A stretch of DNA of 64,000 bases, taken from contig NZ_VIVK01000002.1 of assembly GCF_007828865.1 (NCBI RefSeq), positions 186,001 through 250,000 on the forward strand, in the 5' to 3' direction. Source of the DNA: Kribbella amoyensis. Lineage in GTDB: Bacteria > Actinomycetota > Actinomycetes > Propionibacteriales > Kribbellaceae. Of the stretch, positions 1-64,000 are shown piece by piece. The notes below the pieces were generated by a model. The model made no database searches and was not told the DNA's origin. It saw nothing but the letters and a program-made list of their open reading frames with translations. The translations under genes and the position numbers were made by a program. Positions within the stretch are counted from its first letter, which is position 1, and each line of letters starts with the position of its first letter.

Positions 1-353
1 TGCCGGACCGTCTCCAGCTCCACCGGCGGCCGGCCGGACGGCCGCGGTGCTGCCGGTCGGTGCGTCGGCTGGTGGATGGTCTGGTGCGTCGGTGGGTGGG
101 TCGGCCGGGGCGTGGGGCGGTGCGGCGGCCGGTGCAGTGCGAAGGCGGTGGCCAGGGTGCTGCCGGTGTCCAGCTCGCGGTCGCACAGCTGGGCCAGGTG
201 GGCCGAGCCGGGCCGTCGGCCGCGCTCGACCTGGGACAGGTAGCTGTAGTCGTAGCCCACGCGGGCCGCGAGCTGCCGCAGGCTCAGTGCGGCTTCCTGC
301 CGGGACTGCCTCAGCCGCACCCCGAACGGTGGATCGACACGTTCCTCTGCCAC
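1..353 (-). CDS. XRE-family helix-turn-helix regulator, 3' part outside the window
   Basis: Reading the minus strand from a GTG at 353 gives an open frame with no stop to the window edge (at least 117 residues). The start follows a strong GGGGGAGG ribosome site. Residues about 10-65 form a Cro/C1-type helix-turn-helix, with the pieces VRLRQSRQEAALSLRQLA, VGYDYSYLSQVERGRRP and a trailing leucine-rich helix, so it is a DNA-binding regulator. After the HTH comes a low-complexity His/Pro/Thr tract with repeated PTH units (about residues 78-100), unusual for this family and probably a flexible linker to a missing C-terminal domain. It is transcribed away from the small gene at 541. The HTH call is firm; the effector domain and target are unknown. 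Confidence 0.8.
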   Translation of the reverse strand, partial: MAEERVDPPFGVRLRQSRQEAALSLRQLAARVGYDYSYLSQVERGRRPGSAHLAQLCDRELDTGSTLATAFALHRPPHRPTPRPTHPPTHQTIHQPTHRPAAPRPSGRPPVELETVR

Positions 354-470
354 AAGTTCCTCCCCCGCTCGGGCGTGGGCCGGATGGCCGGTCCATGCGC
401 TGCGTGGTGGGGACGCTACAGGGGCCCGCCGACAGAACGTGGGTACTGCGGTGTCCGTGCGAGGAGTGGG

Positions 471-496
471 CTGTGGGCTGTTCGGACAGCCCACAG
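471..496. promoter_or_regulatory. 11-bp perfect stem-loop in the leader before the small gene at 541
   Basis: CTGTGGGCTGT and ACAGCCCACAG pair perfectly around a TCGG tetraloop. There is no T tract, so it is a poor terminator. It sits about 45 bases before the preferred start at 541 and could be a leader hairpin or an operator for the divergent XRE gene. If translation began at the ATG at 439 it would lie inside the coding region instead. Confidence 0.3.
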
Positions 497-540
497 ATCA
501 CACCTGGTGGAGGCAGTGGGCGGCGGTGAGGCTTGCTGGT

Positions 541-927
541 GTGGACCGACAGGACGTGACGCAGCAGGGGCCGCCGCGGCCCTTCTGGCTGCTGCGGTCC
601 GGGTCGGGTGCCACCAGGACGGTGGGGGAGGGCGTCGAATGGGCCGATGGGTTCGCGGTCGTGCGGTGGTGCGGGGAGGACAGCACCTTCCCGGCCGTCT
701 CGCTGTGGATGGGCGGCGTCACCGCCTTCCTCACCCTGCACGGCCACGACGACACCCAGGTCCGCTGGCTCGACAGCCGCACCCAGTCAACAGCTCCGCC
801 GTCGCACGCCGAGAAGCCGCGGCCGGTGCCGGGCAGCAGGGCTCGCTGGCTCCCGGCGGCCGCCCCGGACGGGAGCTGCCTGGGCTGCGGCCGAACCTGG
901 CCATGCCTGTCCTGCCCACCCCGCTAA
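541..927 (+). CDS. Small conserved hypothetical protein
   Basis: Unrecognised function. The core (PFWLLRSGSGATRTVGEG, then VEWADGFAVVRWCGEDST, then a segment ending HGHDDTQVRWLD) resembles small actinobacterial proteins of about 80-130 residues that are often found beside XRE regulators; this is from memory, not a search. The core is followed by about 45 Pro/Arg/Cys-rich residues with CLGCGRTWPCLSC, a pair of CxxC motifs that could bind metal. The GTG at 541 is preferred because it has a GAGG at a fair distance; GTG 526, GTG 556 and ATG 439 are alternatives. It is divergent from the XRE gene, so the two may be co-controlled. No signal peptide or membrane segment. Confidence 0.55.
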   Translation: MDRQDVTQQGPPRPFWLLRSGSGATRTVGEGVEWADGFAVVRWCGEDSTFPAVSLWMGGVTAFLTLHGHDDTQVRWLDSRTQSTAPPSHAEKPRPVPGSRARWLPAAAPDGSCLGCGRTWPCLSCPPR

Positions 928-1125
928 CCATCCCGCGAGCCACCCCGCGAGCCATCCCGCCGGCCGCCCGGTGGCCGGCCTCCGCCGGATCGTCGGATCG
1001 GTCGCCGCTGAGACAACGGTGTCAGGCCAGCGGGGACGGGATTAAGGTGAGCGGCGGTCGGCCGCGAGTCGGGGTGCTGGGACTGGCCGCGACGGCAGGA
1101 CGGCGACGACAGAGGCAGGTGGGGA

Positions 1126-1896
1126 GTGCAGGACGAAAGTGGGGAGGCGTCGGCTCGCACCGATCCGCTCGACGAGCTCGACGCGCAGCTGGCCAGGTTG
1201 CGAAATGTCGCCGACGAGCTGCGCGGTGCCCGGGGGACACCGGTGCTCACCGGCAACCAGGTCGAGCTGATCGAGCACGGACCCACACTGCTCCGCGCGT
1301 ACGAGCGGTTGCAGGAAGACGCGCGCCGGGAGGTCCGCGTGCTCGACCGGCCGCCGTACGTGACGCCGCCGTCGACCCAGCAGGCGCTGGAGCTGCAGCG
1401 GTTGCAGGCGGGGATCGGGTACCGCGCGATCTACGGCACCGAGGTGTTCGAGAGCGAGGACATCATGGGGGTGCTGCCCGAGCTGCAGACGGCCGGGGAG
1501 CGCAGCCGGGTGATCGCCCAGGTGCCGATGAAGATGGCGATCGGCGACGACGACACCGCGCTGATCGGCCTGACCACGCGATCACCGTCCGAGCACTACC
1601 TGCTGATCCGCTCGTCGGGGCTGCTGGACGGGCTGATCGCCACCTTCGAGATGTTGTGGGCGCTGGCGGTCCCGATGCCCGGGCTTCCGTTCAGCGGTGA
1701 GCTGCCGGGGCTGCGGCCGCACGACCGGGACATCCTGCTGCTGCTCGCGGGTGGCGCGACCGACGACATGATCAGCCGGCGGCTCCAGATCAGTCCGCGG
1801 ACGACGCAGCGCCGGGTCCGCGCGTTGATGGAGTCCCTCGGCGCGCAGACCCGGTTCCAGGCCGGCGTCCAGGCCGCCCGCCGACGCTGGATCTGA
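1126..1896 (+). CDS. LuxR-type helix-turn-helix transcriptional regulator
   Basis: 256 residues from a GTG preceded by GGTGGGGA. The C-terminal part (about residues 195-256) is a LuxR/NarL-type HTH: an LRPHDRDILLLLAGGATDD helix, then MISRRLQISPRTTQRRVRAL as recognition region. The N-terminal 190 residues have no receiver-domain Asp pocket; they look like the sensor half of TrmB/LuxR-like orphan regulators, with a long helix (LARLRNVADELRGARGTP), a central part like a phospholipase-D-like or sugar-sensing fold, and the segment SEHYLLIRSSGLLDGLIATF. It therefore probably senses a small ligand rather than a phosphate relay. It stands alone, with 112 bases to the MFS gene in the same direction, so a shared transcript is possible but unproven. 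Confidence 0.75.
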   Translation: MQDESGEASARTDPLDELDAQLARLRNVADELRGARGTPVLTGNQVELIEHGPTLLRAYERLQEDARREVRVLDRPPYVTPPSTQQALELQRLQAGIGYRAIYGTEVFESEDIMGVLPELQTAGERSRVIAQVPMKMAIGDDDTALIGLTTRSPSEHYLLIRSSGLLDGLIATFEMLWALAVPMPGLPFSGELPGLRPHDRDILLLLAGGATDDMISRRLQISPRTTQRRVRALMESLGAQTRFQAGVQAARRRWI

Positions 1897-2008
1897 CCCC
1901 GCGACGGCAGGCGTGACGGGGGTCACTGGGCCACGCTGGATTGCGCAAAGCAACTCAGGCGTTCTGGGTTTCATCCCGCAACTCAGGGGATTCCCGGAAG
2001 GAACCGGT

Positions 2009-3253
2009 ATGACCACTCTCGACCTGCCCGTCTCGGCGACCACGCGCCCGCGTCGCGCCCTGAGCCGCCGGGCCGGCTTCTGGACCGCCGCCGCGGTCGC
2101 GGGCATCAGCCTGTGGACGAGCGCGGCGCCCACCACGACGTACCCGCTGTACGCCTCGACCTGGCACCTCACCCCGACGGCGACGACCGCGATCTTCGCC
2201 GTGTACCCGGTGGTGCTGGTGGTTTTCCTGCTGATCTTCGGCCAGCTCTCCGACTACATCGGCCGCCGCGCCACCATGCTGTACGGCGTGGCCGCGCTGC
2301 TCGGCGGTGTCCTGCTCTTCGCGGTCGCCCCGTCGGTCGGCTGGGTGTACGCCGGTCGCGCGTTGATGGGCGCCGGCGTCGGGCTGGCGCTGACCCCGGC
2401 CACGGCGGCCGCGGTCGAGTTCAGCGCACACGGCAAGGCAGCCAAGGCGTCGTCGGTCACCACCGCGGCCACCGCGGTGGGTCTAGCACTGGCGACGGTC
2501 GTCGGCGGCGGCCTGATCGAGTACGCCCCGGCCCCGCTGCACCTCGACTTCTGGGTCCTGCTGGCCGTGATCGCGATCGTGTTCGGCTTCGTCTGGCGGA
2601 TGCCGCGGCACACCAAGGACGAGAGCCAGGGCCGCTGGCGCCCGCGCGCGATCACGGTGCCGAAGGGCCTCCGGGTGCTGTACGCCGCCGCGGCCGTCGC
2701 CGTGACCACCGCGTACGCGTTCGGCTCGGTCTTCCTCGCGCTCGGGGCGGAGGTCATCCGCGATCTCGTCGGGACCACGAACATCTTCGTCATCGGTCTG
2801 CTGCTGGCGATCTTCTCGGTCGCGACCGGCGTGACCGCGATCGTCGGCCGCCGCTTCCCGGCCGCTCGGCTGGTCACCGTGGGCGCCGTCCTCACGCTCG
2901 TCGACCTCGGTCTGCTCGAGCTGTCCGCGACCGCGCACTCCCTGCCGGTGTTCCTGGCCACCGCGATCGTCGGTGGGACGAGCTACGGGCTGCTGTTCTC
3001 CGGCGGACTCAGCCTGATCGCCACCCGCGCACCGGCCCACCACCGGGGCGGCACGGTCGCCGCCGTGTACCTGGTGGCGTACGTCCTGCAGGGCGCGATC
3101 GCCGTGACGCTCGGCCTGGTCGCGACGGCGGCGGGGCTGAGCACGGCGCTCCTGCTCGGCGTGACCGTCATCGGTACGCTGGCGCTGCTCGTGATCGTGG
3201 CCGCCGGGATCCTGGCCCGCGGCCACCGCCGGTTGCCTGAGGAGGGGCGATGA
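2009..3253 (+). CDS. MFS transporter (drug/sugar efflux type)
   Basis: 414 residues with about 12 hydrophobic segments, typical of a major facilitator. The loop between helices 2 and 3 carries the MFS motif A (GQLSDYIGRRATML), and a positively charged loop near residues 195-220 separates the two six-helix halves. The start is the ATG at 2009, directly behind GGAAGGAA; an in-frame ATG at 1913 has no ribosome site and would add 32 non-hydrophobic residues. The stop overlaps the next ATG (ATGA), so it is translated with the HxlR regulator. Such MFS-HxlR pairs usually export a toxic compound under control of the regulator; the substrate cannot be read here. Confidence 0.9.
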   Translation: MTTLDLPVSATTRPRRALSRRAGFWTAAAVAGISLWTSAAPTTTYPLYASTWHLTPTATTAIFAVYPVVLVVFLLIFGQLSDYIGRRATMLYGVAALLGGVLLFAVAPSVGWVYAGRALMGAGVGLALTPATAAAVEFSAHGKAAKASSVTTAATAVGLALATVVGGGLIEYAPAPLHLDFWVLLAVIAIVFGFVWRMPRHTKDESQGRWRPRAITVPKGLRVLYAAAAVAVTTAYAFGSVFLALGAEVIRDLVGTTNIFVIGLLLAIFSVATGVTAIVGRRFPAARLVTVGAVLTLVDLGLLELSATAHSLPVFLATAIVGGTSYGLLFSGGLSLIATRAPAHHRGGTVAAVYLVAYVLQGAIAVTLGLVATAAGLSTALLLGVTVIGTLALLVIVAAGILARGHRRLPEEGR

Positions 3254-3726
3254 CCACCCGGACCGCGACCCAGCCGAACTGCTCGATCGCCCGGACGCTC
3301 GACCTGGTCACCGATCGCTGGTCGTTCCTGATCCTGCGCGAGGCGCACCTCGGCACCACCCGGTTCGCCGACTTCCGCGACTACCTGCGGATCGCGCCGA
3401 ACATCCTGACCAACCGGCTCGCCTCGCTGGTCGAGTCCGGCCTGCTGGAGAAGCGCGACTACCGGGCCGAGGGCGAGCGGACCCGGTCGTCGTACCACCT
3501 GACCCCGGCCGGTGCGGACCTCAAGCTCGTGCTGGCGGCGTTGCAGCAGTGGGGTGACGTGCACGTTCCGCGTGAAGCCGGGCCGACCGTGCTGCGGCGT
3601 GACCGGCGGTCCCGGGAGCTGGTGGACGTCGGGTTCGTCACCGAGGACGGCACCGCGGTTCCGGACGAGGACGTGGAGTTCGAACCGGTCGCGGGTGGTC
3701 CCGCCGACCGCGGTACCTGGCGCTGA
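3250..3726 (+). CDS. HxlR-family winged-helix regulator
   Basis: 158 residues. Residues about 8-110 match the HxlR winged helix: a Cys near the N-terminus (PNCSIARTLDLVTDRWSFLI), then the FADFRDYLRIAPNILTNRL recognition helix and a wing around EGERTRSSYHLTPAG. HxlR proteins respond to aldehydes, quinones or oxidants, often through that conserved Cys, and commonly control a neighbouring transporter or reductase. The last 45 residues are an extension beyond the usual ~110-residue family core. It overlaps the MFS gene by four bases, so the two form one transcript that ends at the hairpin at 3737. Confidence 0.88.
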   Translation: MTTRTATQPNCSIARTLDLVTDRWSFLILREAHLGTTRFADFRDYLRIAPNILTNRLASLVESGLLEKRDYRAEGERTRSSYHLTPAGADLKLVLAALQQWGDVHVPREAGPTVLRRDRRSRELVDVGFVTEDGTAVPDEDVEFEPVAGGPADRGTWR

Positions 3727-3736
3727 ACAACAGAGG

Positions 3737-3774
3737 ACGGCGGGCCGGTCAGCACACCCAGCCCGCCGTTTTTC
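3737..3774. terminator. Bidirectional intrinsic terminator
   Basis: ACGGCGGGC and GCCCGCCGT form a perfect 9-bp GC stem around a 15-base loop, followed by TTTTTC on the plus strand. It lies between two convergent genes (HxlR and subtilase), so it may end both transcripts. Confidence 0.8.
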
Positions 3775-3790
3775 TTGCTAGGGGCAACGA

Positions 3791-6700
3791 TCAGTTGATC
3801 GCGACCACGGTGCCCACGCCGTTCGGGTACTCGACGTACCCGGTGTAGTGCTTGGCCGGGTCCAGGCCGGACCACGACGCGGTCACCTGGTACGGCGCGT
3901 TGGCGACCGGGGCCGTCGCCGGCGTGACCTGGAGGCCACCGCGGTCCGTGCTGCTCACCACGTTGGTCTGGATGTCGTACTCCGTGGTGTCGGCGCCCGG
4001 CGGGTTCGACAGCGTGATGGTGAGAACGCCCCACACGCCCGGCGTCGGCGCGGCCACCGAGGCGGTCGCCTGGTTCGAGCCGTCACCCTGGAACGACTGG
4101 AGGAGGATCCGGCCGTCGACCACCTTGTAGAGCACCATCCAGATGGAGCCGTTCGGGTCCTTCGTCTTCACGTGCCACTGGATCGCCTTGGTGTCCCTGG
4201 TCGCGGTCACCGGGTAGTCCGGCAGCTCGGCGTCCGGAGCACCCGCGACCACCTCGCCTGGTACGGCCGGGGCGGACACCACGCCGTACGCGCCGAGCGG
4301 GCTTCCCGCGAAGCCGGAGGTCGCGGTGTACGAGATGCTCCCGGCCGCGCCCGAACCCTTCACCTCGGTCGGCGCCAGCGTGGAGGTCGGGGTGACCACG
4401 ATCGGGCTGCGAACCGATTTGCCGGCGCCCGACCAGGTCAGCCAGCCGGTGGTCGGCTGGTTCGAGGTCGCCGTGTCCTGGGTGAGCTTCACCGTGAAGG
4501 TCTTGGTCTCACCGGCCTTGGTGAAGGAGAGGATCGACGGGCTGACGACCGCCGTCATCCCCGGCAGGTCCACGCTGGCCCGGTACACGCCGGGGGAGAC
4601 GGCCGTGATCCGCCGGGTGATCGTCCGGGTGCCGAGCAGCTGGCCGATCGCGATCGACGGCGCGTTGTAGTCGCTCGGGGCGATCGCCGGGACACCGGTC
4701 CCGGTGCGAATGCCGCTGCCCTCCAGGTACCCGAGCCAGTCGAGGTCGCCGGAGTCGTAGACCAGTCCCGGTCCAGCATCTTCGCCGGCTGGACCTCACC
4801 CGCGCCGCGGGCGAACGGGTCGTTGTCGATCGAACCGTCGGCCTTGAGCACGTCGCTGGTGGTCGTCATCAGCGCCGACTTGACCGCCATCGGCGACCAG
4901 GTCGGGTGCTGGCCGAGGTAGAGCGCGGCCAGACCGGCGATGTGCGGCGCGGCCATCGAGGTACCGGACAAGAACGCATAGCTCTGACCGCCGTTGGTCG
5001 GCGGGGCGACCGCGGCCAGGATGTTCACGCCGGGTGCGGCGAGGTCGGGCTTCAGCAGGTTGCCGTTGCTCGACAGCGACGGGCCGCGGGAGGAGAAGTC
5101 GGCCATCTGCGGGTACGCCGCGGTCTGGCCGGTCGTGTTGCCGGGGACCAGCTGCGCGGTGGCGCCCGCGGTCGTGGCGTACTCCTTGACCGACAGCGCG
5201 CCGGGTACGTTCAGGTGCACAGTGGGCACGGTGTGCGAGTCGCCGACGGCGTCCTGGTCGAACAGATTGATCAGCACCATCCCGACACCGCCCGCGCGCT
5301 TCACCTCGGCCGACTTGTCGACCCGGGCGTTGACGCCGCGCTCGCAGACCACCAGCTTGCCGGCCGCCTTGGCCGGGTCGAGAGTGCCCGCCTGGCAGAG
5401 CAGCGCGTCGGCGTCGGTGGCACCCGCGGTCTTCACGGCCTGGCCGTTGACGAGCGGGACCGAGGTGGTCTGGCGGGCCAGCGTGGTGCTGATCCCGGCG
5501 TACTTCTGCCCGTTGCCGAGCGCAACGGTAGCGGCCCACGGCGCGACCGTGCTGGCGCCGACCGTGGTCACCCACGGCGAGGTGTTGTCCAGCGTGGACG
5601 GGTCCGGACCGGAGTTGCCGCCGGCCGCCGCGACGAAGATGCCGGCCGAGGCCGCGGACAGGAACGCGAGCTGGATCGGGTCGGTGTGCGTGGACTCGAA
5701 GATCGAGCCGACCGAGTAGTTGATCACGTCGACGCCGTCGGCGACGGCCTGGTCGATCGCGGCCAGGATGTCGGAGGTGGCGCCGCCGGAGTTCTTGCCG
5801 TCCTTGCCCTCCCAGAGCGCCTTGTACACGGCGACCTTGGCGGCCGGGGCGACGCCGGAGACGGTACCGAGGTTGACGCCGTTCTCCGCGACGTCGACGC
5901 CGTACCGGCCGGCGGCGGTGCTGGCCGTGTGGGTGCCGTGGCCGTTGCCGTCCCGTGGGGAGACGTAGTCGGCGCGCTGCTCCGGCGGGACCAGGCTGAG
6001 CCAGCCGTCACCGAAGTAGCGGGCGCTGATCAGCTTGGTGTTGCACAGGTCGGCGGTGAACTCGGCCCCGGTCTGGCACGTTCCGGTGAACGTGTCGCCG
6101 TCGGCTTTGTGCATGACCGTGGTGGTGCCGGAGCGGTACGGCCGGTACGGGTCGCCCGGTGTCGGCGCCTTGGTGCCCAGCTTCGGCCCGGACAGCGAGG
6201 CGCTCTCCGGCCAGACCCCGGTGTCGACGACGCCGACCACGATGCCCTGGCCGGCCGCCTTCTGACCACCGAGCGCGTTCCAGACGCCCTGCTTGCCGGA
6301 CAGCTTGAGGAAGTCGGTCGACTTGCGGTCGTCGAGCGCGGTGCGCAGCTGGTCCGGGACGACCGACACGACGCCACCGGTCCGGCTCAGCTCGCCGGCC
6401 TGCTTCGCGGTCAGGTCGGCCACGAACGCGTTCACCGCGGTGGTGTAGTTCCGCCGGACCTCCGCCCCGACCTTCGCCGCGACCTGGCGGTGCCGGCCGG
6501 TCAGGTACCCGGCGTACCGCTTGCCGTCCGGGCCGGCGGTGTCGACCTTGCGGCCCTTGGCCGGCTTCGTCGCCTTCAGCCCGGCCACGTCACCCGCGTA
6601 CGTCGCGACCGGCGCGTCGGCCAGCGTCACGATGTACCGGCCCGGGACGAACCGCGGCAGCTTCGCCGCGAGGTCCGACGTGGTGACCGGCGGGGTCGCG

Positions 6701-6819
6701 GCCACGCCCTCGGTGGGTGCCGCGAGCGCGGCGGTGCCGTTCGGTGCTGCCAGCGCGGCGGTCACCAGAACGGCGCCGGCGAGCAGAGCGGTCCGCCGGC
6801 GCAGGAATGGATGGTTCAC
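3791..6819 (-). pseudogene. Secreted subtilisin-like S8 serine peptidase, split by a 1-base deletion
   Basis: The start is the GTG at 6819 behind GGAGG, opening a signal peptide (TALLAGAVLVTAALAAP). An inhibitor-I9-like propeptide follows, then a subtilase domain with all three catalytic motifs: Asp in VVDTGVWPES (about residue 197), His in GNGHGTHTAS (about 293) and Ser in SGTSMAAPH (about 617). A PA-like insert lies between His and Ser. Near 4771 the frame is lost: the sequence reads CTGGACCGGGACTGG where the family motif MLDPGLVYD needs one more C. With that base restored the frame runs on through YDSGDLDWLGYLEG and a fibronectin-III-like C-terminus to the stop at 3791, giving about 1009 residues. 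As written, the frame from 6819 reaches a stop near 4555. It is either a true recent mutation or a sequencing error; the catalytic domain is complete, so a truncated active enzyme is possible. Confidence 0.88.
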
Positions 6820-7039
6820 GCGATGCCTCCACTGGGGACGCGCCCGTTCGGCGTCCCACGGTTGTCCTGACCGCGGCGGTGGCCCCGGTCGCCCGCCCCC
6901 GAGCACGGACGGCGAAAGCTTGCCAACGCCGGCCCGCGGGTACACCGTTTTGGCTTCATCTGGCCACTGACGGAAAACTGCCAGTGACCGGCGTGGACAG
7001 CGCTCCCGCCGACCGCGGGCGCGCTGGTATCAATGAGGC

Positions 7040-8701
7040 ATGACAGCGTCGACTTCCCGCCCGGTGATCCTCACCGTGGACGACGACCCGGGTGTGTCCC
7101 GTTCCATCGCCCGTGACCTGCGCCGCCGGTACGGCGAGGAGCACCGGATCGTCCGGGCCGAGACCGGTCCGCAGGCCCTGGAGGCGCTGCGCGAGCTCAA
7201 GCTGCGCGGTGAGCCGGTCGCGCTGCTGCTGGCGGACTACCGGATGCCGCAGATGACCGGGATCGAGTTCCTGGAGCAGGCGATGGACCTGTTTCCGCTC
7301 GCCCGGCGGGTGCTGCTGACCGCGTACGCCGACACCGACGCCGCGATCCAGGCGATCAACGTGGTCGACCTGGACCACTACCTGCTCAAGCCGTGGAACC
7401 CGCCGGAGGAGAAGTTGTACCCGGTGGTCGACGGCATGCTCGACCTGTGGAAGTCGACCCCGGAGCCGTCCACCGACGAGACCCGGGTGATCGGTCACCG
7501 CTGGTCCGCGCCGTCGTTCGCGGCCCGCGACTTCCTCGCCCGGAACGCGGTCCCGTACCGCTGGTACGGGGTGGACGACGAGGAGAGCAAACGACTGCTG
7601 GACGCGGCCGGCGTGGACGGTTCCACCCTGCCGGTGGTGATCACGGCGGACGGCACGGTGATGGTCGCTCCGACCGACGCCGAGCTGGCCGCGAAGGTCG
7701 GGCTGTCGACCGCACCGGCCGAGGAGTTCTACGACCTCGTCGTGGTCGGCGGCGGTCCGGCCGGCCTGGGCGCCGCGGTGTACGGCGCCAGCGAGGGACT
7801 GCGGACGGTCCTGGTCGAGCAGCTCGCCACCGGTGGCCAGGCGGGTCAGTCCAGCCGGATCGAGAACTACCTCGGCTTCCCCGACGGCGTCTCCGGTGCC
7901 CAGCTGACCGACCGGGCCCGGCGGCAGGCGGTCCGGTTCGGCGCCGAGCTGCTCACCGCGCGCCAGGTGGTCGGGCTGGAGACCCTCGGCTCCGCGCGCA
8001 AGCTGCTCTTCTCCGACGGCAGCGAGATCTCCGCGCACTCGGTGATCCTGGCGACCGGCGTCTCGTACCGGACCCTGCAGGCGCCCGGCGTCGACGACCT
8101 GTGCGGGCGCGGGGTGTACTACGGCTCCGCGACCACCGAGGGCCCGAGCTGCGCCGGCCAGGACGTCTACATCATCGGCGGGGCCAACTCCGCGGGTCAG
8201 GCGGCCGTCTACTTCAGCCGGCATGCGAAGCGCGTGCATATGCTGGTGAGGGGTCCTTCGCTCGAGGCGACCATGTCGAGCTATCTGATCAACCAGATCG
8301 ACGCCATCGACACCATCGACGTGCACACCTGTACCGAGGTGGTGTCGTGCAAGGGGTCGGATCACCTGGAGCGGCTGACCCTGCGGAACAGCACGACCGG
8401 TGAGTCGCGCGAGGTGGACTCGGAGTGGATGTTCGTGTTCATCGGCGCCGCACCGCGGACCGACTGGTTGCCGGCGGACCTGCTCCGCGACCAGCGCGGG
8501 TTCGTGCTGACCGGGCCCGATCTGCACGGCAAGCCGCAGGGCTGGTCGCTGGAGCGGGAGCCGTACCACCTGGAGACGAGCATGCCGGGCGTGTTCGCCG
8601 CCGGTGACGTGCGGGCCGAGTCGGTCAAGCGGGTGGCGTCCGCGGTAGGCGACGGAGCGATGGCCGTGACGTTGGTGCACCGATACCTGGAGATGTTGTG
8701 A
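7040..8701 (+). CDS. Response-regulator receiver fused to thioredoxin-reductase-like FAD oxidoreductase
   Basis: 553 residues in three parts. Residues 8-125 are a CheY-like receiver with acid pocket D14-D15, phospho-acceptor D66 (LLLADYRMPQMTG), T94 and K117. Residues about 140-220 look like a glutaredoxin/thioredoxin-fold remnant (a cis-Pro-like TLPVVIT). Residues about 228-545 are a class-II pyridine-nucleotide oxidoreductase: FAD motif GGGPAGLGA, GGQAGQSSRIENYLGFP, NADP motif IIGGANSAGQAA, and a C-terminal GVFAAGDV. The redox CxxC of thioredoxin reductase is absent: where TrxB has ACATCDG this protein has YGSATTEG, with isolated Cys nearby (DLCGRG, GPSCAG). The kinase gene at 8701 overlaps its stop, so they form a two-component pair in which the output is an oxidoreductase rather than DNA binding. 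The family is known as fused response regulator/thioredoxin-disulfide reductase; its substrate is not known to me. Confidence 0.88.
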   Translation: MTASTSRPVILTVDDDPGVSRSIARDLRRRYGEEHRIVRAETGPQALEALRELKLRGEPVALLLADYRMPQMTGIEFLEQAMDLFPLARRVLLTAYADTDAAIQAINVVDLDHYLLKPWNPPEEKLYPVVDGMLDLWKSTPEPSTDETRVIGHRWSAPSFAARDFLARNAVPYRWYGVDDEESKRLLDAAGVDGSTLPVVITADGTVMVAPTDAELAAKVGLSTAPAEEFYDLVVVGGGPAGLGAAVYGASEGLRTVLVEQLATGGQAGQSSRIENYLGFPDGVSGAQLTDRARRQAVRFGAELLTARQVVGLETLGSARKLLFSDGSEISAHSVILATGVSYRTLQAPGVDDLCGRGVYYGSATTEGPSCAGQDVYIIGGANSAGQAAVYFSRHAKRVHMLVRGPSLEATMSSYLINQIDAIDTIDVHTCTEVVSCKGSDHLERLTLRNSTTGESREVDSEWMFVFIGAAPRTDWLPADLLRDQRGFVLTGPDLHGKPQGWSLEREPYHLETSMPGVFAAGDVRAESVKRVASAVGDGAMAVTLVHRYLEML

Positions 8702-10200
8702 TGAGCTCGCAGAACGAGACCGCCGAGGCGACCGACGCGGAACCGCGCCGGCTGCCGATCGACGAGCTGCGCACGCTGTTCCTGTTCGAGAGCCTGACCG
8801 ACGAGCAGCTGACCTGGCTGTCCGAGGCAGGCTACGTGCAGTCGGTCGAGGAGGGCATCGTCTTCACCGAGGGCGACGCGGCGACCTGCTGCTACGTCCT
8901 GCTCTCAGGTGGCGTCCGGCTCTGCAAGCTGTCCCACGGCGAGGAGGTGGAGATCAACCGGACCACCCAGCGCGGGGTGTACTCGGGAGCCTTCAACGCC
9001 TTCTTCGGCGCCGACGACCGCAAGGCCTACACGGCCACGATGCGGGTGCTCGGTCCGTCGGAGTTCTTCGTCATCGACGCCGCGATCATGGCGCAGATGA
9101 TGAACACCTGGTTCCCGATGGCGGTGCACCTGATCGAGGGCTTCATCATGGGGATGCGCCGGACCAACGAGACGATGGGGGAGCGGGAGCGCCTGCTTGC
9201 CCTCGGGTCGCTGTCGGCCGGTCTCACCCACGAGCTGAACAACCCGGCCGCCGCCGCGGTCCGGGCCGCGGCCGCTCTGCGCCAGCGGGTCGCCGGGATG
9301 CGGGCCAAGCTCGCGATGCTTGCCGACGGCACCCTGGACGCGACCAAGCTGCACCAGATCATCGAGTTGCAGGAAGCCGCTGTCGAGCGGGTCGCGAAGG
9401 CGAAGACCAAGGAGTTGTCCGCGATCGAACTGGCCGACGCGGAGGACGCGCTGACCGACTGGCTCGACGACCACGACGTCCAGGCCAGCTGGGACGTCGC
9501 CCCGGTCCTGGCCGCGGCCGGGCTGGACGTGCCGTGGATGGAGGAGGTGCTGACGGCGGTCGGCCCGAAGTACCTCGAAGGCGCGGTCCGCTGGCTGATG
9601 TACACGATCGACACCGAATCGCTGATGAACGAGATCGACGACTCGGTCACCCGGATCTCCACCCTGGTCGGCGCGGCCAAGCAGTACTCGCAGATCGACC
9701 GGGCGCCGTTCCAGGTGGTGGATCTGCGTGAACTGCTGAAGTCCACGCTGGTGATGATGTCGGGCAAACTCCAGGGCCTCGAGGTGGTGAAGGACTTCGA
9801 TCCCGACCTGCCCCCGATCCCGGCGTACGCGGCCGAGCTGAACCAGGTCTGGACCAACATCATCGACAACGCCGTCTCCGCGATGGACGGCACCGGCACC
9901 CTGACCCTGCGGACCAAGCGCGACGGTGCGTACGCGGTGGTCGAGATCGGCGACACCGGCCCCGGGATCGCGCCGGAGATCCGCCGCCGCATCTTCGAGC
10001 CGTTCTTCACCACCAAGCCCATCGGCGAAGGGACCGGCCTCGGCCTCGACATCTCCTGGCGCATCGTGGTCAAGAAACACCACGGCGACCTGCGCGTCGA
10101 GTCCGCACCGGGCGACACCCGCTTCAAGATCGTCCTCCCGATCAACCCCGAAGAGGAGATCGAGGCCCAGTCCGACCTACTGGCCGGCCCCGCCGACTAA
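8701..10200 (+). CDS. Cyclic-nucleotide-binding-domain sensor histidine kinase
   Basis: 499 residues and soluble. Residues about 18-140 form a CRP-like cyclic-nucleotide-binding domain (LRTLFLFESLTDEQLTWLSE, then FTEGDAATCCYVLLSGGV). The dimerisation/phospho-acceptor box LSAGLTHELNNPAAAAVRAA holds the His near residue 178. The C-terminal HATPase domain has an N box (NQVWTNIIDNAVSAM), G1 (DTGPGIAP), an F box (FEPFFTTKP) and G2 (GTGLGL). The ATG at 8701 is in frame with a GTG at 8698; both overlap the stop of the flavoprotein, so translation is coupled. It most likely phosphorylates the receiver of that flavoprotein. The sensor may bind a nucleotide or another small ligand; several CRP-like domains of this type lack the phosphate-binding Arg, and the ligand cannot be assigned here. 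Confidence 0.88.
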   Translation: MSSQNETAEATDAEPRRLPIDELRTLFLFESLTDEQLTWLSEAGYVQSVEEGIVFTEGDAATCCYVLLSGGVRLCKLSHGEEVEINRTTQRGVYSGAFNAFFGADDRKAYTATMRVLGPSEFFVIDAAIMAQMMNTWFPMAVHLIEGFIMGMRRTNETMGERERLLALGSLSAGLTHELNNPAAAAVRAAAALRQRVAGMRAKLAMLADGTLDATKLHQIIELQEAAVERVAKAKTKELSAIELADAEDALTDWLDDHDVQASWDVAPVLAAAGLDVPWMEEVLTAVGPKYLEGAVRWLMYTIDTESLMNEIDDSVTRISTLVGAAKQYSQIDRAPFQVVDLRELLKSTLVMMSGKLQGLEVVKDFDPDLPPIPAYAAELNQVWTNIIDNAVSAMDGTGTLTLRTKRDGAYAVVEIGDTGPGIAPEIRRRIFEPFFTTKPIGEGTGLGLDISWRIVVKKHHGDLRVESAPGDTRFKIVLPINPEEEIEAQSDLLAGPAD

Positions 10201-10210
10201 GTACCACCCG

Positions 10211-10233
10211 ACGCCGCCGGTCGTCGGCGGCGT
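10211..10233 (+). terminator. Hairpin after the kinase gene
   Basis: ACGCCGCC and GGCGGCGT pair over 8 bp with a 7-base loop, starting 11 bases after the kinase stop. The tail is GGTTGTG rather than a T tract, so it is a weak intrinsic terminator, as is common in actinobacteria. Confidence 0.45.
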
Positions 10234-10375
10234 GGTTGTGTGCGGGTCGGCGTGGTGCTGGCTCGGCGTACCGGGCTGCTTTACCGCGGCCGCCGGCGCG
10301 CGCCACTCACCCGACCGCACCGCGTCAACTACTGCTGCGAGCTTGCTCGCGTTTCCAGCCAGGCAGGTGGCTTCG

Positions 10376-11338
10376 CTAGCGGAGGGCTGTGCCGTGGGTG
10401 TGGGTCAGGAGGGTCAGGTCTTCTCGGGTTGGCAATGCTTCCCAGTCGCCGTAGGCGCCCACGCAGAAGGCTCCCGAGGTTGTTGCTCGGGTCAGGCGTT
10501 GTTCGGGGGACTGGTTGTCGAGGGTGGCTGACAGGTACCCGGAGACGAAGGCGTCGCCGGCTCCGATGCTGTCGACGACCGTGACGGGCAGAGCCGGTTG
10601 GTGGATCGTGCCCGCCTCCGTGTGGGACCACGCGCCCTTGCCGCCCGCCGTGACCACGACCTCCTGCACACCGCTCTCCCGCAGCGCGTCGACCGGCTTG
10701 TCCGCGTCGGTCAACAAGTCCAGCTCGTCCTCGGACGCGAAGACCGTGTGGACCGAAGGCAGCAGCGTACGAAGGACGGCGGCCGCTTCGGATCGGGACC
10801 AGAGGCGGCCGCGGTAGTTCACGTCCAGGCTCACCCGCACACCTACCTCGGCAGCCGCGCGTACGGCGGACTCCGTCGCGGTGCGAGCCGTCTCGGACAG
10901 AGCCGGCGTGATCCCCGTGACGTGGAGGATCGCCGGCCGAGCAACCTCCAGTGCACCGACACATTCCTCGGCGGTGAGCTGGGACCCGGCCGACCCACGT
11001 CGGTGGTAGCTGACCCTGGTGATGTCGTGGGCCGGTTGGTCGAAGGCGATGAAGCCCGTGAACGAGTCGTCGGAGAAGCGCAGGTAGGCCGTGTCGACGC
11101 CCTCGGCCCGGAGCGTGCGCTGGATCAGCCGGCCTGGTTCGTCGTTGCCCACGGCGCCGATCCACGCGGCCCGGTGACCCAGTCGGGACAGCCCGATCGC
11201 GACGTTGCTCTCCGACCCGGCGACCGAGAGCCGCGCGTCGCCGCCCATCCGCAGCGCGGTGCTGGTCCGGATCGACACCATCGCCTCGCCCAGCGTCAGG
11301 ACCTCGAGCCCCGCACCCACCACCGGTGACGGGCTCAC
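10376..11338 (-). CDS. PfkB-family sugar kinase, probably 2-keto-3-deoxygluconate (KDG) type
   Basis: 320 residues. Ribokinase/PfkB features are in order: an N-terminal LTLGEAMVSI, GGDARLSVAGSESNVAIGLSRLG (sugar-binding Gly/Asn motif), the DVNYRGRLWS segment typical of KDG kinases, and the catalytic DSIGAGDAFVSGYL near residue 250 with the general-base Asp. It would phosphorylate 2-keto-3-deoxy-gluconate or -galactonate with ATP in the cytoplasm. The GTG start at 11338 overlaps the stop of the aldolase (GTGA), so the two are one translational unit and form the lower half of the dehydratase pathway completed by the gene at 14754. It is not of the DgoK (hexokinase-like) family used by E. coli for galactonate. 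The exact sugar is inferred from context. Confidence 0.85.
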   Translation of the reverse strand: MSPSPVVGAGLEVLTLGEAMVSIRTSTALRMGGDARLSVAGSESNVAIGLSRLGHRAAWIGAVGNDEPGRLIQRTLRAEGVDTAYLRFSDDSFTGFIAFDQPAHDITRVSYHRRGSAGSQLTAEECVGALEVARPAILHVTGITPALSETARTATESAVRAAAEVGVRVSLDVNYRGRLWSRSEAAAVLRTLLPSVHTVFASEDELDLLTDADKPVDALRESGVQEVVVTAGGKGAWSHTEAGTIHQPALPVTVVDSIGAGDAFVSGYLSATLDNQSPEQRLTRATTSGAFCVGAYGDWEALPTREDLTLLTHTHGTALR

Positions 11339-11961
11339 CGCTCAGCCCCGGTGACCGCGAGGAACTCGGCGGCCCGGGCAGCCAGGGCGGACTGCGAACC
11401 ACCCTTGCCCGCATCACCCAGCAAGGGCGAGCCGACGCCGACCGCGAGGGCGCCCGCGGCCAGGTACTCCGGGGCGGTGGCCGCGTCGACGCCGCCGACC
11501 GCGATCAGGGGCGCGTTCGGCAACGGGGCGCGGAGTTCGCGGAGGTAGCCCGGGCCGTACACCTTGGCCGGGAAGATCTTCACCGCGAGCGCGCCGAGGT
11601 CGAGGGCGCCGACCACCTCGGTCGGGGTCAGGGCGCCGCACAACAGCGGGAGGCCGAGCTCGACGCTGCGGTGGGCGCCCCGGGTGATCGCGGGGGTGAC
11701 CACGAAGCCGGCCCGGGCGGCGGCGACCTCGTCGGCCTGGGCGGCGGTGACCACGGTCCCGGCGCCGATCAGGACGGACGGGTCGAGCTCGGACCGCGCC
11801 TTCGCGATCGCCTCGGCCCCGCCGGGCGTGGTCAGCGAGATCTCCAGCGCGGTGATGCCCGCGTCGACCAGGGTCCGGACGCACTCCAGGGCGCGGTCCG
11901 GTCCGTCGGCGCGGATGATCGCGAGCACCTTGCGGCGGCTCAGTTCTGCCAGCAGTTCCAT
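11335..11961 (-). CDS. eda: 2-dehydro-3-deoxy-phosphogluconate/galactonate aldolase (KDPG aldolase family)
   Basis: 208 residues, the usual size for this class-I aldolase. The Schiff-base Lys lies in LGALAVKIFPAKVYGPGYL and the acid/base Glu in ALEISLTTPGG; GAGTVVTAAQADEV and LIAVGGVDAATAPEYLAAGA are the other phosphate-loop motifs. It splits 2-keto-3-deoxy-6-phosphosugar acid into pyruvate and glyceraldehyde-3-phosphate. The ATG at 11961 follows GGAGGAAC and gives the family N-terminus (LAELSRRKVLAIIRA); longer in-frame starts would add unrelated residues. It is first gene of a two-gene unit with the kinase, read away from the sialidase, and the palindrome at 11997 sits 36 bases before the start. 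Confidence 0.9.
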   Translation of the reverse strand: MELLAELSRRKVLAIIRADGPDRALECVRTLVDAGITALEISLTTPGGAEAIAKARSELDPSVLIGAGTVVTAAQADEVAAARAGFVVTPAITRGAHRSVELGLPLLCGALTPTEVVGALDLGALAVKIFPAKVYGPGYLRELRAPLPNAPLIAVGGVDAATAPEYLAAGALAVGVGSPLLGDAGKGGSQSALAARAAEFLAVTGAER

Positions 11962-11996
11962 CGTTCCTCCAGGCTCCAACCGTAGGGGATCAGCTA

Positions 11997-12018
11997 GGAC
12001 ATAGGACGTCCGATGTCC
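11997..12018. promoter_or_regulatory. 22-bp near-perfect palindrome, candidate operator for aldolase and sialidase
   Basis: The left half GGACATAGGAC and right half GTCCGATGTCC are reverse complements except for one base pair. It lies in the 142-base gap between the divergent aldolase and sialidase starts. Length and symmetry fit a dimeric regulator, and the FCD-GntR protein encoded at 15896 is the natural candidate; this link is inference. Confidence 0.55.
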
Positions 12019-12103
12019 ACGTTTCAAACAGTCCGGCGGTGGATAACTTTCGAGGTGAGCGCTCCGCCCTGTCAGTTTTCTGCTCACCGGAAGGCAGGAA
12101 CCC

Positions 12104-13921
12104 ATGCCCAGACCACGCCGCCTGCTGTTCATCCTGCTGTCGACCGCGCTGCTCAGCGCGGGACTGCTGGCCGGCTCCGACCAGATCCCACCCGCTTCCG
12201 CCGCCGTCACGCAGACCGTCCTCTTCAACAAGGGCGACGCCGGCTACGGCTGCTACCGCATTCCCGCCATCGTCCGCACGACCGCCGGGACGCTGCTCGC
12301 CTTCGCGGAGGCGCGGCGGACCTGGTGCGGCGACTCCCAGGAGATCGACCTCGTCCTGCGCAGGTCCGAGGACGACGGCCGGACCTGGTCCGCGCCGCAG
12401 GTGGTGCTGTCCGGGACCGACGACGACCCGAACGCCGTCGCGACCCGCGGCAACCCGACCCCGATCGTGGACCAGGACACCGGCCGGATCGTCCTGCTCA
12501 CCACGATGGACCCGGGGACCGTCAACCGCCCGCGGACGCCGTACGTGCAGTACAGCGACGACGACGGGAAGACGTTCAGCAAGGCGCGGGACATCGGCGC
12601 ACAGATCGACGACCCCACTTGGAGCTGGTACGCGACCGGCCCGGTGCACGGGATCCAGCTGACCCGCGGTGCGCACAAGGGCCGCCTGGTCGCCGGGACG
12701 AACTACGGCAGCCCGGAGGGGAGCGGCGGCCAGCTCGTCTACAGCGACGACGGCGGCGACACCTGGCACAAGGGTGCGACCGATGTCCGGACCGACGGGA
12801 TGGTCCCGCAGGAGATCAGCGTGGTCGAGAAGGTCGACGGCGGGATCTACGCGGGCGCTCGCAACAACGGCGCGACCGGTGGCAACAGCCGCGCGTTCGC
12901 GGTGAGCAACGACGGCGGGGAGACGTTCGCCGCACCGTTCCAGACCGTCACCGGCCTCACCTCGCCGACCGTCCAGGGATCGTTGCTCCGCCTCCGCGCG
13001 ACCGACCAGGGCGCGAAGTACAACCGGATCCTGTTCGCCTCGCCCGCGGATCCCGAGCGGCGGCGGTACCTGACGATCCGGTCCAGCTTCACCGAGGGGA
13101 ACACCTGGCAGACCGTTGCTGAAGGCACCAGGATCACCAGCGACTGGTCCGGGTACTCGGACATGACGATGCTCGACACCGGCGAGATCGGGCTGTTGTA
13201 CGAGGGCGGCTCGGTGGACGCGCGGGACCAGATCCGGTTCGCCCGGTTCACCGAGTCGGACATCGGGCACCCGGATGCGCCGCTCGGAGCCCCGACGACG
13301 CCGGACGTGTCCGGCCTCGCCAACAACGCCTACCTGCGCGGCGGTACCACTTCGGTCGCGGGGAAGTTCGGCCAGGCGCGGGACCTGGACGGGACCGACG
13401 ACGCGATCCAGCTGCCGTTCGCCGAGTCGCTCGCGGTCGGGGCTGGTGACTTCACCGCGATGACGTGGATCAAGTACGGCGCGAGTACGGCCCCGCAGGC
13501 GATCTTCTGGGGGTACGGGATCAACGAGTTCTCCCAGTTCTGGCTGCGTGCCGAGCCGGCCGATGCCCGGATCCGCGGCCTGATCACGACCAACGGCAAG
13601 ACGGCGTCGGTCTCGTCCACGAAGGCGTACAACGACAAAGCCTGGCACCACGTCGCCCTGCAACGTAAGGCGGGCACGCTCTCCCTCTGGGTCGACGGCA
13701 CCCAGGTCGGCAGCAGTACGGCGCCGGCCGGTTCGGTCAGCCCGGCGCGCCCGTTCAAGATGTACGTCGGCCAGCGGCTCGACGGGGCGCACCACTTCGA
13801 CGGGTCGCTCGACGAGGTACGCCTCTACCGGCGGGCGCTGTCCCAGGCGGAGATCACGTCCATCCGCACCACCAACGCGACCAACGTCCCGGACGTCGTC
13901 CTGGACCTCCCGCTCGGCTGA
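12104..13921 (+). CDS. Secreted exo-alpha-sialidase (GH33-like) with C-terminal LamG/concanavalin-like domain
   Basis: 605 residues with a Sec signal peptide (LLFILLSTALLSAGLLAG, cleavage near PASAA). Residues about 36-390 form a six-bladed sialidase propeller: YRIPAIV carries the first catalytic Arg, FAEAR follows, and four Asp-box repeats (SEDDGRTW, SDDDGKTF, SDDGGDTW, SNDGGETF) mark the blades. YEGG near residue 367 resembles the late Glu/Tyr region. Residues about 420-595 are a LamG-like jelly roll (DGTDDAIQLPF, WHHVALQRKAGTLSLWVDG, FDGSLDEVRLYRRALS) that probably binds glycans. It would release terminal sialic acid, or a related acid, outside the cell. No sialic-acid lyase or kinase is nearby; the neighbours are galactonate genes, so it may expose galactose. 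It starts behind GGAAGGCAGG. Confidence 0.88.
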   Translation: MPRPRRLLFILLSTALLSAGLLAGSDQIPPASAAVTQTVLFNKGDAGYGCYRIPAIVRTTAGTLLAFAEARRTWCGDSQEIDLVLRRSEDDGRTWSAPQVVLSGTDDDPNAVATRGNPTPIVDQDTGRIVLLTTMDPGTVNRPRTPYVQYSDDDGKTFSKARDIGAQIDDPTWSWYATGPVHGIQLTRGAHKGRLVAGTNYGSPEGSGGQLVYSDDGGDTWHKGATDVRTDGMVPQEISVVEKVDGGIYAGARNNGATGGNSRAFAVSNDGGETFAAPFQTVTGLTSPTVQGSLLRLRATDQGAKYNRILFASPADPERRRYLTIRSSFTEGNTWQTVAEGTRITSDWSGYSDMTMLDTGEIGLLYEGGSVDARDQIRFARFTESDIGHPDAPLGAPTTPDVSGLANNAYLRGGTTSVAGKFGQARDLDGTDDAIQLPFAESLAVGAGDFTAMTWIKYGASTAPQAIFWGYGINEFSQFWLRAEPADARIRGLITTNGKTASVSSTKAYNDKAWHHVALQRKAGTLSLWVDGTQVGSSTAPAGSVSPARPFKMYVGQRLDGAHHFDGSLDEVRLYRRALSQAEITSIRTTNATNVPDVVLDLPLG

Positions 13922-13929
13922 CAGGGGCC

Positions 13930-14760
13930 TCACGCTGATCTGGCGGACACCGTCAGCCGCCAGGTCAGCTCACCCGAGGCCGGGACGACGGCGGCGTCGT
14001 CGGGCCCGGCCTCGGCGAGGTCGAACACCCGCCCAAGCATCGGCTCCACCCCGAGGCTCCGGTACGGCGCATCGGCCGGGAAGCCACCGAGATTCCGCCA
14101 CAGCGCGGTCGAATTTGGTTGCCCTGGGCAACTCAACGTGAAGGTCAGCTCCAGATTCGCATCCCGGACCGACGCGGTCGGACAGTCGAGCACCACGGCA
14201 CCCACCGCGCTCCCGTCGGTCGGCCCGTACGAGCCGAGGTCGATCCCACCAGGCTTCGGCCACTCGCCCTCGATCCACGAGCCGGCCGCCTCCGGGTACA
14301 ACCGGCACGTCTTCCCCTCAGGTACCTCGATCGACGCACCGACCCCGCAATCGAGCAGAGCATGCGCCGCCCAGACAAACCGGTACCCCGGGGCCGCGAT
14401 CACCCGATAGTCCACCCAGACGGTCGACGGCCCGTTCGGCTCTGAGACCCCAACCGGCCTCGGACGACCGTTCACCCGCCGGAGGAACACCGCGTCCTCG
14501 AACCGAACAGCGTCCCAGGACTCGTCCTCGGGCCACGGGCTCCAGGGCTGGTTCCACAGGCCGCCGTGGTCGGGGACGCCGCGCACGGTCGGGAAGCATT
14601 CGTCCAGCCCGCCCGCGTCCACGAACGACGACCGGCCGACACGTGGACCCGATACCAACCCTGGTCCGGCCCACAGCCACTCCCGGCCGGCCAGCCGGAG
14701 CGACGTCCAGCGGCCGCCGTCGCGTGGATCGACGGTCACCTCGGCACGGTGGTTCACCAT
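13930..14760 (-). CDS. Aldose-1-epimerase-like protein
   Basis: 276 residues, cytoplasmic. The pattern is of the galactose-mutarotase superfamily beta-sandwich: MVNHRAEVTVDPRDGGRW at the start, GLDECFPTVRGVPDHGGLWN, which holds the His expected in the active site (PDHGGLW), and a late Glu in SLGVEPMLGR. It probably interconverts anomers of a hexose feeding the pathway. The ATG at 14760 overlaps the stop of the dehydratase gene, so it is the last gene of a four-gene unit (SDR, GntR, dehydratase, epimerase) read leftward. It ends 8 bases from the convergent sialidase stop, with no obvious terminator between them. The family call is good; the substrate is inferred from context. Confidence 0.72.
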   Translation of the reverse strand: MVNHRAEVTVDPRDGGRWTSLRLAGREWLWAGPGLVSGPRVGRSSFVDAGGLDECFPTVRGVPDHGGLWNQPWSPWPEDESWDAVRFEDAVFLRRVNGRPRPVGVSEPNGPSTVWVDYRVIAAPGYRFVWAAHALLDCGVGASIEVPEGKTCRLYPEAAGSWIEGEWPKPGGIDLGSYGPTDGSAVGAVVLDCPTASVRDANLELTFTLSCPGQPNSTALWRNLGGFPADAPYRSLGVEPMLGRVFDLAEAGPDDAAVVPASGELTWRLTVSARSA

Positions 14761-15899
14761 TCTGCGAAGGATCCGTCCTCGTGGGTCCAGACCGGGTTGC
14801 GCCAGGCGTGGCCCAAGCGATCGGCCGCGCGGACCGCGTCCTCGTCGACCGTGATCCCCAAGCCTGGCAGGGGATTCCACTCCGCGTGCCCGTCGACCCA
14901 GGTGAACGGCGCCGGGTCCACGACGTACGAGGTGAGGTCGCTCTCCACGTTGTAGTGGATACCGCGACTCTGCTCCTGGATCAAGAAGTTCGGAGTCGCG
15001 AACGAGACCTGCAAGCTGGCCGCGAGCGAGATCGGTCCGAGCGGACAGTGCGGCGCGAACTGTGCCCCGTGCGTCTCCGCAAGGACCGCGATACGCCGCA
15101 ACTCCGAGATCCCACCCGCGTGCGACACGTCGGGCTGAACCACGGCCACTCCCGCGTCCAGAGCGGGCACGAACTCGGACCGGTTGTACAGCCGCTCGCC
15201 CAACGCCACCGGTACCGTCGAACTCTGCACGACGTCGGGCAGGTGGTGCAGGTACTCCGGCAGTATCGGCTCCTCCACGAACAGCGGGTGCAGGTCCTCC
15301 ACCGCATGCAGGATCCGCCGTGCCCCCGCGACGCCGATCCGCCCGTGCAGGTCGATCGCCACGTCCAGCTCGTCGCCGAGGACCGAACGGGCGGCGGCGA
15401 GTCGCGCCACGACGCCCTTGATCTCGGCGGCGGACGGGGACGGCTGGATCCGGCCGCTCGCGTTCATCTTCACCGCGGTCATCCCGGCCGCGACCTGTTC
15501 GGCCACCTGCTCGGCGATCTCGGCCGGCTCGTCCCCGCCGACCCACGCGTACACCCGGGCGCGATCGCGGACCCGGCCGCCCAGCAACGCGGAGACGGGC
15601 GCGCCGTACACCTTGCCGGCGATGTCCCACAACGCGTGGTCGAGCCCGGCGACCGCGCTGCTCAGCACCGGGCCACCGCGGTAGAAGCCGCCCTTGGACA
15701 GGATCTGCCAGTGTCGCTCGATCTGCAGCGGGTCCTGGCCGATCAGGTACTCCGACAACGTCTCGATCGCGGTGCGGACCACCTCGGCCCGGCCCTCGAC
15801 CACCGGCTCGCCCCAGCCGACGACGCCGTCGCTGGTCTCGATCCGGCAGAACAGCCAGCGCGGTGGGACCAGGAACGTCTCGATCCGCTCGATCTTCAC
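14754..15899 (-). CDS. dgoD: D-galactonate dehydratase (enolase superfamily)
   Basis: 381 residues, the same length as E. coli DgoD, and similar to it throughout from memory: FRI-type start MKIERIETFLVPPRW, GWGEPVVEGRA, GFYRGGPVLSSAVAGLDHAL, AYSWVGG-like AYAWVGGDEPAE, and the diagnostic C-terminus WRNPVWTHEDGSFAEW. Catalytic features are the VKMNASG Lys region, metal ligands in DLHGR, FVEEP and GERL, and the His in FAPHCPLGP. It removes water from D-galactonate to give 2-keto-3-deoxygalactonate, which the kinase and aldolase at 10376-11961 would then process. The GTG start at 15899 overlaps the stop of the GntR gene. Gluconate or another sugar acid remains possible as substrate. Confidence 0.9.
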   Translation of the reverse strand: MKIERIETFLVPPRWLFCRIETSDGVVGWGEPVVEGRAEVVRTAIETLSEYLIGQDPLQIERHWQILSKGGFYRGGPVLSSAVAGLDHALWDIAGKVYGAPVSALLGGRVRDRARVYAWVGGDEPAEIAEQVAEQVAAGMTAVKMNASGRIQPSPSAAEIKGVVARLAAARSVLGDELDVAIDLHGRIGVAGARRILHAVEDLHPLFVEEPILPEYLHHLPDVVQSSTVPVALGERLYNRSEFVPALDAGVAVVQPDVSHAGGISELRRIAVLAETHGAQFAPHCPLGPISLAASLQVSFATPNFLIQEQSRGIHYNVESDLTSYVVDPAPFTWVDGHAEWNPLPGLGITVDEDAVRAADRLGHAWRNPVWTHEDGSFAEW

Positions 15900-16621
15900 T
15901 TGCGACCCCTGGAGCCGCGCGCCTCGGTGAGGTCCTCGGCCGCCTTGGCCAGCAACTCCCGCATCGCCAGCTCGGCGCCCTCGGGATCGCCGGCCCGGAC
16001 CGCCGCCACCACCCGCTGGTGGCTCGGTACCGGGTCGTCGGACGGTTTCGCCTTGTGGACCAGCCGGTCGCGGTCGGCCAGGCCGGTCTCCATGATGACC
16101 TCCATCTTGGTCAGCAGTTCGTTCCCCGTGGCGGACAGCAACGCCTTGTGGAAGGCCAGGTCGGCGGTCACCGCGGCCAGGTCGTCGGTCGCCGCCGCCA
16201 TCGCGGCCAGCGCCTCGTCCAGGGCCTGCAGGTGCTCTGCTTCGGCGCGCAGCGCGGCCAGCCGGGCGGCGGCCGGTTCGACGATGCCGCGGACCTCGTG
16301 CAACTGCTCGAGCAGCTCGGGCCGGTTGTCGGCGTCGGAGAATTGCCAGCGGATCATGTCCGCGTCCAGCAGGTTCCAGTCCGACCGGGGCCGGACGAAC
16401 GTACCGCGCTTCTGCCGCGCGTCGACCAGGCCCTTCGCGGTCAGTACCTTGAGCGCCTCCCGGACCGCGGTCAGGCTGACACCGAGGTCGGCCTGCAGAG
16501 CGGGCACGTTGATGGTGGCGCCCTCCGGGATCTGCCCGGACAGGATGCGCTGGGCCATCACCTCGACGATCTGGCCGTGCAGTCCGCGGGACACCCCGCG
16601 TCGGATCCCCGTCCCTGTCAT
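15896..16621 (-). CDS. FCD-domain GntR-family regulator (DgoR-like)
   Basis: 241 residues. Residues about 12-80 are the GntR winged helix (IVEVMAQRILSGQIPEGATI, then LGVSLTAVREALKVLTAKGL, then ARQKRGTFVRP). Residues about 95-230 are the all-helical FCD ligand domain, with metal-site residues in AFHKALL and SHQRVVAAV. E. coli DgoR is of this class and is released by galactonate. It lies between SDR and dehydratase, overlapping both by four bases, so it controls its own operon. Candidate operators are the AT-rich inverted repeat at 17378 and the palindrome at 11997; these two differ in sequence, so at most one is likely to be its site. Confidence 0.87.
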   Translation of the reverse strand: MTGTGIRRGVSRGLHGQIVEVMAQRILSGQIPEGATINVPALQADLGVSLTAVREALKVLTAKGLVDARQKRGTFVRPRSDWNLLDADMIRWQFSDADNRPELLEQLHEVRGIVEPAAARLAALRAEAEHLQALDEALAAMAAATDDLAAVTADLAFHKALLSATGNELLTKMEVIMETGLADRDRLVHKAKPSDDPVPSHQRVVAAVRAGDPEGAELAMRELLAKAAEDLTEARGSRGRK

Positions 16622-17340
16622 GCCGAGTCCTTCACCGCGGACCAGCCGCCGTCGACGGTCAGGCTCGCCGCCGTCACGAACGATGCCTCGGCGGACAGCA
16701 GGAACGCCACCACCGACGCCACCTCGTCCGGCCGTCCGAGCCGGCCGACCGCGGTCGCCCGGGCGCTCTGGTCCTTGCCTTCGGCGCTGACCCGGTCCCA
16801 CGCCGCGGTCTCGACCGGGCCCGGCAGTACCGTGTTGACCCGGATCGAGCCGCCGTACTCGACCGCCAGCTGCCGGCTCAGCGCGACCAGGGCACCCTTG
16901 CTCGCGGCGTACGCCGGATGTCCGGGCAGGCCGGCGATCGCGTGCACGGACGACACCAGGACCACCGAACCACCGGCCTCGGCCAGATCGGCGTGCAGGG
17001 TGCGGAAGCCGAGGAAGGCGGCGGTCAGGTTGACGTCGAGCTGGCGCTGCCACGATCCCGGCGAAAGCTCGTGGGCGGGGCGGACGTCGACCGTGAACGC
17101 GTTGCTGACCAGGCCGGTGACCTGGCCGAACTCGTCGTGGGCCCGCGACAGCGCTTCGGCCCAGGTGTCCGGGGCCGCCACGTCACCGAGGACGGCGAGG
17201 GACCGGCCGGGCTCCTCCGGACAGGGCTGCACGTCGACCTGGACGACCGACGCGCCCTGGTCGAGGAAGCGCCGGACGCAGGCCGCGCCGATTCCGGTGG
17301 CGGCGCCGGTCACCACGATCACCTGTCCAGCCAGCTGCAC
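16618..17340 (-). CDS. SDR-family NAD(P)-dependent dehydrogenase, possible galactose dehydrogenase
   Basis: 240 residues of classical SDR type: nucleotide-binding VTGAATGIGAACVRRFL, LVSNAF in the NNAG position, catalytic Ser in VVLVSSVHAI, and Tyr/Lys in HPAYAASKGAL. The C-terminus is VDGGW. The GTG at 17340 is preferred because it follows GAAAGGGG by 7 bases and begins the family N-terminus VQLAGQVIVVTG; an in-frame ATG at 17376 has no ribosome site and lies beside the AT-rich promoter. It is first gene of the galactonate operon, which suggests it oxidises galactose, or a similar aldose, to the lactone feeding the dehydratase. That role is inferred from position only. Confidence 0.8.
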   Translation of the reverse strand: MQLAGQVIVVTGAATGIGAACVRRFLDQGASVVQVDVQPCPEEPGRSLAVLGDVAAPDTWAEALSRAHDEFGQVTGLVSNAFTVDVRPAHELSPGSWQRQLDVNLTAAFLGFRTLHADLAEAGGSVVLVSSVHAIAGLPGHPAYAASKGALVALSRQLAVEYGGSIRVNTVLPGPVETAAWDRVSAEGKDQSARATAVGRLGRPDEVASVVAFLLSAEASFVTAASLTVDGGWSAVKDSA

Positions 17341-17377
17341 GGGGATGCCCCTTTCCGGGTCAAGAGCATTGATCATA

Positions 17378-17391
17378 ATTTACGAATAAAT
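17378..17391. promoter_or_regulatory. AT-rich inverted repeat upstream of the galactonate operon
   Basis: ATTTA-CGAA-TAAAT lies 38 bases before the GTG of the SDR gene, in one of the few AT-rich stretches in the window (17371-17392). It could hold the -10 region and an operator for the GntR regulator. It also faces the plus-strand secreted protein at 17464. Confidence 0.4.
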
Positions 17392-17463
17392 ACTGCCACA
17401 GTCTGCCCCTCTGATGTGCTTGGGTGGGTCGTCTTTCGATCCGCCCGAGTTGTGAGGACGTGC

Positions 17464-19056
17464 ATGAAACTTCGTCAGCAGTGGAAGCTCGGCGCAGCGG
17501 TCGTGGTGAGCCTGGGGCTCGTCGTCGGCGGCGTCGCGCACATGGCCACCGCGGACACCGGCGCCCCCGCGAGCGCCGAGCAGTTGCCCCCGGCCACCGG
17601 TTCGGTCCCGCTCAGCGCGGCCGAGGCCGCGGCCTTCGCGCCCAGCTCGCCCAGCGGCGTCACCCGGCCGGCCGGTGCCACCACCGCCGCCGAGGTCACC
17701 GCCGCGGACGGCACACCCGGTGCGGCGCCCCGGCCGAAGTCGGCCGCTGCCGTCGCGCGGGCGGTCGCCGCGGCGCCGGCGACGGGCAAGCTGTCGATCA
17801 AGGGTGTCTACCAGAGCACCAACTACTTCTGCGTGCCGGCGTCGAGCTCGATCAGCCTCGGCACCTACGGCGTCACGGTCAGCCAGCAGACGCTGGCCAA
17901 GGAGATGGGCACCACCACCGACGGCACCTACAGCCGCACCTCGCTGCCGGTGATGAACAAATACGTCAACCCGCTGGCGTACTCGGTCTGGAACGCCGAC
18001 ACCACCGGCAACGCGACGAACCTGCTGAACTGGGCCGCCTACGACATCGGCACGCTGCAGAAGGCGCCGACGATCGGGGTCTGGATGGAGAAGCTGCCCT
18101 GGAACAAGGGCATGTCCGGCCACTTCGGCCACGCCATCCTGATCTACGGCTACGACCTGACCAAGAAGACGCTGACCGTGTGGGACCCGTGGAAGCCGTC
18201 CGGTGGCACGCACACCCTGTCGGCCGCGGCGCTGAACGCGACCATGCAGAGCTACGGCCTCGCGTACGTCGCCGGTCACTCGGACGCCGATCTCGCCAAC
18301 GCGGGGGACCTGAGCGGCGACAAGCTGGCGGACCTGATCGCGGTGCACCGTCCGACCGGCGACCTCTACCGGTACACGAACAACGGCAACGGCGCCTTCG
18401 AGGGCGGCAGCAGCGCGGTCAAGATCGGTACCAGCTGGAACGGGATGTCCGAGCTGACCGGCGTCGGCGACCTGACCGGCGACGGCCAGGCCGACGTGGC
18501 CGCGATCGAGAAGTCGACCGGCAAGCTCTGGCTGTACAAGGGCCCGGGCCTGGCCGGCTCCAGCCGGATCCTGATCGGGACCGGCGGCTGGACCGGGATG
18601 CGCGACCTGATCAACGTCGGCAACATCACCGGTGACGCGCACGCGGACCTGGTCGCGATCGAGAAGTCCACCGGCAAGCTCTGGGTCTACCCGGGCAAGG
18701 CCAACGGCCTCGGGACCCGCAAGCAGCTCGGGACCAGCTGGACCAGGATGACCAAGCTGGCCGCGGTCGGCGACCTGTCCCGGGACGGCAAGCCCGACTT
18801 CGTCGCCGTCGACTCGAGCACCGGCAAGCTCTGGCTGTACAAGGGCCCGACGTTCCCCGGCGGCACCGGGCGGGTCGAGATCGGCACCGGCGGCTGGAAC
18901 GGGATGCGCTCGCTGACCGGCGTCGGCGACCTCACCGGTGACGGCATCCCGGACCTGATGACCGTCGCCAACACCGGCGGCGACGTGTACCTCTACCCGG
19001 GCAAGGCGAACGGCCTCGGCACCCGCATCAAGCGCGGCGGTGGCTGGAACGGCTGA
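17464..19056 (+). CDS. Secreted C39-like cysteine-peptidase-fold protein with FG-GAP/VCBS repeats
   Basis: 530 residues starting at ATG 17464 behind TGAGG. A signal peptide is clear (LGAAVVVSLGLVVGGVAHMATA). Residues about 30-105 are an Ala/Pro/Thr-rich linker. Residues about 110-265 form a papain-fold C39-like domain with a plausible triad: Cys in NYFCVPASS (about 123), His in GHFGHAILIYGYD (about 224) and Asp in VWDPW (about 240). From about 275 to the end come five FG-GAP-like repeats of about 50 residues, each with GDLTGDGxxD-type calcium loops and a WLYKGP or WVYPGK strand, probably a small beta-propeller for binding. Substrate unknown; a secreted protease or amidase is likely. Confidence 0.8.
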   Translation: MKLRQQWKLGAAVVVSLGLVVGGVAHMATADTGAPASAEQLPPATGSVPLSAAEAAAFAPSSPSGVTRPAGATTAAEVTAADGTPGAAPRPKSAAAVARAVAAAPATGKLSIKGVYQSTNYFCVPASSSISLGTYGVTVSQQTLAKEMGTTTDGTYSRTSLPVMNKYVNPLAYSVWNADTTGNATNLLNWAAYDIGTLQKAPTIGVWMEKLPWNKGMSGHFGHAILIYGYDLTKKTLTVWDPWKPSGGTHTLSAAALNATMQSYGLAYVAGHSDADLANAGDLSGDKLADLIAVHRPTGDLYRYTNNGNGAFEGGSSAVKIGTSWNGMSELTGVGDLTGDGQADVAAIEKSTGKLWLYKGPGLAGSSRILIGTGGWTGMRDLINVGNITGDAHADLVAIEKSTGKLWVYPGKANGLGTRKQLGTSWTRMTKLAAVGDLSRDGKPDFVAVDSSTGKLWLYKGPTFPGGTGRVEIGTGGWNGMRSLTGVGDLTGDGIPDLMTVANTGGDVYLYPGKANGLGTRIKRGGGWNG

Positions 19057-19067
19057 CCCGGACAAAG

Positions 19068-19107
19068 GGCGGTGGCCGGTGACTTCGCGGGACCACCGAC
19101 CACCGCC
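19068..19107 (+). terminator. Intrinsic terminator after the C39-like gene
   Basis: GGCGGTGG and CCACCGCC pair over 8 bp, 11 bases after the stop, and a CTCTATTT tract follows at 19111. Confidence 0.65.
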
Positions 19108-19254
19108 TGGCTCTATTTGATCAGAAGTTCAACCGATCTGCGGCAGTTAATTTCCTCCACGCTTCGACGGCGCGTCGTTTGCTGGTGACATCCGCGCCGT
19201 TTCGCGCCAGGATTCTGAGGGTAAGTGCTTATCCCCGCCCATCAGGAGACACTT

Positions 19255-21012
19255 ATGCGCAGAATTCTCCGCTGGAGCGGCGCCGGTCTGGTCGTGACCG
19301 CGCTGCTCGGCGCCCTCACCCCAGCGTCCGCCGCGCCGACCCCGGTACCGGTCCAGCTGGTCTCGATCACCGACTTCCACGGGTACCTCCGGCCGCCCTC
19401 GACGGCCGACGGCGGCACCATCGCCGGTCCGGACGGGCAGCCGATCACCGTCGGCGGCGCCGCCTACCTGGCCACGCACCTGAAGTCGATCCGGACCGGT
19501 CACCCGAACTCGATCTTCTTCACCGACGGCGACAACTTCTCCGGCTGGCCGTTCGAGGTGGACGCGCACGCCGACGAGCCGACGGTCGAGGTGCTGAACG
19601 CGCTCGGGGTCGAGTTCTCCAGCGTCGGCAACCACGAGCTCGACGTGTCGAAGAGCTTCCTGGTCGACCACATGTCGAAGGGCAAGTGCTTCGGCCGGGT
19701 CGGGGTGGACAGCTGCTTCACCGACTCGACCGGGCGCCGGTTCCGCGGCGCCGACTTCGAGTTCCAGTCGGCCAACATCGTGGACACCAAGGGCCGCCGC
19801 ATCGTCGCGCCGTACACGATCCGCTGGGTCCAGGACCACGGCCGGTCGTACCCGGTCGGCTTCATCGGCCTGACCGTGCCGGACACCCCGGTCGGGTCCA
19901 CCTCGTACCAGCCGGACCTCCGCGCGCTCGACCCGGTCGCCTCGGCCGACGCGGCCGCCGACGAACTGGCCAGGCGCGGCGTCAAGGCGATCGTGCTGAA
20001 CCTGCACGACGGCGGGACCGACGCGTCAGCGACGTTCGACAACTGCGTGAACCCGAGCGGCCCCGCGATCGACCTGGCCCGCCGGGTCTCGCCGAAGATC
20101 GACGCGATCGTCACCGGTCACTGGCACGCTGCCTTCAACTGCAGCCTGCCCGACCCCGACGGCAACCCACGCCCGGTCGTCGAGGCCGCGAACCACGGCC
20201 GGCTGATCAACGAGATCAACCTGCAGCTGGACCGTAGGACCGGCGAGGTACTGCGGGACAGGACGACGTCGGTCAACCACGCCGTCACCCGGACGGTCAC
20301 GCCGGATCCCGCGATCCAGAAGATCGTCGACTACTGGACCACGGCCGGTCAGCGCCGGTACGCCGAACCGGTGGCGACCATCACCGGCGACTTCACCCGC
20401 ACCGCCAACGCGGCGGGGGAGAGCACCTTCGGCGACCTCGCGGCCGACGTGCACCTGTGGACCGCCCGCAAGGACGGCCGCGCCGATCTCGGCCTGATCG
20501 CGACCAAGCCCGCGGTCGGTAGTACGGCGTTGCGCGGTGACCTGTTGGTGGCCAACAGCAACAAACCCGGCGACGTGGACGGCCGGGTCCTGCTCGGTGA
20601 GTCGTGGGATGCCTACGGCTACGGCAACCCGGTCCTCACCGTGAGCCTCACCGGCGCCCAGCTGGACGCGATCCTCGAGCAGCAGTGGCAGTCGCAGGCC
20701 GACGGGTCGGTGAAGTTCGCCCCGCTCGCGGTGTCCGGCAACGTCGCGTACGCCTACGACGCGAGCAAGCCGGTCGGTGCGCGGGTCGACCCGGCGGACG
20801 TGAAGATCGACGGCGCCGCGCTCGATCCGGCCCGGACGTACCGGGTCGCGGCGCTGGCGTACACGGTCATCGGCGCGGACGGGTACCCGGCGTTCAAGCA
20901 GGCGACGAACCCGGTCCGCAACGACACCGACCACGAGACGTTCGCCAAGTACCTGCGGGAGCACCGCACCCTCACCCCGGCCCCGCTCACCCGGGTCACG
21001 ACCAAGGGCTGA
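19255..21012 (+). CDS. Secreted bifunctional metallophosphatase/5'-nucleotidase
   Basis: 585 residues. The ATG at 19255 is 6 bases behind AGGAGA and opens a signal peptide (LRWSGAGLVVTALLGALTPASAA). The N-terminal metallophosphatase domain has every metal motif: SITDFHGYL (D-x-H), FTDGDNFSG (GD), VGNHELD (GNHE), VTGHWHAAF (GHxH). The C-terminal nucleotidase domain, about residues 365-560, has ATITGDFTRTANAAGES, the usual linker start, and YGYGNPVLTVSLTGAQL for substrate. It would dephosphorylate extracellular nucleotides or UDP-sugars. Length is standard for the UshA-like family. It ends in a 14-bp hairpin at 21023. Confidence 0.93.
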   Translation: MRRILRWSGAGLVVTALLGALTPASAAPTPVPVQLVSITDFHGYLRPPSTADGGTIAGPDGQPITVGGAAYLATHLKSIRTGHPNSIFFTDGDNFSGWPFEVDAHADEPTVEVLNALGVEFSSVGNHELDVSKSFLVDHMSKGKCFGRVGVDSCFTDSTGRRFRGADFEFQSANIVDTKGRRIVAPYTIRWVQDHGRSYPVGFIGLTVPDTPVGSTSYQPDLRALDPVASADAAADELARRGVKAIVLNLHDGGTDASATFDNCVNPSGPAIDLARRVSPKIDAIVTGHWHAAFNCSLPDPDGNPRPVVEAANHGRLINEINLQLDRRTGEVLRDRTTSVNHAVTRTVTPDPAIQKIVDYWTTAGQRRYAEPVATITGDFTRTANAAGESTFGDLAADVHLWTARKDGRADLGLIATKPAVGSTALRGDLLVANSNKPGDVDGRVLLGESWDAYGYGNPVLTVSLTGAQLDAILEQQWQSQADGSVKFAPLAVSGNVAYAYDASKPVGARVDPADVKIDGAALDPARTYRVAALAYTVIGADGYPAFKQATNPVRNDTDHETFAKYLREHRTLTPAPLTRVTTKG

Positions 21013-21022
21013 GCCCTTTCCA

Positions 21023-21056
21023 AGGACCGAGGTAGCCCGTGCGCTACCTCGGTCCT
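21023..21056 (+). terminator. Strong hairpin terminator without T tract
   Basis: AGGACCGAGGTAGC pairs perfectly with GCTACCTCGGTCCT (14 bp, 6-base loop) just after the 5'-nucleotidase stop. No run of T follows, as often seen in actinobacteria. Confidence 0.65.
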
Positions 21057-21105
21057 GGCCCTGGGACCAGGGACTCGCGCCCGCGCGCTTCGTAGCGTCG
21101 TCGGC

Positions 21106-22602
21106 ATGCGAGTTCTGATGAGTCTCCTGTTGCTTCCCGTGGTGGGAGTGGCCACGAACCTCCACCACTCACCAACCCGCGAGCCTCCGGATGTCCCACG
21201 CTCGGCAGTGGCGCTGCGGACGCCGTCGGCAGGGCTTGGTGAGTGGTGCGCGTCCGCCTCCACCTGCACCCCGGTTGCCTGGCACGACTGCCGGACCGGG
21301 CCGGCCGACGAGGAGGGCAAGCAACTCGCCGAATCCGGCGCCTCCTGCGCGACCGTGAAGGTGCCGCTCGACCACACGAAGCCACGCGGCCGCACGATCG
21401 ACGTGGCGATCTCGCGGATCCCCGCCGACCCGGCCAAGCGACGTGGCGTCCTGTTGACCAATCCGGGTGGTCCCGGCGGCCCGGGGATCACCTATCCGCT
21501 CGCGCTGCGGCCGCTCCTCGGTGAGGTCGCCGCGCAGTACGACCTGATCGGGATCGATCAACGGTTCATGGGCCGCAGCGACCCCCTCGACTGCGGACCG
21601 GTACGCCTCGCCGACGTCTTACGAACCTCGGTGACCCGGACGAACTTCGTGACCTCGGATCGCAAGGCCAAGGACTTCGCCACCGCCTGCCGGGAACGCA
21701 ACCCCGGTCTGCTCGAACACGCGAGCATCCGCAACGCCGCCCGCGATCTCGACGCCGTCCGGACCGCGCTCGGCGAGCAGAAGATCTCGTACTACGGGGT
21801 CTCCTGGGGTGCCGACCTCGGGGTCGTCTACGCCCAGCTCTTCCCCGATCGGGTGGACCGCATGGTCGTCGACAGCGTGACGGACGTGGAAGGCTCGGAG
21901 TACCGGCATCTCGCGACCGGCGAGCGCGTCGAGGCCGCGTTCGACGAGTGGGCCGCTTGGGTCGCCTGGCGGGACGACAAGTACCACCTCGGCCGAACCG
22001 GTATGGAGGTCCGCCGGGCCGTGACCCGGTTGCTGGAGCGGCCGATCACGGTGGGGGAGTACCGCGTCGATTCCGCGGCGCTGCCGTGGTTGCTGCAGTC
22101 CGCCCTCGGCGACGAGAGCGACCGCGAGCTGATGGCGCGCAACGTCAGCACCTTGATCCACGGGTCCGCACCGACCGAGGAACTCCAGGCCTGGCTCGCG
22201 CAGTACTACAGCTCTGTGCCGATGCTGTCCCGGTTCGCCGCCGCGTCGTTCGCGTTCACCTGTAACGACCGCGGCTGGCCGAGCGGGCCCACGCAGTACT
22301 GGCGGGACGTGCAGCGCACTCGCCGGACCGAGCCGCTGTTCGCCACCACGATCCTGCAGTGCGCCTACTGGCGGGACCGCACCACCGAGCCGGAGCTGAC
22401 GATCGGCAACGACGTCCCGCTGCTCATCGTCCAGGCCGAGCGCGACAACATCCCGCTGAGCTGGGCCGAGTCCTTGCACCGGAAGCTGCCGAAGTCGACG
22501 CTCCGGACCGTCGATCGGCGCGGCCACGGCGTGTACGACGAGCGGGTGCCGGCGATGGTGAAGACGGTCAACACCTTTCTGTCCACCGGAGCGGTTCCGT
22601 AG
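21106..22602 (+). CDS. Secreted alpha/beta hydrolase, TAP-like (tripeptidyl-aminopeptidase family)
   Basis: 498 residues. Order of parts: a short hydrophobic N-terminus (VLMSLLLLPVVGVA) acting as signal, a Cys-containing segment with WHDC and GASCATVKVPLDH, then the alpha/beta-hydrolase fold. Oxyanion region NPGGPGGPG, nucleophile Ser in YYGVSWGADLG (about residue 233), Asp in QAERDNIP (about 447) and His in DRRGHGVY (about 468) complete the triad. The C-terminal TAP-like cap carries Cys residues (FTCNDRG, LQCAYW) likely in disulfides. It would cleave short N-terminal peptides or esters outside the cell. ATG 21106 has no clear ribosome site; ATG 21118 is an alternative. Confidence 0.87.
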   Translation: MRVLMSLLLLPVVGVATNLHHSPTREPPDVPRSAVALRTPSAGLGEWCASASTCTPVAWHDCRTGPADEEGKQLAESGASCATVKVPLDHTKPRGRTIDVAISRIPADPAKRRGVLLTNPGGPGGPGITYPLALRPLLGEVAAQYDLIGIDQRFMGRSDPLDCGPVRLADVLRTSVTRTNFVTSDRKAKDFATACRERNPGLLEHASIRNAARDLDAVRTALGEQKISYYGVSWGADLGVVYAQLFPDRVDRMVVDSVTDVEGSEYRHLATGERVEAAFDEWAAWVAWRDDKYHLGRTGMEVRRAVTRLLERPITVGEYRVDSAALPWLLQSALGDESDRELMARNVSTLIHGSAPTEELQAWLAQYYSSVPMLSRFAAASFAFTCNDRGWPSGPTQYWRDVQRTRRTEPLFATTILQCAYWRDRTTEPELTIGNDVPLLIVQAERDNIPLSWAESLHRKLPKSTLRTVDRRGHGVYDERVPAMVKTVNTFLSTGAVP

Positions 22603-22686
22603 TGGATCAGTGCTCGGCACGGATGCTCTCAGGTGGCCGGGGGACGCAGGGTCGTCGTAGTGATCGAACGACGACAGGAGAGAGCG

Positions 22687-23121
22687 ATGACCGAGTTGGG
22701 AACGACCACCAGAACGACGGCGAGGACGACGGCGAGGACGTGGAAGGTGCGGCCGGCGACCGTGGGGTTGTGGGTGCTGCAGCTGGCGCTGGCGGTCCAG
22801 TTCGTCCCGGCCGGGCTGATGAAGCTGACCGGGAACCCGGTGATGGTGGAGATGTTCGCCGAGATCGGGGCCGGCCAGTGGCTGCGGTTCTTCGTCGGCT
22901 GCTGTGAGGTGGCCGGGGCGCTCGGCCTGCTGATCCCGCGGCTGGCCGGTCCCGCTGCCCTCGGCCTGGCCGGGCTGATGGCCGGGGCCACGGTCACCAA
23001 CGTGTTCGTTCTCGGGGTCGCGCCGGTCGTCCCCCTGGTCGTACTGCTGGTGGCCGGTGTGGTCGCCTGGTCCCGTCGGGCCGCGCTCCGCGAGCTGGCC
23101 GCGGGCCGGATCAGGGCGTGA
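22687..23121 (+). CDS. DoxX-family small membrane protein
   Basis: 144 residues behind AGGAGAG. After a basic, Thr/Arg-rich N-terminus there are four membrane helices: VGLWVLQLALAVQFVPAGL, FFVGCCEVAGALGLLI, PAALGLAGLMAGATVTNVFV and VVPLVVLLVAGVVAW. QFVPAGLMKLTG and the MVEMFAEIGAGQWLRFFVG loop match the DoxX/DoxD-like family, linked in other bacteria to thiosulfate or redox stress at the membrane. It stands alone between two unrelated hydrolases and ends in the hairpin at 23130. Specific role unknown. Confidence 0.82.
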   Translation: MTELGTTTRTTARTTARTWKVRPATVGLWVLQLALAVQFVPAGLMKLTGNPVMVEMFAEIGAGQWLRFFVGCCEVAGALGLLIPRLAGPAALGLAGLMAGATVTNVFVLGVAPVVPLVVLLVAGVVAWSRRAALRELAAGRIRA

Positions 23122-23129
23122 CCGCGAAC

Positions 23130-23160
23130 GCCCCTCGCCGGGCCACCGCCGGCGAGGGGC
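23130..23160. terminator. Bidirectional hairpin between convergent genes
   Basis: GCCCCTCGCCGG and CCGGCGAGGGGC form a perfect 12-bp stem with a 7-base loop between the DoxX stop and the convergent beta-glucosidase stop. Confidence 0.7.
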
Positions 23161-23166
23161 GAACGG

Positions 23167-24573
23167 TCACCGGGCGCGGTGGCGCTCGGCGAGTTCCTTG
23201 AGGTGCAGCGCGCTCTGTTTCGGGATGCGCGCCTGGGTGGTGTAGTCGACGCGGACGATGCCGAACCGCTTGTCGTACCCGTAAGCCCACTCGAAGTTGT
23301 CGAGCAGCGACCAGGCCAGGTACCCGCGCACGTCGGCGCCCTGCCGGATCGCCGCCGCGACCGCCGCCAGGTGCGAGGTGAAGTACGCCGTCCGGTCCGC
23401 GTCGGCGACGAAGCCGGCCGCGTCCGGGACGTCGTGGAAGGCGGCACCGTTCTCGGTCACGACGATCGGCAGCCCCGGGTAGTCCCGGCCGATCCGGACC
23501 AGCAGGTCGGTGAACCCCTCCGGCACGATCTCCCAGTCCATCGCGGTCCGCGGCCGGTCCAGCGGCAGCGTCCGGGTGACCGGCCGGCCGTCGGCGTCGA
23601 CGGTCCGGCCGTCCTCGCCGAACCCGGTGAACTTCTGGCTGAAGTAGTAGTTGATCCCGAGAACGTCGATCGGCGCCGCGATGGTGGCCAGGTCGCCGTC
23701 CTGGACCGGCAGCTCCACCCCTTGCTCGGCCAGGTCCGCGACCACGTCCGCCGGGTACCGGCCGTGCACCAGCGGATCCAGGTAGAGCCGCGCCCCCATC
23801 CCGTCGGCCCGGCGGACCGCTTCCAGGTCCGGCTCCGCGTCGCTGGCCGGGTACGCCGTGGCCGCGTTGAGGGTGATGCCGATGTCGATCTTGCGGGGCG
23901 ACGCGGCCCGCATCCGTTCGGTGGCGAGTCCGTGGCCGAGCAGGAGGTGGTGGACCGCGGACACGGCCGCCGGGAAGTCCTGCCGCCCGGGCGCGTGCAC
24001 TCCGTACGCGTAGCCGAGCATCGCCGAGCACCACGGTTCGTTCAGCGTGGTCCACGTGTTCACCCGGTCGCTCAGCGCGTCGAACACCAGCATCGAGTAG
24101 TCCGCGAACCGGTACGCCGTGTCGCGCGCGGGCCAGCCGCCGGCGTCCTCCAGTTCCTGCGGCAGGTCCCAGTGGTACAGGGTCACCCATGGATCGATGC
24201 CCTGGGCAAGGAGTTCGTCGACCAGCCGGTCGTAGAACGCCAGCCCGGCCGGGTTGGCCGGGCCGGTGCCGTACGGCTGGACCCGGGACCAGGACACCGA
24301 GAACCGGTAGGTGTCCAGCCCGAGCTCGCAGATCAGCGCGACGTCGGCCGGCATCCGGGTGTAGTGCTCGCAGGCGACGTCACCGGTGTCGCCGCCGTCG
24401 ATCGCGCCCGGGACCCGGCAGAAGGTGTCCCAGATCGACGGGGTCCGGCCGTCGGCGTCGACGGCGCCCTCGATCTGGTACGCCGAGGTGGCGACGCCCC
24501 AGCGGAACCCGGCCGGCAGTGACGCGATCAGCTCCTGCTCGGTAACGGGCGCGGTGGTGGTTGTGGAGTTCAT
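23167..24573 (-). CDS. GH1 beta-glucosidase, last gene of the Opp-type importer operon
   Basis: 468 residues without signal peptide, so cytoplasmic. GH1 signatures: [20 protein letters not shown] at the start, acid/base Glu in TTLNEPWCS, nucleophile Glu in IVVTENGAAF, and the C-terminal [19 protein letters not shown]. It hydrolyses beta-linked gluco-oligosaccharides taken up by the transporter encoded just upstream; the gap to that ATPase gene is only 48 bases. A paralogue sits at 33292 and shares most of the N-terminal segment. Natural substrate (gentio-, laminari- or cello-oligosaccharide) is not shown by sequence. Confidence 0.93.
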   Translation of the reverse strand: MNSTTTTAPVTEQELIASLPAGFRWGVATSAYQIEGAVDADGRTPSIWDTFCRVPGAIDGGDTGDVACEHYTRMPADVALICELGLDTYRFSVSWSRVQPYGTGPANPAGLAFYDRLVDELLAQGIDPWVTLYHWDLPQELEDAGGWPARDTAYRFADYSMLVFDALSDRVNTWTTLNEPWCSAMLGYAYGVHAPGRQDFPAAVSAVHHLLLGHGLATERMRAASPRKIDIGITLNAATAYPASDAEPDLEAVRRADGMGARLYLDPLVHGRYPADVVADLAEQGVELPVQDGDLATIAAPIDVLGINYYFSQKFTGFGEDGRTVDADGRPVTRTLPLDRPRTAMDWEIVPEGFTDLLVRIGRDYPGLPIVVTENGAAFHDVPDAAGFVADADRTAYFTSHLAAVAAAIRQGADVRGYLAWSLLDNFEWAYGYDKRFGIVRVDYTTQARIPKQSALHLKELAERHRAR

Positions 24574-24621
24574 AGGCGGAGTACGGCCGAGACCGTACCG
24601 GCTCCTTTCGTGGGAGGGAGG

Positions 24622-25632
24622 TCAGCCGACCGGGATCCGGCCGGGCAGCCAGCAGGCCACCGAACGGCTCGGGTCGTTCCTGGCCGCCGGGACCCCGAGG
24701 ACGGGGACGTCGGTCGAGCAGCGGTCGAAGGCGTGCGGGCAGCGCGGGTGGAACGCGCAGCCGGACGGCATCCCGCGCAGGTCCGGCGGCGACCCGGGGA
24801 TCCCGCTCAACTCCCGGCGCGGGCCACGCAACGCCGGGAACGACTGCAGCAGCCGCTCGCTGTACGGGTGCAGGGAGTCCTTGTACAGGTCGGCCGACTT
24901 CGCCTCCTCGACGATCCGGCCGCCGTACATGATCGCGATCCGGTCGGAGAACTCGACCAGCAGCGACAGGTCGTGGGTGATGAACAGCACCGAGAACCCG
25001 AGGCGTTCGCGCAACTCCACCAGCTGGGCCAGGATCTGCCGCTGCATCACCACGTCGAGCGCGGTGGTCGGCTCGTCCATGATCACGATCTGCGGCTCGA
25101 GCACGAGCGCCATCCCGATCATCACCCGCTGCCGCATCCCACCGGACAGCTGGTGCGGGTACGCGTCCATCCGGTCGGCCGAGATGCCGACCAGCTTCAG
25201 CATGTCCTTGGCCCGCGCCAACCGGGCCTGCGGACTCAGCCGCGGCTCGTGTGCCTTGATCACGTCGAGCAGTTGGGTGGAGATCTTGTGCACCGGGTTC
25301 AGCGAGTTCATCGCGCCCTGGAACACGATCGACGTCTCCGCCCAGCGGAACGCGCGCAACTCGGCGTTGCTCAGCGCCATCACGTCGTACGGCTGGTCGC
25401 CCGGCGGGTGGTACGTCACCGAGCCGCCGCTGATCACGCCGGGCGGCGGCAGCAACCGGGTCACGCCGTACGCGAGCGTCGACTTGCCGCTCCCGCTCTC
25501 ACCGGCCAGCCCGAGCACCTCGCCGCGATGCAGGGTCAACGTCACGTCGCGGACCGCTCGGACCGCCTGGTCGCCCAGTCCGTAGTCGACGCTGAAGTCG
25601 CGGATCTCCAGTACCGGTTCCTTGCCCGCCAT
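24622..25632 (-). CDS. Oligopeptide/oligosaccharide ABC transporter ATPase (OppD-like)
   Basis: 336 residues. Walker A is [10 protein letters not shown], the signature LSGGMRQRVMIGMAL, Walker B IVIMDEPTTALD, then the switch His in FITHDLS. The OppD/DppD C-terminal extension with a CAFHPRCPHAFDRCS iron-sulfur-like Cys cluster is present. The ATG at 25632 overlaps the stop of the preceding permease by one base. With the gene at 27653 it forms the ATPase pair of a family-5 importer. In this context the substrate is probably a beta-glucoside oligosaccharide rather than a peptide, as for known cellobiose-type Opp systems. Confidence 0.92.
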   Translation of the reverse strand: MAGKEPVLEIRDFSVDYGLGDQAVRAVRDVTLTLHRGEVLGLAGESGSGKSTLAYGVTRLLPPPGVISGGSVTYHPPGDQPYDVMALSNAELRAFRWAETSIVFQGAMNSLNPVHKISTQLLDVIKAHEPRLSPQARLARAKDMLKLVGISADRMDAYPHQLSGGMRQRVMIGMALVLEPQIVIMDEPTTALDVVMQRQILAQLVELRERLGFSVLFITHDLSLLVEFSDRIAIMYGGRIVEEAKSADLYKDSLHPYSERLLQSFPALRGPRRELSGIPGSPPDLRGMPSGCAFHPRCPHAFDRCSTDVPVLGVPAARNDPSRSVACWLPGRIPVG

Positions 25633-26672
25633 CAGAGCGTGCCCTTCGCTTCGTCGGTCCGGATCACCGGGGTGACCGGCGCGTCCTTGCCGCTGGTGGT
25701 GAGGACCGGGGTGAATCCGACCCGCATCCGGACCGTCCGGCCGTCCTTGGTCCGGACCCGGGTGTGACCGCTGCTGCGCAACCGCGGGCTGACGAACTCG
25801 TCGATGCCGAAGTTCACCAGCGACAGCGCGGTGCCGAGGACCGCGATCGCCAGCCCGGCCGGGACAAACCACCACCACGCGCCCTGGGCGAGTGCCTGCT
25901 GGCTCTGTGCCCAGAACAGGATCGTGCCCCAGTTCCACTCCGAGATCGTCGAGATGCCGATGAAGGCCAGGGTGATCTCCGACATCACCGCGAAGATCAC
26001 CGTGCCGATGAACCCGGACGCGATGATCGCGGTCAGGTTCGGCAGGATCTCCACGGTGATGATCCGCCAGGTACTCTCACCGGTCGCCCGCGCCGCCTCG
26101 ACGTAGTCCCGGCGCCGCAGGCTCAAGGTCTGGGCTCTCAGTACCCGGGCACCCCACGCCCACGAGGTGAACCCGATGACCAGGGCAACCATCAGGTCAC
26201 CGGCGCCGGGGATGGTGGACGCGACGATGATGATCAGCGGCAGCGCCGGGATGACCAGGAAGACGTTCGCGAGCGCGGACAGCCCCTCGTCCGCGGCGCC
26301 GCCGAGGAAGCCGGAGCTCACCCCGATCAGGACCGACAGCACGGTCGCCACGATCCCGGCCAGCAACCCGACGAACATCACGCCGCGGGTGCCGACGACG
26401 ACCTGGGAGAAGATGTCCTGGCCGAGATGGGTGGTACCGAACCAGTGCTGCGCGGACGGCGGCTGGATCAGGTCGCTGCTGCGCGCCGACGGGTCGTACG
26501 GCGCGATCCACGGGCCGATGATCGCGATCAGGCAGAAGAACGCGAGCACGACGAGCCCGGTGGCGGCCTTCGGGTTCGCGACGAACCGGAGCCGGCGGCG
26601 CTTGGCCGGGGCCGCCTCGACCTCGGGGCCGTCCGGCGTGACCGCGGTGATGGTGCTGGCTGGTGCGGACAT
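25632..26672 (-). CDS. ABC transporter permease (OppC-like)
   Basis: 346 residues with an N-terminal cytoplasmic tail, one early helix (KAATGLVVLAFFCLIAIIGPW), a periplasmic-side loop with HWFGTTHLGQDIFSQVV, and five further helices. The coupling EAA loop is EAARATGESTWRIITVEILPN. The loop after helix 1 with GTDxxGRD-like FGTTHLGQD is typical of OppC. It pairs with the OppB-like gene, which ends 3 bases before its start. About 30 extra hydrophilic C-terminal residues follow the last helix. Confidence 0.91.
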   Translation of the reverse strand: MSAPASTITAVTPDGPEVEAAPAKRRRLRFVANPKAATGLVVLAFFCLIAIIGPWIAPYDPSARSSDLIQPPSAQHWFGTTHLGQDIFSQVVVGTRGVMFVGLLAGIVATVLSVLIGVSSGFLGGAADEGLSALANVFLVIPALPLIIIVASTIPGAGDLMVALVIGFTSWAWGARVLRAQTLSLRRRDYVEAARATGESTWRIITVEILPNLTAIIASGFIGTVIFAVMSEITLAFIGISTISEWNWGTILFWAQSQQALAQGAWWWFVPAGLAIAVLGTALSLVNFGIDEFVSPRLRSSGHTRVRTKDGRTVRMRVGFTPVLTTSGKDAPVTPVIRTDEAKGTL

Positions 26673-26675
26673 CGG

Positions 26676-27656
26676 TCAGCCCTCCTTCCGGGTACGCGGG
26701 TCGAGCAGCAGGTACGCGATGTCGGCGATCAGGTTGGCCACCAGGACCGAGATCGTGATCACCAGGAAGACCCCCTGCATCAGCGGGTAGTCCTTGGCGC
26801 CGACAGCCTGGAACAGGTTGTAGCCGATCCCCGGGTAGGAGAAGACGATCTCCACCAGCAGGGTGCCGCCGACGATGAACCCGAGCGACAGCGCGAACCC
26901 GGACACGTTCGGCAGCAACGCGTTGCGGGCCGCGTACCCGAGCATCACCCGGCGCTCGGTCAGGCCCTTGGCGTGCGCGACGGTGATGTAGTCCTCGGAC
27001 GCGACCGTGACCATCATGTTCCGCATGCTGAGGATCCAGCCGCTCACCGACGAGATCAGGATCGTCAGCGCCGGCAGCAGGCTGTGCTGGACCGCGCTGC
27101 CGATGAAGGTGCCGTCCCAGGCCGGGACCAGGCCGGGCTCGTACCCGCCGGACGACGGGAAGAAGCTGCCCTGTCCGGCCAGCAGCGCGATCGCGATCAG
27201 CCCGAGCCAGAAGTACGGGATCGACGACAAGAAGGTGGCCACCGGCAACAACCCGTCCAGCCAGGACCCCCGGCGCCACCCCGCCAGCACGCCGAGCCCG
27301 GTCCCGATCACGAAACTCGCGAACGTGGTGATGCCGACCAGCGCGATCGTCCACGGCAGGCTCTGGCCGAGGATGTCCGACACCGGCGTCGGGAAGAACG
27401 TGAACGACAACCCGAGGTCGCCGCGGAACACCTGGCCCCAGTAGTCGACGTACTGGCTCCACACTCCGGCGTCCTTGTCCAGCCCGAACAGCACGTACAA
27501 GGAGTTGATCGCCTCGGTGCTCATCTGGCCCTGGAACTTGGTGATCAACGAGGTCACCGGGTCGCCCGGGATCAGCCGCGGGATGAAGAAGTTGATCGTG
27601 ATCGCGGCCCAGGCGGTGAACAGGTAGAACGCCAGCCGCTGCAGCAGGAACTTCAC
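26676..27656 (-). CDS. ABC transporter permease (OppB-like)
   Basis: 326 residues from a GTG at 27656, which follows GGAAGGAG and overlaps the stop of the ATPase gene at 27653 (GTGA). Helix 1 is [19 protein letters not shown] and the family motif [12 protein letters not shown] follows. Five more helices and the coupling loop [23 protein letters not shown] complete the OppB pattern. Longer in-frame starts upstream would place the protein inside the preceding gene and add no membrane segment. It forms the channel with the OppC-like gene. Confidence 0.91.
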
Positions 27657-28717
27657 CGGGCCGCTCCTTCCTCGTAGAGCCAGCACGCGGCCCAGTGGCC
27701 CTTGCTCCCGTCCACCACCGGCAGCTCGAACCGCGGCGGCAGGTCGGTGGAGCACTTCGGCAACGCCGACGGACAGCGCGGATTGAACCGGCACCCGGCC
27801 GGCGGCGCGATCAGGCTCGGCGGTTCACCCCCACCCGCGTCGTCCGGCGCGGGTCTCGCGTCCCCGACCCGGTCCAGCCGGTCGGGATCCGGCGCGCTCT
27901 CGATCAGCAGCCGGGTGTACGGATGCGCCGGCCGCTGCGTCACGGACTCGGAGTCCCCGCCCTCGACCATCCGGCCGGCGTACATCACCAGGGTCTCGTC
28001 GGCGAAGTACCGGGCCGAGGCGATGTCGTGGGTGATGTAGAGGATGGCCAGGTCGAGCCGCTCCTTGAGATCGCGGAGCAGGTTCAGCACGCCGAGCCGG
28101 ATCGACACGTCCAGCATCGACACCGGTTCGTCGGCGAGCAGCGCCTGCGGGTCGGCGCCGAGCGCGCGGGCGATCGACACCCGTTGCCGCTGCCCGCCGG
28201 ACAACTCGTGCGGGAACTTGTCCAGGTACCGCTCGGGCGGCGTCAGCTGGACCCGGCCGAGCAGGTCGCGCAGGTTCCGCTCCAGCTCGGCCGCGGAGTT
28301 CCCGGCCCGGCCGTGGATCCGCAGCGACCGGGTCAGGTGGTACCGGACGGTGTGGACTGGATTCAGCGAGGCGAACGGGTCCTGGAAGATCATCTGCACC
28401 TGCCGGCAGTACGCGCGGAACTTCCGCCCGCCGTGCACGGTCACCGACTCGCCGTGCAACCGGATGTCGCCGGAGGTCCGCGAGTACAGCTGGGCGAGCA
28501 GGCGCGCGACCGTGGACTTGCCGGAGCCGGACTCGCCGACCAGGGCGGTGACCTGGCCGCGGCGCAGGGTCAGCTGGATGTCGTCCACCGCGTGCACCGT
28601 CGGGCGGTCGCGGGTGAACAGGGTGCGCAGTCCCCGCCGGACGGGGAAGTGTTTGGTGAGGTTTTCGGCCTCGAGGACCACGTCGCCGGTGGTCGGTTCG
28701 GTCTGGGTCGCCGTCAT
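27653..28717 (-). CDS. Oligopeptide/oligosaccharide ABC transporter ATPase (OppF-like)
   Basis: 354 residues. Walker A is [14 protein letters not shown], signature [15 protein letters not shown], Walker [15 protein letters not shown], switch His in [12 protein letters not shown], and a C-terminal [15 protein letters not shown] Cys cluster. OppF-type N-terminus ([17 protein letters not shown]). It follows the binding-protein gene after a 75-base gap that contains the strong hairpin at 28750, so it is probably made at lower level than the binding protein. Confidence 0.92.
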
Positions 28718-28749
28718 TTCCTGACTCCTCGCTGGATCGGCACAGGGCT

Positions 28750-28785
28750 GCGCGCCCGGGAGCCGGATCGGCCTCCCGGGCGCGC
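28750..28785 (-). promoter_or_regulatory. 13-bp GC hairpin between binding protein and transporter genes
   Basis: GCGCGCCCGGGAG and CTCCCGGGCGCGC pair perfectly around a 10-base loop. In binding-protein operons such intercistronic hairpins protect the upstream message or partly stop transcription, raising binding protein over membrane parts. There is no T tract. Confidence 0.55.
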
Positions 28786-28792
28786 CGGGCGG

Positions 28793-30472
28793 TCAGGCGC
28801 CCGCGGGCTTCAGGTTCAGGACGATCTGCAGCGCGTTCTGCTGCGTCGGCTGGGCCGGCGCGTACTGGTTCTGCTCGTCCGGCCAGCCGACCCAGTTCTT
28901 GGTGCTGTACATGCCGCCGACGTTGGACGCCGAGGTCGGGATGATCGGCATCTGCTCGACCATGATCTTCTGCAGCGTGTTCAGCGCGGTGGTGCGGGCC
29001 GCGTCGTCCTTGGCGTTGGCGTACTCGTCCAGCGCCTTGGTCGCCTCCGGGCTGTCGAACCGGCCGTAGTTGCCGCTCACCCCGCCCTTGCCGACCGGCT
29101 TGAGGATCTTGCCGTCCATGATGTTCTGGTAGATGTCGTACGGCGTCGCGCCGCCGTTGGTCCAGTGCATGGTGGCGTCGAAGTTGCCCTCGTCAACGGC
29201 CTTGAACCAGGCGTCCTGGTTCGCCTTGTCGACGGTCGCCTTGATCCCGATCTGGGTCAGGTTGTCCTTGATGATCTCCAGGTCGGTGACGTAGTCCGAC
29301 CAGCCGGCCGGGTTCGTCAGGGTCAGCGTGACCGGCTTGCCGCTCGGGTCCTTCAGCGTGTCACCCTCGAGCTTGAAACCGGCCGCGGCCAGTTCGGCCT
29401 TCGCGCCCTCGACATCCACCGCGTGCACCTTGTCCTTGAACTCGGGTGCGATGAAGGACTCACCCGCCGGGGTCGGGATCCCGGTGATCGACTCGACCTT
29501 CGGGTAGAAGTAGCCCGCCTCACCCTGCAGGAAGATGTCGTCGCGGTTGATCACCTTGTCCATCGCGCGCCGCAGGGCCGGGTTGTCGAACGGCTTCTTC
29601 GTGGTGTTGATCCACAGCCCGTGGATGCCCAGGTTTGCCGGGAACCACAGCTTGTGGTGGTCCGGGTTCTTGTCGACGTAGACGGCCTTGTAGTTCGGGA
29701 TGAAGACGAAGCTCCACTCGGCGGCGCCGTTGGCCAGCGCGGTGGTCTGCGCGTTGTTGTCGTTGTACGACGTGTACCGCAGCTCCTTGACCTTCGGCAG
29801 CTCCTGCCAGTACGCGTCCCGCAGCTCCAGCGTCGTGGTCTGCGGCGTGAACGACTTCAGCTGGTACGGGCCGGTGCCGATCGGCTCCTTGACCACGTCC
29901 TGGCTCGGGTCCTTGAACGTCGACCACTGGTGCTTCGGCACGACGAAGACGGTGAGCAGCTTGGCCTGGTTGACGAACTGGGACCGGGTGAAGGTCAGGT
30001 CGACCTTGTCGCCGGTCTGGGTGATGGTGCCGTACGGGATCGCGTCCTGGTTCAGCCCCTCGTTGTCCTTGCGCAGCTGGAACGAGTAGGCGACGTCCTC
30101 GGCGGTCATCGGCTTGCCGTCCGACCACTTGACCCCGTCCCGGATCGTGAACGACAGCTTGGTGAAGTTGTCGGCCCACTTCCACTCGGTGGCCAGCCAG
30201 GGCTTGCCGGGCTCCTTCGGCTTGATGCCGTTCAGCATCACCAGCGGTTCGTAGATCATCCACCGATAGCCGAGCGACGCACCGGACGACGACCCGAGGA
30301 ACGGGTTGTGGTTCTCGGTCTGGGGACCGTTCGGCATCCCGACGTTCAGCACCGTCGAGGTGCCACCGGTGTTGGCGGTCGAGTTGTTGGTGTCCCCGTT
30401 GCTACAGGCAGCCAAGGTGACTGCCGCGAGCAGGCCCGTGAGGGCCAGCGCGACGGTGCGTCGAGCTCGCAT
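28793..30472 (-). CDS. Family-5 ABC substrate-binding lipoprotein (oligosaccharide/peptide)
   Basis: 559 residues from an ATG behind AGGAGGAAC. The signal peptide ends in the lipobox LAACSNG, so it is anchored outside the membrane. The SBP_bac_5 fold is indicated by [33 protein letters not shown]-type pieces ([16 protein letters not shown] is the family hallmark), then [12 protein letters not shown] and [20 protein letters not shown]. It delivers substrate to the OppBC-like channel. First gene of the operon (binding protein, ATPase, two permeases, ATPase, beta-glucosidase). A LacI-type operator lies 77 bases upstream at 30549. Confidence 0.92.
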
Positions 30473-30548
30473 CGTTCCTCCTGTGTTCGTCCAACTGCTG
30501 GCGGATGACGGCCGGATGACTGTCAGGTGTTGGGGTCGCATCGTGGCG

Positions 30549-30562
30549 TGAAAGCGCTCTCA
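30549..30562. promoter_or_regulatory. LacI-type operator upstream of the Opp-type importer operon
   Basis: TGAAAGCGCTCTCA is a near-perfect palindrome centred on CG. It has the same plan as the CebR box of Streptomyces (TGGGAGCGCTCCCA, from memory) and matches the site at 36046 in 13 of 14 positions on the opposite strand. Confidence 0.7.
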
Positions 30563-30644
30563 TGGGAAGAGCGGACGCCTTAACGGATCGGTCTCGCTGG
30601 GGGACCGGCGACGAGGCAGGGGCAGCTACCTCGCCGCCGGGGGC

Positions 30645-31694
<1,050 letters not shown>

Positions 31695-31761
31695 TGCACA
31701 GCTCCCCTCGGGCGGTCGGGGTGATGCGTCGGCGGTGTTTCCGGCCGGTGAACGTGGAGTT

Positions 31762-31787
31762 CGGAACCGGTTTCGGAAGCGGTTCCG
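31762..31787. promoter_or_regulatory. Inverted repeat upstream of the LacI gene, candidate autoregulatory operator
   Basis: CGGAACCG and CGGTTCCG are perfect 8-base arms with a 10-base spacer, 68 bases before the LacI start. The same stretch can be read as two abutting 12-mers, GGAACCGGTTTC and GGAAGCGGTTCC, each LacI-like. The rest of the 304-base gap between the LacI and ROK genes (31695-31998) shows no further recognisable element. Confidence 0.5.
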
Positions 31788-31998
31788 TAGAGTGAAGCGG
31801 AGCCCGCCAGGTCGCGTCAATCACGACGCGGTAACGAAACACGGCTAAGTTCACGAGTTGTAGGAAGGGTCCGCGCGGGTTCGGCCCGGCCTCGGCGGCA
31901 CCGTGCTGGTGCATGATGGTCCGCGGGACGGGGATCGATTCCAGCGGCTGCCCAGGCCGCGTTCGGCGGAGCTGTTGCAGAGGGCGGGTCGACACACC

Positions 31999-33213
31999 AT
32001 GGACGTACGCCGGACCACCGTGCGCGACATGCGCCGGACCAACCGGTCGGTGATCCTGACCAGCATCTATCGCCAGGGACCGCTCAGCCGGTTCGAACTC
32101 AGCCACGAGACCGCCTTGAGCGCGGCCAGTGTCAGCAACCTCGTCGCCGAACTGCTCGAGGAGGGCATCGTCGAGGAGGCCGGCTCGGTCGAGTCCGACG
32201 GCGGCCGTCCGCGCGTGCTGCTCCGGGTCGCGCGGGAGTTCGGGTACGTGGTCGGCGCGGAGGTCGGTGAGACCCGGGTCCGGGTCGAGCTGTTCGACCT
32301 CTCGATGACCGTCCGGGCGACCGTGGTCTACCCGATCGAGACGCCGAAACCGGCCCCCGAGCTCGCCGTGAAGTACGTGCTGCAGGGCCTGCAACACGTG
32401 ATCGAGAGGGCGGGGGTGACCGCGGATCGCGTGCTCGGGATGGGCGTCGCCGTCGCCGGTGTGGTCGAGGGACCCGCCGACGCGGTCGTGCATGCCCAGA
32501 CGCTCGGCTGGGACGCGGTCCCGCTCGGCGCGATGCTCGCCGCGGCGACCGACATCCCGATCCAGGTCGACAACGGCGCGAACACGCTCGGCCAGGCGGA
32601 GATGTGGTTCGGCGCGGGCCGCGGCGCGACCGATGCCGTGGTCGCGCTGGTCGGCTCGGGTGTCGGCGCCGCCCTGGTCACCGGCGGCTCCAGCTACCGC
32701 GGGACCAGGAGCAGCGCGGGCGAGTGGGGCCACACCACGATCGTCTACGGCGGCCGCCCGTGCCGCTGTGGAGCCGAGGGCTGCCTCGAGGCGTACGTCG
32801 GAGCCGAGGGCGTCCTGGATCGCTATCGCCTGGCCGGGGGAGAGGTGGCGCCGGAGGCCGACGAAGAGGCCGCGTTCGTCGCGGTGCTCGACGCGGTGGA
32901 CTCGTCGGAGATCGCGGCGCAGGTCGTGAAGGACACGATCGGCTACCTGGGTGCGGGATTCGCGAACCTGGTCAACCTGGTCAACCCCGAGCGGATCGTG
33001 CTCGGCGGCTGGTCCGGGCTGCTGCTCGGCGAGCGCTACCTGGACGAGGTGCGCGAGGCGGTCGGCAAGCACGCGCTGCGCCGTCCGTACGACCAGGTCA
33101 CCATCGAGCCGTGTGAGCTCGGGCGGGACGCGGTCGCCCTCGGCGCGGCCACCTTGCCGGTGCTGCGGCTGCTGCGCGACGGCGGCACGACCCGGCGGGT
33201 CGCGGCCGGCTGA
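31999..33213 (+). CDS. ROK-family transcriptional regulator
   Basis: 404 residues from ATG 31999. Residues about 1-70 are a winged helix (NRSVILTSIYRQGPLSRFEL, then TALSAASVSNLVAELLEEGIV); the rest is a ROK sugar-kinase-like domain with DNGANTLGQAEMWFG, GVGAALVTGG and the zinc motif CRCGAEGCLEAYV. The kinase catalytic Asp region (VDNGAN in place of the usual DND) suggests sugar sensing rather than catalysis. It is 78 bases upstream of a GH1 beta-glucosidase in the same direction and divergent from the LacI gene, so it probably controls that enzyme in response to a glucoside or glucose. An earlier ATG at 31903 is in frame but lacks support. Confidence 0.88.
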   Translation: MDVRRTTVRDMRRTNRSVILTSIYRQGPLSRFELSHETALSAASVSNLVAELLEEGIVEEAGSVESDGGRPRVLLRVAREFGYVVGAEVGETRVRVELFDLSMTVRATVVYPIETPKPAPELAVKYVLQGLQHVIERAGVTADRVLGMGVAVAGVVEGPADAVVHAQTLGWDAVPLGAMLAAATDIPIQVDNGANTLGQAEMWFGAGRGATDAVVALVGSGVGAALVTGGSSYRGTRSSAGEWGHTTIVYGGRPCRCGAEGCLEAYVGAEGVLDRYRLAGGEVAPEADEEAAFVAVLDAVDSSEIAAQVVKDTIGYLGAGFANLVNLVNPERIVLGGWSGLLLGERYLDEVREAVGKHALRRPYDQVTIEPCELGRDAVALGAATLPVLRLLRDGGTTRRVAAG

Positions 33214-33291
33214 CGAGACGCGGCGGGGGTCGGCGGACCTTCATTTATGCTTTGAAAAAACCCGCCTACCCGAACCCTCAGGGGGTCACCG

Positions 33292-34632
33292 ATGGCCGAG
33301 CTCAGCCCGCTCCCGCAGGACTTCGTCTGGGGCACCGCCACCTCGGCGTACCAGATCGAGGGGGCCGTCGACGCCGACGGCCGGCTGCCGTCGATCTGGG
33401 ACACCTTCTGCCGCGTTCCCGGGGCGATCGACAACGGTGACACCGGTGACGTCGCCTGCGACTCGTACCACCGGTGGCCCGAGGACCTCGCCCTGCTCGA
33501 GCAGCTCGGCGTGGACGCGTACCGGTTCTCGATCGCCTGGCCGCGGGTGATCCCGACCGGCTCCGGCCCGGTGAACCCGGCCGGCCTGGCGTACTACGAC
33601 CGCCTCGTCGACGACTTGCTTGCCAAGGGCATCAAACCGTTTGTCACCCTGTACCACTGGGACCTGCCGCAGGCGCTGCAGGATCTCGGCGGCTGGGCCC
33701 AGCGCGACACGGCGTACCGGTTCGCGGAGTACGCGGAGGTCGTCGGCGCCAAGCTGGGGGACCGGGTGCGGGACTGGGTGACGTTGAACGAGCCGCTGTG
33801 CTCGGCCTGGATCGGGCACTGGGAAGGGCGGATGGCGCCCGGTATCACCGACCCGGCGATCGCGGTGCGCGCGTCGTACCACCTGCTGCTCGCGCACGGC
33901 CTCGGCGTCAAGGCATTGCGGGCCGCTTGTCCCGAGCCGCCGTCGGTGGGGCTGGTGGTCAACCTGAGTCCGTGCGAGCCGGCCAGCCAGAGCGCAGAGG
34001 ACATCCGGGCCGCCCGGATCGCCGACGGCCACGTCAACCGCTGGTGGCTCGACCCGGTCGGCGGCCGCGGCTTCCCGGTGGACATGGTGGAGACGTACGG
34101 CGTGGAGCTGCCTGAGCAGCCCGGCGACCTGGAGATCATCGCCGCGCCGACGGACTTCGTCGGGCTGAACTACTACTTCCGGCAGATCGTCCGGGCCGAC
34201 GATTCCGTTCCCCGGCTGGGATTCAGCCAGGTCGAAGGCCCGAACCAGGAGCACACCATGCTCGCCTGGGAGGTCCACCCGGCCGGGCTGGAGGAGCTGA
34301 TCCTGCGCCTGACCAAGGAGTACGGCGCCGAGAGGATCTACATCACCGAGAACGGCTCGGCCTGGGTCGACCACCCGGACGCGTCGTTCGCGGTCGACGA
34401 TCCGCAGCGAACCGCCTATCTGGAAGGGCATCTGGCCGCCTGTGCCCGTGCCGTCGAGCAGGGCGCGCCGCTGGCTGGGTACTTCGCCTGGTCGCTGCTG
34501 GACAACTTCGAGTGGGCGTACGGGTACGACCCTCGCTTCGGGCTCGCCTACGTGGACTACGCGACCGGGACGCGGGTGCTGAAGACCAGCGGCAAGCGGT
34601 ACGCCGACCTGATCCGCGCGCACCGCCGCTGA
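33292..34632 (+). CDS. GH1 beta-glucosidase (second copy)
   Basis: 446 residues, cytoplasmic. Acid/base Glu in VTLNEPLCS, nucleophile Glu in [10 protein letters not shown], aglycone-side [19 protein letters not shown]. The first 50 residues are almost the same as in the copy at 23167 ([18 protein letters not shown]), so they arose by duplication, but the middles have diverged, which suggests different chain length or linkage. The ATG follows CAGGGGG. The short leader contains TTTATGCTTTGAAAAAA at 33243-33259, one of few AT-rich patches and a plausible -10 region. Ends at the hairpin at 34640. Confidence 0.93.
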
Positions 34633-34639
34633 GAGCACA

Positions 34640-34671
34640 GGCCCTCCCGACACTGGCCGTTCGGGAGGGCC
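34640..34671. terminator. Bidirectional hairpin between convergent GH1 and GH16 genes
   Basis: GGCCCTCCCGA and TCGGGAGGGCC pair perfectly over 11 bp around a 10-base loop, 7 bases after the GH1 stop. Confidence 0.75.
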
Positions 34672-34690
34672 TGGTCTCAGGTCATCACGG

Positions 34691-35947
34691 TCAGACGGTC
34701 CACTTCTGGTTGGCGCCGCCGCCGCAGGTCCAGATCTGGGTCGGGGTGGCGTTGGCCGCGTTGTTGCCGGTGACATCGAGGCACTTGTTCGCCCGGGGAT
34801 TCACCAGGTCCCGGCCGGACGTGTAGACCCATTGCTGAGCCGCGTTCCCGTTGCAGGTCGCGAGCTGGACGCGGGTGCCGTCGGTGATGCCGGCGTTGGC
34901 GACGTCCAGGCATTTGCCCAGGGCGCGGATCGTGCCGTCCCCCGGGCGGGTCCACTTCTGCGCAGCGGTGCCGTTGCAGTCGTACAGCTGGACCGTGGTG
35001 CCGTCCGCGCTGTTGGCGCCGGCCACGTCGAGGCACTTGCCGGCCAGGCCGGTGATCTGGCTGCCGGTGCCACCGCTGCTGCCGAGGGTGGAGACGCGGA
35101 CGTAGTCGATGGTCATCGTCTGCGGGAGCACGGTCGTCCCGTCCGGGTACCCGGGCCAGTTACCACCGACCGCGACGTTCATGATCATGAAGAACGGGTG
35201 GTTGAAGACCCAGGGGTTGCCATTCAGGTCGGCCGGCGTGCGGCGCTGGTACTGGACGCCGTCGACGGACCAGGTGATCGAGTCCGGCGCCCAGTCGACG
35301 GCGAAGGTGTGGAAGTCGTCGGCGAACGACCAGCCGTTCGGATGGTTGTACGAGGCACCGATACCACCGGCGCCGGAGTAGCCCGGGCCGTGGATCGTGC
35401 CGTGCACGGTGGCGGGTTCGCGGCCGATGTTCTCCATGATGTCGATCTCGCCGTCGCCCGGCCAGTTGAGGCCGCCGAGCATCCAGAACGCCGGCCAGAT
35501 CCCCTGCGTGCGCGGGATCTTGATCCGGGCCTCGAACCGGCCGTAGGTCTGGGTGAAGGTCTGGGCCGTGAGCAACCTCGCCGAGGTGTACTCGCAGGTG
35601 CCGTAGTGGCACTGGTGGCCGCCGCTCTCCCGGCGCGCGGTGATCACCAGGTTGCCGTTGCCGTCGAGAGCGGAGTTGCTGCGCGAGTCGGTGTAGTACT
35701 GGCGTTCGTTGTTGCCCCAGCCGGAGCCGCCGATGTCGTAGCGCCACTTGTTCTGGTCGGGGCCTTGACCGGCCGGGCCGTCGAAGTTGTCCTCCCAGAT
35801 CACCGCTGTGGGTGCGGCGGCTGGTTCGGCTCTGTCGGCGGCCGGTGTTCGCGCCGTCGCGGGGGATTGCAGGAGGGCGGTGCCGAGCAGCGCGGCGCCT
35901 GCGGCAAGCAGGGCAGCGGTCCGGATCCGGGAACGCGGGACTCTCAT
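34691..35947 (-). CDS. Secreted GH16 endo-beta-1,3-glucanase with CBM13 (ricin-type) module
   Basis: 418 residues with signal peptide (TAALLAAGAALLGTALLQSP). Residues about 48-285 are a GH16 jelly roll: WEDNFDG, NNERQYYTDS, the catalytic GEIDIMEN with nucleophile and acid/base Glu, FHTFAVDWAPDSITWSVDG, and FFMIMNVAVGGNWPG. After a Ser/Gly linker, residues about 295-418 are a CBM13 beta-trefoil with three QxW-type repeats (TAAQKWTR, NAAQQWVY, GANQKWTV). It cuts beta-1,3-glucan such as fungal wall glucan or laminarin. It is divergent from the GH30 gene with the operator at 36046 in the shared gap. Its CBM13 is nearly the same as those in the next two genes. Confidence 0.93.
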   Translation of the reverse strand: MRVPRSRIRTAALLAAGAALLGTALLQSPATARTPAADRAEPAAAPTAVIWEDNFDGPAGQGPDQNKWRYDIGGSGWGNNERQYYTDSRSNSALDGNGNLVITARRESGGHQCHYGTCEYTSARLLTAQTFTQTYGRFEARIKIPRTQGIWPAFWMLGGLNWPGDGEIDIMENIGREPATVHGTIHGPGYSGAGGIGASYNHPNGWSFADDFHTFAVDWAPDSITWSVDGVQYQRRTPADLNGNPWVFNHPFFMIMNVAVGGNWPGYPDGTTVLPQTMTIDYVRVSTLGSSGGTGSQITGLAGKCLDVAGANSADGTTVQLYDCNGTAAQKWTRPGDGTIRALGKCLDVANAGITDGTRVQLATCNGNAAQQWVYTSGRDLVNPRANKCLDVTGNNAANATPTQIWTCGGGANQKWTV

Positions 35948-36045
35948 GGATGCCTCATTTCTCGCTCGGCCGGACGTTCGGGCGGTCCGGCCGGTGGGGG
36001 CGGGGCGGGACGTGAACGAGACAGGGGACGGGAGGCAGCCTGCTG

Positions 36046-36059
36046 TGAGAACGCTTTCA
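36046..36059. promoter_or_regulatory. LacI-type operator between GH16 and GH30 genes
   Basis: TGAGAACGCTTTCA; its reverse complement TGAAAGCGTTCTCA differs from the site at 30549 by one base. It is about 100 bases before the GH16 start and 170 before the GH30 start, so it may control both. The remainder of the gap 35948-36230 shows no other clear element. Confidence 0.65.
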
Positions 36060-36230
36060 CGTCAAGGCCACGAGTAAATCCAAGACATGGAAAAAGTGCC
36101 CGTCCGGCGTTGACACGGTCGTTCACCGATGGTTACCTCATCATGACCACCTGTTGCGGCGCGGGCAGACGCCGGATCCGGGGGATCAGTCCACCCTCGT
36201 GGAAGCCCTTGCAGCAAAGGGAGATCCGTC

Positions 36231-38135
36231 ATGCCCAGGACCCTTCGTCGTGGTCGCCCCGGACGGCGACGCCGCCAACTTCCCGCCTTCGCCGGGCTCG
36301 CGATCCTGTCCGTGGTCGCGACCGGGCTCGGTGTCGGGAACCCGCCACTCGCGCACGCCGCCGGCGAGCCGGTGAACATCTGGCTGACCACCACCAGCGA
36401 CGCGGCCGGCCGCACCGTGACTCGTGGCCTGCAGCAACAGACCCCGATCGCCTTCGGCCCGGCCGGCGGGACGGCGAACCAGACCGTCACCGTCGACGAG
36501 AACACCACGTACCAGTCGTTCGAGGGTGGTGGCGCCTCCTTCGCCGACAGCGCGGCGTGGTTGCTCAACAGCAGCAATACGATCACGGCCGCCACCCGCA
36601 ACCAGGTGATGAAGGACCTGTTCGACCCGGTGAACGGGATCGGCCTGGCCTTCACCCGCAACCCGATGGGCGCCTCCGACCTGGCCCGGTTCAACTACTC
36701 CTTCGACGACACCTGCTGTGACCTGAACGACTTCAGCATCGGCCACGACCTGGCGGACGTGGTCCCGCTGACCAAGCAGGCCAAGCAGCTGAACCCGGCC
36801 CTCAAGGTCAAGGGCGCGCCGTGGAGCGCCCCGGCCTGGATGAAGGACAACAACAAGTTCACCAACCGCGGCTGGCTGAAGTGGGAGTACTACCCGATGT
36901 ACGCCCAGTACTTCGTCAAGTACGTCCAGCAGAACGAGGCCGCCGGCAACCACATCGACTACGTGTCGGTGCAGAACGAGCCGACCTGCTGCGGCACCGA
37001 CGACACCGGGTACGCCTCGATGAACTGGAACGGTTCCGGGCTGCTCGAGTTCACCAAGAACCACCTGTTGCCGGCGTTCCGGGCGGCGGGCATCACCACC
37101 AAGGTGATGATCCTCGACTACAACTGGGGCAACTACAACGATCTCGGGTCGGTCCCACTCGCCGACGCGGCGCTGCGCAACGACCCGTTGTTCGGCGGGA
37201 TCGCGTGGCACGGGTACGGCGGCGACGTGAACCTGCAGACCCAGGTGCACAACCAGTACCCGGCCGTGAACCACTACATGACCGAGCACTCGGGCGGGAC
37301 CTGGATCCCGAACCAGCAGGTCGAGGACATGAACAACCTGATCGACTACACCCGGAACTGGTCCAAATCCTGGGTGAAGTGGAGCCTCGCGCTGGACCAG
37401 AACATGCTTCCGTACGTCGGTGCCGGGTGCAACGTCTGTACCGGCCTGGTGACCGTGCAGCGGGGTGGTGCCCGGGCCGGTCAGGTGGACAAGACCGTCG
37501 AGTACTACACGATGGGGCACCTGACCAAGTTCGTGAAGCCGGGGGCGGTCCGGATCGACTCGACCGCGAACAGCTCGGTGAAGAACGTGGCCTGGAAGAA
37601 CCCGGACGGGTCGAAGGCGCTGATCGCGTTCAACACCACCGGCAGTGCGCAGTCGGTCCGGGTGAACTGGGGTGGTCAGTCGTTCGTCTACACGCTGCCC
37701 ACCAAGACCTCGGCGACCTTCACCTGGGCGGGTAATCAGAGCGGTGGCGGTGGCGGGACCGGTGGGCAGATCACCGGACTCGGCGGCAAGTGCGTCGACG
37801 TGGCCGGAGCCAACAGTACCGATGGGTCCGCGGTCCAGTTGTACGACTGCAACGGGACGGCCGCCCAGCAGTGGACCCGGCCGGGCGACGGGACGATCCG
37901 TGCCCTCGGCAAGTGCCTCGACGTCAACGCCGGGTCGGTGGTGAACGGGGCGAAGGTCCAGCTCTTCACCTGTAACGGCAGTGCCGCCCAGCAATGGACC
38001 CCTACGAGTGGAGGAGACCTGCTGAATCCACAGGCGAACAAGTGTCTCGATGTCACCGGCAACAATGCGGCGAACGCCACCCCACTGCAGCTGTGGAGCT
38101 GTACCGGCGCCGCGAACCAGAAGTGGACCGTCTGA
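36231..38135 (+). CDS. Secreted GH30 endo-beta-1,6-glucanase-like enzyme with CBM13 module
   Basis: 634 residues. A long Arg-rich signal peptide (about 45 residues, LPAFAGLAILSVVATGL core) precedes a GH30 catalytic part, residues about 50-505: YQSFEGGGASFADSAAWLL at the start, acid/base Glu in YVSVQNEPTCC, nucleophile Glu in YMTEHSGGTW, and a C-terminal beta domain with NPDGSKALIAFNTTG. Homologues act on beta-1,6-glucan (pustulan, fungal wall) or glucosylceramide. A Gly-rich linker leads to CBM13 (residues about 513-634, QxW repeats AAQQWTRP, AAQQWTPT, ANQKWTV). ATG follows AAGGGAGA. The stop shares one base with the next start (TGATG). Confidence 0.91.
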   Translation: MPRTLRRGRPGRRRRQLPAFAGLAILSVVATGLGVGNPPLAHAAGEPVNIWLTTTSDAAGRTVTRGLQQQTPIAFGPAGGTANQTVTVDENTTYQSFEGGGASFADSAAWLLNSSNTITAATRNQVMKDLFDPVNGIGLAFTRNPMGASDLARFNYSFDDTCCDLNDFSIGHDLADVVPLTKQAKQLNPALKVKGAPWSAPAWMKDNNKFTNRGWLKWEYYPMYAQYFVKYVQQNEAAGNHIDYVSVQNEPTCCGTDDTGYASMNWNGSGLLEFTKNHLLPAFRAAGITTKVMILDYNWGNYNDLGSVPLADAALRNDPLFGGIAWHGYGGDVNLQTQVHNQYPAVNHYMTEHSGGTWIPNQQVEDMNNLIDYTRNWSKSWVKWSLALDQNMLPYVGAGCNVCTGLVTVQRGGARAGQVDKTVEYYTMGHLTKFVKPGAVRIDSTANSSVKNVAWKNPDGSKALIAFNTTGSAQSVRVNWGGQSFVYTLPTKTSATFTWAGNQSGGGGGTGGQITGLGGKCVDVAGANSTDGSAVQLYDCNGTAAQQWTRPGDGTIRALGKCLDVNAGSVVNGAKVQLFTCNGSAAQQWTPTSGGDLLNPQANKCLDVTGNNAANATPLQLWSCTGAANQKWTV

Positions 38136-38596
38136 TGCGGGCCCGGGTACTGGCCACCGTCGCGGTCGTCGCCCTCGGAGCCGGCCTGCTCGTCGCGCCG
38201 CCGGCCGCGCAGGCGGTCGAGGCCACCGGCACGATCACCGGTCTGGCCGGCAAGTGCGTGGATGTCGCCGCCGCCAACTCCGCGGACGGTACCGCGGTTC
38301 AGTTGTACGACTGCAACGGGTCGAACGCGCAGAACTGGACCCGGAGCTCGGACGGCACCGTCAAGGCGCTCGGCAAGTGCCTCGACGTCAGCGGGGGATC
38401 GGTCGCCAACGGCGCGAAGGTCCAGCTCTGGACCTGCAACGGATCGGCCGCACAACAATGGACGTACACGTCCGGCCGGGACCTGGTGAATCCACAGGCG
38501 GACAAGTGCCTCGATGTCACCGGCAACCGATCGACGAACGCGACGCCGCTGCAGCTGTGGTCCTGCACGGGTGCGGCGAACCAGAAGTGGACCGCG
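37767..38596 (+). repeat. Two adjacent direct copies of a ~366-bp CBM13 module (third copy inverted at 34694-35060)
   Basis: 37767-38132 ends the GH30 gene and 38231-38596 begins the GH18 gene; they agree closely along their whole length, including a shared stretch coding AKVQL and LDVTGN. A third copy is on the minus strand at 34694-35060 at the end of the GH16 gene. The layout suggests module copying within the locus and gives homology for recombination or inversion. Confidence 0.8.
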
Positions 38597-39514
38597 CCCG
38601 CCCTGCCCGGCAACCCGCCGCCGGCCGGTGCTGCGCCGATGGCGGCGGCGCCGTACCTGTACCAGGGCTGGGGTAGTCCGCCGAACCCGGCGACCGTGAT
38701 GAACGCGACCGGGGTCAAGTGGTTCACGATGGCGTTCATCCTGTCGAACGGGTACTGCAACCCGATGTGGGACGGCAGTCGGCCGCTCACCGGTGGCGTC
38801 GACCAGCAGGCGGTCAACGCGATCCGCGCGAACGGTGGGGACGTGGTGGTCTCGGTCGGCGGCTGGTCCGGCAACAAGCTCGGTGAGAACTGCAACAGCG
38901 CGGGCGAGCTGGCCGGGGCGTACCAGAAGGTGATCAACGCGCTGTCGCTGAAGGCGATCGACGTCGACATCGAGGCGAGCGAGTTCTCCAACCCGACCAC
39001 CCGGCAGCGGGTGATCGACGCGCTGAAGATCGTCGAGCAGAACAACCCGGGGATCGCGACCTACCTCACCTTCGGCACCAGCACGACCGGACCGGACGGT
39101 GACGGTCAGGACCTGATCCGGCGGGGCGCGGCCTCCGGGCTGAACCTGGACGGCTGGGTGATCATGCCGTTCAACTTCGGCGGCGGCACGACCAACATGG
39201 CGACGCTCACCCGGCAAGCGGCCGACGGACTGAAGAACCGGGTCCGGGACGCGTACGGGCTGTCCGACGACGCGGCGTACCGCAAGATCGGCATCTCCTC
39301 GATGAACGGCATCACCGATGTCGCCGGGGAGCGGGTGAACCTGGCCGACTTCGAGTCGATGCTGAGCTACGCGTCCCAGCATCACCTCGCCCGCTTCACC
39401 TTCTGGTCGGTCAACCGGGACCGGCCCTGCAACGCTGGCGGTGCGGACACGTGCAGTGGTGTCCCGCAACAGAACTGGGAGTTCACCAAGGTGATCGGTC
39501 GTTACCGCGGCTGA
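38135..39514 (+). CDS. Secreted GH18 chitinase-like enzyme with N-terminal CBM13 module
   Basis: 459 residues. Signal peptide (LATVAVVALGAGLLVAPPAAQA), CBM13 at about residues 32-155, a Pro-rich linker, then a GH18 TIM barrel (about 170-459). YLYQGWGSPPNPATVM and MAFILSNGYCNPMWDG open the barrel, VVVSVGGWSG is the SxGG strand, and KAIDVDIEASEF is the catalytic DxDxE strand with the acid Glu. GLNLDGWVIMPFNFGG and FTFWSVNRDRPC match bacterial chitinases of the small ChiC/GH18 type. It should cleave chitin or chito-oligomers. The start codon overlaps the GH30 stop, so beta-glucanase and chitinase are translated together, a fungal-wall-degrading pair. Confidence 0.9.
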   Translation: MRARVLATVAVVALGAGLLVAPPAAQAVEATGTITGLAGKCVDVAAANSADGTAVQLYDCNGSNAQNWTRSSDGTVKALGKCLDVSGGSVANGAKVQLWTCNGSAAQQWTYTSGRDLVNPQADKCLDVTGNRSTNATPLQLWSCTGAANQKWTAPALPGNPPPAGAAPMAAAPYLYQGWGSPPNPATVMNATGVKWFTMAFILSNGYCNPMWDGSRPLTGGVDQQAVNAIRANGGDVVVSVGGWSGNKLGENCNSAGELAGAYQKVINALSLKAIDVDIEASEFSNPTTRQRVIDALKIVEQNNPGIATYLTFGTSTTGPDGDGQDLIRRGAASGLNLDGWVIMPFNFGGGTTNMATLTRQAADGLKNRVRDAYGLSDDAAYRKIGISSMNGITDVAGERVNLADFESMLSYASQHHLARFTFWSVNRDRPCNAGGADTCSGVPQQNWEFTKVIGRYRG

Positions 39515-39616
39515 GCCCGGAGGTGGGAACGGCCGTCGCCTGGTTGGGGTGGCGGCCGTTCGCCGTTCCGGGGCGGTGTTGACCCTCCGGTTGCCGGAGG
39601 GTGCAGATTAGGGGTC

Positions 39617-40456
39617 ATGACGGCATCGGTGACCATCGGTGAGTTCGCGCGGCTCACTCATCTGAGCGTGAAGACGCTGCATCACTACCACGACATCGGC
39701 CTGCTCACTCCGGCCTCGATCGACGCGTCCACCGGGTACCGGCGGTACGGGACGGACCAGGTGGACGTGGCGCAGTTGATCCGGCGGCTGCGGAGTCTGC
39801 AGATGCCGCTCGCGCAGGTCCGGGCGGTCGTGGACGCGCCCGACCTGACCACGCGGGACCAGGAACTGCGGGCGCACCTCGACCAGATGGAGCAGGAGCT
39901 GGTCCGGACCCAGGACGTGGTCGCGTCGCTGCGGACCATGCTCACGCTGCCGACGTCGGCGCTCTCCGTGGAGTACCGCTTCATCCCCGCGTTCCGGGCG
40001 TACGGCGTCGCCGACCACGTCGCGCGGGACGACATCGGGCCGTGGTGCGGTGAGGTGTTCCCCCGGTTGGGTGCGGCCGCCGCCCGGGCCGGGATCACGG
40101 CGACGGCCGGCGCGACGTACAGCGACGAGTTCTTCGCCGACGAGGCGGGCGAGGTGGTCGCGTTCGTGCCCGTCGCACCCGACCAGGCGCCGGCCGACGG
40201 CGTGGAGCTGATCGACCTGCCCGCGGGCTTCTTCGCGATCACCGTGCACGGCGGGCCGTTCACCGACTTCGACCGCACCTACGGAGCCCTCGGGAGCCAC
40301 GTCGCCGAGCACTGCGAGGTGGCGCCCGGCCCGATCCGTGAGCTCTACCTGGTCGGACCCGGCGACGACGGTGCCGGGCCGGCCGACTACCGCACCGAGA
40401 TCTGCTGGCCGATCCGGCGCATCCCCTCGACGAACGTCTCCAGTACGAAAGGCTGA
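39617..40456 (+). CDS. MerR-family regulator with GyrI-like effector domain (BmrR type)
   Basis: 279 residues. The N-terminal MerR winged helix (VTIGEFARLTHLSVKTLHHY, then HDIGLLTPA and TGYRRY) is followed by the dimer helix (residues about 75-115) and a GyrI/SOUL-like small-molecule-binding domain with EYRFIPAFRAYGVADHVAR and ending in YRTEICWPIRRIP. Such regulators bind cationic or lipophilic compounds and twist the promoter to switch it on. It is 3 bases upstream of a VOC protein and likely co-transcribed with it. Confidence 0.9.
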   Translation: MTASVTIGEFARLTHLSVKTLHHYHDIGLLTPASIDASTGYRRYGTDQVDVAQLIRRLRSLQMPLAQVRAVVDAPDLTTRDQELRAHLDQMEQELVRTQDVVASLRTMLTLPTSALSVEYRFIPAFRAYGVADHVARDDIGPWCGEVFPRLGAAAARAGITATAGATYSDEFFADEAGEVVAFVPVAPDQAPADGVELIDLPAGFFAITVHGGPFTDFDRTYGALGSHVAEHCEVAPGPIRELYLVGPGDDGAGPADYRTEICWPIRRIPSTNVSSTKG

Positions 40457-40459
40457 ACC

Positions 40460-40834
40460 ATGTCTGCTGAATCCGCTGCCGGCTCGGGCATCTCGCTCGA
40501 GCACGTCACCTTCGACTGCGCCGACGCGGCCGGTCTGGCCGGCTTCTGGGCCCGGGTGATGGGCCGGGAAGTCGATGCCGGTGGCAACGAGTACTTCGCC
40601 ACCGTGAACAAGCACGGGGCCGGGACGGCGCTGATGTTCCTCCAGGTCCCGGAGCCGCGGACCGGGAAGAACCGGCTGCACCTGGACCTGGCCACGCGGA
40701 ACTGGTCCGACGAGGTGGACCGGCTGGTCGGACTCGGGGCCAAGCGGCTGGACGAGTACGACGAGTACGGCGCGCACTGGATCACCCTGGCCGATCCCGA
40801 GGGCAACCTGTTCGACCTGGCGGAGATTCGCTGA
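40460..40834 (+). CDS. VOC (glyoxalase/bleomycin-resistance) family protein
   Basis: 124 residues, one VOC module pair: ISLEHVTFDCADAAGLAGFW at the start, MFLQVPEPRTGKNRLHLDL in the middle and HWITLADPEGNLFDLAEI at the end. Putative metal ligands are His (LEHV), His (RLHLDL) and Glu (FDLAE). Members bind or modify small toxic molecules. The gene directly follows the MerR regulator, which fits an inducible resistance or detoxification pair; ligand unknown. Confidence 0.87.
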   Translation: MSAESAAGSGISLEHVTFDCADAAGLAGFWARVMGREVDAGGNEYFATVNKHGAGTALMFLQVPEPRTGKNRLHLDLATRNWSDEVDRLVGLGAKRLDEYDEYGAHWITLADPEGNLFDLAEIR

Positions 40835-40858
40835 CGCGTCTCCGGGCTCGGCGGGTGC

Positions 40859-41164
40859 TCAGTCCATTCGGTCGAGGTGGGCCTCGAGCGCGTCGAGGCG
40901 GTCCCGCCACAGGTCCCGGTACGGCGCCAGCCAGGCGTCGATCTCGGCCAGTGGCGCGGGCCGCAGCCGGTACCAGCGGCGCTGGGCGTCCTGCCGGACC
41001 TCGACCAGGCCGGCGTCGCGGAGGACCTTGAGGTGCTTCGACACCGCCGGCTGGCTGAGGTCGAGCTGCTCGACGAGCTCGCCGACCGGGCGCTCGCCGG
41101 CCCGGAGCAGGTCCAGGATCTCCCGCCGCCGCGGTTCCGCGAGCACCTCGAACGTAGTTGCCAT
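40859..41164 (-). CDS. ArsR-family winged-helix regulator (SdpR-like)
   Basis: 101 residues. MATTFEVLAEPRRREILDLL starts the first helix and LDLSQPAVSKHLKVLRDAGL is the recognition helix, followed by a wing (VRQDAQRRWYRLRP). The C-terminal WLAPYRDLWRDRLDALEAHL tail is typical of the SdpR/activator-SRPBCC-linked subgroup. No Cys pair for metal sensing. No ribosome site precedes ATG 41164, but TATATT lies 6 bases upstream on the coding strand, so the message may be leaderless. No partner SRPBCC gene is adjacent here. Confidence 0.88.
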   Translation of the reverse strand: MATTFEVLAEPRRREILDLLRAGERPVGELVEQLDLSQPAVSKHLKVLRDAGLVEVRQDAQRRWYRLRPAPLAEIDAWLAPYRDLWRDRLDALEAHLDRMD

Positions 41165-41175
41165 ATGAGGAATAT
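41163..41175 (-). promoter_or_regulatory. Promoter/operator at the ArsR start, leaderless type
   Basis: ATAT-GAGGA-ATAT is an inverted repeat overlapping the start codon, and a TATATT -10-like box (41171-41176) ends 6 bases before the ATG. It is consistent with a leaderless, self-repressed promoter. The gap 41177-41300 shows nothing else. Confidence 0.45.
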
Positions 41176-41300
41176 AACCCCGCCGGCCGTCCGGTCGCGC
41201 GGCATCTCAATCCGCAGTCGGGCTGATTCCGTACCGCAGCTGGCCGCGCCGATCTCTCCTGGCAGCCGGGCTCGTTCTTCCTACGGGCCCAGCTGGAGCG

Positions 41301-41735
41301 TTATGCCCAGGGGTCGGTGATCTCGCGAAGGCTGGTGAGGGCTTCGCGCAGTTGCTTGGCCCGGGCGGGACCGAGGTGGGCGGTCCACTCGGCTTCGACC
41401 TCGGCGACGACGGTGTTGGCGACCGGGACGGCCTGGTGGCCGCGGGCAGCGATCTTGACCAGGCGGGCGCGGGCGTCGGTGGGGTCCGGGACGCGTTCGA
41501 CGTAGCCGGAGCGCTCGAGCTGGTCGACCAGGAAGCCGGCCGTCTGCTTGGTGACCTGGGCCTGCTCGGCGAGCTCGGTCAGCCGGGTGCCGTCCGGCCC
41601 GATCCGCTGGAAGATCCGGCCCTGCGCGGGGGTGAGGTCGTCGAACCCGGCCGCCGCGAGCGCCTCGAACACCCGGTTCTCCAGCGCGCGGTACGGGATG
41701 AACAGCAACAGCCCGAGGTTCAGTGGGTCCGGCAC
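41301..41735 (-). CDS. MarR-family regulator
   Basis: 144 residues from GTG 41735. The MarR winged helix is clear: LTPAQGRIFQRIGPDGTRLT, then LAEQAQVTKQTAGFLVDQLE as recognition region, and a DPTDARARLVKIAARG wing. It lacks a conserved sensing Cys. It is divergent from the mycothiol-type gene at 41805, with a palindrome in the 69-base gap, so it most likely represses itself and that gene. Confidence 0.88.
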   Translation of the reverse strand: MPDPLNLGLLLFIPYRALENRVFEALAAAGFDDLTPAQGRIFQRIGPDGTRLTELAEQAQVTKQTAGFLVDQLERSGYVERVPDPTDARARLVKIAARGHQAVPVANTVVAEVEAEWTAHLGPARAKQLREALTSLREITDPWA

Positions 41736-41745
41736 CCCGCCATCT

Positions 41746-41788
41746 TGACCGATGGTCAGAGAAGCTGTCTAATTTGGTCAGAGAGGCT
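41746..41788. promoter_or_regulatory. MarR operator and promoter in the divergent gap
   Basis: TGACC-GAT-GGTCA (41746-41758) is a perfect palindrome overlapping a TTGACC -35 box (41745-41750); TAATTT at 41770 is a plausible -10 with 19-base spacing for the plus-strand gene. GGTCAGAGAAGCT (41754) and GGTCAGAGAGGCT (41776) repeat exactly 22 bases apart, two helical turns, suggesting paired binding. Confidence 0.6.
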
Positions 41789-41804
41789 TACCACTGGGGG
41801 AGCG

Positions 41805-42428
41805 GTGGACACGGAGACGATCTGGCACCACATCGACGCCGAACGAGCGAGCCTGGCCGACCTGCTGTCCGGCCTGACGATCGAGCAGTGGGACACGCCG
41901 TCGGTCTGCCCGGGCTGGCGAGTCCGCGACGTCGCCGCCCACGTCATCTCCTCCCCACAAGCACGCGTCTGGCCGGTTGTGCGAGGACTGGCTCGGGCGC
42001 GCGGTGACTTCAACCGAATGGTGTACGAGGAGGCGCGGCGCGCGGGTTCCCAGTACGCGCCGGCCGAGATCGTCGCCCAGTACCGCGAGTACGCCGGGTC
42101 GCGGCGTCATCCGCCGGGGACGACGACCGCCGATCCGTTACTGGACGTGCTGATTCACACGCAGGACATCGCGCGCCCGTTGGGGATTCGGCGAGACGTG
42201 CCCGTGAATGCGGCGATGGTCGCGGCAGAGCGGATCTGGACGAAGGCGTTCCCGTTCAAAGCGCGGAAGCGGCTGGCCGGGGTACGGCTGGTCGCGACCG
42301 ACTGCGCGTGGAGCGTGGGCGAGGGCGCCGAGGTCCGCGGGGTGATGGGCGACCTGCTGTTGGTGTTGAGCGGGCGCACCGTGTCGGTGCCGGAGCTGAC
42401 CGGTCGGGGCGTGGACCGGCTCAGCTGA
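41805..42428 (+). CDS. Maleylpyruvate isomerase-family (DinB-like, mycothiol-dependent) protein
   Basis: 207 residues from GTG 41805. The N-terminal DinB-like four-helix bundle begins WHHIDAERASLADLLSGLTI and has the hallmark PSVCPGWRVRDVAAHV, whose His with later His residues (DVLIHTQDIARPLG) forms a metal site. This family includes mycothiol-dependent isomerases and transferases found almost only in actinobacteria. The C-terminal part (ATDCAWSVGEGAEVRGVMGD) is the sterol-carrier-like domain. It is controlled by the divergent MarR gene and could detoxify an electrophile. It overlaps the convergent TetR gene by 8 bases. Confidence 0.84.
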   Translation: MDTETIWHHIDAERASLADLLSGLTIEQWDTPSVCPGWRVRDVAAHVISSPQARVWPVVRGLARARGDFNRMVYEEARRAGSQYAPAEIVAQYREYAGSRRHPPGTTTADPLLDVLIHTQDIARPLGIRRDVPVNAAMVAAERIWTKAFPFKARKRLAGVRLVATDCAWSVGEGAEVRGVMGDLLLVLSGRTVSVPELTGRGVDRLS

Positions 42429-43011
42429 ATTCCGCCGGGAACGTGGCGGCGAGCGCTTCGCGAAGCAACGCGGCGAGGTCGGGCTTGCCGTCTTCCTTGG
42501 CCCAGCGAACCAGGGCGATGTGGGTCACGCCGAGGCAGGCTCCCGAGATCGCGCGGGTGTGGAACTCCTGGTCCGGATCCGGCTCCTCGCCGCAGACTGC
42601 GCGGACGATCGCGTCCTGGGCGGCGTACTGGTTGTCGAGGTGGCGGGCGCGGAGCGCGGGGACCGAGATCATCAACCGGAGTTGGGTGAGCAGGAGCTGC
42701 CGCCGACTCGGCGACGCGCCGATCGCCGTCGTCGCGGTCTGGATCAGGGCGTGGCCGATCCGTCGGGCCAGGTGTTCCTCGGGTGGAAGCTCGGCGAGAA
42801 CCGTGGCGGTGAGGGAGCTGTACTCGTCCCAGAGCACGAGGTCTTCCTTGGTCGGGAAGTGCCGGTAGACCGTCATTGCGGAGACGCCGGCCGCCTGCGC
42901 GACGTCGTTCACGGTGGTCTCGTCGTAGCCACGGTCCTCGAACAAACGCAGGGCGTGCCGTTGCACCGTCTGCCGGGTCTCGGTCTTCCGGCGTTCCCGC
43001 AAGCTCGTCAT
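42421..43011 (-). CDS. TetR-family regulator
   Basis: 196 residues from ATG 43011. The HTH is canonical (RHALRLFEDRGYDETTVNDV, AQAAGVSAMTVYRHFPTKED). The helical C-terminal ligand domain is unremarkable in size. A second in-frame ATG at 43023 lies inside the palindrome at 43013 and has no ribosome site; a TATGTT -10-like box ends 7 bases before ATG 43011, so a leaderless start there is preferred. It is divergent from the SDR gene at 43067 and likely represses it. Confidence 0.88.
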   Translation of the reverse strand: MTSLRERRKTETRQTVQRHALRLFEDRGYDETTVNDVAQAAGVSAMTVYRHFPTKEDLVLWDEYSSLTATVLAELPPEEHLARRIGHALIQTATTAIGASPSRRQLLLTQLRLMISVPALRARHLDNQYAAQDAIVRAVCGEEPDPDQEFHTRAISGACLGVTHIALVRWAKEDGKPDLAALLREALAATFPAEFS

Positions 43012-43012
43012 G

Positions 43013-43027
43013 TGGTAGAACATACCA
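43013..43027. promoter_or_regulatory. TetR operator between divergent TetR and SDR genes
   Basis: TGGTA-GAACA-TACCA is a perfect 5-base inverted repeat covering the TetR -10 region, with a further ACTGGTAGTG half-site at 43029. It fits an autorepressor that also controls the SDR gene. Confidence 0.6.
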
Positions 43028-43066
43028 AACTGGTAGTGACTAACACATATGAGGGAGTTGGGGACG

Positions 43067-43828
43067 ATGCTGCGACTGGATGGGCGGACCGGCTTGGTGA
43101 CCGGGGCGTCGCGGGGGATCGGCCGGGCGATCGCCGAGCGGCTGGCCGCGGACGGGGCGTTCGTGGCCGTGCACTACGGGGGAAGCGCGGACGGTGCTCG
43201 GGAGACGGTGGCCCGGATCGAGGCCGCGGGTGGGGCCGCGGTCGCGATCCAGGCGGACCTCGGGGTGAACGGTGAGGTGGATCGGTTGTTCGCCGAGTTG
43301 GAGGCGGGGCTCGGTGGGCGGGCGCTCGACATCGTGGTGAACAACGCGGCCGCCGCACCGGCCGGACCGATCACGGGGGATACGCCGGAGCAGTTCGACC
43401 GGTTGTTCGCGGTGAACGTCCGGGCGCCGTACTTCGTGATCCAGCGGGCGTTGCCGTTGTTGTCGGACCACGGCCGGATCATCACGCTGTCCACGGTCGC
43501 GACCCGGATCGCGAACCCGGCGCAGACGTCGTTCGCGATGACGAAGGGCGCGGTCGAGGTGATGAGCCGCACCCTCGCCCACGAACTCGGTCCGCGCGGT
43601 ATCACCGTCAACGTGGTGTCGCCCGGCGCGACGAAGACGGCCGACAACGCCGAGGTGTTCACCGGGATCGAGGACTACCTGGCCGGCTTCACCGCACTCG
43701 GCCGGCTCGGGTCCGCCGCCGACGTCGCCGATGCGGTCGCGTTCCTGGCGTCCGACGACGCCCGCTGGATCACGGCCCAGACCCTCGAAGCCAGCGGCGG
43801 CGTTCTGCTCGGGGCTCCTCTCGGATAG
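43067..43828 (+). CDS. SDR-family protein with the catalytic Tyr replaced by Phe
   Basis: 253 residues from ATG 43067 behind GTTGGGGA (ATG 43049 is an upstream alternative). NAD(P)-binding motif VTGASRGIGRAIA, NNAAAAP, active-site Ser in IITLSTVATRI, and a C-terminal SGGVLLG. The usual YxxxK reads FAMTK: codon TTC gives Phe where the proton-donating Tyr is expected, while Ser and Lys are kept. It may be a catalytically weak or non-oxidoreductase SDR, a binding protein, or use another donor. TetR-controlled single gene. Confidence 0.82.
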   Translation: MLRLDGRTGLVTGASRGIGRAIAERLAADGAFVAVHYGGSADGARETVARIEAAGGAAVAIQADLGVNGEVDRLFAELEAGLGGRALDIVVNNAAAAPAGPITGDTPEQFDRLFAVNVRAPYFVIQRALPLLSDHGRIITLSTVATRIANPAQTSFAMTKGAVEVMSRTLAHELGPRGITVNVVSPGATKTADNAEVFTGIEDYLAGFTALGRLGSAADVADAVAFLASDDARWITAQTLEASGGVLLGAPLG

Positions 43829-43905
43829 GTGTTGCGTCAGTTGGTGCGGGCGCGGCCGTTCAGGTGGTCGAGGCGGTTTCAGTTGGTCAGTTGGTGCGGG
43901 CGGTG

Positions 43906-44565
43906 TCAGTTGGTGAGGTAAGTGGCGATGGCGAGGCTGCGGCGGCTGTAACCCGGCTCGGGGGCGATGCCGAGTTTGTCGAGCAGGGCGTTGACGTTCT
44001 TCTCGACGGCGCTCTGGGAGATGAAGAGTTTGCCGGCGATGCCCTGGTTGGTGTGGCCCTCCGCCATCAGGGCGAGGACCTCGCGCTCGCGGGGAGTGAG
44101 CTTGCTGAGCGGATCGGTGTGGGTGGTGCGGGCGAGGAGCTGGCGGACCACATCGGGGTCGAACGCGACACCACCGGCCCCGATCCGGTCGAGTGCCTCC
44201 ACGAACTCCTCGACGCGCATCACCCGGTCCTTGAGCAGGTAGCCGAAGCCCTCCTGGCCGGAGGTGATCAGCTCGGTCGCGTAAGCCTTCTCGACGTACT
44301 GCGAGAGAACGAGGACGCCGATGTCGGGCCAGCGCTCGCGGATCGTCAACGCGGCGCGGAGCCCCTCGTCGGTATGGGTCGGCGGCATCCGGACGTCGAC
44401 GACCACCACGTCGGGTGGCTCACCGGCGTCGGCGAACCTGGTGACCGCGGCGATCAGGGTCTGGCCGTCACCGACGGATGCGATCACCTCGTGGCCCTCC
44501 TCCTCCATCAGGCGGACCATGCCCTCGCGGAGCAGGACGGTGTCATCGGCCAGGATCAGACGCAC
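43906..44565 (-). CDS. NarL/FixJ-type response regulator
   Basis: 219 residues. Receiver with D7-D8 acid pair, phospho-acceptor D57 (VVVVDVRMPP), and Lys in YLLKDRVM. C-terminal LuxR HTH (KLTPREREVLALMAEGHTNQ, then KLFISQSAVEKNVNALLDKL). The GTG at 44565 follows GTGGAG and overlaps the kinase stop by 10 bases, so the pair is translated together. It should bind DNA once phosphorylated by the partner kinase. Target genes are not evident. Confidence 0.92.
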   Translation of the reverse strand: MRLILADDTVLLREGMVRLMEEEGHEVIASVGDGQTLIAAVTRFADAGEPPDVVVVDVRMPPTHTDEGLRAALTIRERWPDIGVLVLSQYVEKAYATELITSGQEGFGYLLKDRVMRVEEFVEALDRIGAGGVAFDPDVVRQLLARTTHTDPLSKLTPREREVLALMAEGHTNQGIAGKLFISQSAVEKNVNALLDKLGIAPEPGYSRRSLAIATYLTN

Positions 44566-45743
44566 GGCAACTCCACTCGGACAACGGTGGGCCCACCGGG
44601 TGGGCTCTGGACCTGGAAGGTTCCGTCGACGGCCGCGACCCGACCGGCCAGTCCGCCGAGCCCGCGCCCGCCCGGATCGGCGCCGCCGCGGCCGTCGTCG
44701 GTCACCACGACCAGGATGCGGTCGCCGTCGGGGGAGGAGCGGCCGACCTCGATCTCGATCGTGTGGGCGCCGGAGTGTTTCGCGGCGTTCGTCACCGCCT
44801 CGGCGATGACGAAGTACGCGACGGTCTCGACCGAAGTCGGTGGGCGCTCGGTCAGGTCGTACCGCAGGTTGACCGGGATGCTCGAGCGCTCGGCCACGTC
44901 GGCGATCACGTCGCGCAGGCCGAGGTGGTCGAGCACGGTCGGATACACCCGCCAGGCGACGTCGCGCAGATCGGCGACGGCCCGCTCGGACGCCTCGTGC
45001 GCCTGGCGGACCAGGTCGGCGGCGAGGACCGGATCCTTCGCCCGCCGGGCCCGGCTGAGCAGCAGGCCGAGCGCGACCAGGCGTTGCTGGACACCGTCGT
45101 GCAGGTCGCGCTCGATCCGGCGGCGCTCGTCGTTGACCACCTGCACGACCTCGGCCCGGCTGAGGGTGAGCTCGGAGACGCGGCGCGCGAGCACGTCCTC
45201 GGCGGACGGCGCAAGGTACCGCCGGGCGATGGCCGCGTCGAGATCGGCGACGCCGACGATGCCCATCACGTTCAGATACAGCAGGAGCAGGCCTGGGAGC
45301 GCGATCACCACCACCGTCGCGGTCGTCACCTGCCCGCCGTCCTCCTCGATGAGGCTCCAGGTGCCGCCGGCGATCCAGGCGCTGATCATCGAGGCGGCGA
45401 CCAGCAGCCCGAATGTCAGCACCAGCAGCACCAGCCCGCCGAGCGCGCCGATCGGCCAGCGGCGGGACACGTACTGGAACGCCTGGCGGTCCGAGTACGG
45501 CCCGAGGTCGTCGACGCGGTGGAACCGGTGGAGCCGGCGCTGCTCCAGGACGGCGAGTTGCCGTGCGCAACGGTGCGCGAACCGGACGACGCGTTCGCGC
45601 GACCGCGGGGCGGCCACGATCGGGATCAGCCCGAGGCTGCCGACGAGCAGGAAGGCGAACTCCAGCCAGGCCAGCAGCGAGCCCAGCAGGACGCCCGTCA
45701 GGGTCGTCGCGCTGCGCCGGAGCAGGCCGTCGTGGTTCCGCAT
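44556..45743 (-). CDS. Membrane sensor histidine kinase, HisKA_3 type
   Basis: 395 residues. Four hydrophobic segments in the first 180 residues (LTGVLLGSLLAWLEFAFLLV, PIGALGGLVLLVLTFGLLVA, and VTTATVVVIALPGLLLLYLN among them) form a membrane sensor with little outside loop, like the intramembrane LiaS/DesK type. Phospho-acceptor box is ERRRIERDLHDGVQQRLVAL. HATPase: VIAEAVTNAAKHS and TDDGRGGADPGGRGLGGLAGR. Such kinases often sense membrane or envelope stress. Start ATG 45743. The inverted repeat at 45778 lies 35 bases upstream. Confidence 0.9.
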   Translation of the reverse strand: MRNHDGLLRRSATTLTGVLLGSLLAWLEFAFLLVGSLGLIPIVAAPRSRERVVRFAHRCARQLAVLEQRRLHRFHRVDDLGPYSDRQAFQYVSRRWPIGALGGLVLLVLTFGLLVAASMISAWIAGGTWSLIEEDGGQVTTATVVVIALPGLLLLYLNVMGIVGVADLDAAIARRYLAPSAEDVLARRVSELTLSRAEVVQVVNDERRRIERDLHDGVQQRLVALGLLLSRARRAKDPVLAADLVRQAHEASERAVADLRDVAWRVYPTVLDHLGLRDVIADVAERSSIPVNLRYDLTERPPTSVETVAYFVIAEAVTNAAKHSGAHTIEIEVGRSSPDGDRILVVVTDDGRGGADPGGRGLGGLAGRVAAVDGTFQVQSPPGGPTVVRVELPCV

Positions 45744-45777
45744 GGAGGCCAGGTTAGTGGGGTCCGGATCGCTACGG

Positions 45778-45795
45778 ACTGAGGTTTTCCTCAGT
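45778..45795. promoter_or_regulatory. Inverted repeat upstream of the kinase operon
   Basis: ACTGAGG-TTTT-CCTCAGT, perfect 7-base arms, lies in the 132-base gap between the kinase and the divergent DedA gene. Candidate binding site for the NarL-type regulator itself; inference from position. Confidence 0.4.
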
Positions 45796-45875
45796 TCTGT
45801 AGTGTGGAAAGACCCAGCGAAATCGACGGTCGACCACAGGGTGCGGAGGTGGTGCGCGAACCTAGCGTCGACGTC

Positions 45876-46556
45876 ATGAATCCGATGAATCAGGTGATGA
45901 TGTCCGCACTGGCGCAGAGCACGCAGGAGCCGACCGGGGGAGTGGCCGGATGGGCCATCGACCTGATGGAGAAACTGGGCGCTCCCGGCGCCGGCCTGGC
46001 GGTCGCGTTGGAGAACCTGTTCCCACCGCTGCCCAGTGAGGTGATCCTGCCGCTGGCCGGGTTCGCGGCGAACCGGGGCGACCTCGGTCTGGTCAGCGCG
46101 ATCGTCTTCACCACCCTGGGCTCGGTCGTCGGCGCGCTCGCGCTGTACGGCGTTGGCGGTGTGCTCGGCCGGGACCGGACCAGGGCGCTCGCCGCGCGCC
46201 TGCCGCTGATGAAGCTCGAGGACGTGGACAAGGCGGAGGCCTGGTTCGTCAAGCACGGCCCGAAGGCGGTGCTGATCGGCCGGGTGGTGCCGATCGTCCG
46301 CAGCCTGATCTCGGTGCCCGCCGGGGTCGAGCGGATGTCGGTACCACTGTTCCTCGCCCTCACGGCGATCGGCAGCCTGATCTGGAACTCCGCGCTGATC
46401 ACCGCGGGTTACGCACTCGGCGAGAAGTGGCACGTGGTGGAGTCGTCGGTCGGCTACTTCCAGTACGCCGTGCTGGCGGCCGCGATCGCGTTGGTGACCT
46501 GGTTCGTGGTGGTCAAGGTCCGGGCCCGCCGTTCGAATGGTGAGAAAGTCAACTAG
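45876..46556 (+). CDS. DedA-family membrane protein
   Basis: 226 residues. The SNARE-associated/DedA core is present: ENLFPPLPSEVILPLAGFAA (the helical hairpin with the conserved E and P), KHGPKAVLIGRVVPIVRSLI (the F/GRxxPxxR motif) and VPAGVERMSV, then a C-terminal helix. Members are polyprenyl-phosphate or phospholipid flippases at the membrane. It is divergent from the envelope-type sensor kinase, which may control it. ATG 45876 has no strong ribosome site; ATG 45888 is also possible. Confidence 0.88.
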   Translation: MNPMNQVMMSALAQSTQEPTGGVAGWAIDLMEKLGAPGAGLAVALENLFPPLPSEVILPLAGFAANRGDLGLVSAIVFTTLGSVVGALALYGVGGVLGRDRTRALAARLPLMKLEDVDKAEAWFVKHGPKAVLIGRVVPIVRSLISVPAGVERMSVPLFLALTAIGSLIWNSALITAGYALGEKWHVVESSVGYFQYAVLAAAIALVTWFVVVKVRARRSNGEKVN

Positions 46557-46618
46557 CGGACTGGACTTTGGTTACGCTCGGGACCTCACTGCCGATCACT
46601 GCTGAAAGAGGGGTTCCG

Positions 46619-47233
46619 ATGCCCTCAGCCGCCTTCGAGCCGCGCATCGTGCCGGATCCACCGGCCTGGCCACAATCCGTCGTCACCGTCGTGGGGAATC
46701 CGCGCGCCGGATCCCGGACCGCGGCCGCCGCCGCGTCGGTCGCCGAACTGCTGGCGTCCGAGCTCGGTGCGCCGTACCGGATCGACGAGTTGCTGGACCT
46801 GGTCACGTTCGCGCCGGCGATCTTCCTCGGCGACGAGGCGGGGGAGGAGCAGCGGGCCGCGTTGGAGAGCGCGGTCGACCTGGTCTCGTCCGCGTCGGTG
46901 ATCGTCGTGGCCACACCGGTCTACAAGGGCAGTTACACCGGGCTGCTGAAGAGCTTCCTCGATGTGCTGCGGCCGCAGGCGCTGGAGGGTGCCGTGGTGG
47001 TGCCGGTGACGGTGTCGGCGGCGCCCTCGCACAGGCTGCTCGCGGATCAGCATCTGCGGCCGGTGCTCGCGGAGTTGGGAGCGACGGTTCCGGTGCCCGG
47101 CGTGGCGCTCGAGGAGCGTGATCTCGAGGACCTGCAGGTCGTGGTGTCCGACTGGCTGCGGCAGAACGCGGGCATCGTGCAGGCGACGACGATCGCCCTG
47201 CAGCCCGTCGCGGAACCGACCCCCGCGGGGTAA
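46619..47233 (+). CDS. NADPH-dependent FMN reductase-like flavoprotein
   Basis: 204 residues from ATG 46619 behind GAGGGG. Flavodoxin-like fold with the phosphate loop VTVVGNPRAGSRTAAAA, a middle ASVIVVATPVYKGSYTGLLK (the SPxYxGxxxGxLK motif) and KSFLDVLRP. Members reduce free FMN, often for an alkanesulfonate or other two-component monooxygenase. No monooxygenase is adjacent, so its partner is unknown. A repeat tract follows at 47264. Confidence 0.86.
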   Translation: MPSAAFEPRIVPDPPAWPQSVVTVVGNPRAGSRTAAAAASVAELLASELGAPYRIDELLDLVTFAPAIFLGDEAGEEQRAALESAVDLVSSASVIVVATPVYKGSYTGLLKSFLDVLRPQALEGAVVVPVTVSAAPSHRLLADQHLRPVLAELGATVPVPGVALEERDLEDLQVVVSDWLRQNAGIVQATTIALQPVAEPTPAG

Positions 47234-47263
47234 AGCGGCGGTCCCGCCTGAGCCGAGGCGCCC

Positions 47264-47351
47264 GGTCCGCGCGGACAGACGAGGCCGGTCCGCGCGGGAC
47301 AGACGCGGCCGTCCGCGCGGGGCCGACGCGGCCGGTTCGCGCGGACGATCG
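47264..47351. repeat. Four imperfect tandem copies of a ~24-bp GC repeat
   Basis: Units begin at 47264, 47287, 47311 and 47334 with the core GGTCCGCGCGGGACAGACGC. Each unit contains the self-complementary CCGCGCGG, so several small hairpins are possible. The tract fills most of the 178-base gap between the FMN reductase and the convergent exporter gene. No spacers, so not a CRISPR. Confidence 0.7.
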
Positions 47352-47411
47352 ATCGTGCTGTGCCCCGGGACGTGTTGTTGTGCCTCGGGGCGGGAGTGAT
47401 GTCACAGCGCG

Positions 47412-49958
47412 TCAGTCGGGGCGGTTGGTGGATTCGGCGGGGGCTCGGCGGAGGACTGTGGTGGCCGGGACCAGGGTGGAGAAGAAGACCAGGAGTGCTG
47501 CTGCTCCGATGATCACCAGGTAGATCCACCAGGGACCGGACGGCATGGCGGTGCCGGCGACCGCGTTGCTGAACGGGATGAGCGTCGCCAGCGCGGTCAG
47601 GGTGCCGAGCAGGATGCCGGCGAACGTGATCAGCACGCCCTCGGAGCTGAGCATCCGGAGGATCTGGGTCCGGGTGGCGCCGGTGAGTCGCTGCAGGGCG
47701 AACTCGCGCCGCCGCCGGATGGTTGCCGACACCAACGTGTTGACCACCGAGACGCCGGTGTACCCGATCAGCAGGCCGACGAGCAGGTAGTTCACCCACG
47801 CCTGCGTCTTCAGGTCCGCGCTGTTCGCGGCGACCAGCGTGTCCCGGTCGGCCAGTTGTACACCGGGATGCGTCGCGGCCAGCTTGGCGAGCGTGGGCAC
47901 CGGGTCGGCTCCCGACGCGAACCGGACCAGGATCTGCGGAGCCAGCCCGCTCGTCGTGTGGGCGGCGAGCAGTTCGGCGGGGAGCACGATGCTCTCGTAC
48001 CCGGGAGTCGCCGCATACGTTGCGACCACGCGCAGGTCGACCGAGGAGCCGTCGCCCAGCGTCATCGTGATGGTCGAGCCGACCCCGCGATCGATCTTCG
48101 CGGCGACGCGATCCGGTAGCGCCACCGTGGACCCGGTGAGGTGCTCCAGCGAACCGGCGGTCAGCCGGACGGGCGCGGTGCCGGACGAGTCCTGCGCGGA
48201 GACGCCTTGGAGCGGGGCGCCTTCTTCGTCGAAGGGTGCGTTCCGTGGTTCGTCGATGACGCCCACGCTGGTGACGAAGGCGGACGCGCTCGCCACCCGC
48301 GGAGTACGGCGGACCTCGTCCAGCACCGAGGGGGCGAGGCCGTCGGCGGAGGAGACCAGGACCGCGTCGGCGCGGAGGCCCTCGGTGAACGCGCGCTCGG
48401 AGGCCTGTAGCTGGGTGGTTTGCATGTAGAGGTTCGCCGTGGAGATGCCGACGGCGAGCATGACCGGCATGACGGCGGCCGACATCGCCACCGATCGCGC
48501 CGTGACGTTGCGGATCGCGAGGCGGCCGTTGACCCGGCTCACCGCGTACAGCGGCCAGCGGATCAGGCCGAGGGTGAGCTTGGTCCAGAACGGTCCGAGC
48601 AACGCGATCCCGATCGCCCAGCAGAGGACAGCGGGTCCCGCGGTGGCGCCGGCGAGCGGGCCGGTCATCACGGTGCCGGTGACGATGACGAGCGCGGTGC
48701 CGCCGCCCAGCGCGATCAGGCCGAAGAACAGGCGGATCCAGCCGAACCACCTGCGCTGCAGTCCGGCTTCGAGCAGGGCCTGGACCGGCTTGATCTTGGC
48801 GGATCTCCGCGCGGCGATGAGGGCGGCGCCGATCGCGGCCAGGACAGCGGCGCCCGCACCGGCCGCGAACGGGATCCAGCCCTGGCGGAACTCGATCACG
48901 TCCGACGCGACGCCGTGCGCGGCGAGTTGGTCGAACAGGAAGCGGCCGAGCAACCACCCGGGCATCAGGCCGATCAGGACCGCGGGCAAGGAGACGAGCA
49001 GGGATTCGCCGAGGATCATCCGGCGGACCTGGCCGGGCGTGGTGCCGATACCGCGGAGCAGGGCGAACTCGCGTTCGCGGTGCTGGGCGGACAGCGCGAG
49101 CGTGGAGGCGACGACGAACATCATCGTCAGGGTCGCGATCCCGCCGAACGAACCGGCGATCGCGATCAGCGCCTCCCGCTGGGTCGAGGCCTCGAGGTGT
49201 TCGGCCAGGCCGCGATCGATCCCGGCGAGCACGGTGAGGTCGCCGAGCTCGGAGGCGCCGGCGGCACGGACGGTACGCTCGACCGCCTTCCGGACCGTTT
49301 CAAGGTCCTTGCCAGGAGCAACCATGAGGCCGAGCGCTGAGTACGTGCCGGGATGCGGCGAGAGCTTGGCGGCCTCGGCGGGCGAGAAGAAGCTGTGCCC
49401 GGCCGGACCGTCGGCGACGCCCGAGACGGTGAACGATTTCGGCTCGCCGCCGATGAGCAGGGTGACGCGATCGCCGGTACCGAGGTGCGCGGTGCGGGCC
49501 GTGGTCGCGTCCACGACGACGTCGCCGGGAGCGGTCGGCGGGTGGCCGGACGTCAGCTTGTACGGGGCGAGACGCGCGGAGGTCCAGGCGTGTCCCTCAC
49601 CCGTCGGAGCAACACTCGACCCGCCGTCACCGACGAGCGGGCGGGCGGTGAAGGTGAGGTCGGGAACGACCGCGGTGACGCCTTCGACTCCGCGGAGGGC
49701 GGCGACGGCGGACGACGGAATGCCGGCCCGTTCGACCAGCGGAGTCCCGTCCTCGGCGCCCGGCTTGAGGTGGGACTGCTTGGCGGTGACCACCAGGGGA
49801 GCGGCGGCGAGGCGTTCAGGTGGGACGTTGGAGCGGATGCCGGTCTCCATCAGGCCGCCGCAGGCGAGCACGATCGCGGTGCCGAAGACGACCGCGACGA
49901 ACGTGGCGACGAAGCCGCCCTTGCGGAAGCGCAAGGTGCGGACGGCGAGCCGCATCAT
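47412..49958 (-). CDS. FtsX/MacB-type ABC exporter permease
   Basis: 848 residues. Two FtsX repeats, each with a long extracellular domain followed by three helices; helices include FVATFVAVVFGTAIVLACGG at the start, IATLTMMFVVASTLALSA, and LVGLLIGYTGVSVVNTLVSA near the end. HREREFALLRGIGTTPGQVRRM and RRREFALQRLTGATRTQIL are the conserved cytoplasmic FtsX segments. The ATG at 49958 overlaps the ATPase stop. It forms with that ATPase an exporter for a lipoprotein, peptide or antibiotic-like molecule; the cargo is not evident. Confidence 0.9.
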   Translation of the reverse strand: MMRLAVRTLRFRKGGFVATFVAVVFGTAIVLACGGLMETGIRSNVPPERLAAAPLVVTAKQSHLKPGAEDGTPLVERAGIPSSAVAALRGVEGVTAVVPDLTFTARPLVGDGGSSVAPTGEGHAWTSARLAPYKLTSGHPPTAPGDVVVDATTARTAHLGTGDRVTLLIGGEPKSFTVSGVADGPAGHSFFSPAEAAKLSPHPGTYSALGLMVAPGKDLETVRKAVERTVRAAGASELGDLTVLAGIDRGLAEHLEASTQREALIAIAGSFGGIATLTMMFVVASTLALSAQHREREFALLRGIGTTPGQVRRMILGESLLVSLPAVLIGLMPGWLLGRFLFDQLAAHGVASDVIEFRQGWIPFAAGAGAAVLAAIGAALIAARRSAKIKPVQALLEAGLQRRWFGWIRLFFGLIALGGGTALVIVTGTVMTGPLAGATAGPAVLCWAIGIALLGPFWTKLTLGLIRWPLYAVSRVNGRLAIRNVTARSVAMSAAVMPVMLAVGISTANLYMQTTQLQASERAFTEGLRADAVLVSSADGLAPSVLDEVRRTPRVASASAFVTSVGVIDEPRNAPFDEEGAPLQGVSAQDSSGTAPVRLTAGSLEHLTGSTVALPDRVAAKIDRGVGSTITMTLGDGSSVDLRVVATYAATPGYESIVLPAELLAAHTTSGLAPQILVRFASGADPVPTLAKLAATHPGVQLADRDTLVAANSADLKTQAWVNYLLVGLLIGYTGVSVVNTLVSATIRRRREFALQRLTGATRTQILRMLSSEGVLITFAGILLGTLTALATLIPFSNAVAGTAMPSGPWWIYLVIIGAAALLVFFSTLVPATTVLRRAPAESTNRPD

Positions 49959-50776
49959 CGACCCACTCCCGCCCGGCTCAGCACCGAGGTCCCAGCCGAC
50001 CCGGGCGTACCGGATCCGGACCGTGCGCCGAGGTGGGTCATCCGGTCGGCGACCTCCTCGGCCGTCGGTGCCACCAGCTGCCCGGCCAGCCGGCCGTCGG
50101 CGAGGAAGACGACCTGGTCGGCGTACGACGCGGCGACCGGATCGTGGGTGACCATCACGACCGTCTCCCCTTGGCTGCGAACCGGCTCGCGGAGCAGTTC
50201 GAGCACGTCGGCCGCGGTCTGCGTGTCGAGGGCGCCGGTCGGTTCGTCGGCGAAGATGACGGCGGGGCGAGTGACGAGGGCGCGGGCGATGGCGACGCGT
50301 TGCTGCTGTCCGCCGGAGAGCTCGCCGGGCCGGTGCTTGTGCCGATCGCCGAGGCCGACGCGATCCAGGACGGTGCGTACCGCGGCGCGGTTCGGGCGGC
50401 GGCCGTCGAGCTCCTGCGGCAGGGTGACGTTCTGCCAGACCGTCAGCGCCGGCAACAAGTTGAACGACTGGAACACGAAGCCGATGCGTTCGCGGCGCAA
50501 CTCGGTGAGCTGCTTCTCCTTGAGCCCGGCCAGTGGCTGGTCGTCGATGAACATGGCGCCGGACGTCGGCCGGTCGAGCCCGGCCGCGCAGTGCAGGAAG
50601 GTGCTCTTGCCCGAACCGGACGGACCCATCACCGCGGTGAAGGAGCCGCGTTCGAACGCGATACTGATCCCGTCGAGCGCGACCACGGCGTTGCCACCGC
50701 GCCCGTACACGCGGCGAACGTCCTGCAGCAGCACGGAGTTCGGGCTGCTCTGGATGGGGTCCTGCTTGCGCCTCAT
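49955..50776 (-). CDS. ABC exporter ATPase (LolD/MacB type)
   Basis: 273 residues from ATG 50776. Walker A MGPSGSGKSTFLHCAAGLD, signature LSGGQQQRVAIARAL, Walker B VIFADEPTGALD, switch His in VMVTHDPVA. The DxxTxGAM segment after Walker A (DRPTSGAMFIDD) is the usual MacB pattern. A C-terminal tail of about 40 residues with Ser/Gly is extra. It pairs with the FtsX gene downstream and lies 134 bases after a TetR gene of the same direction. Confidence 0.92.
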   Translation of the reverse strand: MRRKQDPIQSSPNSVLLQDVRRVYGRGGNAVVALDGISIAFERGSFTAVMGPSGSGKSTFLHCAAGLDRPTSGAMFIDDQPLAGLKEKQLTELRRERIGFVFQSFNLLPALTVWQNVTLPQELDGRRPNRAAVRTVLDRVGLGDRHKHRPGELSGGQQQRVAIARALVTRPAVIFADEPTGALDTQTAADVLELLREPVRSQGETVVMVTHDPVAASYADQVVFLADGRLAGQLVAPTAEEVADRMTHLGARSGSGTPGSAGTSVLSRAGVGR

Positions 50777-50910
50777 GGGCCGGCCTCTCAGGTGCGTCGC
50801 GGGCGTCTCGGATGACGCCACTGACGCTACGGAGAGCGGACCGGCCGCCCCAGGGAGCTGAGCCGCCGATCAGGGTGGGGCTAGGTCCACCAGGAGCAGG
50901 GGCGTTCTGC

Positions 50911-51531
50911 TTACTTCCCGGCGGTCCGGGAAGCGGGCCCGGGCAGCAGCGCGGCAAGGCCGGCCAGGTACGAATCCGGCGTGACGTCGCCGAGCAGCAG
51001 CCGCTGCAGGATGAACCCCGGCAGCAGACTGAACAGAGCCTGGGCGACGTACTCCGGGTCGGCGTCCGGGTCCAGCGTGCCGTCGGTCTGCGCGCGGCGG
51101 ACCACGTCGACGTAGTGGTTGCGCAGCATCGTGTACTTCTCGCGCGCGGTCGCCGCGATGGTCGGATTGTGGAGCGCCTCCGCCCAGGCCTGCAGTGCGA
51201 CCCGGGTGACGTCCTCGTTCGGCGCGTCCGCGATCCCGACGACGTACTCGAGGATCTTGCGCATCGTCTCCGTCAAGGACAGCGGCCCAGGCTCGGCCAG
51301 GATCCCGTCGAACAGCTGGTCGACCGTGCTCAACCCGTCGTCGGCGATCGCGGCGATCAGCTCCTCCTTGCTCTTGAAGTAGCCGTAGACCGCGCCCGCC
51401 GACAGCCCGGACGCGCGGATCACGTCCGCCATCGTCGTCTTGTGGAAGCCCTGCTCGGTCACGCAGGCGCGCGCGGCCCTGACGATCTGCTGGCGGCGGG
51501 CGAGCCGGTGTTCATCGGTGACCTTGGGCAT
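50911..51531 (-). CDS. TetR-family regulator
   Basis: 206 residues from ATG 51531. HTH: RRQQIVRAARACVTEQGFHK, then MADVIRASGLSAGAVYGYFK and SKEELIAAI. The C-terminal domain has PSF-like helices of the TetR_C family. It sits between the exporter operon and the divergent YhgE-like gene, with two similar short inverted repeats at the divergent starts, so it probably controls the YhgE-like gene and itself, perhaps also the exporter. Confidence 0.88.
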   Translation of the reverse strand: MPKVTDEHRLARRQQIVRAARACVTEQGFHKTTMADVIRASGLSAGAVYGYFKSKEELIAAIADDGLSTVDQLFDGILAEPGPLSLTETMRKILEYVVGIADAPNEDVTRVALQAWAEALHNPTIAATAREKYTMLRNHYVDVVRRAQTDGTLDPDADPEYVAQALFSLLPGFILQRLLLGDVTPDSYLAGLAALLPGPASRTAGK

Positions 51532-51544
51532 GTCCGGAACATAA

Positions 51545-51616
51545 AACGAATATCCGTTCTTGACAACACGCGGACCGGGCGGCACCCTCGAACCAATAAA
51601 GAACGATCATTCGGTT
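51545..51616. promoter_or_regulatory. Paired TetR-type sites between divergent TetR and membrane protein genes
   Basis: AACGAATATCCGTT at 51545-51558 is an imperfect palindrome close to the TetR start; GAACGATCATTCGGTT at 51601-51616 has the same arms (AACGA and TCGGTT/TCCGTT) close to the plus-strand start. Similar sites at both promoters fit co-repression. Confidence 0.5.
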
Positions 51617-51635
51617 TTTTGGAGAAGGGGTCACG

Positions 51636-52646
51636 ATGTCCGAGCAAACCGTCGCCGAGGACCGCCGCCGTCCGCCCGTGGCGGTGGTCGTCCTGCTGCT
51701 CACCGCGTTGCTGACGGTGCTGCTGATCGCGTTCGCCTGGCCGGCCGCCCGGTCGCAACCCCGCGACCTCCCGCTGGGAATCGCGGGTCCGCCGCAGGCC
51801 GTCACGCAACTGACCTCCTCGCTCGACCAGGCGATGCCCGGCGGCTTCGAGATCAAGGCGTACGCCGATCGGGCCGCCGCGGTCCGCGCCATCGAGAACC
51901 GGGACGTGTACGGCGCGATCGTGGCGGACCCGCAGACGCCCGAGGTGCTGACCGCTTCGGCCGGCGGTCCCGCGGTGGCGCAGATCCTCACCCAGCTGGC
52001 GGGCCGCATCGGCGCGCAGCAGGGGGTCGCGCCGAAGGTCACCGACGTCGTGCCGCTGCCGGCCGACGACCCGCGCGGTACCGGTCTTGCGGCGGGCGCG
52101 TTGCCGCTCGTCATCGGAGGGATCGCGGCCGCGGGCATGCTGACCCAGTTGGTGCGCGGTGGTGGCCGCCGGATGGCCGGGGCGCTTGCGTTCGCGGTGA
52201 CCGGCGGGCTGGCGCTGGCGGCGGTGCTGCAGTTCTGGCTCGGTTCGTTCGAGGGCAGCTACTGGGCGAACTCCGGGGTGATCGCGTTGTCGATCGCGGC
52301 CATCAGCCTGACCCTGCTCGGCCTGGAGTGGCTGATCGGTACCGCGGGGCTCGCGCTCGGTGCGGCGACGATGATGCTGCTCGGGAACCCGCTGTCCGGG
52401 ATGACAAGCGCGCCCGAGATGCTGCCGGGCGGCTGGGGCGCTCTCGGCCAACTGCTCCCGCCCGGCGCCGGTGGTACCGCGTTGCGCTCGGTCGGCTTCT
52501 TCGACGGAGCCGGGGCCGGACGTCCCCTCCTGGTCCTCGGTTGCTGGCTGGTTCTCGGATTGCTGCTGTGCGCGGCCGGAGCCGGCCGCGACCGCACGCG
52601 GCGCGCGGTACCAGCCCGTCCGGAGGCTTCGCCCGTGACCGTTTGA
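51636..52646 (+). CDS. YhgE/ABC-2-like membrane protein under TetR control
   Basis: 336 residues. One N-terminal helix (VAVVVLLLTALLTVLLIAFAW), an outside domain of about 110 residues (LPLGIAGPPQAVTQLTSS, YGAIVADP), then about five helices (PLVIGGIAAAGMLTQLV, LAFAVTGGLALAAVLQFWL, SGVIALSIAAISLTLLGLEW, LAGTAG-type region, LLVLGCWLVLGLLLCAAGAG). This topology is that of YhgE/Pip and ABC-2 permease relatives, some of which export toxic compounds. Starts behind GGAGAAGGGG. Partner ATPase is not adjacent. Confidence 0.75.
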   Translation: MSEQTVAEDRRRPPVAVVVLLLTALLTVLLIAFAWPAARSQPRDLPLGIAGPPQAVTQLTSSLDQAMPGGFEIKAYADRAAAVRAIENRDVYGAIVADPQTPEVLTASAGGPAVAQILTQLAGRIGAQQGVAPKVTDVVPLPADDPRGTGLAAGALPLVIGGIAAAGMLTQLVRGGGRRMAGALAFAVTGGLALAAVLQFWLGSFEGSYWANSGVIALSIAAISLTLLGLEWLIGTAGLALGAATMMLLGNPLSGMTSAPEMLPGGWGALGQLLPPGAGGTALRSVGFFDGAGAGRPLLVLGCWLVLGLLLCAAGAGRDRTRRAVPARPEASPVTV

Positions 52647-52658
52647 GCCTCGATCAGA

Positions 52659-52691
52659 GCGGTAACCGGATCGTTACGGCCCGGTTACCGC
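52659..52691. terminator. 11-bp inverted repeat after the YhgE-like gene
   Basis: GCGGTAACCGG and CCGGTTACCGC are perfect arms with an 11-base loop, 12 bases after the stop. Probably a terminator without T tract; alternatively an operator for the sugar importer downstream. Confidence 0.45.
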
Positions 52692-52720
52692 CTGCGCGTC
52701 CTGTCATCGGACGCGGCACG

Positions 52721-52732
52721 GACAACGTTGTC
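52721..52732. promoter_or_regulatory. Perfect 12-bp palindrome upstream of the sugar importer
   Basis: GACAACGTTGTC, centred on CG as in LacI-family operators, lies about 107 bases before the binding-protein start. No LacI gene is adjacent, so a distant regulator would be needed. Confidence 0.5.
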
Positions 52733-52838
52733 TGCCAACCATTGACTTCCTCGGCCGCAGACTTCTACGGTCGCGGGGCAAACCGCTGGGTTTGCGCCGT
52801 GGAACCGGGATGACAACGATTGCCCGAAGGTGGACGTG

Positions 52839-54242
52839 ATGGTCATGAGGAAGAGTTTCAAGGCGGCCGGTGCGCTGGCCGTGGGCGCGCTCCTGCTGGG
52901 GGTCTCGGCCTGTAGTCAGGGGTCGACGACCAAGGAGGCGGACCCGGGCAGCTCGCAGAGCGCCGGCCCGGCGAACATCAAGATCGCCTACCAGCAGTGG
53001 GGCCCCGGAACGGTGATGAAGAGCTTCCTCACCGGCGCCAAGGCCGAGTTCGAGGCGGCCAACCCGGGCTCGAAGGTCGAGATCGTGCCGATCGTGGCCA
53101 GCGAGAACGACTACTACACCAAGCTGCAGCTGATGATGCGCTCGCCGAACACGGCGCCCGACATCGTCTACGAGGACACCTTCCTGATCAACTCCGACAT
53201 CACCGCGGGGTACCTGAAGCCGCTCGACGACTACATCAAGGACTGGTCCGACTGGTCCCAGTTCGAGGACACCGCCAAGGGCGCCGCGAAGGGCCAGGAC
53301 GGCAAGACGTACGGCATCCCGGACGGGACCGACACGCGCGCGCTCTGGTACAACAAGCAGATCTTCGCGAAGGCCGGACTGCCCGCCGACTGGCAGCCGA
53401 AGACCTGGGACGAGGTGCTCACCGCGGCTCGCACGATCAAGCAGAAGGTGCCCGGCGTCATCCCGCTGAACGTGTACTCCGGCAAGCCGATGGGTGAGGC
53501 CTCCGCCATGCAGGGCCTGGAGATGCTGCTCTACGGCACCAAGGACACGCTGTACAACTTCGACCAGTCCAAGTGGGTCGTCGGCAGCCAGGGGTTCAAG
53601 GACTCGCTCGGCTTCATCAAGACCATCTTCGACGAGGGCATCGCGCCGCAGCCGAAGCAGTCGCTCGACCCGAACTGGGGCAACAAGGTCGGCAGCGACC
53701 TGCTCCCGAACGGCAAGCTGGCGATCGCGCTGGACGGCTCCTGGCTCTACAACAACTGGCAGAAGACCGGCGCGAAGCCGTGGCCGCAGTGGACCGAGGT
53801 CCTCGGCCAGACGGCGATGCCGACCCAGGGCGGCGAGGGCAAGGGCAAGGTCAGCCTGTCCGGCGGCTGGACCTGGGCGATCCCGGCCAAGTCGAAGTCC
53901 CCGGACGCCGCCTGGAACTTCATCAAGACCCTGCAGACGCAGAAGAACGCGACCAAGTACGCCACCGACGGGGCCCAGATCGCGGTCCGCAAGGACGTCG
54001 CCGCCGACGCCGGGTACAAGTCGTCGGCCAAGAGCACCCAGTTCTTCACCGACCTGGTGTCGGTGACCGTGTACCGGCCGGCGCTGCCGGAGTACCCGAA
54101 GGTCTCCAACGAGATCATCACCGCGATGGAAGCCGTGATGACCGGCCAGTCCTCACCCGAAGAGGCCGCCAAGAACTACGACGAGGCGGTCGAGGGCATC
54201 GTCGGCAAGGACAAGACGACCAACCAGAGCGAAGGCCAGTAA
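52839..54242 (+). CDS. CUT1-type sugar ABC substrate-binding lipoprotein
   Basis: 467 residues from ATG 52839 (ATG 52845 and GTG 52830 are alternatives; AAGGTGGA suits 52839). The signal peptide ends in the lipobox GVSACSQG. The family-1 solute-binding fold shows in FEAANPGSKVEIVPIV, APDIVYEDTFLINSDITAG, TYGIPDGTDTRALWYNKQIF and GGWTWAIPAKSKSPDAAWNF. It binds a sugar or oligosaccharide outside the cell for the two permeases that follow. No glycosidase is nearby, so the substrate is not indicated. Confidence 0.91.
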   Translation: MVMRKSFKAAGALAVGALLLGVSACSQGSTTKEADPGSSQSAGPANIKIAYQQWGPGTVMKSFLTGAKAEFEAANPGSKVEIVPIVASENDYYTKLQLMMRSPNTAPDIVYEDTFLINSDITAGYLKPLDDYIKDWSDWSQFEDTAKGAAKGQDGKTYGIPDGTDTRALWYNKQIFAKAGLPADWQPKTWDEVLTAARTIKQKVPGVIPLNVYSGKPMGEASAMQGLEMLLYGTKDTLYNFDQSKWVVGSQGFKDSLGFIKTIFDEGIAPQPKQSLDPNWGNKVGSDLLPNGKLAIALDGSWLYNNWQKTGAKPWPQWTEVLGQTAMPTQGGEGKGKVSLSGGWTWAIPAKSKSPDAAWNFIKTLQTQKNATKYATDGAQIAVRKDVAADAGYKSSAKSTQFFTDLVSVTVYRPALPEYPKVSNEIITAMEAVMTGQSSPEEAAKNYDEAVEGIVGKDKTTNQSEGQ

Positions 54243-54268
54243 GCGTCAACCGCTGAAGGGATTTCTCT

Positions 54269-55201
54269 GTGACATCGTCCGCTTCCGCGGTGCCCGCTCC
54301 GTCCAGCCGTGAGGCCGGGCGGGGCGGGCGTCCCCGCGCCGCCAAGCTGGTCCGGATGACGCCGCTGACCCCGGCGATCGCGCTGATGCTGGTGTTCCTG
54401 GCCGGGCCGATCATCTACTGCTTGTACGCCGCCTTCACCAACATGGCGCTCACCGGGACCGGCGCGAACGAGGTGAAGTTCGTCGGCCTGGAGAACTTCC
54501 GCAAGGCCTTCGGCAGCGGGGCGTTCACCAACGCGATCTGGCTCACCCTGGTGTTCACGCTGATCTCCGCGATCATCGGCCAGAACACCCTCGGCCTCGG
54601 CCTGGCGTTGCTGATGCGCCGCTCCACCAAGATCGTCCGCAACTTCGTCGGGACCGCCGTGATCGGCGCCTGGGTTCTGCCCGAGGTGGTCGCGGCGTAC
54701 CTGCTGAGCGCGTTCTTCAACGAAGAGGGCACCCTCAACGTGATGCTGCACAAGGTCGGCCTGCCCGGCCAGGACTGGTTGTACGCGGCACCGATCATCG
54801 CGGTGTCGCTGGCCAACATCTGGCGCGGCACGGCGTTCTCGATGCTGGTGTACTCCGCGGCGCTCAGCGAGGTGCCCAAGGAGATCGAGGAGTCGGCCGA
54901 GATGGACGGCGCCGCCGGGATCCGCCGGCTGTTGTTCGTCACGCTGCCGATGATCAGCCGTGCCGTGATGACCAACCTGATGCTGATCACGCTGCAGACG
55001 CTGAGCGTGTTCGGCCTGATCTACGCGATGACCCGCGGCGGTCCTGGCACCAAGAGCCAGACCTTGCCGCTGTACATGTACGAGCAGGCGTTCAGCTTCT
55101 CCCAGATCGGCTACGGCACCGCGATCGCGCTGGTGATGCTGGCGATCGGTGCGGTGTTCTCGCTGATCTACCTGCGTGGACTGAACTCGGAGGCCGCATG
55201 A
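54269..55201 (+). CDS. Sugar ABC transporter permease (MalF-like)
   Basis: 310 residues from GTG 54269 behind TGAAGGGA. Six helices, beginning TPAIALMLVFLAGPIIYCLYAAF, with the FVGLENFRKAF loop typical of this subunit and the EAA coupling loop EIEESAEMDGAAGIRRLLFVTLP. It overlaps the next permease by four bases (ATGA). With that partner it forms the channel; the ATPase gene is missing here. Confidence 0.92.
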   Translation: MTSSASAVPAPSSREAGRGGRPRAAKLVRMTPLTPAIALMLVFLAGPIIYCLYAAFTNMALTGTGANEVKFVGLENFRKAFGSGAFTNAIWLTLVFTLISAIIGQNTLGLGLALLMRRSTKIVRNFVGTAVIGAWVLPEVVAAYLLSAFFNEEGTLNVMLHKVGLPGQDWLYAAPIIAVSLANIWRGTAFSMLVYSAALSEVPKEIEESAEMDGAAGIRRLLFVTLPMISRAVMTNLMLITLQTLSVFGLIYAMTRGGPGTKSQTLPLYMYEQAFSFSQIGYGTAIALVMLAIGAVFSLIYLRGLNSEAA

Positions 55202-56025
55202 TCGCCCGGGACCGGATCAGCAAGCTCACCGCGAACCTGGTCCTGCTCGCCATCGGCATCCTCTTCGTACTGCCGTTGCTGTGGGTGCTGTTCGCCTCGA
55301 TCAACCGGACCGCCGGGCTGCGGGTCGAGTTCCCGACCGAGCCGACGCTCGGCAACTTCAAGGCGGTGCTGAACACCGACACGACGTACCGGCCGGTGTT
55401 CAACGGGATCGTGCTGTGCGGCGGATCCGCGCTGCTGACGATGGTCTGCGCGGTGCTCGCGGCGTACCCGCTGTCGCGGTTCAAGTCGAAGTTCAACCGG
55501 CCGTTCCTGCTCACCGTGCTGTTTTGCACGGGCCTGCCGATCACCGCGGTGATGGTGCCGGTGTACGGGCTGTTCGTCCAGCTCAACCTGGTCGACACGA
55601 TCGGCGGCACCATCATGTTCATGGCGACCTCGTCGTTGCCGTTCGCGATCTGGCTGACCAAGACGTTCATGGACGGCGTGCCGATCTCGCTCGAGGAAGC
55701 GGCCTGGGTCGACGGGGCCGGCAACATGCAGGCGCTGCGGCGGATCGTGCTGCCGCTGATGTGGCCGGGGATCGCGGTCGTGCTGATCTTCACCTTCATC
55801 GGGATGTGGGGGAACTTCTTCGTTCCCTTCATGCTGCTGCTCTCGCCCGAGCGGTTGCCGGCGTCGGTGAGCATCTTCACCTTCTTCGGTCAGTACGGTG
55901 AGCCGAACTACGGGCAGCTGGCGGCGTACTCGCTGATCTACACGTTCCCGGTCCTGATGCTCTATCTCTTGCTCAGCCGGAAGCTGGGCGGGGCGTTCGC
56001 GTTGGGCGGCGCGATCAAGGGATAG
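55198..56025 (+). CDS. Sugar ABC transporter permease (MalG-like)
   Basis: 275 residues, six helices (LVLLAIGILFVLPLLWVLFA first). The EAA loop is SLEEAAWVDGAGNMQALRRIVLPL, and PTLGNFKAVL and AAYPLSRFKSKFNR are usual for MalG. No ATPase gene follows, so the system likely borrows a shared MsiK-type ATPase, as CUT1 importers of streptomycetes do. The operon ends at the hairpin at 56089. Confidence 0.92.
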   Translation: MIARDRISKLTANLVLLAIGILFVLPLLWVLFASINRTAGLRVEFPTEPTLGNFKAVLNTDTTYRPVFNGIVLCGGSALLTMVCAVLAAYPLSRFKSKFNRPFLLTVLFCTGLPITAVMVPVYGLFVQLNLVDTIGGTIMFMATSSLPFAIWLTKTFMDGVPISLEEAAWVDGAGNMQALRRIVLPLMWPGIAVVLIFTFIGMWGNFFVPFMLLLSPERLPASVSIFTFFGQYGEPNYGQLAAYSLIYTFPVLMLYLLLSRKLGGAFALGGAIKG

Positions 56026-56088
56026 GTACTTCTTTCTTTCCCCACAGCGAGTTCCTGGGTGGTGCCGGGTGGGTGGTGCCCAGGTTGA

Positions 56089-56125
56089 CGGAAGAGGAGC
56101 CGTGCGCCACATGGCTCCTCTTCCG
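56089..56125 (+). terminator. Terminator after the sugar importer operon
   Basis: CGGAAGAGGAGCC and GGCTCCTCTTCCG form a perfect 13-bp stem with an 11-base loop, followed by CTGTTT. It separates the importer from the unknown cluster that starts at 56202. Confidence 0.75.
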
Positions 56126-56201
56126 CTGTTTCGACGGCTCCGGTCGTAGTACTGTCCGGGGACGCACAGTGTCGTCGTGACAGCTGGGGGTGATCGCGAC
56201 C

Positions 56202-57491
56202 GTGCAGTCAGTCGGTGAGCTGATGGCTCACGCTGTCGAGACGTTTCTGCGCACCCGCAGCCGGCCGGATGCCGGCGCCGCGATTTCGGCGGCGAAGGCG
56301 ATGACCGCCGCCGACCGGGCCGGGTTGTCGCCAGACCTGCGGTACCTCGCCGACGTGTTCGTCGGGCTGAACGTCCACGAAGCCGCCCGGGAGCTGTCCA
56401 CGACGGCGGCTTCGGCGCACAGTGCCTTCCTTCGCAGCCACCGGACGGAGTTGCTCCGGTGCGCCGTCGTGCTCGGTCAGCTCGCAGTGTTGGCCGAGGG
56501 CCCCGATCCCAACGTCGCGTTGCTCAATCGGATCCAGCTCGGGTCGATCCTGCAGACGAACTTCCACCACCAGTACGACCTCGGCAGTCTGTTCGAGTCC
56601 GTCACCGTGCTGCGTGACGTCTTCAACGAGCTCACCACTCTGCACGTGCTGTGGACGGCCGCGGCCACCCAGTTGGCGATCGCGCTGGTGATCTCGGCCG
56701 AGCACCAGCTGGAGAACGTCTCCCTGGTGGAGGCGGAAGCGCTGTACCAGGACGTCTTCAGGTTGGTGCCCCATCACCCGGAGATCGGTGCCGAGCACCA
56801 CAACTACGCGGATCTGCTGCGGGTGAAGTATCAACGGGAGAAGGATCCCGCGCTGCTGGAAGCCAAGATCGAGCAGCATCGGCTGGCGGTCGAGCGGTCC
56901 CCCGACGGACATCCGGCGGACGCCATCCGGCGAACCGCCCTGGCGAACGCGTTGCTGAACCGGTGTCTGCTGACCGGTGGGACGAACGACCTGGACCTGG
57001 CGCTCGACGTCCTGGCGAAGGTCCCGGCGGCGGGGACCGTTCTCCCGCCGGTCGACCTCACGATCCTGCGCGCGTCCTTCCTGTTGCTGCGGTACGACAG
57101 TCTGCGTCGCGCTGACGATCTCGAGGCGTCGAGGCGGCTGCTGATCGAAGCCTCCGGATCAGTGGATCCCGCCCACGCGCCGGCGGCGGTTCAATCCCTG
57201 ACCGGCCTGCACCTGCTGATCGAGGCAGACGCCAGAAGGAGTGAGGAGGTCGCCGCGGAGGCGTTCAAGACGCTGATCGCGGCCGTCGGGCTCGACCGTA
57301 CCTTGACCTCCCCGCGGTGGGCTCTGCTCGCCCTGGCGGAGGCCTGGCCCGGCAGCAGCGAATTCACCGCAACCGCGGACCGGCTTCGGGAGGACACCGA
57401 TCGGTGGGACACGCTCGACGCCTGGCAGAGCGATCCGTCGGCGGTTGTCGCGAAGAGGTACTACCTACGAAGGAGTGGTTCCCTTGGCTGA
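56202..57491 (+). CDS. TPR-like repeat protein of unknown function, first gene of a four-gene cluster
   Basis: 429 residues, soluble, no signal. GTG 56202 is chosen because GGGGGTGATC, close to the anti-ribosomal consensus, precedes it by about 7 bases; GTG 56190 is an alternative. The protein is nearly all helical. Residues about 165-300 look like tetratricopeptide-type repeats of the kind found before CHAT domains in actinobacteria: EAEALYQDVFRLVPHHPEIG, HHNYADLLRVKYQREKDPAL, EAKIEQHRLAVERSPDGHPA and RRTALANALLNRCLLTGGTN, with the DPALLEAKIEQHRLAV spacing. There is no CHAT, caspase or other catalytic domain at either end. The role as sensor or scaffold is inference. It overlaps the next small gene by 8 bases. 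Confidence 0.72.
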   Translation: MQSVGELMAHAVETFLRTRSRPDAGAAISAAKAMTAADRAGLSPDLRYLADVFVGLNVHEAARELSTTAASAHSAFLRSHRTELLRCAVVLGQLAVLAEGPDPNVALLNRIQLGSILQTNFHHQYDLGSLFESVTVLRDVFNELTTLHVLWTAAATQLAIALVISAEHQLENVSLVEAEALYQDVFRLVPHHPEIGAEHHNYADLLRVKYQREKDPALLEAKIEQHRLAVERSPDGHPADAIRRTALANALLNRCLLTGGTNDLDLALDVLAKVPAAGTVLPPVDLTILRASFLLLRYDSLRRADDLEASRRLLIEASGSVDPAHAPAAVQSLTGLHLLIEADARRSEEVAAEAFKTLIAAVGLDRTLTSPRWALLALAEAWPGSSEFTATADRLREDTDRWDTLDAWQSDPSAVVAKRYYLRRSGSLG

Positions 57492-57702
57492 CCAGGACCC
57501 GCAGGCCGAGCAGCCGCCGGATCCCGGACCGGCCGACCCACCCGGTGGGACCGAGAAGGACGGCATCGTCATCCCGGGCCGGTTCCAGATCAAGCTCGTC
57601 GGCGGGCTGCAATCGCGCCGCTCGGCGAAGCGGAACCGATCGACCGGGGCGGACGAGGAGTCCGGCGAGAAGGCCGGCGGCGACAGGACCGGGGACGCAT
57701 GA
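57484..57702 (+). CDS. Small 72-residue acidic/basic linker protein in the four-gene cluster
   Basis: Unrecognised. The start is a TTG at 57484, because AAGGAG at 57470-57475 stands 8 bases before it, while the in-frame GTG at 57475 touches that ribosome site. The first 25 residues are Asp/Glu/Pro-rich (ADQDPQAEQPPDPGPADP), then a short hydrophobic strand GIVIPGRFQIKLVGGLQ, then a basic and finally acidic Gly/Glu tail. It is probably disordered outside the strand, and may dock on a partner through GIVIPGRFQIKL. Overlaps both neighbours (8 bases before, 4 after), so its product is made in step with theirs. Confidence 0.62.
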   Translation: MADQDPQAEQPPDPGPADPPGGTEKDGIVIPGRFQIKLVGGLQSRRSAKRNRSTGADEESGEKAGGDRTGDA

Positions 57703-58199
57703 GCGACACCGTCGGCGAGGTACTGGCCGCGGAACTGCGCGAGACGATGGCCACCGAGCGGGCCAGGAAGTCCTCGATCGAGGCCAAGGGGTTGTCGGTG
57801 GTGACGACCTGCGGGGCGTTCCTCACCTTCCTCTTCGGCTTCGCGACTTTCGTCGGAGTCCGGGAGGGCGTCGAGCGGTCGGGCCTGGTACTGGCCCTGG
57901 TCAGTGCCGGTGTCGTGCTGCTCGCGGCGGCGTGCCTGCTCGGCATTCTCTGCAGCCTGCCCGGCCTGTACCACGAGATCGAGACGGAGAGTCTGCGGAC
58001 GATGGCGTCCCCCGACGTGTGGGAAGAGGACGGTACGGAGGCGCGCCGGGAACTGGCCCTTGCGCGCATCCTGCAGGCGTCGGACTGGCACCGGCGGAAC
58101 ACGATCAAGGCGCGGGTGCTGCTGGTGGCGATCGCGCTGGAGGCGCTGGGCGTGATCGCGGTCGGCTTCGACGTGATCGTCCTCGCGCTGCGGTGGTAG
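57699..58199 (+). CDS. Three-helix membrane protein in the four-gene cluster
   Basis: 166 residues; start ATG overlaps the stop of the small gene. An amphipathic N-terminal helix (EVLAAELRETMATERARKSS) leads into three hydrophobic segments: SVVTTCGAFLTFLFGFATFV (about 33-52), LVLALVSAGVVLLAAACLLG (about 65-88), and ARVLLVAIALEALGVIAVGF (about 140-166). Between the second and third is a charged cytoplasmic helix pair with LYHEIETESLRTMASPDVW. The EAKGLSVVTT-type entry into the first helix recalls small actinobacterial membrane proteins often linked to conflict modules, a recollection only. Could be a pore or membrane anchor for the cluster. Confidence 0.72.
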   Translation: MSDTVGEVLAAELRETMATERARKSSIEAKGLSVVTTCGAFLTFLFGFATFVGVREGVERSGLVLALVSAGVVLLAAACLLGILCSLPGLYHEIETESLRTMASPDVWEEDGTEARRELALARILQASDWHRRNTIKARVLLVAIALEALGVIAVGFDVIVLALRW

Positions 58200-58203
58200 G
58201 GCC

Positions 58204-59781
58204 ATGTCGATTCCCGCGCGCCACGTGCTGTACCCGGACGGCTGGTCCGATCACGGGCTGATCGCCCAGACGGACTGGGCGACCGGCTGCATCCGCTGGT
58301 TCGAGCGGCAGGAGGAGATCCTCGCGATCCAGCAGCGAGCGTCCGATCCCAGCACGGTCAGCGAGAGTGACTGGGAGCTGGTCGAAGCGAACGTGCACGA
58401 GGTCACGCATGTCCTGCAGATGGCCTCGACCGGCTTCGCCTTCACCGTCTCGCAGAACCTCTTCACGGTGGTCGAGTCCGCCGTCGAACAGTACGGCGAT
58501 CTGGGCAGCGTCTTCGAGCACCGGGACGAGTTCACGCCGCGGATGGCGTCGGGCCTGACTGTCCTCGACCGGCCGGGGGACCGCGGACTCACCCCGCGCG
58601 CGATCCTGGAAAGTCTCGCCTTCATCCAGCAGAAGTTGCACGCCTACCGGGGGTTGACCCTGGCTGAGCTGATGTCCCTGGTCGACGACGGCGCGGCCGA
58701 GCACTCCTACCGATCCGCGTTCGACGTCGCGGTCGAGTACCTCGGTGACAGCGCGCCGAGGCTGTTCGTCCAGGCGGCGAACCTGGCCCTGTACACAGCC
58801 GAGCCGGAGACGGTTTTCATCCCCTTGCTGGCGGAGTTCGCGGCGAAGGCGTCGCGGACGAGTCTGCAGTCGAACCACCGGATCGGGACGGACCTGCTCG
58901 GCCGCCGGTACGCCGGGCTCGTGCTCGGCACCGCGGAAAGCCTGACCATGGCCGGGCACAGGCATCCGACCTTGGATCACCATGTGATGACGTTGTCGAG
59001 CCATGCCCGCCGGCAGGTCGGAGCCTACGCGGAGGTCTACTCGGCGCCGCTCAGCGAGGAGCTGCTCGGCGTGATCCAGCCGACGATGGCGTTCCCGCCC
59101 ACCGAAACAGGACAGACGCCGATGATCTCCTCGCCCGCGGACCAGCGGATCGAGCAGGACGGCCGGAGCATGTCACTGTTCCGCTACTACCTCGCGGTGA
59201 GCGTGATCCTTCAGCAGAACCTGCCGGACCTCGCCTTCACCGAACCGGTGCCCACGCCCGAGGCGCAGGCTGTCGCAGCCCGGCCGATCGTGGAGCCCAG
59301 GGTCTCGCTGCTGCGCCTCACCGGGAACGACCTGCGCTCGGAGACGGAAGTGGCGGCGTGGTGTGCTGTGCTGGAGCGGCTGAGCGCCTCCCCGGAGTCC
59401 GCGCGGAGCAACCGGGGGATGGTGTTCGTGGAGTTCGTGGACGCCGACCTTGCCGACGCCGGCGTCCAGGCTTGTCTGCGGGCCTTCTTCGCGAGAGTTC
59501 CGCACCTGCTGTACTTCCTGGCGCAGGACGACGGCTATCTGGGCGAATCGTTGAGCTACGCCTGGGCCGCGTACGCCGCGGAGGATCAGGTCAGGATGCC
59601 CGACGGGCGGATCGGGGTGCGGCTGAACGAGCGAACCGTCGAGGTCGCCGTCCGGGTGGTGCGCGCCGCGGCTGACTTCGCGGAGCAGTTGGGTGAGGCG
59701 GGCACGACGATGCTGGTCCACCTGGAGGGTCTGCCGGTGGACGGAGCCGCGCAGATCCGCCGGCGGGTCTTCGGCGGCTGA
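58204..59781 (+). CDS. Putative zinc metalloprotease-like protein (HEVTH) in the four-gene cluster
   Basis: 525 residues, no signal peptide, 4 bases after the membrane gene. Residues 60-72 (LVEANVHEVTHVL) carry an HExxH motif with H65, E66 and H69 at the end of a helix, the zinc site of gluzincin-type proteases. E136 in RAILESLAFIQ, about 67 residues later, has the ExxA form of the third ligand. The rest has a His-rich GHRHPTLDHHV (about 259-267) and a second domain from about 360 (VSLLRLTGNDLRSETEV, GMVFVEFVDADL, VPHLLYFLAQDDG). Known HExxH families with this layout were not recognised. Catalysis is inferred from the motif. It likely acts with the three genes before it. Confidence 0.7.
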   Translation: MSIPARHVLYPDGWSDHGLIAQTDWATGCIRWFERQEEILAIQQRASDPSTVSESDWELVEANVHEVTHVLQMASTGFAFTVSQNLFTVVESAVEQYGDLGSVFEHRDEFTPRMASGLTVLDRPGDRGLTPRAILESLAFIQQKLHAYRGLTLAELMSLVDDGAAEHSYRSAFDVAVEYLGDSAPRLFVQAANLALYTAEPETVFIPLLAEFAAKASRTSLQSNHRIGTDLLGRRYAGLVLGTAESLTMAGHRHPTLDHHVMTLSSHARRQVGAYAEVYSAPLSEELLGVIQPTMAFPPTETGQTPMISSPADQRIEQDGRSMSLFRYYLAVSVILQQNLPDLAFTEPVPTPEAQAVAARPIVEPRVSLLRLTGNDLRSETEVAAWCAVLERLSASPESARSNRGMVFVEFVDADLADAGVQACLRAFFARVPHLLYFLAQDDGYLGESLSYAWAAYAAEDQVRMPDGRIGVRLNERTVEVAVRVVRAAADFAEQLGEAGTTMLVHLEGLPVDGAAQIRRRVFGG

Positions 59782-59825
59782 CGCTCGCCCGGCCTGGTGC
59801 TGCGGTGACCGCGTAGGGTGGCCGC

Positions 59826-61118
59826 ATGCCGTTGACTTATCCGCTGGTGGAGCAGACTTTGGACAACGGGCTTCGCGTGGTGGTGAGCTCGGACCGCGCG
59901 GTGCCGATCGTGGCTGTGAACCTCTGGTACGACGTGGGATCGCGGCACGAGCCGCCGGGGCTGACCGGGTTCGCGCACCTGTTCGAGCACCTGATGTTCC
60001 AGGGCTCGCGGAACGTCGAGTCGGGACAGCACTTCTCCTTGCTGGAGTCGGCGGGGGCGAGTCTGAACGCGAGCACGTTCTTCGACCGGACGAACTACTT
60101 CGAGTCGTTGCCGAGTGGCGGCCTGGATCTGGCGTTGTGGCTCGAGGCGGACCGGATGGGCTTCCTGCTCGACGCGGTGAACCAGGAGAACCTGGACAAC
60201 CAGCGCGACGTGGTCAAGGAGGAGAAGCGGCAGAGCTACGACAACCGGCCGTACGGTGACTCCTACGAGCGGCTGGTGCGGCTGATGTTCCCCGAGGGGC
60301 ACCCGTACGCGCACATGACGATCGGGTCGATGGCGGATCTGGACGCCGCTTCGGTGGAGGACGTGCACGCGTTCTTCCGCAAGTACTACGGGCCGAACAA
60401 CGCGGTCCTCACGATCGTCGGGGACGTCAGCGAGGACGACGCGTTCGACGCGGCGAAGAAGTACTTCGGGCACCTGCCCGCAATCCCGCAGCCGCCGGCC
60501 GCGCCGGACGGGACGATCGGGCCGCTGGACGGGGTGTTCCGTGACGACGTCGTCGACGACGTGCCGTCGGACCTCATCACGATGATGTTCCGGCTGCCGG
60601 TGGACGGGACGGCCGAGCTGGACGCGGCCGCGTTGGCGCTCGACGTGCTCGCGGGCGGGCAGAGCGGCCGGCTCAACCGGCGGCTGGTGCGGGACGAGCA
60701 GATCGCGCAGTCGGTGTCGGGTGGCGCGTTGCCGCTGATCGGCGGGGTGTCGTTCGGCACGCTGACCGGGATCGCCTCGGAGGGCGTGGACCTGCAGAAG
60801 GTCGAGGACGCCCTGCTCGAGGAGGTCGAGAAGCTCGCCGCCGACGGCGTCACCGAGGACGAGCTGGCCACCGCGCAGGCGCAGGCCGAGCGGGACTGGC
60901 TCGAGCAGCTCGCCACCTGCGCGGGCCGGGCGGACGAGATCTCCCACCACGCGCTGCTGTTCGGCGACCCGCACAAGATCAACACCCGGATCGACGAGAT
61001 CCGCGCCGTCACCCCGGCGCAGGTGCGGCAGGCCGCGGCCGAGTGGATCCGGGCCGAGCGGCGGGCGCAGATCACCTACCGGCGACCGGCCGGCACCGAG
61101 GGAGAGGAGCAGGCATGA
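59826..61118 (+). CDS. M16-family zinc peptidase, active subunit
   Basis: 430 residues. The inverted zinc motif HxxEH is present in GFAHLFEHLMFQG, with the downstream Glu in the ESLP/LEADRMGF region. The C-terminal half has the usual inactive copy and the TGIASEGVDLQKVEDALLEE segment. No signal peptide, so cytoplasmic or loosely exported like bacterial PqqL/insulinase relatives. The stop overlaps the next start (ATGA), which encodes the partner subunit; such pairs form an active/inactive heterodimer. Confidence 0.9.
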   Translation: MPLTYPLVEQTLDNGLRVVVSSDRAVPIVAVNLWYDVGSRHEPPGLTGFAHLFEHLMFQGSRNVESGQHFSLLESAGASLNASTFFDRTNYFESLPSGGLDLALWLEADRMGFLLDAVNQENLDNQRDVVKEEKRQSYDNRPYGDSYERLVRLMFPEGHPYAHMTIGSMADLDAASVEDVHAFFRKYYGPNNAVLTIVGDVSEDDAFDAAKKYFGHLPAIPQPPAAPDGTIGPLDGVFRDDVVDDVPSDLITMMFRLPVDGTAELDAAALALDVLAGGQSGRLNRRLVRDEQIAQSVSGGALPLIGGVSFGTLTGIASEGVDLQKVEDALLEEVEKLAADGVTEDELATAQAQAERDWLEQLATCAGRADEISHHALLFGDPHKINTRIDEIRAVTPAQVRQAAAEWIRAERRAQITYRRPAGTEGEEQA

Positions 61119-62461
61119 GCAGCCAGATCCTGACGACGCCGCCCGCCGTCGCGCCGCCGCGGCCGTGGACGTTCCCGGAGGCGACCAGTACGGCGACCCG
61201 GGCCGGGACGCCCGTGCACGTGTTCGACCGGCCCGGCCAGTACGTCGCCACCGTGCGGGTCACGATCGCGATGCCGCTGATCGCCGAACCGCGCGAGCTC
61301 GAGGGGGTCGCGACGATCATGTCCCGCACCCTCGACGAGGGCACCGAGCTGCGGTCGGCCAACGAGTTCGCCGCCGCCCTGGAGCGGCACGGCGCGGCGT
61401 ACGGCGTGGACGTGAGCTCGGACGCGTTGCACGTGGAGATCTCGGTCCCCACCTCGCAGCTGGCCCCGGCGGTGAACCTGCTCGCCGAGGCGGTCACCCG
61501 GCCTGCCTTCAACCAGGCCGACGTCGGCCGGCACGTGACGATCCGGCTCGGGGAGATCAACCAGGAGCGGGCGAACGCGGGGTACCGGGCGCGGGAGGCG
61601 TTCGCGGGGCACCTGTTCGACGCCTCGACCCGGCGGTCCCGGCCGACCGCGGGGACGCCGGACACGATCCGCGCGCTCACCAACGCGGAGGTGGCCCGAT
61701 TCTACCGGGAGAACATCGGTCCCGCCCGGGCGCAGATCCTGTTCGCGGGGGACGCGACCGGGGTCGACGCCGCCGGGATCATCGACGAGGCGTTCGGCGA
61801 CTGGACCGCCGAGGCCGGACCGGTGCTGGAGGCACCGGAGCCGCTGTACCTGCTCGGCGACCGGATCGTGCTCGTGGACCGGCCCGGCTCGGTGCAGAGC
61901 CAGCTGCTGATCGGCTGCCCAGGCCCGGATCGGCGGGAGCCCGTGTGGGGCTCGGCCGCGGTCGCGAACCACGTCGTCGGCGGCACCATCACCTCCCGCG
62001 TGGACACCGTGCTGCGCGAGGAGAAGGGGTACACCTACGGCACCCGGTCGAGCTTCACCGCACCGCGCAAGGGCGGCATCTTCACCCTCGGCGGTTCGGT
62101 CCGGACCGAGGTGACCGGGGCCGCGGTCTCGGAGGCGCTGCGGATCCTGCTGGCGGCGCGGGACGGGCTGACCGAGCGCGAGGTGGGCGAGTCGAAGGAC
62201 AACCTGATCCGGACCGCCCCGCTGCGGTACGAGCAGGCTGACTCGATCGCCCAGCAGGTCGGCAGCAACATCGCCGCCGGCGTCCCGCTCGACTTCGCCG
62301 ACACGTACCTGGCCCAGATTGCGGCGACGACCGCGGCCACCGCCACCGAGGCGTACCGCCGCTACGTCGGAACCGACGGGCTGCTGGTCGTCGTCGTAGG
62401 GGAGGCCAAGGACGTCCGCGGTCAACTCGCCGAGTTGGGCGACGTCACCGAACTGAGCTGA
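61115..62461 (+). CDS. M16-family peptidase, inactive partner subunit
   Basis: 448 residues from ATG 61115, which overlaps the previous stop. M16 fold without HxxEH: the corresponding region reads ELEGVATIMSRTLDEGTELR. It has the R/Y substrate-grip motif near the C-terminus: TITSRVDTVLREEKGYTYGT. It completes the barrel of the active subunit encoded before it. The message ends near the hairpin at 62472. Confidence 0.9.
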   Translation: MSSQILTTPPAVAPPRPWTFPEATSTATRAGTPVHVFDRPGQYVATVRVTIAMPLIAEPRELEGVATIMSRTLDEGTELRSANEFAAALERHGAAYGVDVSSDALHVEISVPTSQLAPAVNLLAEAVTRPAFNQADVGRHVTIRLGEINQERANAGYRAREAFAGHLFDASTRRSRPTAGTPDTIRALTNAEVARFYRENIGPARAQILFAGDATGVDAAGIIDEAFGDWTAEAGPVLEAPEPLYLLGDRIVLVDRPGSVQSQLLIGCPGPDRREPVWGSAAVANHVVGGTITSRVDTVLREEKGYTYGTRSSFTAPRKGGIFTLGGSVRTEVTGAAVSEALRILLAARDGLTEREVGESKDNLIRTAPLRYEQADSIAQQVGSNIAAGVPLDFADTYLAQIAATTAATATEAYRRYVGTDGLLVVVVGEAKDVRGQLAELGDVTELS

Positions 62462-62471
62462 CGGGGTGACA

Positions 62472-62503
62472 TCCTCTGCTCAGGACCGGGCCTGAGCAGA
62501 GGA
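62472..62503 (+). promoter_or_regulatory. 13-bp hairpin that covers the ribosome site of the next gene
   Basis: TCCTCTGCTCAGG pairs perfectly with CCTGAGCAGAGGA around a 6-base loop. The 3' arm (62491-62503) includes AGGA of the AGGAG ribosome site (62500-62504) for ATG 62514. It may be the terminator of the M16 operon, a translation-blocking hairpin, or both. Confidence 0.55.
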
Positions 62504-62513
62504 GAACCCGCAG

Positions 62514-62933
62514 ATGTCGTTCGGCGAGCGACCCCAGGACTACCCGCGGTACACCGACCGGCCCGCGGACCAGCAGCAGTACGGGCCACAGCAGCCGGTC
62601 CAGCAGTACGGGCACCAGCAGCAGTACGGGGCGTACCCGGTGCAGCCGGGGTTCCCGGACCAGCCCGCGTTCGGCGTGCTCAGGGACAACAGCAACGCCA
62701 CGATCGCGCTCGTCCTCGGCCTGCTCGCGTTCGTCACCGCGCTGCTGATCCTGTCGCCGTTCGCGTGGTGGAAGGGCAGCCAGGCGCTGGCCGAGATCGA
62801 CGCGGCGCCGGGGGTCTACAACAACCGCGGGATGGCGGTCGGCGGCCAGATCTGCGGCATCATCGGCACCGTCCTGCTCGGCCTGGTGGTGCTGTTCTTC
62901 GCCGTTCTGCTGATCTTTTTCATCGCCGCCTGA
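62514..62933 (+). CDS. DUF4190-like small membrane protein with Gln/Tyr/Pro-rich N-terminus
   Basis: 139 residues. Residues 1-60 are a disordered stretch with repeated QQYGPQQP and QQQYGAYP units. Two helices follow: NATIALVLGLLAFVTALLIL and GGQICGIIGTVLLGLVVLFF, joined by FAWWKGSQALAEIDAAPG and NNRGMAVGG, which matches the DUF4190 pattern (GxxxGxxAL...G.A.GLI). Function unknown; frequent in actinobacteria beside envelope genes. Ribosome site AGGAG may be masked by the hairpin at 62472. Confidence 0.8.
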   Translation: MSFGERPQDYPRYTDRPADQQQYGPQQPVQQYGHQQQYGAYPVQPGFPDQPAFGVLRDNSNATIALVLGLLAFVTALLILSPFAWWKGSQALAEIDAAPGVYNNRGMAVGGQICGIIGTVLLGLVVLFFAVLLIFFIAA

Positions 62934-63051
62934 CCTTTCTGACGGACAGTCGTTTGCTGGGAAAACCTGACAACGTGCGCCCTCTTCTGGACCAGGACCG
63001 GCTGACCTAGCGTGTCCGGCGTCACACTCACTTCAGGGAGGGGATCCGCTC

Positions 63052-64000
63052 GTGAGAGACGTCCGGAGAACGTTGTACGCGGCATCCGGTGCGATCGCAC
63101 TGGTGACCGCGACACTCGCGGTGCCGGTCACCGCCGGCGCCGGGGTGTCCGGGGGAGACACCGAGTACCTGGTCCTGCTCGAGGCCGGCGCGAACCGTGC
63201 TCAGGCGGTCGCCGCGGTCGAAGCGGCCGGCGGCGAGGTGGTCAAGGAGAACACGAACCTGGGCACGCTGACCGTGCGCGCGGCCGAGACCGGGTTCACC
63301 GGCCGGGTGTCGGCCTCGTCAGCGATCGAGGGCGCCGCCCGCAGCCGCCCGATCGGCCAGCTGCCGCGGGCGAAGCGCAACGTGGTGGAGAAGGAGAACC
63401 TCGGCGCCGCCCGGAGTATCGGCAAGAAGGTTGCCAAGAGCACCGGGATGGACCCGCTCGACAGCCAGCTGTGGGGGCTGCGGATGGTCCGGTCCGACCT
63501 GGCCCGGCAGGTCCAGCCGGGCAAGCGCGCGGTCAAGGTCGGCATCCTCGACTCCGGGATCGACGCGCGCAACCCGGACATCGCGCCGAACTTCGACTGG
63601 AAGCTGTCCCGCAACTTCGCGCCCGACCTGCCCGAGGTGGACGGCGTCTGCGAGTTCCGCGGCTGTGTCGACCCGGTCGGCTGGGACGACAGCGGGCACG
63701 GTACCCACGTGGCCGGCACGATCGCGGCCGCGGCCAACGGGATCGGCGTCTCCGGGGTCGCCCCGAACGTCACGCTGGTCGAGATCCGCGGCGGCCAGGA
63801 CAGCGGGTACGTGTTCCTCGGCCCGGTGGTGGACGCGCTCACGTACGCCGGTGACGTCGGGCTGGACGTGGTGAACATGTCCTTCTACGTCGACCCGTGG
63901 CTGTACAACTGCCGGAACAACCCGGCGGACAGCCCGGAGGCGCAGGCCGAGCAGCGTGCCACGATCCAGGTGATGCGGCGGGCGCTGAACTACGCGCACG
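63052..64000 (+). CDS. Secreted subtilisin-like S8 peptidase, cut by the window end
   Basis: At least 316 residues from GTG 63052, 10 bases behind GGGAGGGG. Signal peptide (TLYAASGAIALVTATLAVPVTA), then an I9-like propeptide (YLVLLEAGANRAQAVAAVEA, GTLTVRA). The catalytic domain begins with LWGLRMVRSDLA; Asp lies in GILDSGIDARNPD (about residue 167) and His in DDSGHGTHVAGTI (about 221). The Ser motif lies beyond 64000. It resembles fervidolysin-type secreted proteases and is not a close copy of the frameshifted one at 3791. Intact as far as seen. Confidence 0.9.
   Translation, partial: MRDVRRTLYAASGAIALVTATLAVPVTAGAGVSGGDTEYLVLLEAGANRAQAVAAVEAAGGEVVKENTNLGTLTVRAAETGFTGRVSASSAIEGAARSRPIGQLPRAKRNVVEKENLGAARSIGKKVAKSTGMDPLDSQLWGLRMVRSDLARQVQPGKRAVKVGILDSGIDARNPDIAPNFDWKLSRNFAPDLPEVDGVCEFRGCVDPVGWDDSGHGTHVAGTIAAAANGIGVSGVAPNVTLVEIRGGQDSGYVFLGPVVDALTYAGDVGLDVVNMSFYVDPWLYNCRNNPADSPEAQAEQRATIQVMRRALNYAH

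Follow-up and report, generated by a model that had tools for sequence, protein, structure and literature searches.

Protease-controlled membrane damage or cell suicide is characteristic of systems pairing CHAT/caspase proteases with gasdermins, and of Borvo with its CHAT protein BovA. Actinobacterial TPR-CHAT genes commonly have a small gene and a gene for a compact membrane protein beside them; a compact neighbour having two or more TM segments lies within two genes of 21 out of 34 such genes, compared with about 16% expected over four neighbours at a background of 4.3% per gene. In Craspase, the type III-E CRISPR system that includes Csx29 (a TPR-CHAT protein), Csx30 and Csx31, a triggered protease cleaves a companion and a partner is released (PMC10028731). 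Some actinobacterial conflict systems are coupled to a zincin-like metallopeptidase and a small, fast-diverging precursor (Kaur et al., 2020; PMC7159879).

A four-gene cassette of Kribbella amoyensis (Table 1), located in the window (the whole analysed stretch of 64,000 nucleotides), resembles the TPR-CHAT modules of actinobacteria, which presumably serve in defence or self-killing, and would be a rare variant of them in which a candidate zinc protease apparently replaces the caspase-like protease. Like TPR-CHAT loci, including those of the CATRA type, it has TPR repeats of this class, a small gene and a compact membrane protein nearby, and a sporadic distribution. Unlike them, it lacks CHAT, carries the TPR part on its own chain, has an HExxH protein in the place of CHAT and, with the exception of L151, has a membrane protein (ORF3) of a different family than their partners. 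CATRA proteins (NCBIfam) gave no match in the cassette, and pairwise comparison with a CATRA protein gave E 0.32. TPR-linked protease logic is presumably common to the cassette and Craspase, but no CRISPR is seen at the cassette, the candidate metallopeptidase is separate, and the presumed output is a membrane protein instead of a sigma factor. Protease-controlled membrane damage or suicide, as in the CHAT/caspase-gasdermin systems and Borvo, is likewise presumed for the cassette, whereas its three-helix ORF3 product has no gasdermin match and ORF4 no CHAT match. The ORF3 family shares with the PycTM and 2TM effectors of Pycsar and CBASS the nature of small multi-helix membrane proteins; however, no nucleotide cyclase is evident in the window and ORF3 itself matches none of these effectors.

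Table 1. Features of the four-gene cassette and its left border, in positions of the window.
Feature	Position	Strand	Description
Hairpin, terminator-like	56089..56125	+	Left border, 3' of the upstream sugar-ABC operon; -33.2 kcal/mol, z -6.1
ORF1	56202..57491	+	GTG start, 429 aa; TPR protein of TPR-CHAT type but with no CHAT domain; putative sensor or scaffold
Two best-scoring repeats of TPR-CHAT type in ORF1	56802..57014	+	Residues 201-271; 10.6 and 9.9 bits
Ribosome-binding site of ORF2	57470..57475	+	AAGGAG, 8 nt before the TTG start
ORF2	57484..57702	+	TTG start, 72 aa; Pro/Gly/acidic, disordered-looking; may serve as inhibitor, as adaptor or as substrate of a protease
Short hydrophobic/basic core of ORF2	57562..57606	+	GIVIPGRFQIKLVGG, strand-like
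ORF3	57699..58199	+	ATG start, 166 aa; three-helix membrane protein, putative membrane effector
ORF4	58204..59781	+	ATG start, 525 aa; HExxH protein, putative metallopeptidase
HEVTH motif of ORF4	58396..58410	+	H65-E66-H69
E136 of ORF4	58609..58611	+	Within ILESLAF; one candidate third zinc ligand
C-terminal domain of ORF4	59290..59778	+	Residues 363-525; one standalone relative, 165 aa, in L002

All four ORFs are present in one direction, and their coordinates agree exactly with the gaps of -8, -4 and +4 nt given by the sequence-only reading for ORF1/ORF2, ORF2/ORF3 and ORF3/ORF4; judged by position, they are translationally coupled. The right border, an M16 peptidase gene claimed to start at 59826, is also correct. 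The left border had been called a strong terminator; the hairpin folds strongly but has no T-run, and it is therefore rated as no more than terminator-like. None of the four products has a meaningful match in Pfam, NCBIfam, PADLOC or PHROGs, and no anti-phage model of PADLOC-DB 2.0 is matched by any of them. Proximity to known defence genes, proposed earlier as a check, is not evident on reading the gene list of the window.

The cassette fills a site between a sugar-ABC permease gene and the M16 peptidase gene, and this site is variable, with differing cargo in congeners: in G032 it is occupied by a Gp49/HTH toxin-antitoxin pair, and in G035 it measures 15 bp. Among the genomes examined all four genes occur together only here; of the co-occurrence that had been proposed for survey, the ORF2-ORF3 order recurs. 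Four unrelated passengers might have gathered at this hotspot and become co-transcribed by accident, as its differing cargo could suggest; overlapping starts and stops, all in one direction, and an order of ORF2 and ORF3 that is kept in 6/6 family members make such an assembly highly improbable.

ORF1 carries repeats of the TPR-CHAT class, spaced by about 44 residues according to a TPR-CHAT repeat HMM, and no CHAT domain (Pfam) is matched in any of ORF1-ORF4. The score with this HMM (19.7 bits) exceeds that of all 2000 shuffles (best shuffle 16.5), and 32 of 40 examined match sites in 395 genomes of the class fall within TPR-CHAT genes, which bears out the earlier assignment of the repeats to the CHAT-associated type. 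When 72,556 plasmids were searched with the repeat core (tblastn), the top match was a CHAT protein adjoining CATRA conflict genes, a weak one at E 0.2. The structural model is all-helical, with residues 214-400 mostly at pLDDT 60-90; Foldseek returned nothing at E <= 0.001, the top matches being TPR proteins with weak E-values; the weak matches include Rap proteins. Translation from an alternative GTG further upstream, at 56190, would yield 433 aa. The sole CHAT found in this genome sits on another contig, and the repeats of that protein were judged by eye to be of a different kind.

ORF3 founds, as its first member, an unrecognised family of three-helix membrane proteins. Its hydrophobic helices were located at residues 34-52, 63-81 and 143-161, as the earlier three-helix description required. 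Five relatives are detected (leave-one-out score of ORF3 77 bits, E about 1e-21), and the six members score 49-129 bits in leave-one-out comparisons and have helices at matching positions. Queries of this family found no matches in viral contigs and phages. Matches of the relatives to Pfam DUF2721 lie under the family cut-off, and hhalign detected no kinship of ORF3 with TPR-CHAT membrane partners of 310 and 207 aa (probabilities 0.6% and 5.9%). Single family members have weak, non-significant PADLOC matches (PycTM E 0.056; 2TM Effector E 0.019), and ORF3 itself has none.

A small, mostly disordered gene product is encoded directly upstream of the ORF3-family gene in all six cases, at a spacing of -20 to +32 nt, and ORF2-ORF3 is therefore regarded as a conserved two-gene module. 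ORF2 agrees with its earlier portrayal as a 72-residue, mostly disordered protein with one short hydrophobic strand, and its third-position GC (0.88) is like that of real genes. Where its core reads GIVIPGRFQIKLVGG, the counterpart in L150 carries TDWVKTIQIKRIL. In four of the five other genomes (L150, L152, L200 and one mycobacterial plasmid, where the ORF3 relative lies directly after a recombinase cluster) the pair has no linked TPR or protease gene. A predominance of lone homologues had been named as evidence against a four-part module, and for this pair it is in part what is found. ORF2 and ORF3 could thus form a self-sufficient toxin-antitoxin-like pair of small inhibitor and membrane toxin, with ORF1 and ORF4 as accessory or independent passengers that do not act on the pair by proteolysis. 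Toxin-antitoxin pairs typically have this layout, in which the first gene is small and overlaps the second, and one of the Gp49/HTH kind occupies the same site in G032. Here, however, no gap above 4 bp separates any of the four coupled genes, and in L151 the pair adjoins a TPR-CHAT gene, which makes this explanation unlikely, if the strongest of the alternatives.

In L151 a gene for a 1192-aa CpXC-TPR-CHAT protein (CHAT E 5.5e-49; Csx29-like 1.6e-7) lies 44 bp downstream of the pair. Taken with the repeats of ORF1 and the TPR-CHAT neighbourhoods, this linkage makes the combination of a sensor and a protease with a small protein and a membrane protein a recurring plan. The sensor-adaptor-pore-protease module proposed earlier is borne out in part: it holds as a module type, its protease is a candidate, and the pair often occurs alone. 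In the cassette the putative sensor and the candidate protease are on separate chains.

ORF4 is a near-orphan and a putative, unproven zinc metallopeptidase. The reported HEVTH motif is confirmed at H65-H69; E136, taken earlier for the Glu of an ExxA, is indeed present in ILESLAF, but E91 and E95 are equally possible as third zinc ligand. An HExxH arises in 2.5% of ORF4 shuffles, so that its occurrence by chance is unlikely yet not negligible. The single-sequence model is unusable (pLDDT 38.8). No full-length homologue was found among 59 relatives, the 395 class genomes and 394 genomes of the genus of G076, nor in plasmids, phages, viral contigs or, by peptide patterns, genome contigs. Scanning the 395 genomes for HExxHxLQxxSTG returned the protein's own match only. 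The C-terminal domain and its L002 relative are 27% identical across the domain and have PHLLYFL in common. A PHLLYFL scan in genome contigs gave 19 matches, all by chance; matches to a GC-rich variant of the ORF4 motif in viral contigs proved spurious when inspected, as did weak ORF4 matches in L003-L005 and L088-L089.

HEVTH might be incidental, ORF4 being a scaffold or another enzyme and the cassette an operon for membrane stress or regulation that has nothing to do with defence. The shuffle frequency, the lack of a family match and the lack of evident defence genes nearby agree with this, but ORF1 and the ORF3 family are tied to the TPR-CHAT theme and sporadic presence at a variable site argues against housekeeping, which leaves it distinctly unlikely. 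Peptide processing or signalling, modelled on FxSxx-COOH or Rap-Phr systems, is improbable as well: ORF4 would cut or modify an ORF2 precursor, ORF3 export or receive the peptide, and ORF1 be its intracellular TPR receptor. The metallopeptidase-precursor conflict systems of actinobacteria (PMC7159879), the small and fast-diverging ORF2, and the Rap proteins among the weak ORF1 matches speak for it, and in FxSxx-COOH systems, too, conflict loci of actinobacteria combine an HExxH protein (TIGR04267) with a small gene that is divergent. ORF4, however, matches no NCBIfam model including TIGR04267, the HExxH peptide-modification model, which has no match elsewhere in this genome either; the ORF2 C-terminus (GGDRTGDA) lacks FxSxx, no radical SAM gene is among the four, and the pair is found elsewhere without a protease.

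The reading tentatively preferred to these alternatives, at somewhat less than even confidence, is a conflict-type cassette of four genes, laterally acquired, which varies the TPR-CHAT module by placing sensing and proteolysis on separate chains. ORF1 would sense an invader or a stress signal and activate ORF4, which would act as a zinc metallopeptidase and cut ORF2 (or its complex with ORF3); once ORF2 is lost, ORF3 would be free to permeabilise the membrane, and the cell would be arrested or killed. Counted in favour are the TPR-CHAT repeats, the plasmid CHAT match of the ORF1 repeat core despite its weakness, the ORF2-ORF3 module, the L151 linkage, the frequent compact membrane neighbours of TPR-CHAT genes, the variable site and the recombinase-adjoining relative. 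Counted against are the single occurrence of the four-gene set, the pair being mostly without a protease, the unlikeness of ORF3 to most TPR-CHAT membrane partners, the lack of a detectable full-length ORF4 homologue, the unusable ORF4 model and the absence of evident defence genes in the window.

More doubtfully, the cassette may be a metalloprotease edition of TPR-CHAT suicide, in which a TPR sensor lacking CHAT would act through a separate zinc protease that destroys the small disordered ORF2 guard and unleashes membrane effectors of the ORF3 family. On this reading the family, where it circulates by itself, would do so as a pair of guard and toxin; in another genome it sits beside a TPR-CHAT protease. 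If true, one output module would accept interchangeable proteases of different classes, and the pairing of a tiny protein with a three-helix membrane protein would constitute a portable killing cassette attached to varied sensors. The small and membrane genes near many actinobacterial TPR-CHAT proteases would then have a testable role, as substrate or guard and as membrane effector, respectively.

The four genes lie in one direction between the stop of a sugar-ABC permease gene (56025) and the start of an M16 peptidase gene (59826). The tight coupling claimed in the sequence-only reading was confirmed: ORF1 and ORF2 overlap by 8 nt, ORF2 and ORF3 by 4 nt, and 4 nt separate ORF3 from ORF4. The strong terminator that it placed upstream of them is indeed a strong hairpin (56089-56125), but one lacking a T-run. 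Searches of Pfam, NCBIfam, PADLOC and PHROGs with the four products yielded nothing meaningful, and no defence genes of known type were evident on reading the called gene list of the window.

Genes of the cassette and related loci
Feature	Position	Strand	Description
ORF1	56202-57491	+	429 aa
ORF2	57484-57702	+	72 aa; TTG start, AAGGAG 8 nt before
ORF3	57699-58199	+	166 aa
ORF4	58204-59781	+	525 aa
L151	8938-13280		in one row: small gene, 3TM relative of ORF3, 1192-aa CpXC-TPR-CHAT gene
L202 (NZ_CP023152.1)	7820-8504		ORF3 relative WP_095663100.1 and 54-codon upstream ORF; Mycobacterium intracellulare plasmid
L002 (L087:9252-9749)	1474-1971		standalone 165-aa relative of ORF4 C-terminal domain; near contig end

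Comparison with loci L069-L083 identified window positions 56026-59825 as a variable site in the genus. Both flanking genes are kept in 38/38 genomes of the genus searched, their arrangement differing in several congeners, and the contents of the interval differ: it measures 3,800 bp in the window vs 15 bp in congener G035, holds a Gp49/HTH toxin-antitoxin pair in G032, and MFS-like and SMP-30-like genes, as judged by reading translations, in G034 and G006. ORF1 and ORF4 were not detected in 36 congeners. The lone congener match to ORF3 (E 6e-4) was rejected as spurious, having two internal stops. Because the contents vary and the ORFs go undetected in congeners, the cassette is accessory, and gene gain is the simplest reading of its presence at the site.

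By its repeats, ORF1 is classed as a CHAT-less protein of the TPR-CHAT class. It scores 19.7 bits (top of 2000 shuffles, 16.5) against a 43-residue repeat model derived from plasmid-encoded actinobacterial TPR-CHAT proteins, and its two highest-scoring repeats have a start-to-start spacing of 44 residues. In a tblastn search of the plasmid collection (72,556 plasmids), the best match of the repeat core was weak (E 0.2) and fell within a CHAT protein adjoining genes annotated as a CATRA conflict system; pairwise BLASTP of ORF1 with this protein gave E 2e-5 and 6e-5. In 395 class genomes, 32 of the 40 ORF1 match sites followed up lie inside a CHAT-containing gene, and four further sites had no gene call. 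A single-sequence model of ORF1 is all-helical, with pLDDT 60-90 for most of residues 214-400. At L115:6202-10766, a 472-aa TPR gene and a CHAT gene in a different frame overlap by 55 nt, resembling a TPR-CHAT gene that has been split or frameshifted.

ORF2 and ORF3 form, on sequence comparison, a conserved two-gene module. Relatives of ORF3 lie at L122/L150, L130/L151, L143/L152 and L123/L200 in 395 class genomes, and querying the plasmids with the consensus of the family added one, in Mycobacterium intracellulare (L202). A model of any five of the six members recovers the sixth at 49-129 bits, against a maximum of 12.2 in 1000 shuffles, and all have three helices at matching positions. A small gene of 40, 54, 64, 64, 72 or 126 codons is located directly upstream in 6/6, at spacings of -20 to +32 nt, although GC-rich DNA frequently has small ORFs and the coding signal is weak in L151, L152 and the plasmid. 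Third-position GC is high (0.88-0.92) in ORF2 and in the small genes of L150 and L200; the small products are mostly Pro-rich or acidic and disordered-looking. On the plasmid, the pair directly follows a tyrosine-recombinase cluster, and a cytosine methyltransferase gene is located upstream.

In L150, L152, L200 and the plasmid the pair has no adjoining TPR or protease gene, and the strongest rival explanation is that ORF2-ORF3 is a standalone toxin-antitoxin pair. In L151 the pair is followed after 44 bp by the CpXC-TPR-CHAT gene, and this row is the closest parallel to the four-gene cassette. Membrane partners of TPR-CHAT genes were also surveyed elsewhere. Among 34 such genes picked by similarity to ORF1, with approximate gene calls from a custom script, 21 have within two genes a protein of 150-340 aa that carries two or more hydrophobic helices; the background in more distant genes is 11/255 (4.3% per gene), or ~16% expected for four neighbours. 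Most of these neighbours are ~310 aa with an adjoining 120-145 aa gene and three are 207 aa, none with detectable relation to ORF3. The ~310-aa layout, usually with the 120-145-aa gene, occurs at L160, L163, L167, L168, L175, L181, L183-L185, L188, L190, L191 and L197, and the 207-aa variant, with a CxxC small protein, at L186, L189 and L195. A Pfam scan of the representatives L160, L186 and L118 gave no family above cut-off.

ORF4 is a candidate metallopeptidase with HEVTH at residues 65-69; HExxH arises in 2.5% of shuffles. From sequence, E91, E95 and E136 are equally possible candidates for the third ligand. Residues 363-525 form a domain also present in the standalone L002 protein (27% identity across the domain, PHLLYFL in common), which is rare even within its own family. 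Full-length relatives were found neither in 59 relatives, 395 class genomes and 394 genomes of the genus of G076, nor in plasmids, phages, viral contigs or contigs searched by peptide pattern. The cassette may possibly be a peptide-processing system (PMC7159879); against this, the HExxH peptide-modification model TIGR04267 has no match.

What the sequence analysis shows is the gene coupling, the repeat class of ORF1, the pairing of ORF2 with ORF3 and the variability of the site; every functional step of the proposed sensor-protease cassette is inferred. In Craspase, a TPR-CHAT protease cleaves Csx30 and a held partner is released (PMC10028731). By analogy, ORF1 would be the sensor, ORF4 the putative cleaving enzyme, ORF2 the putative guard and ORF3 the putative membrane effector.
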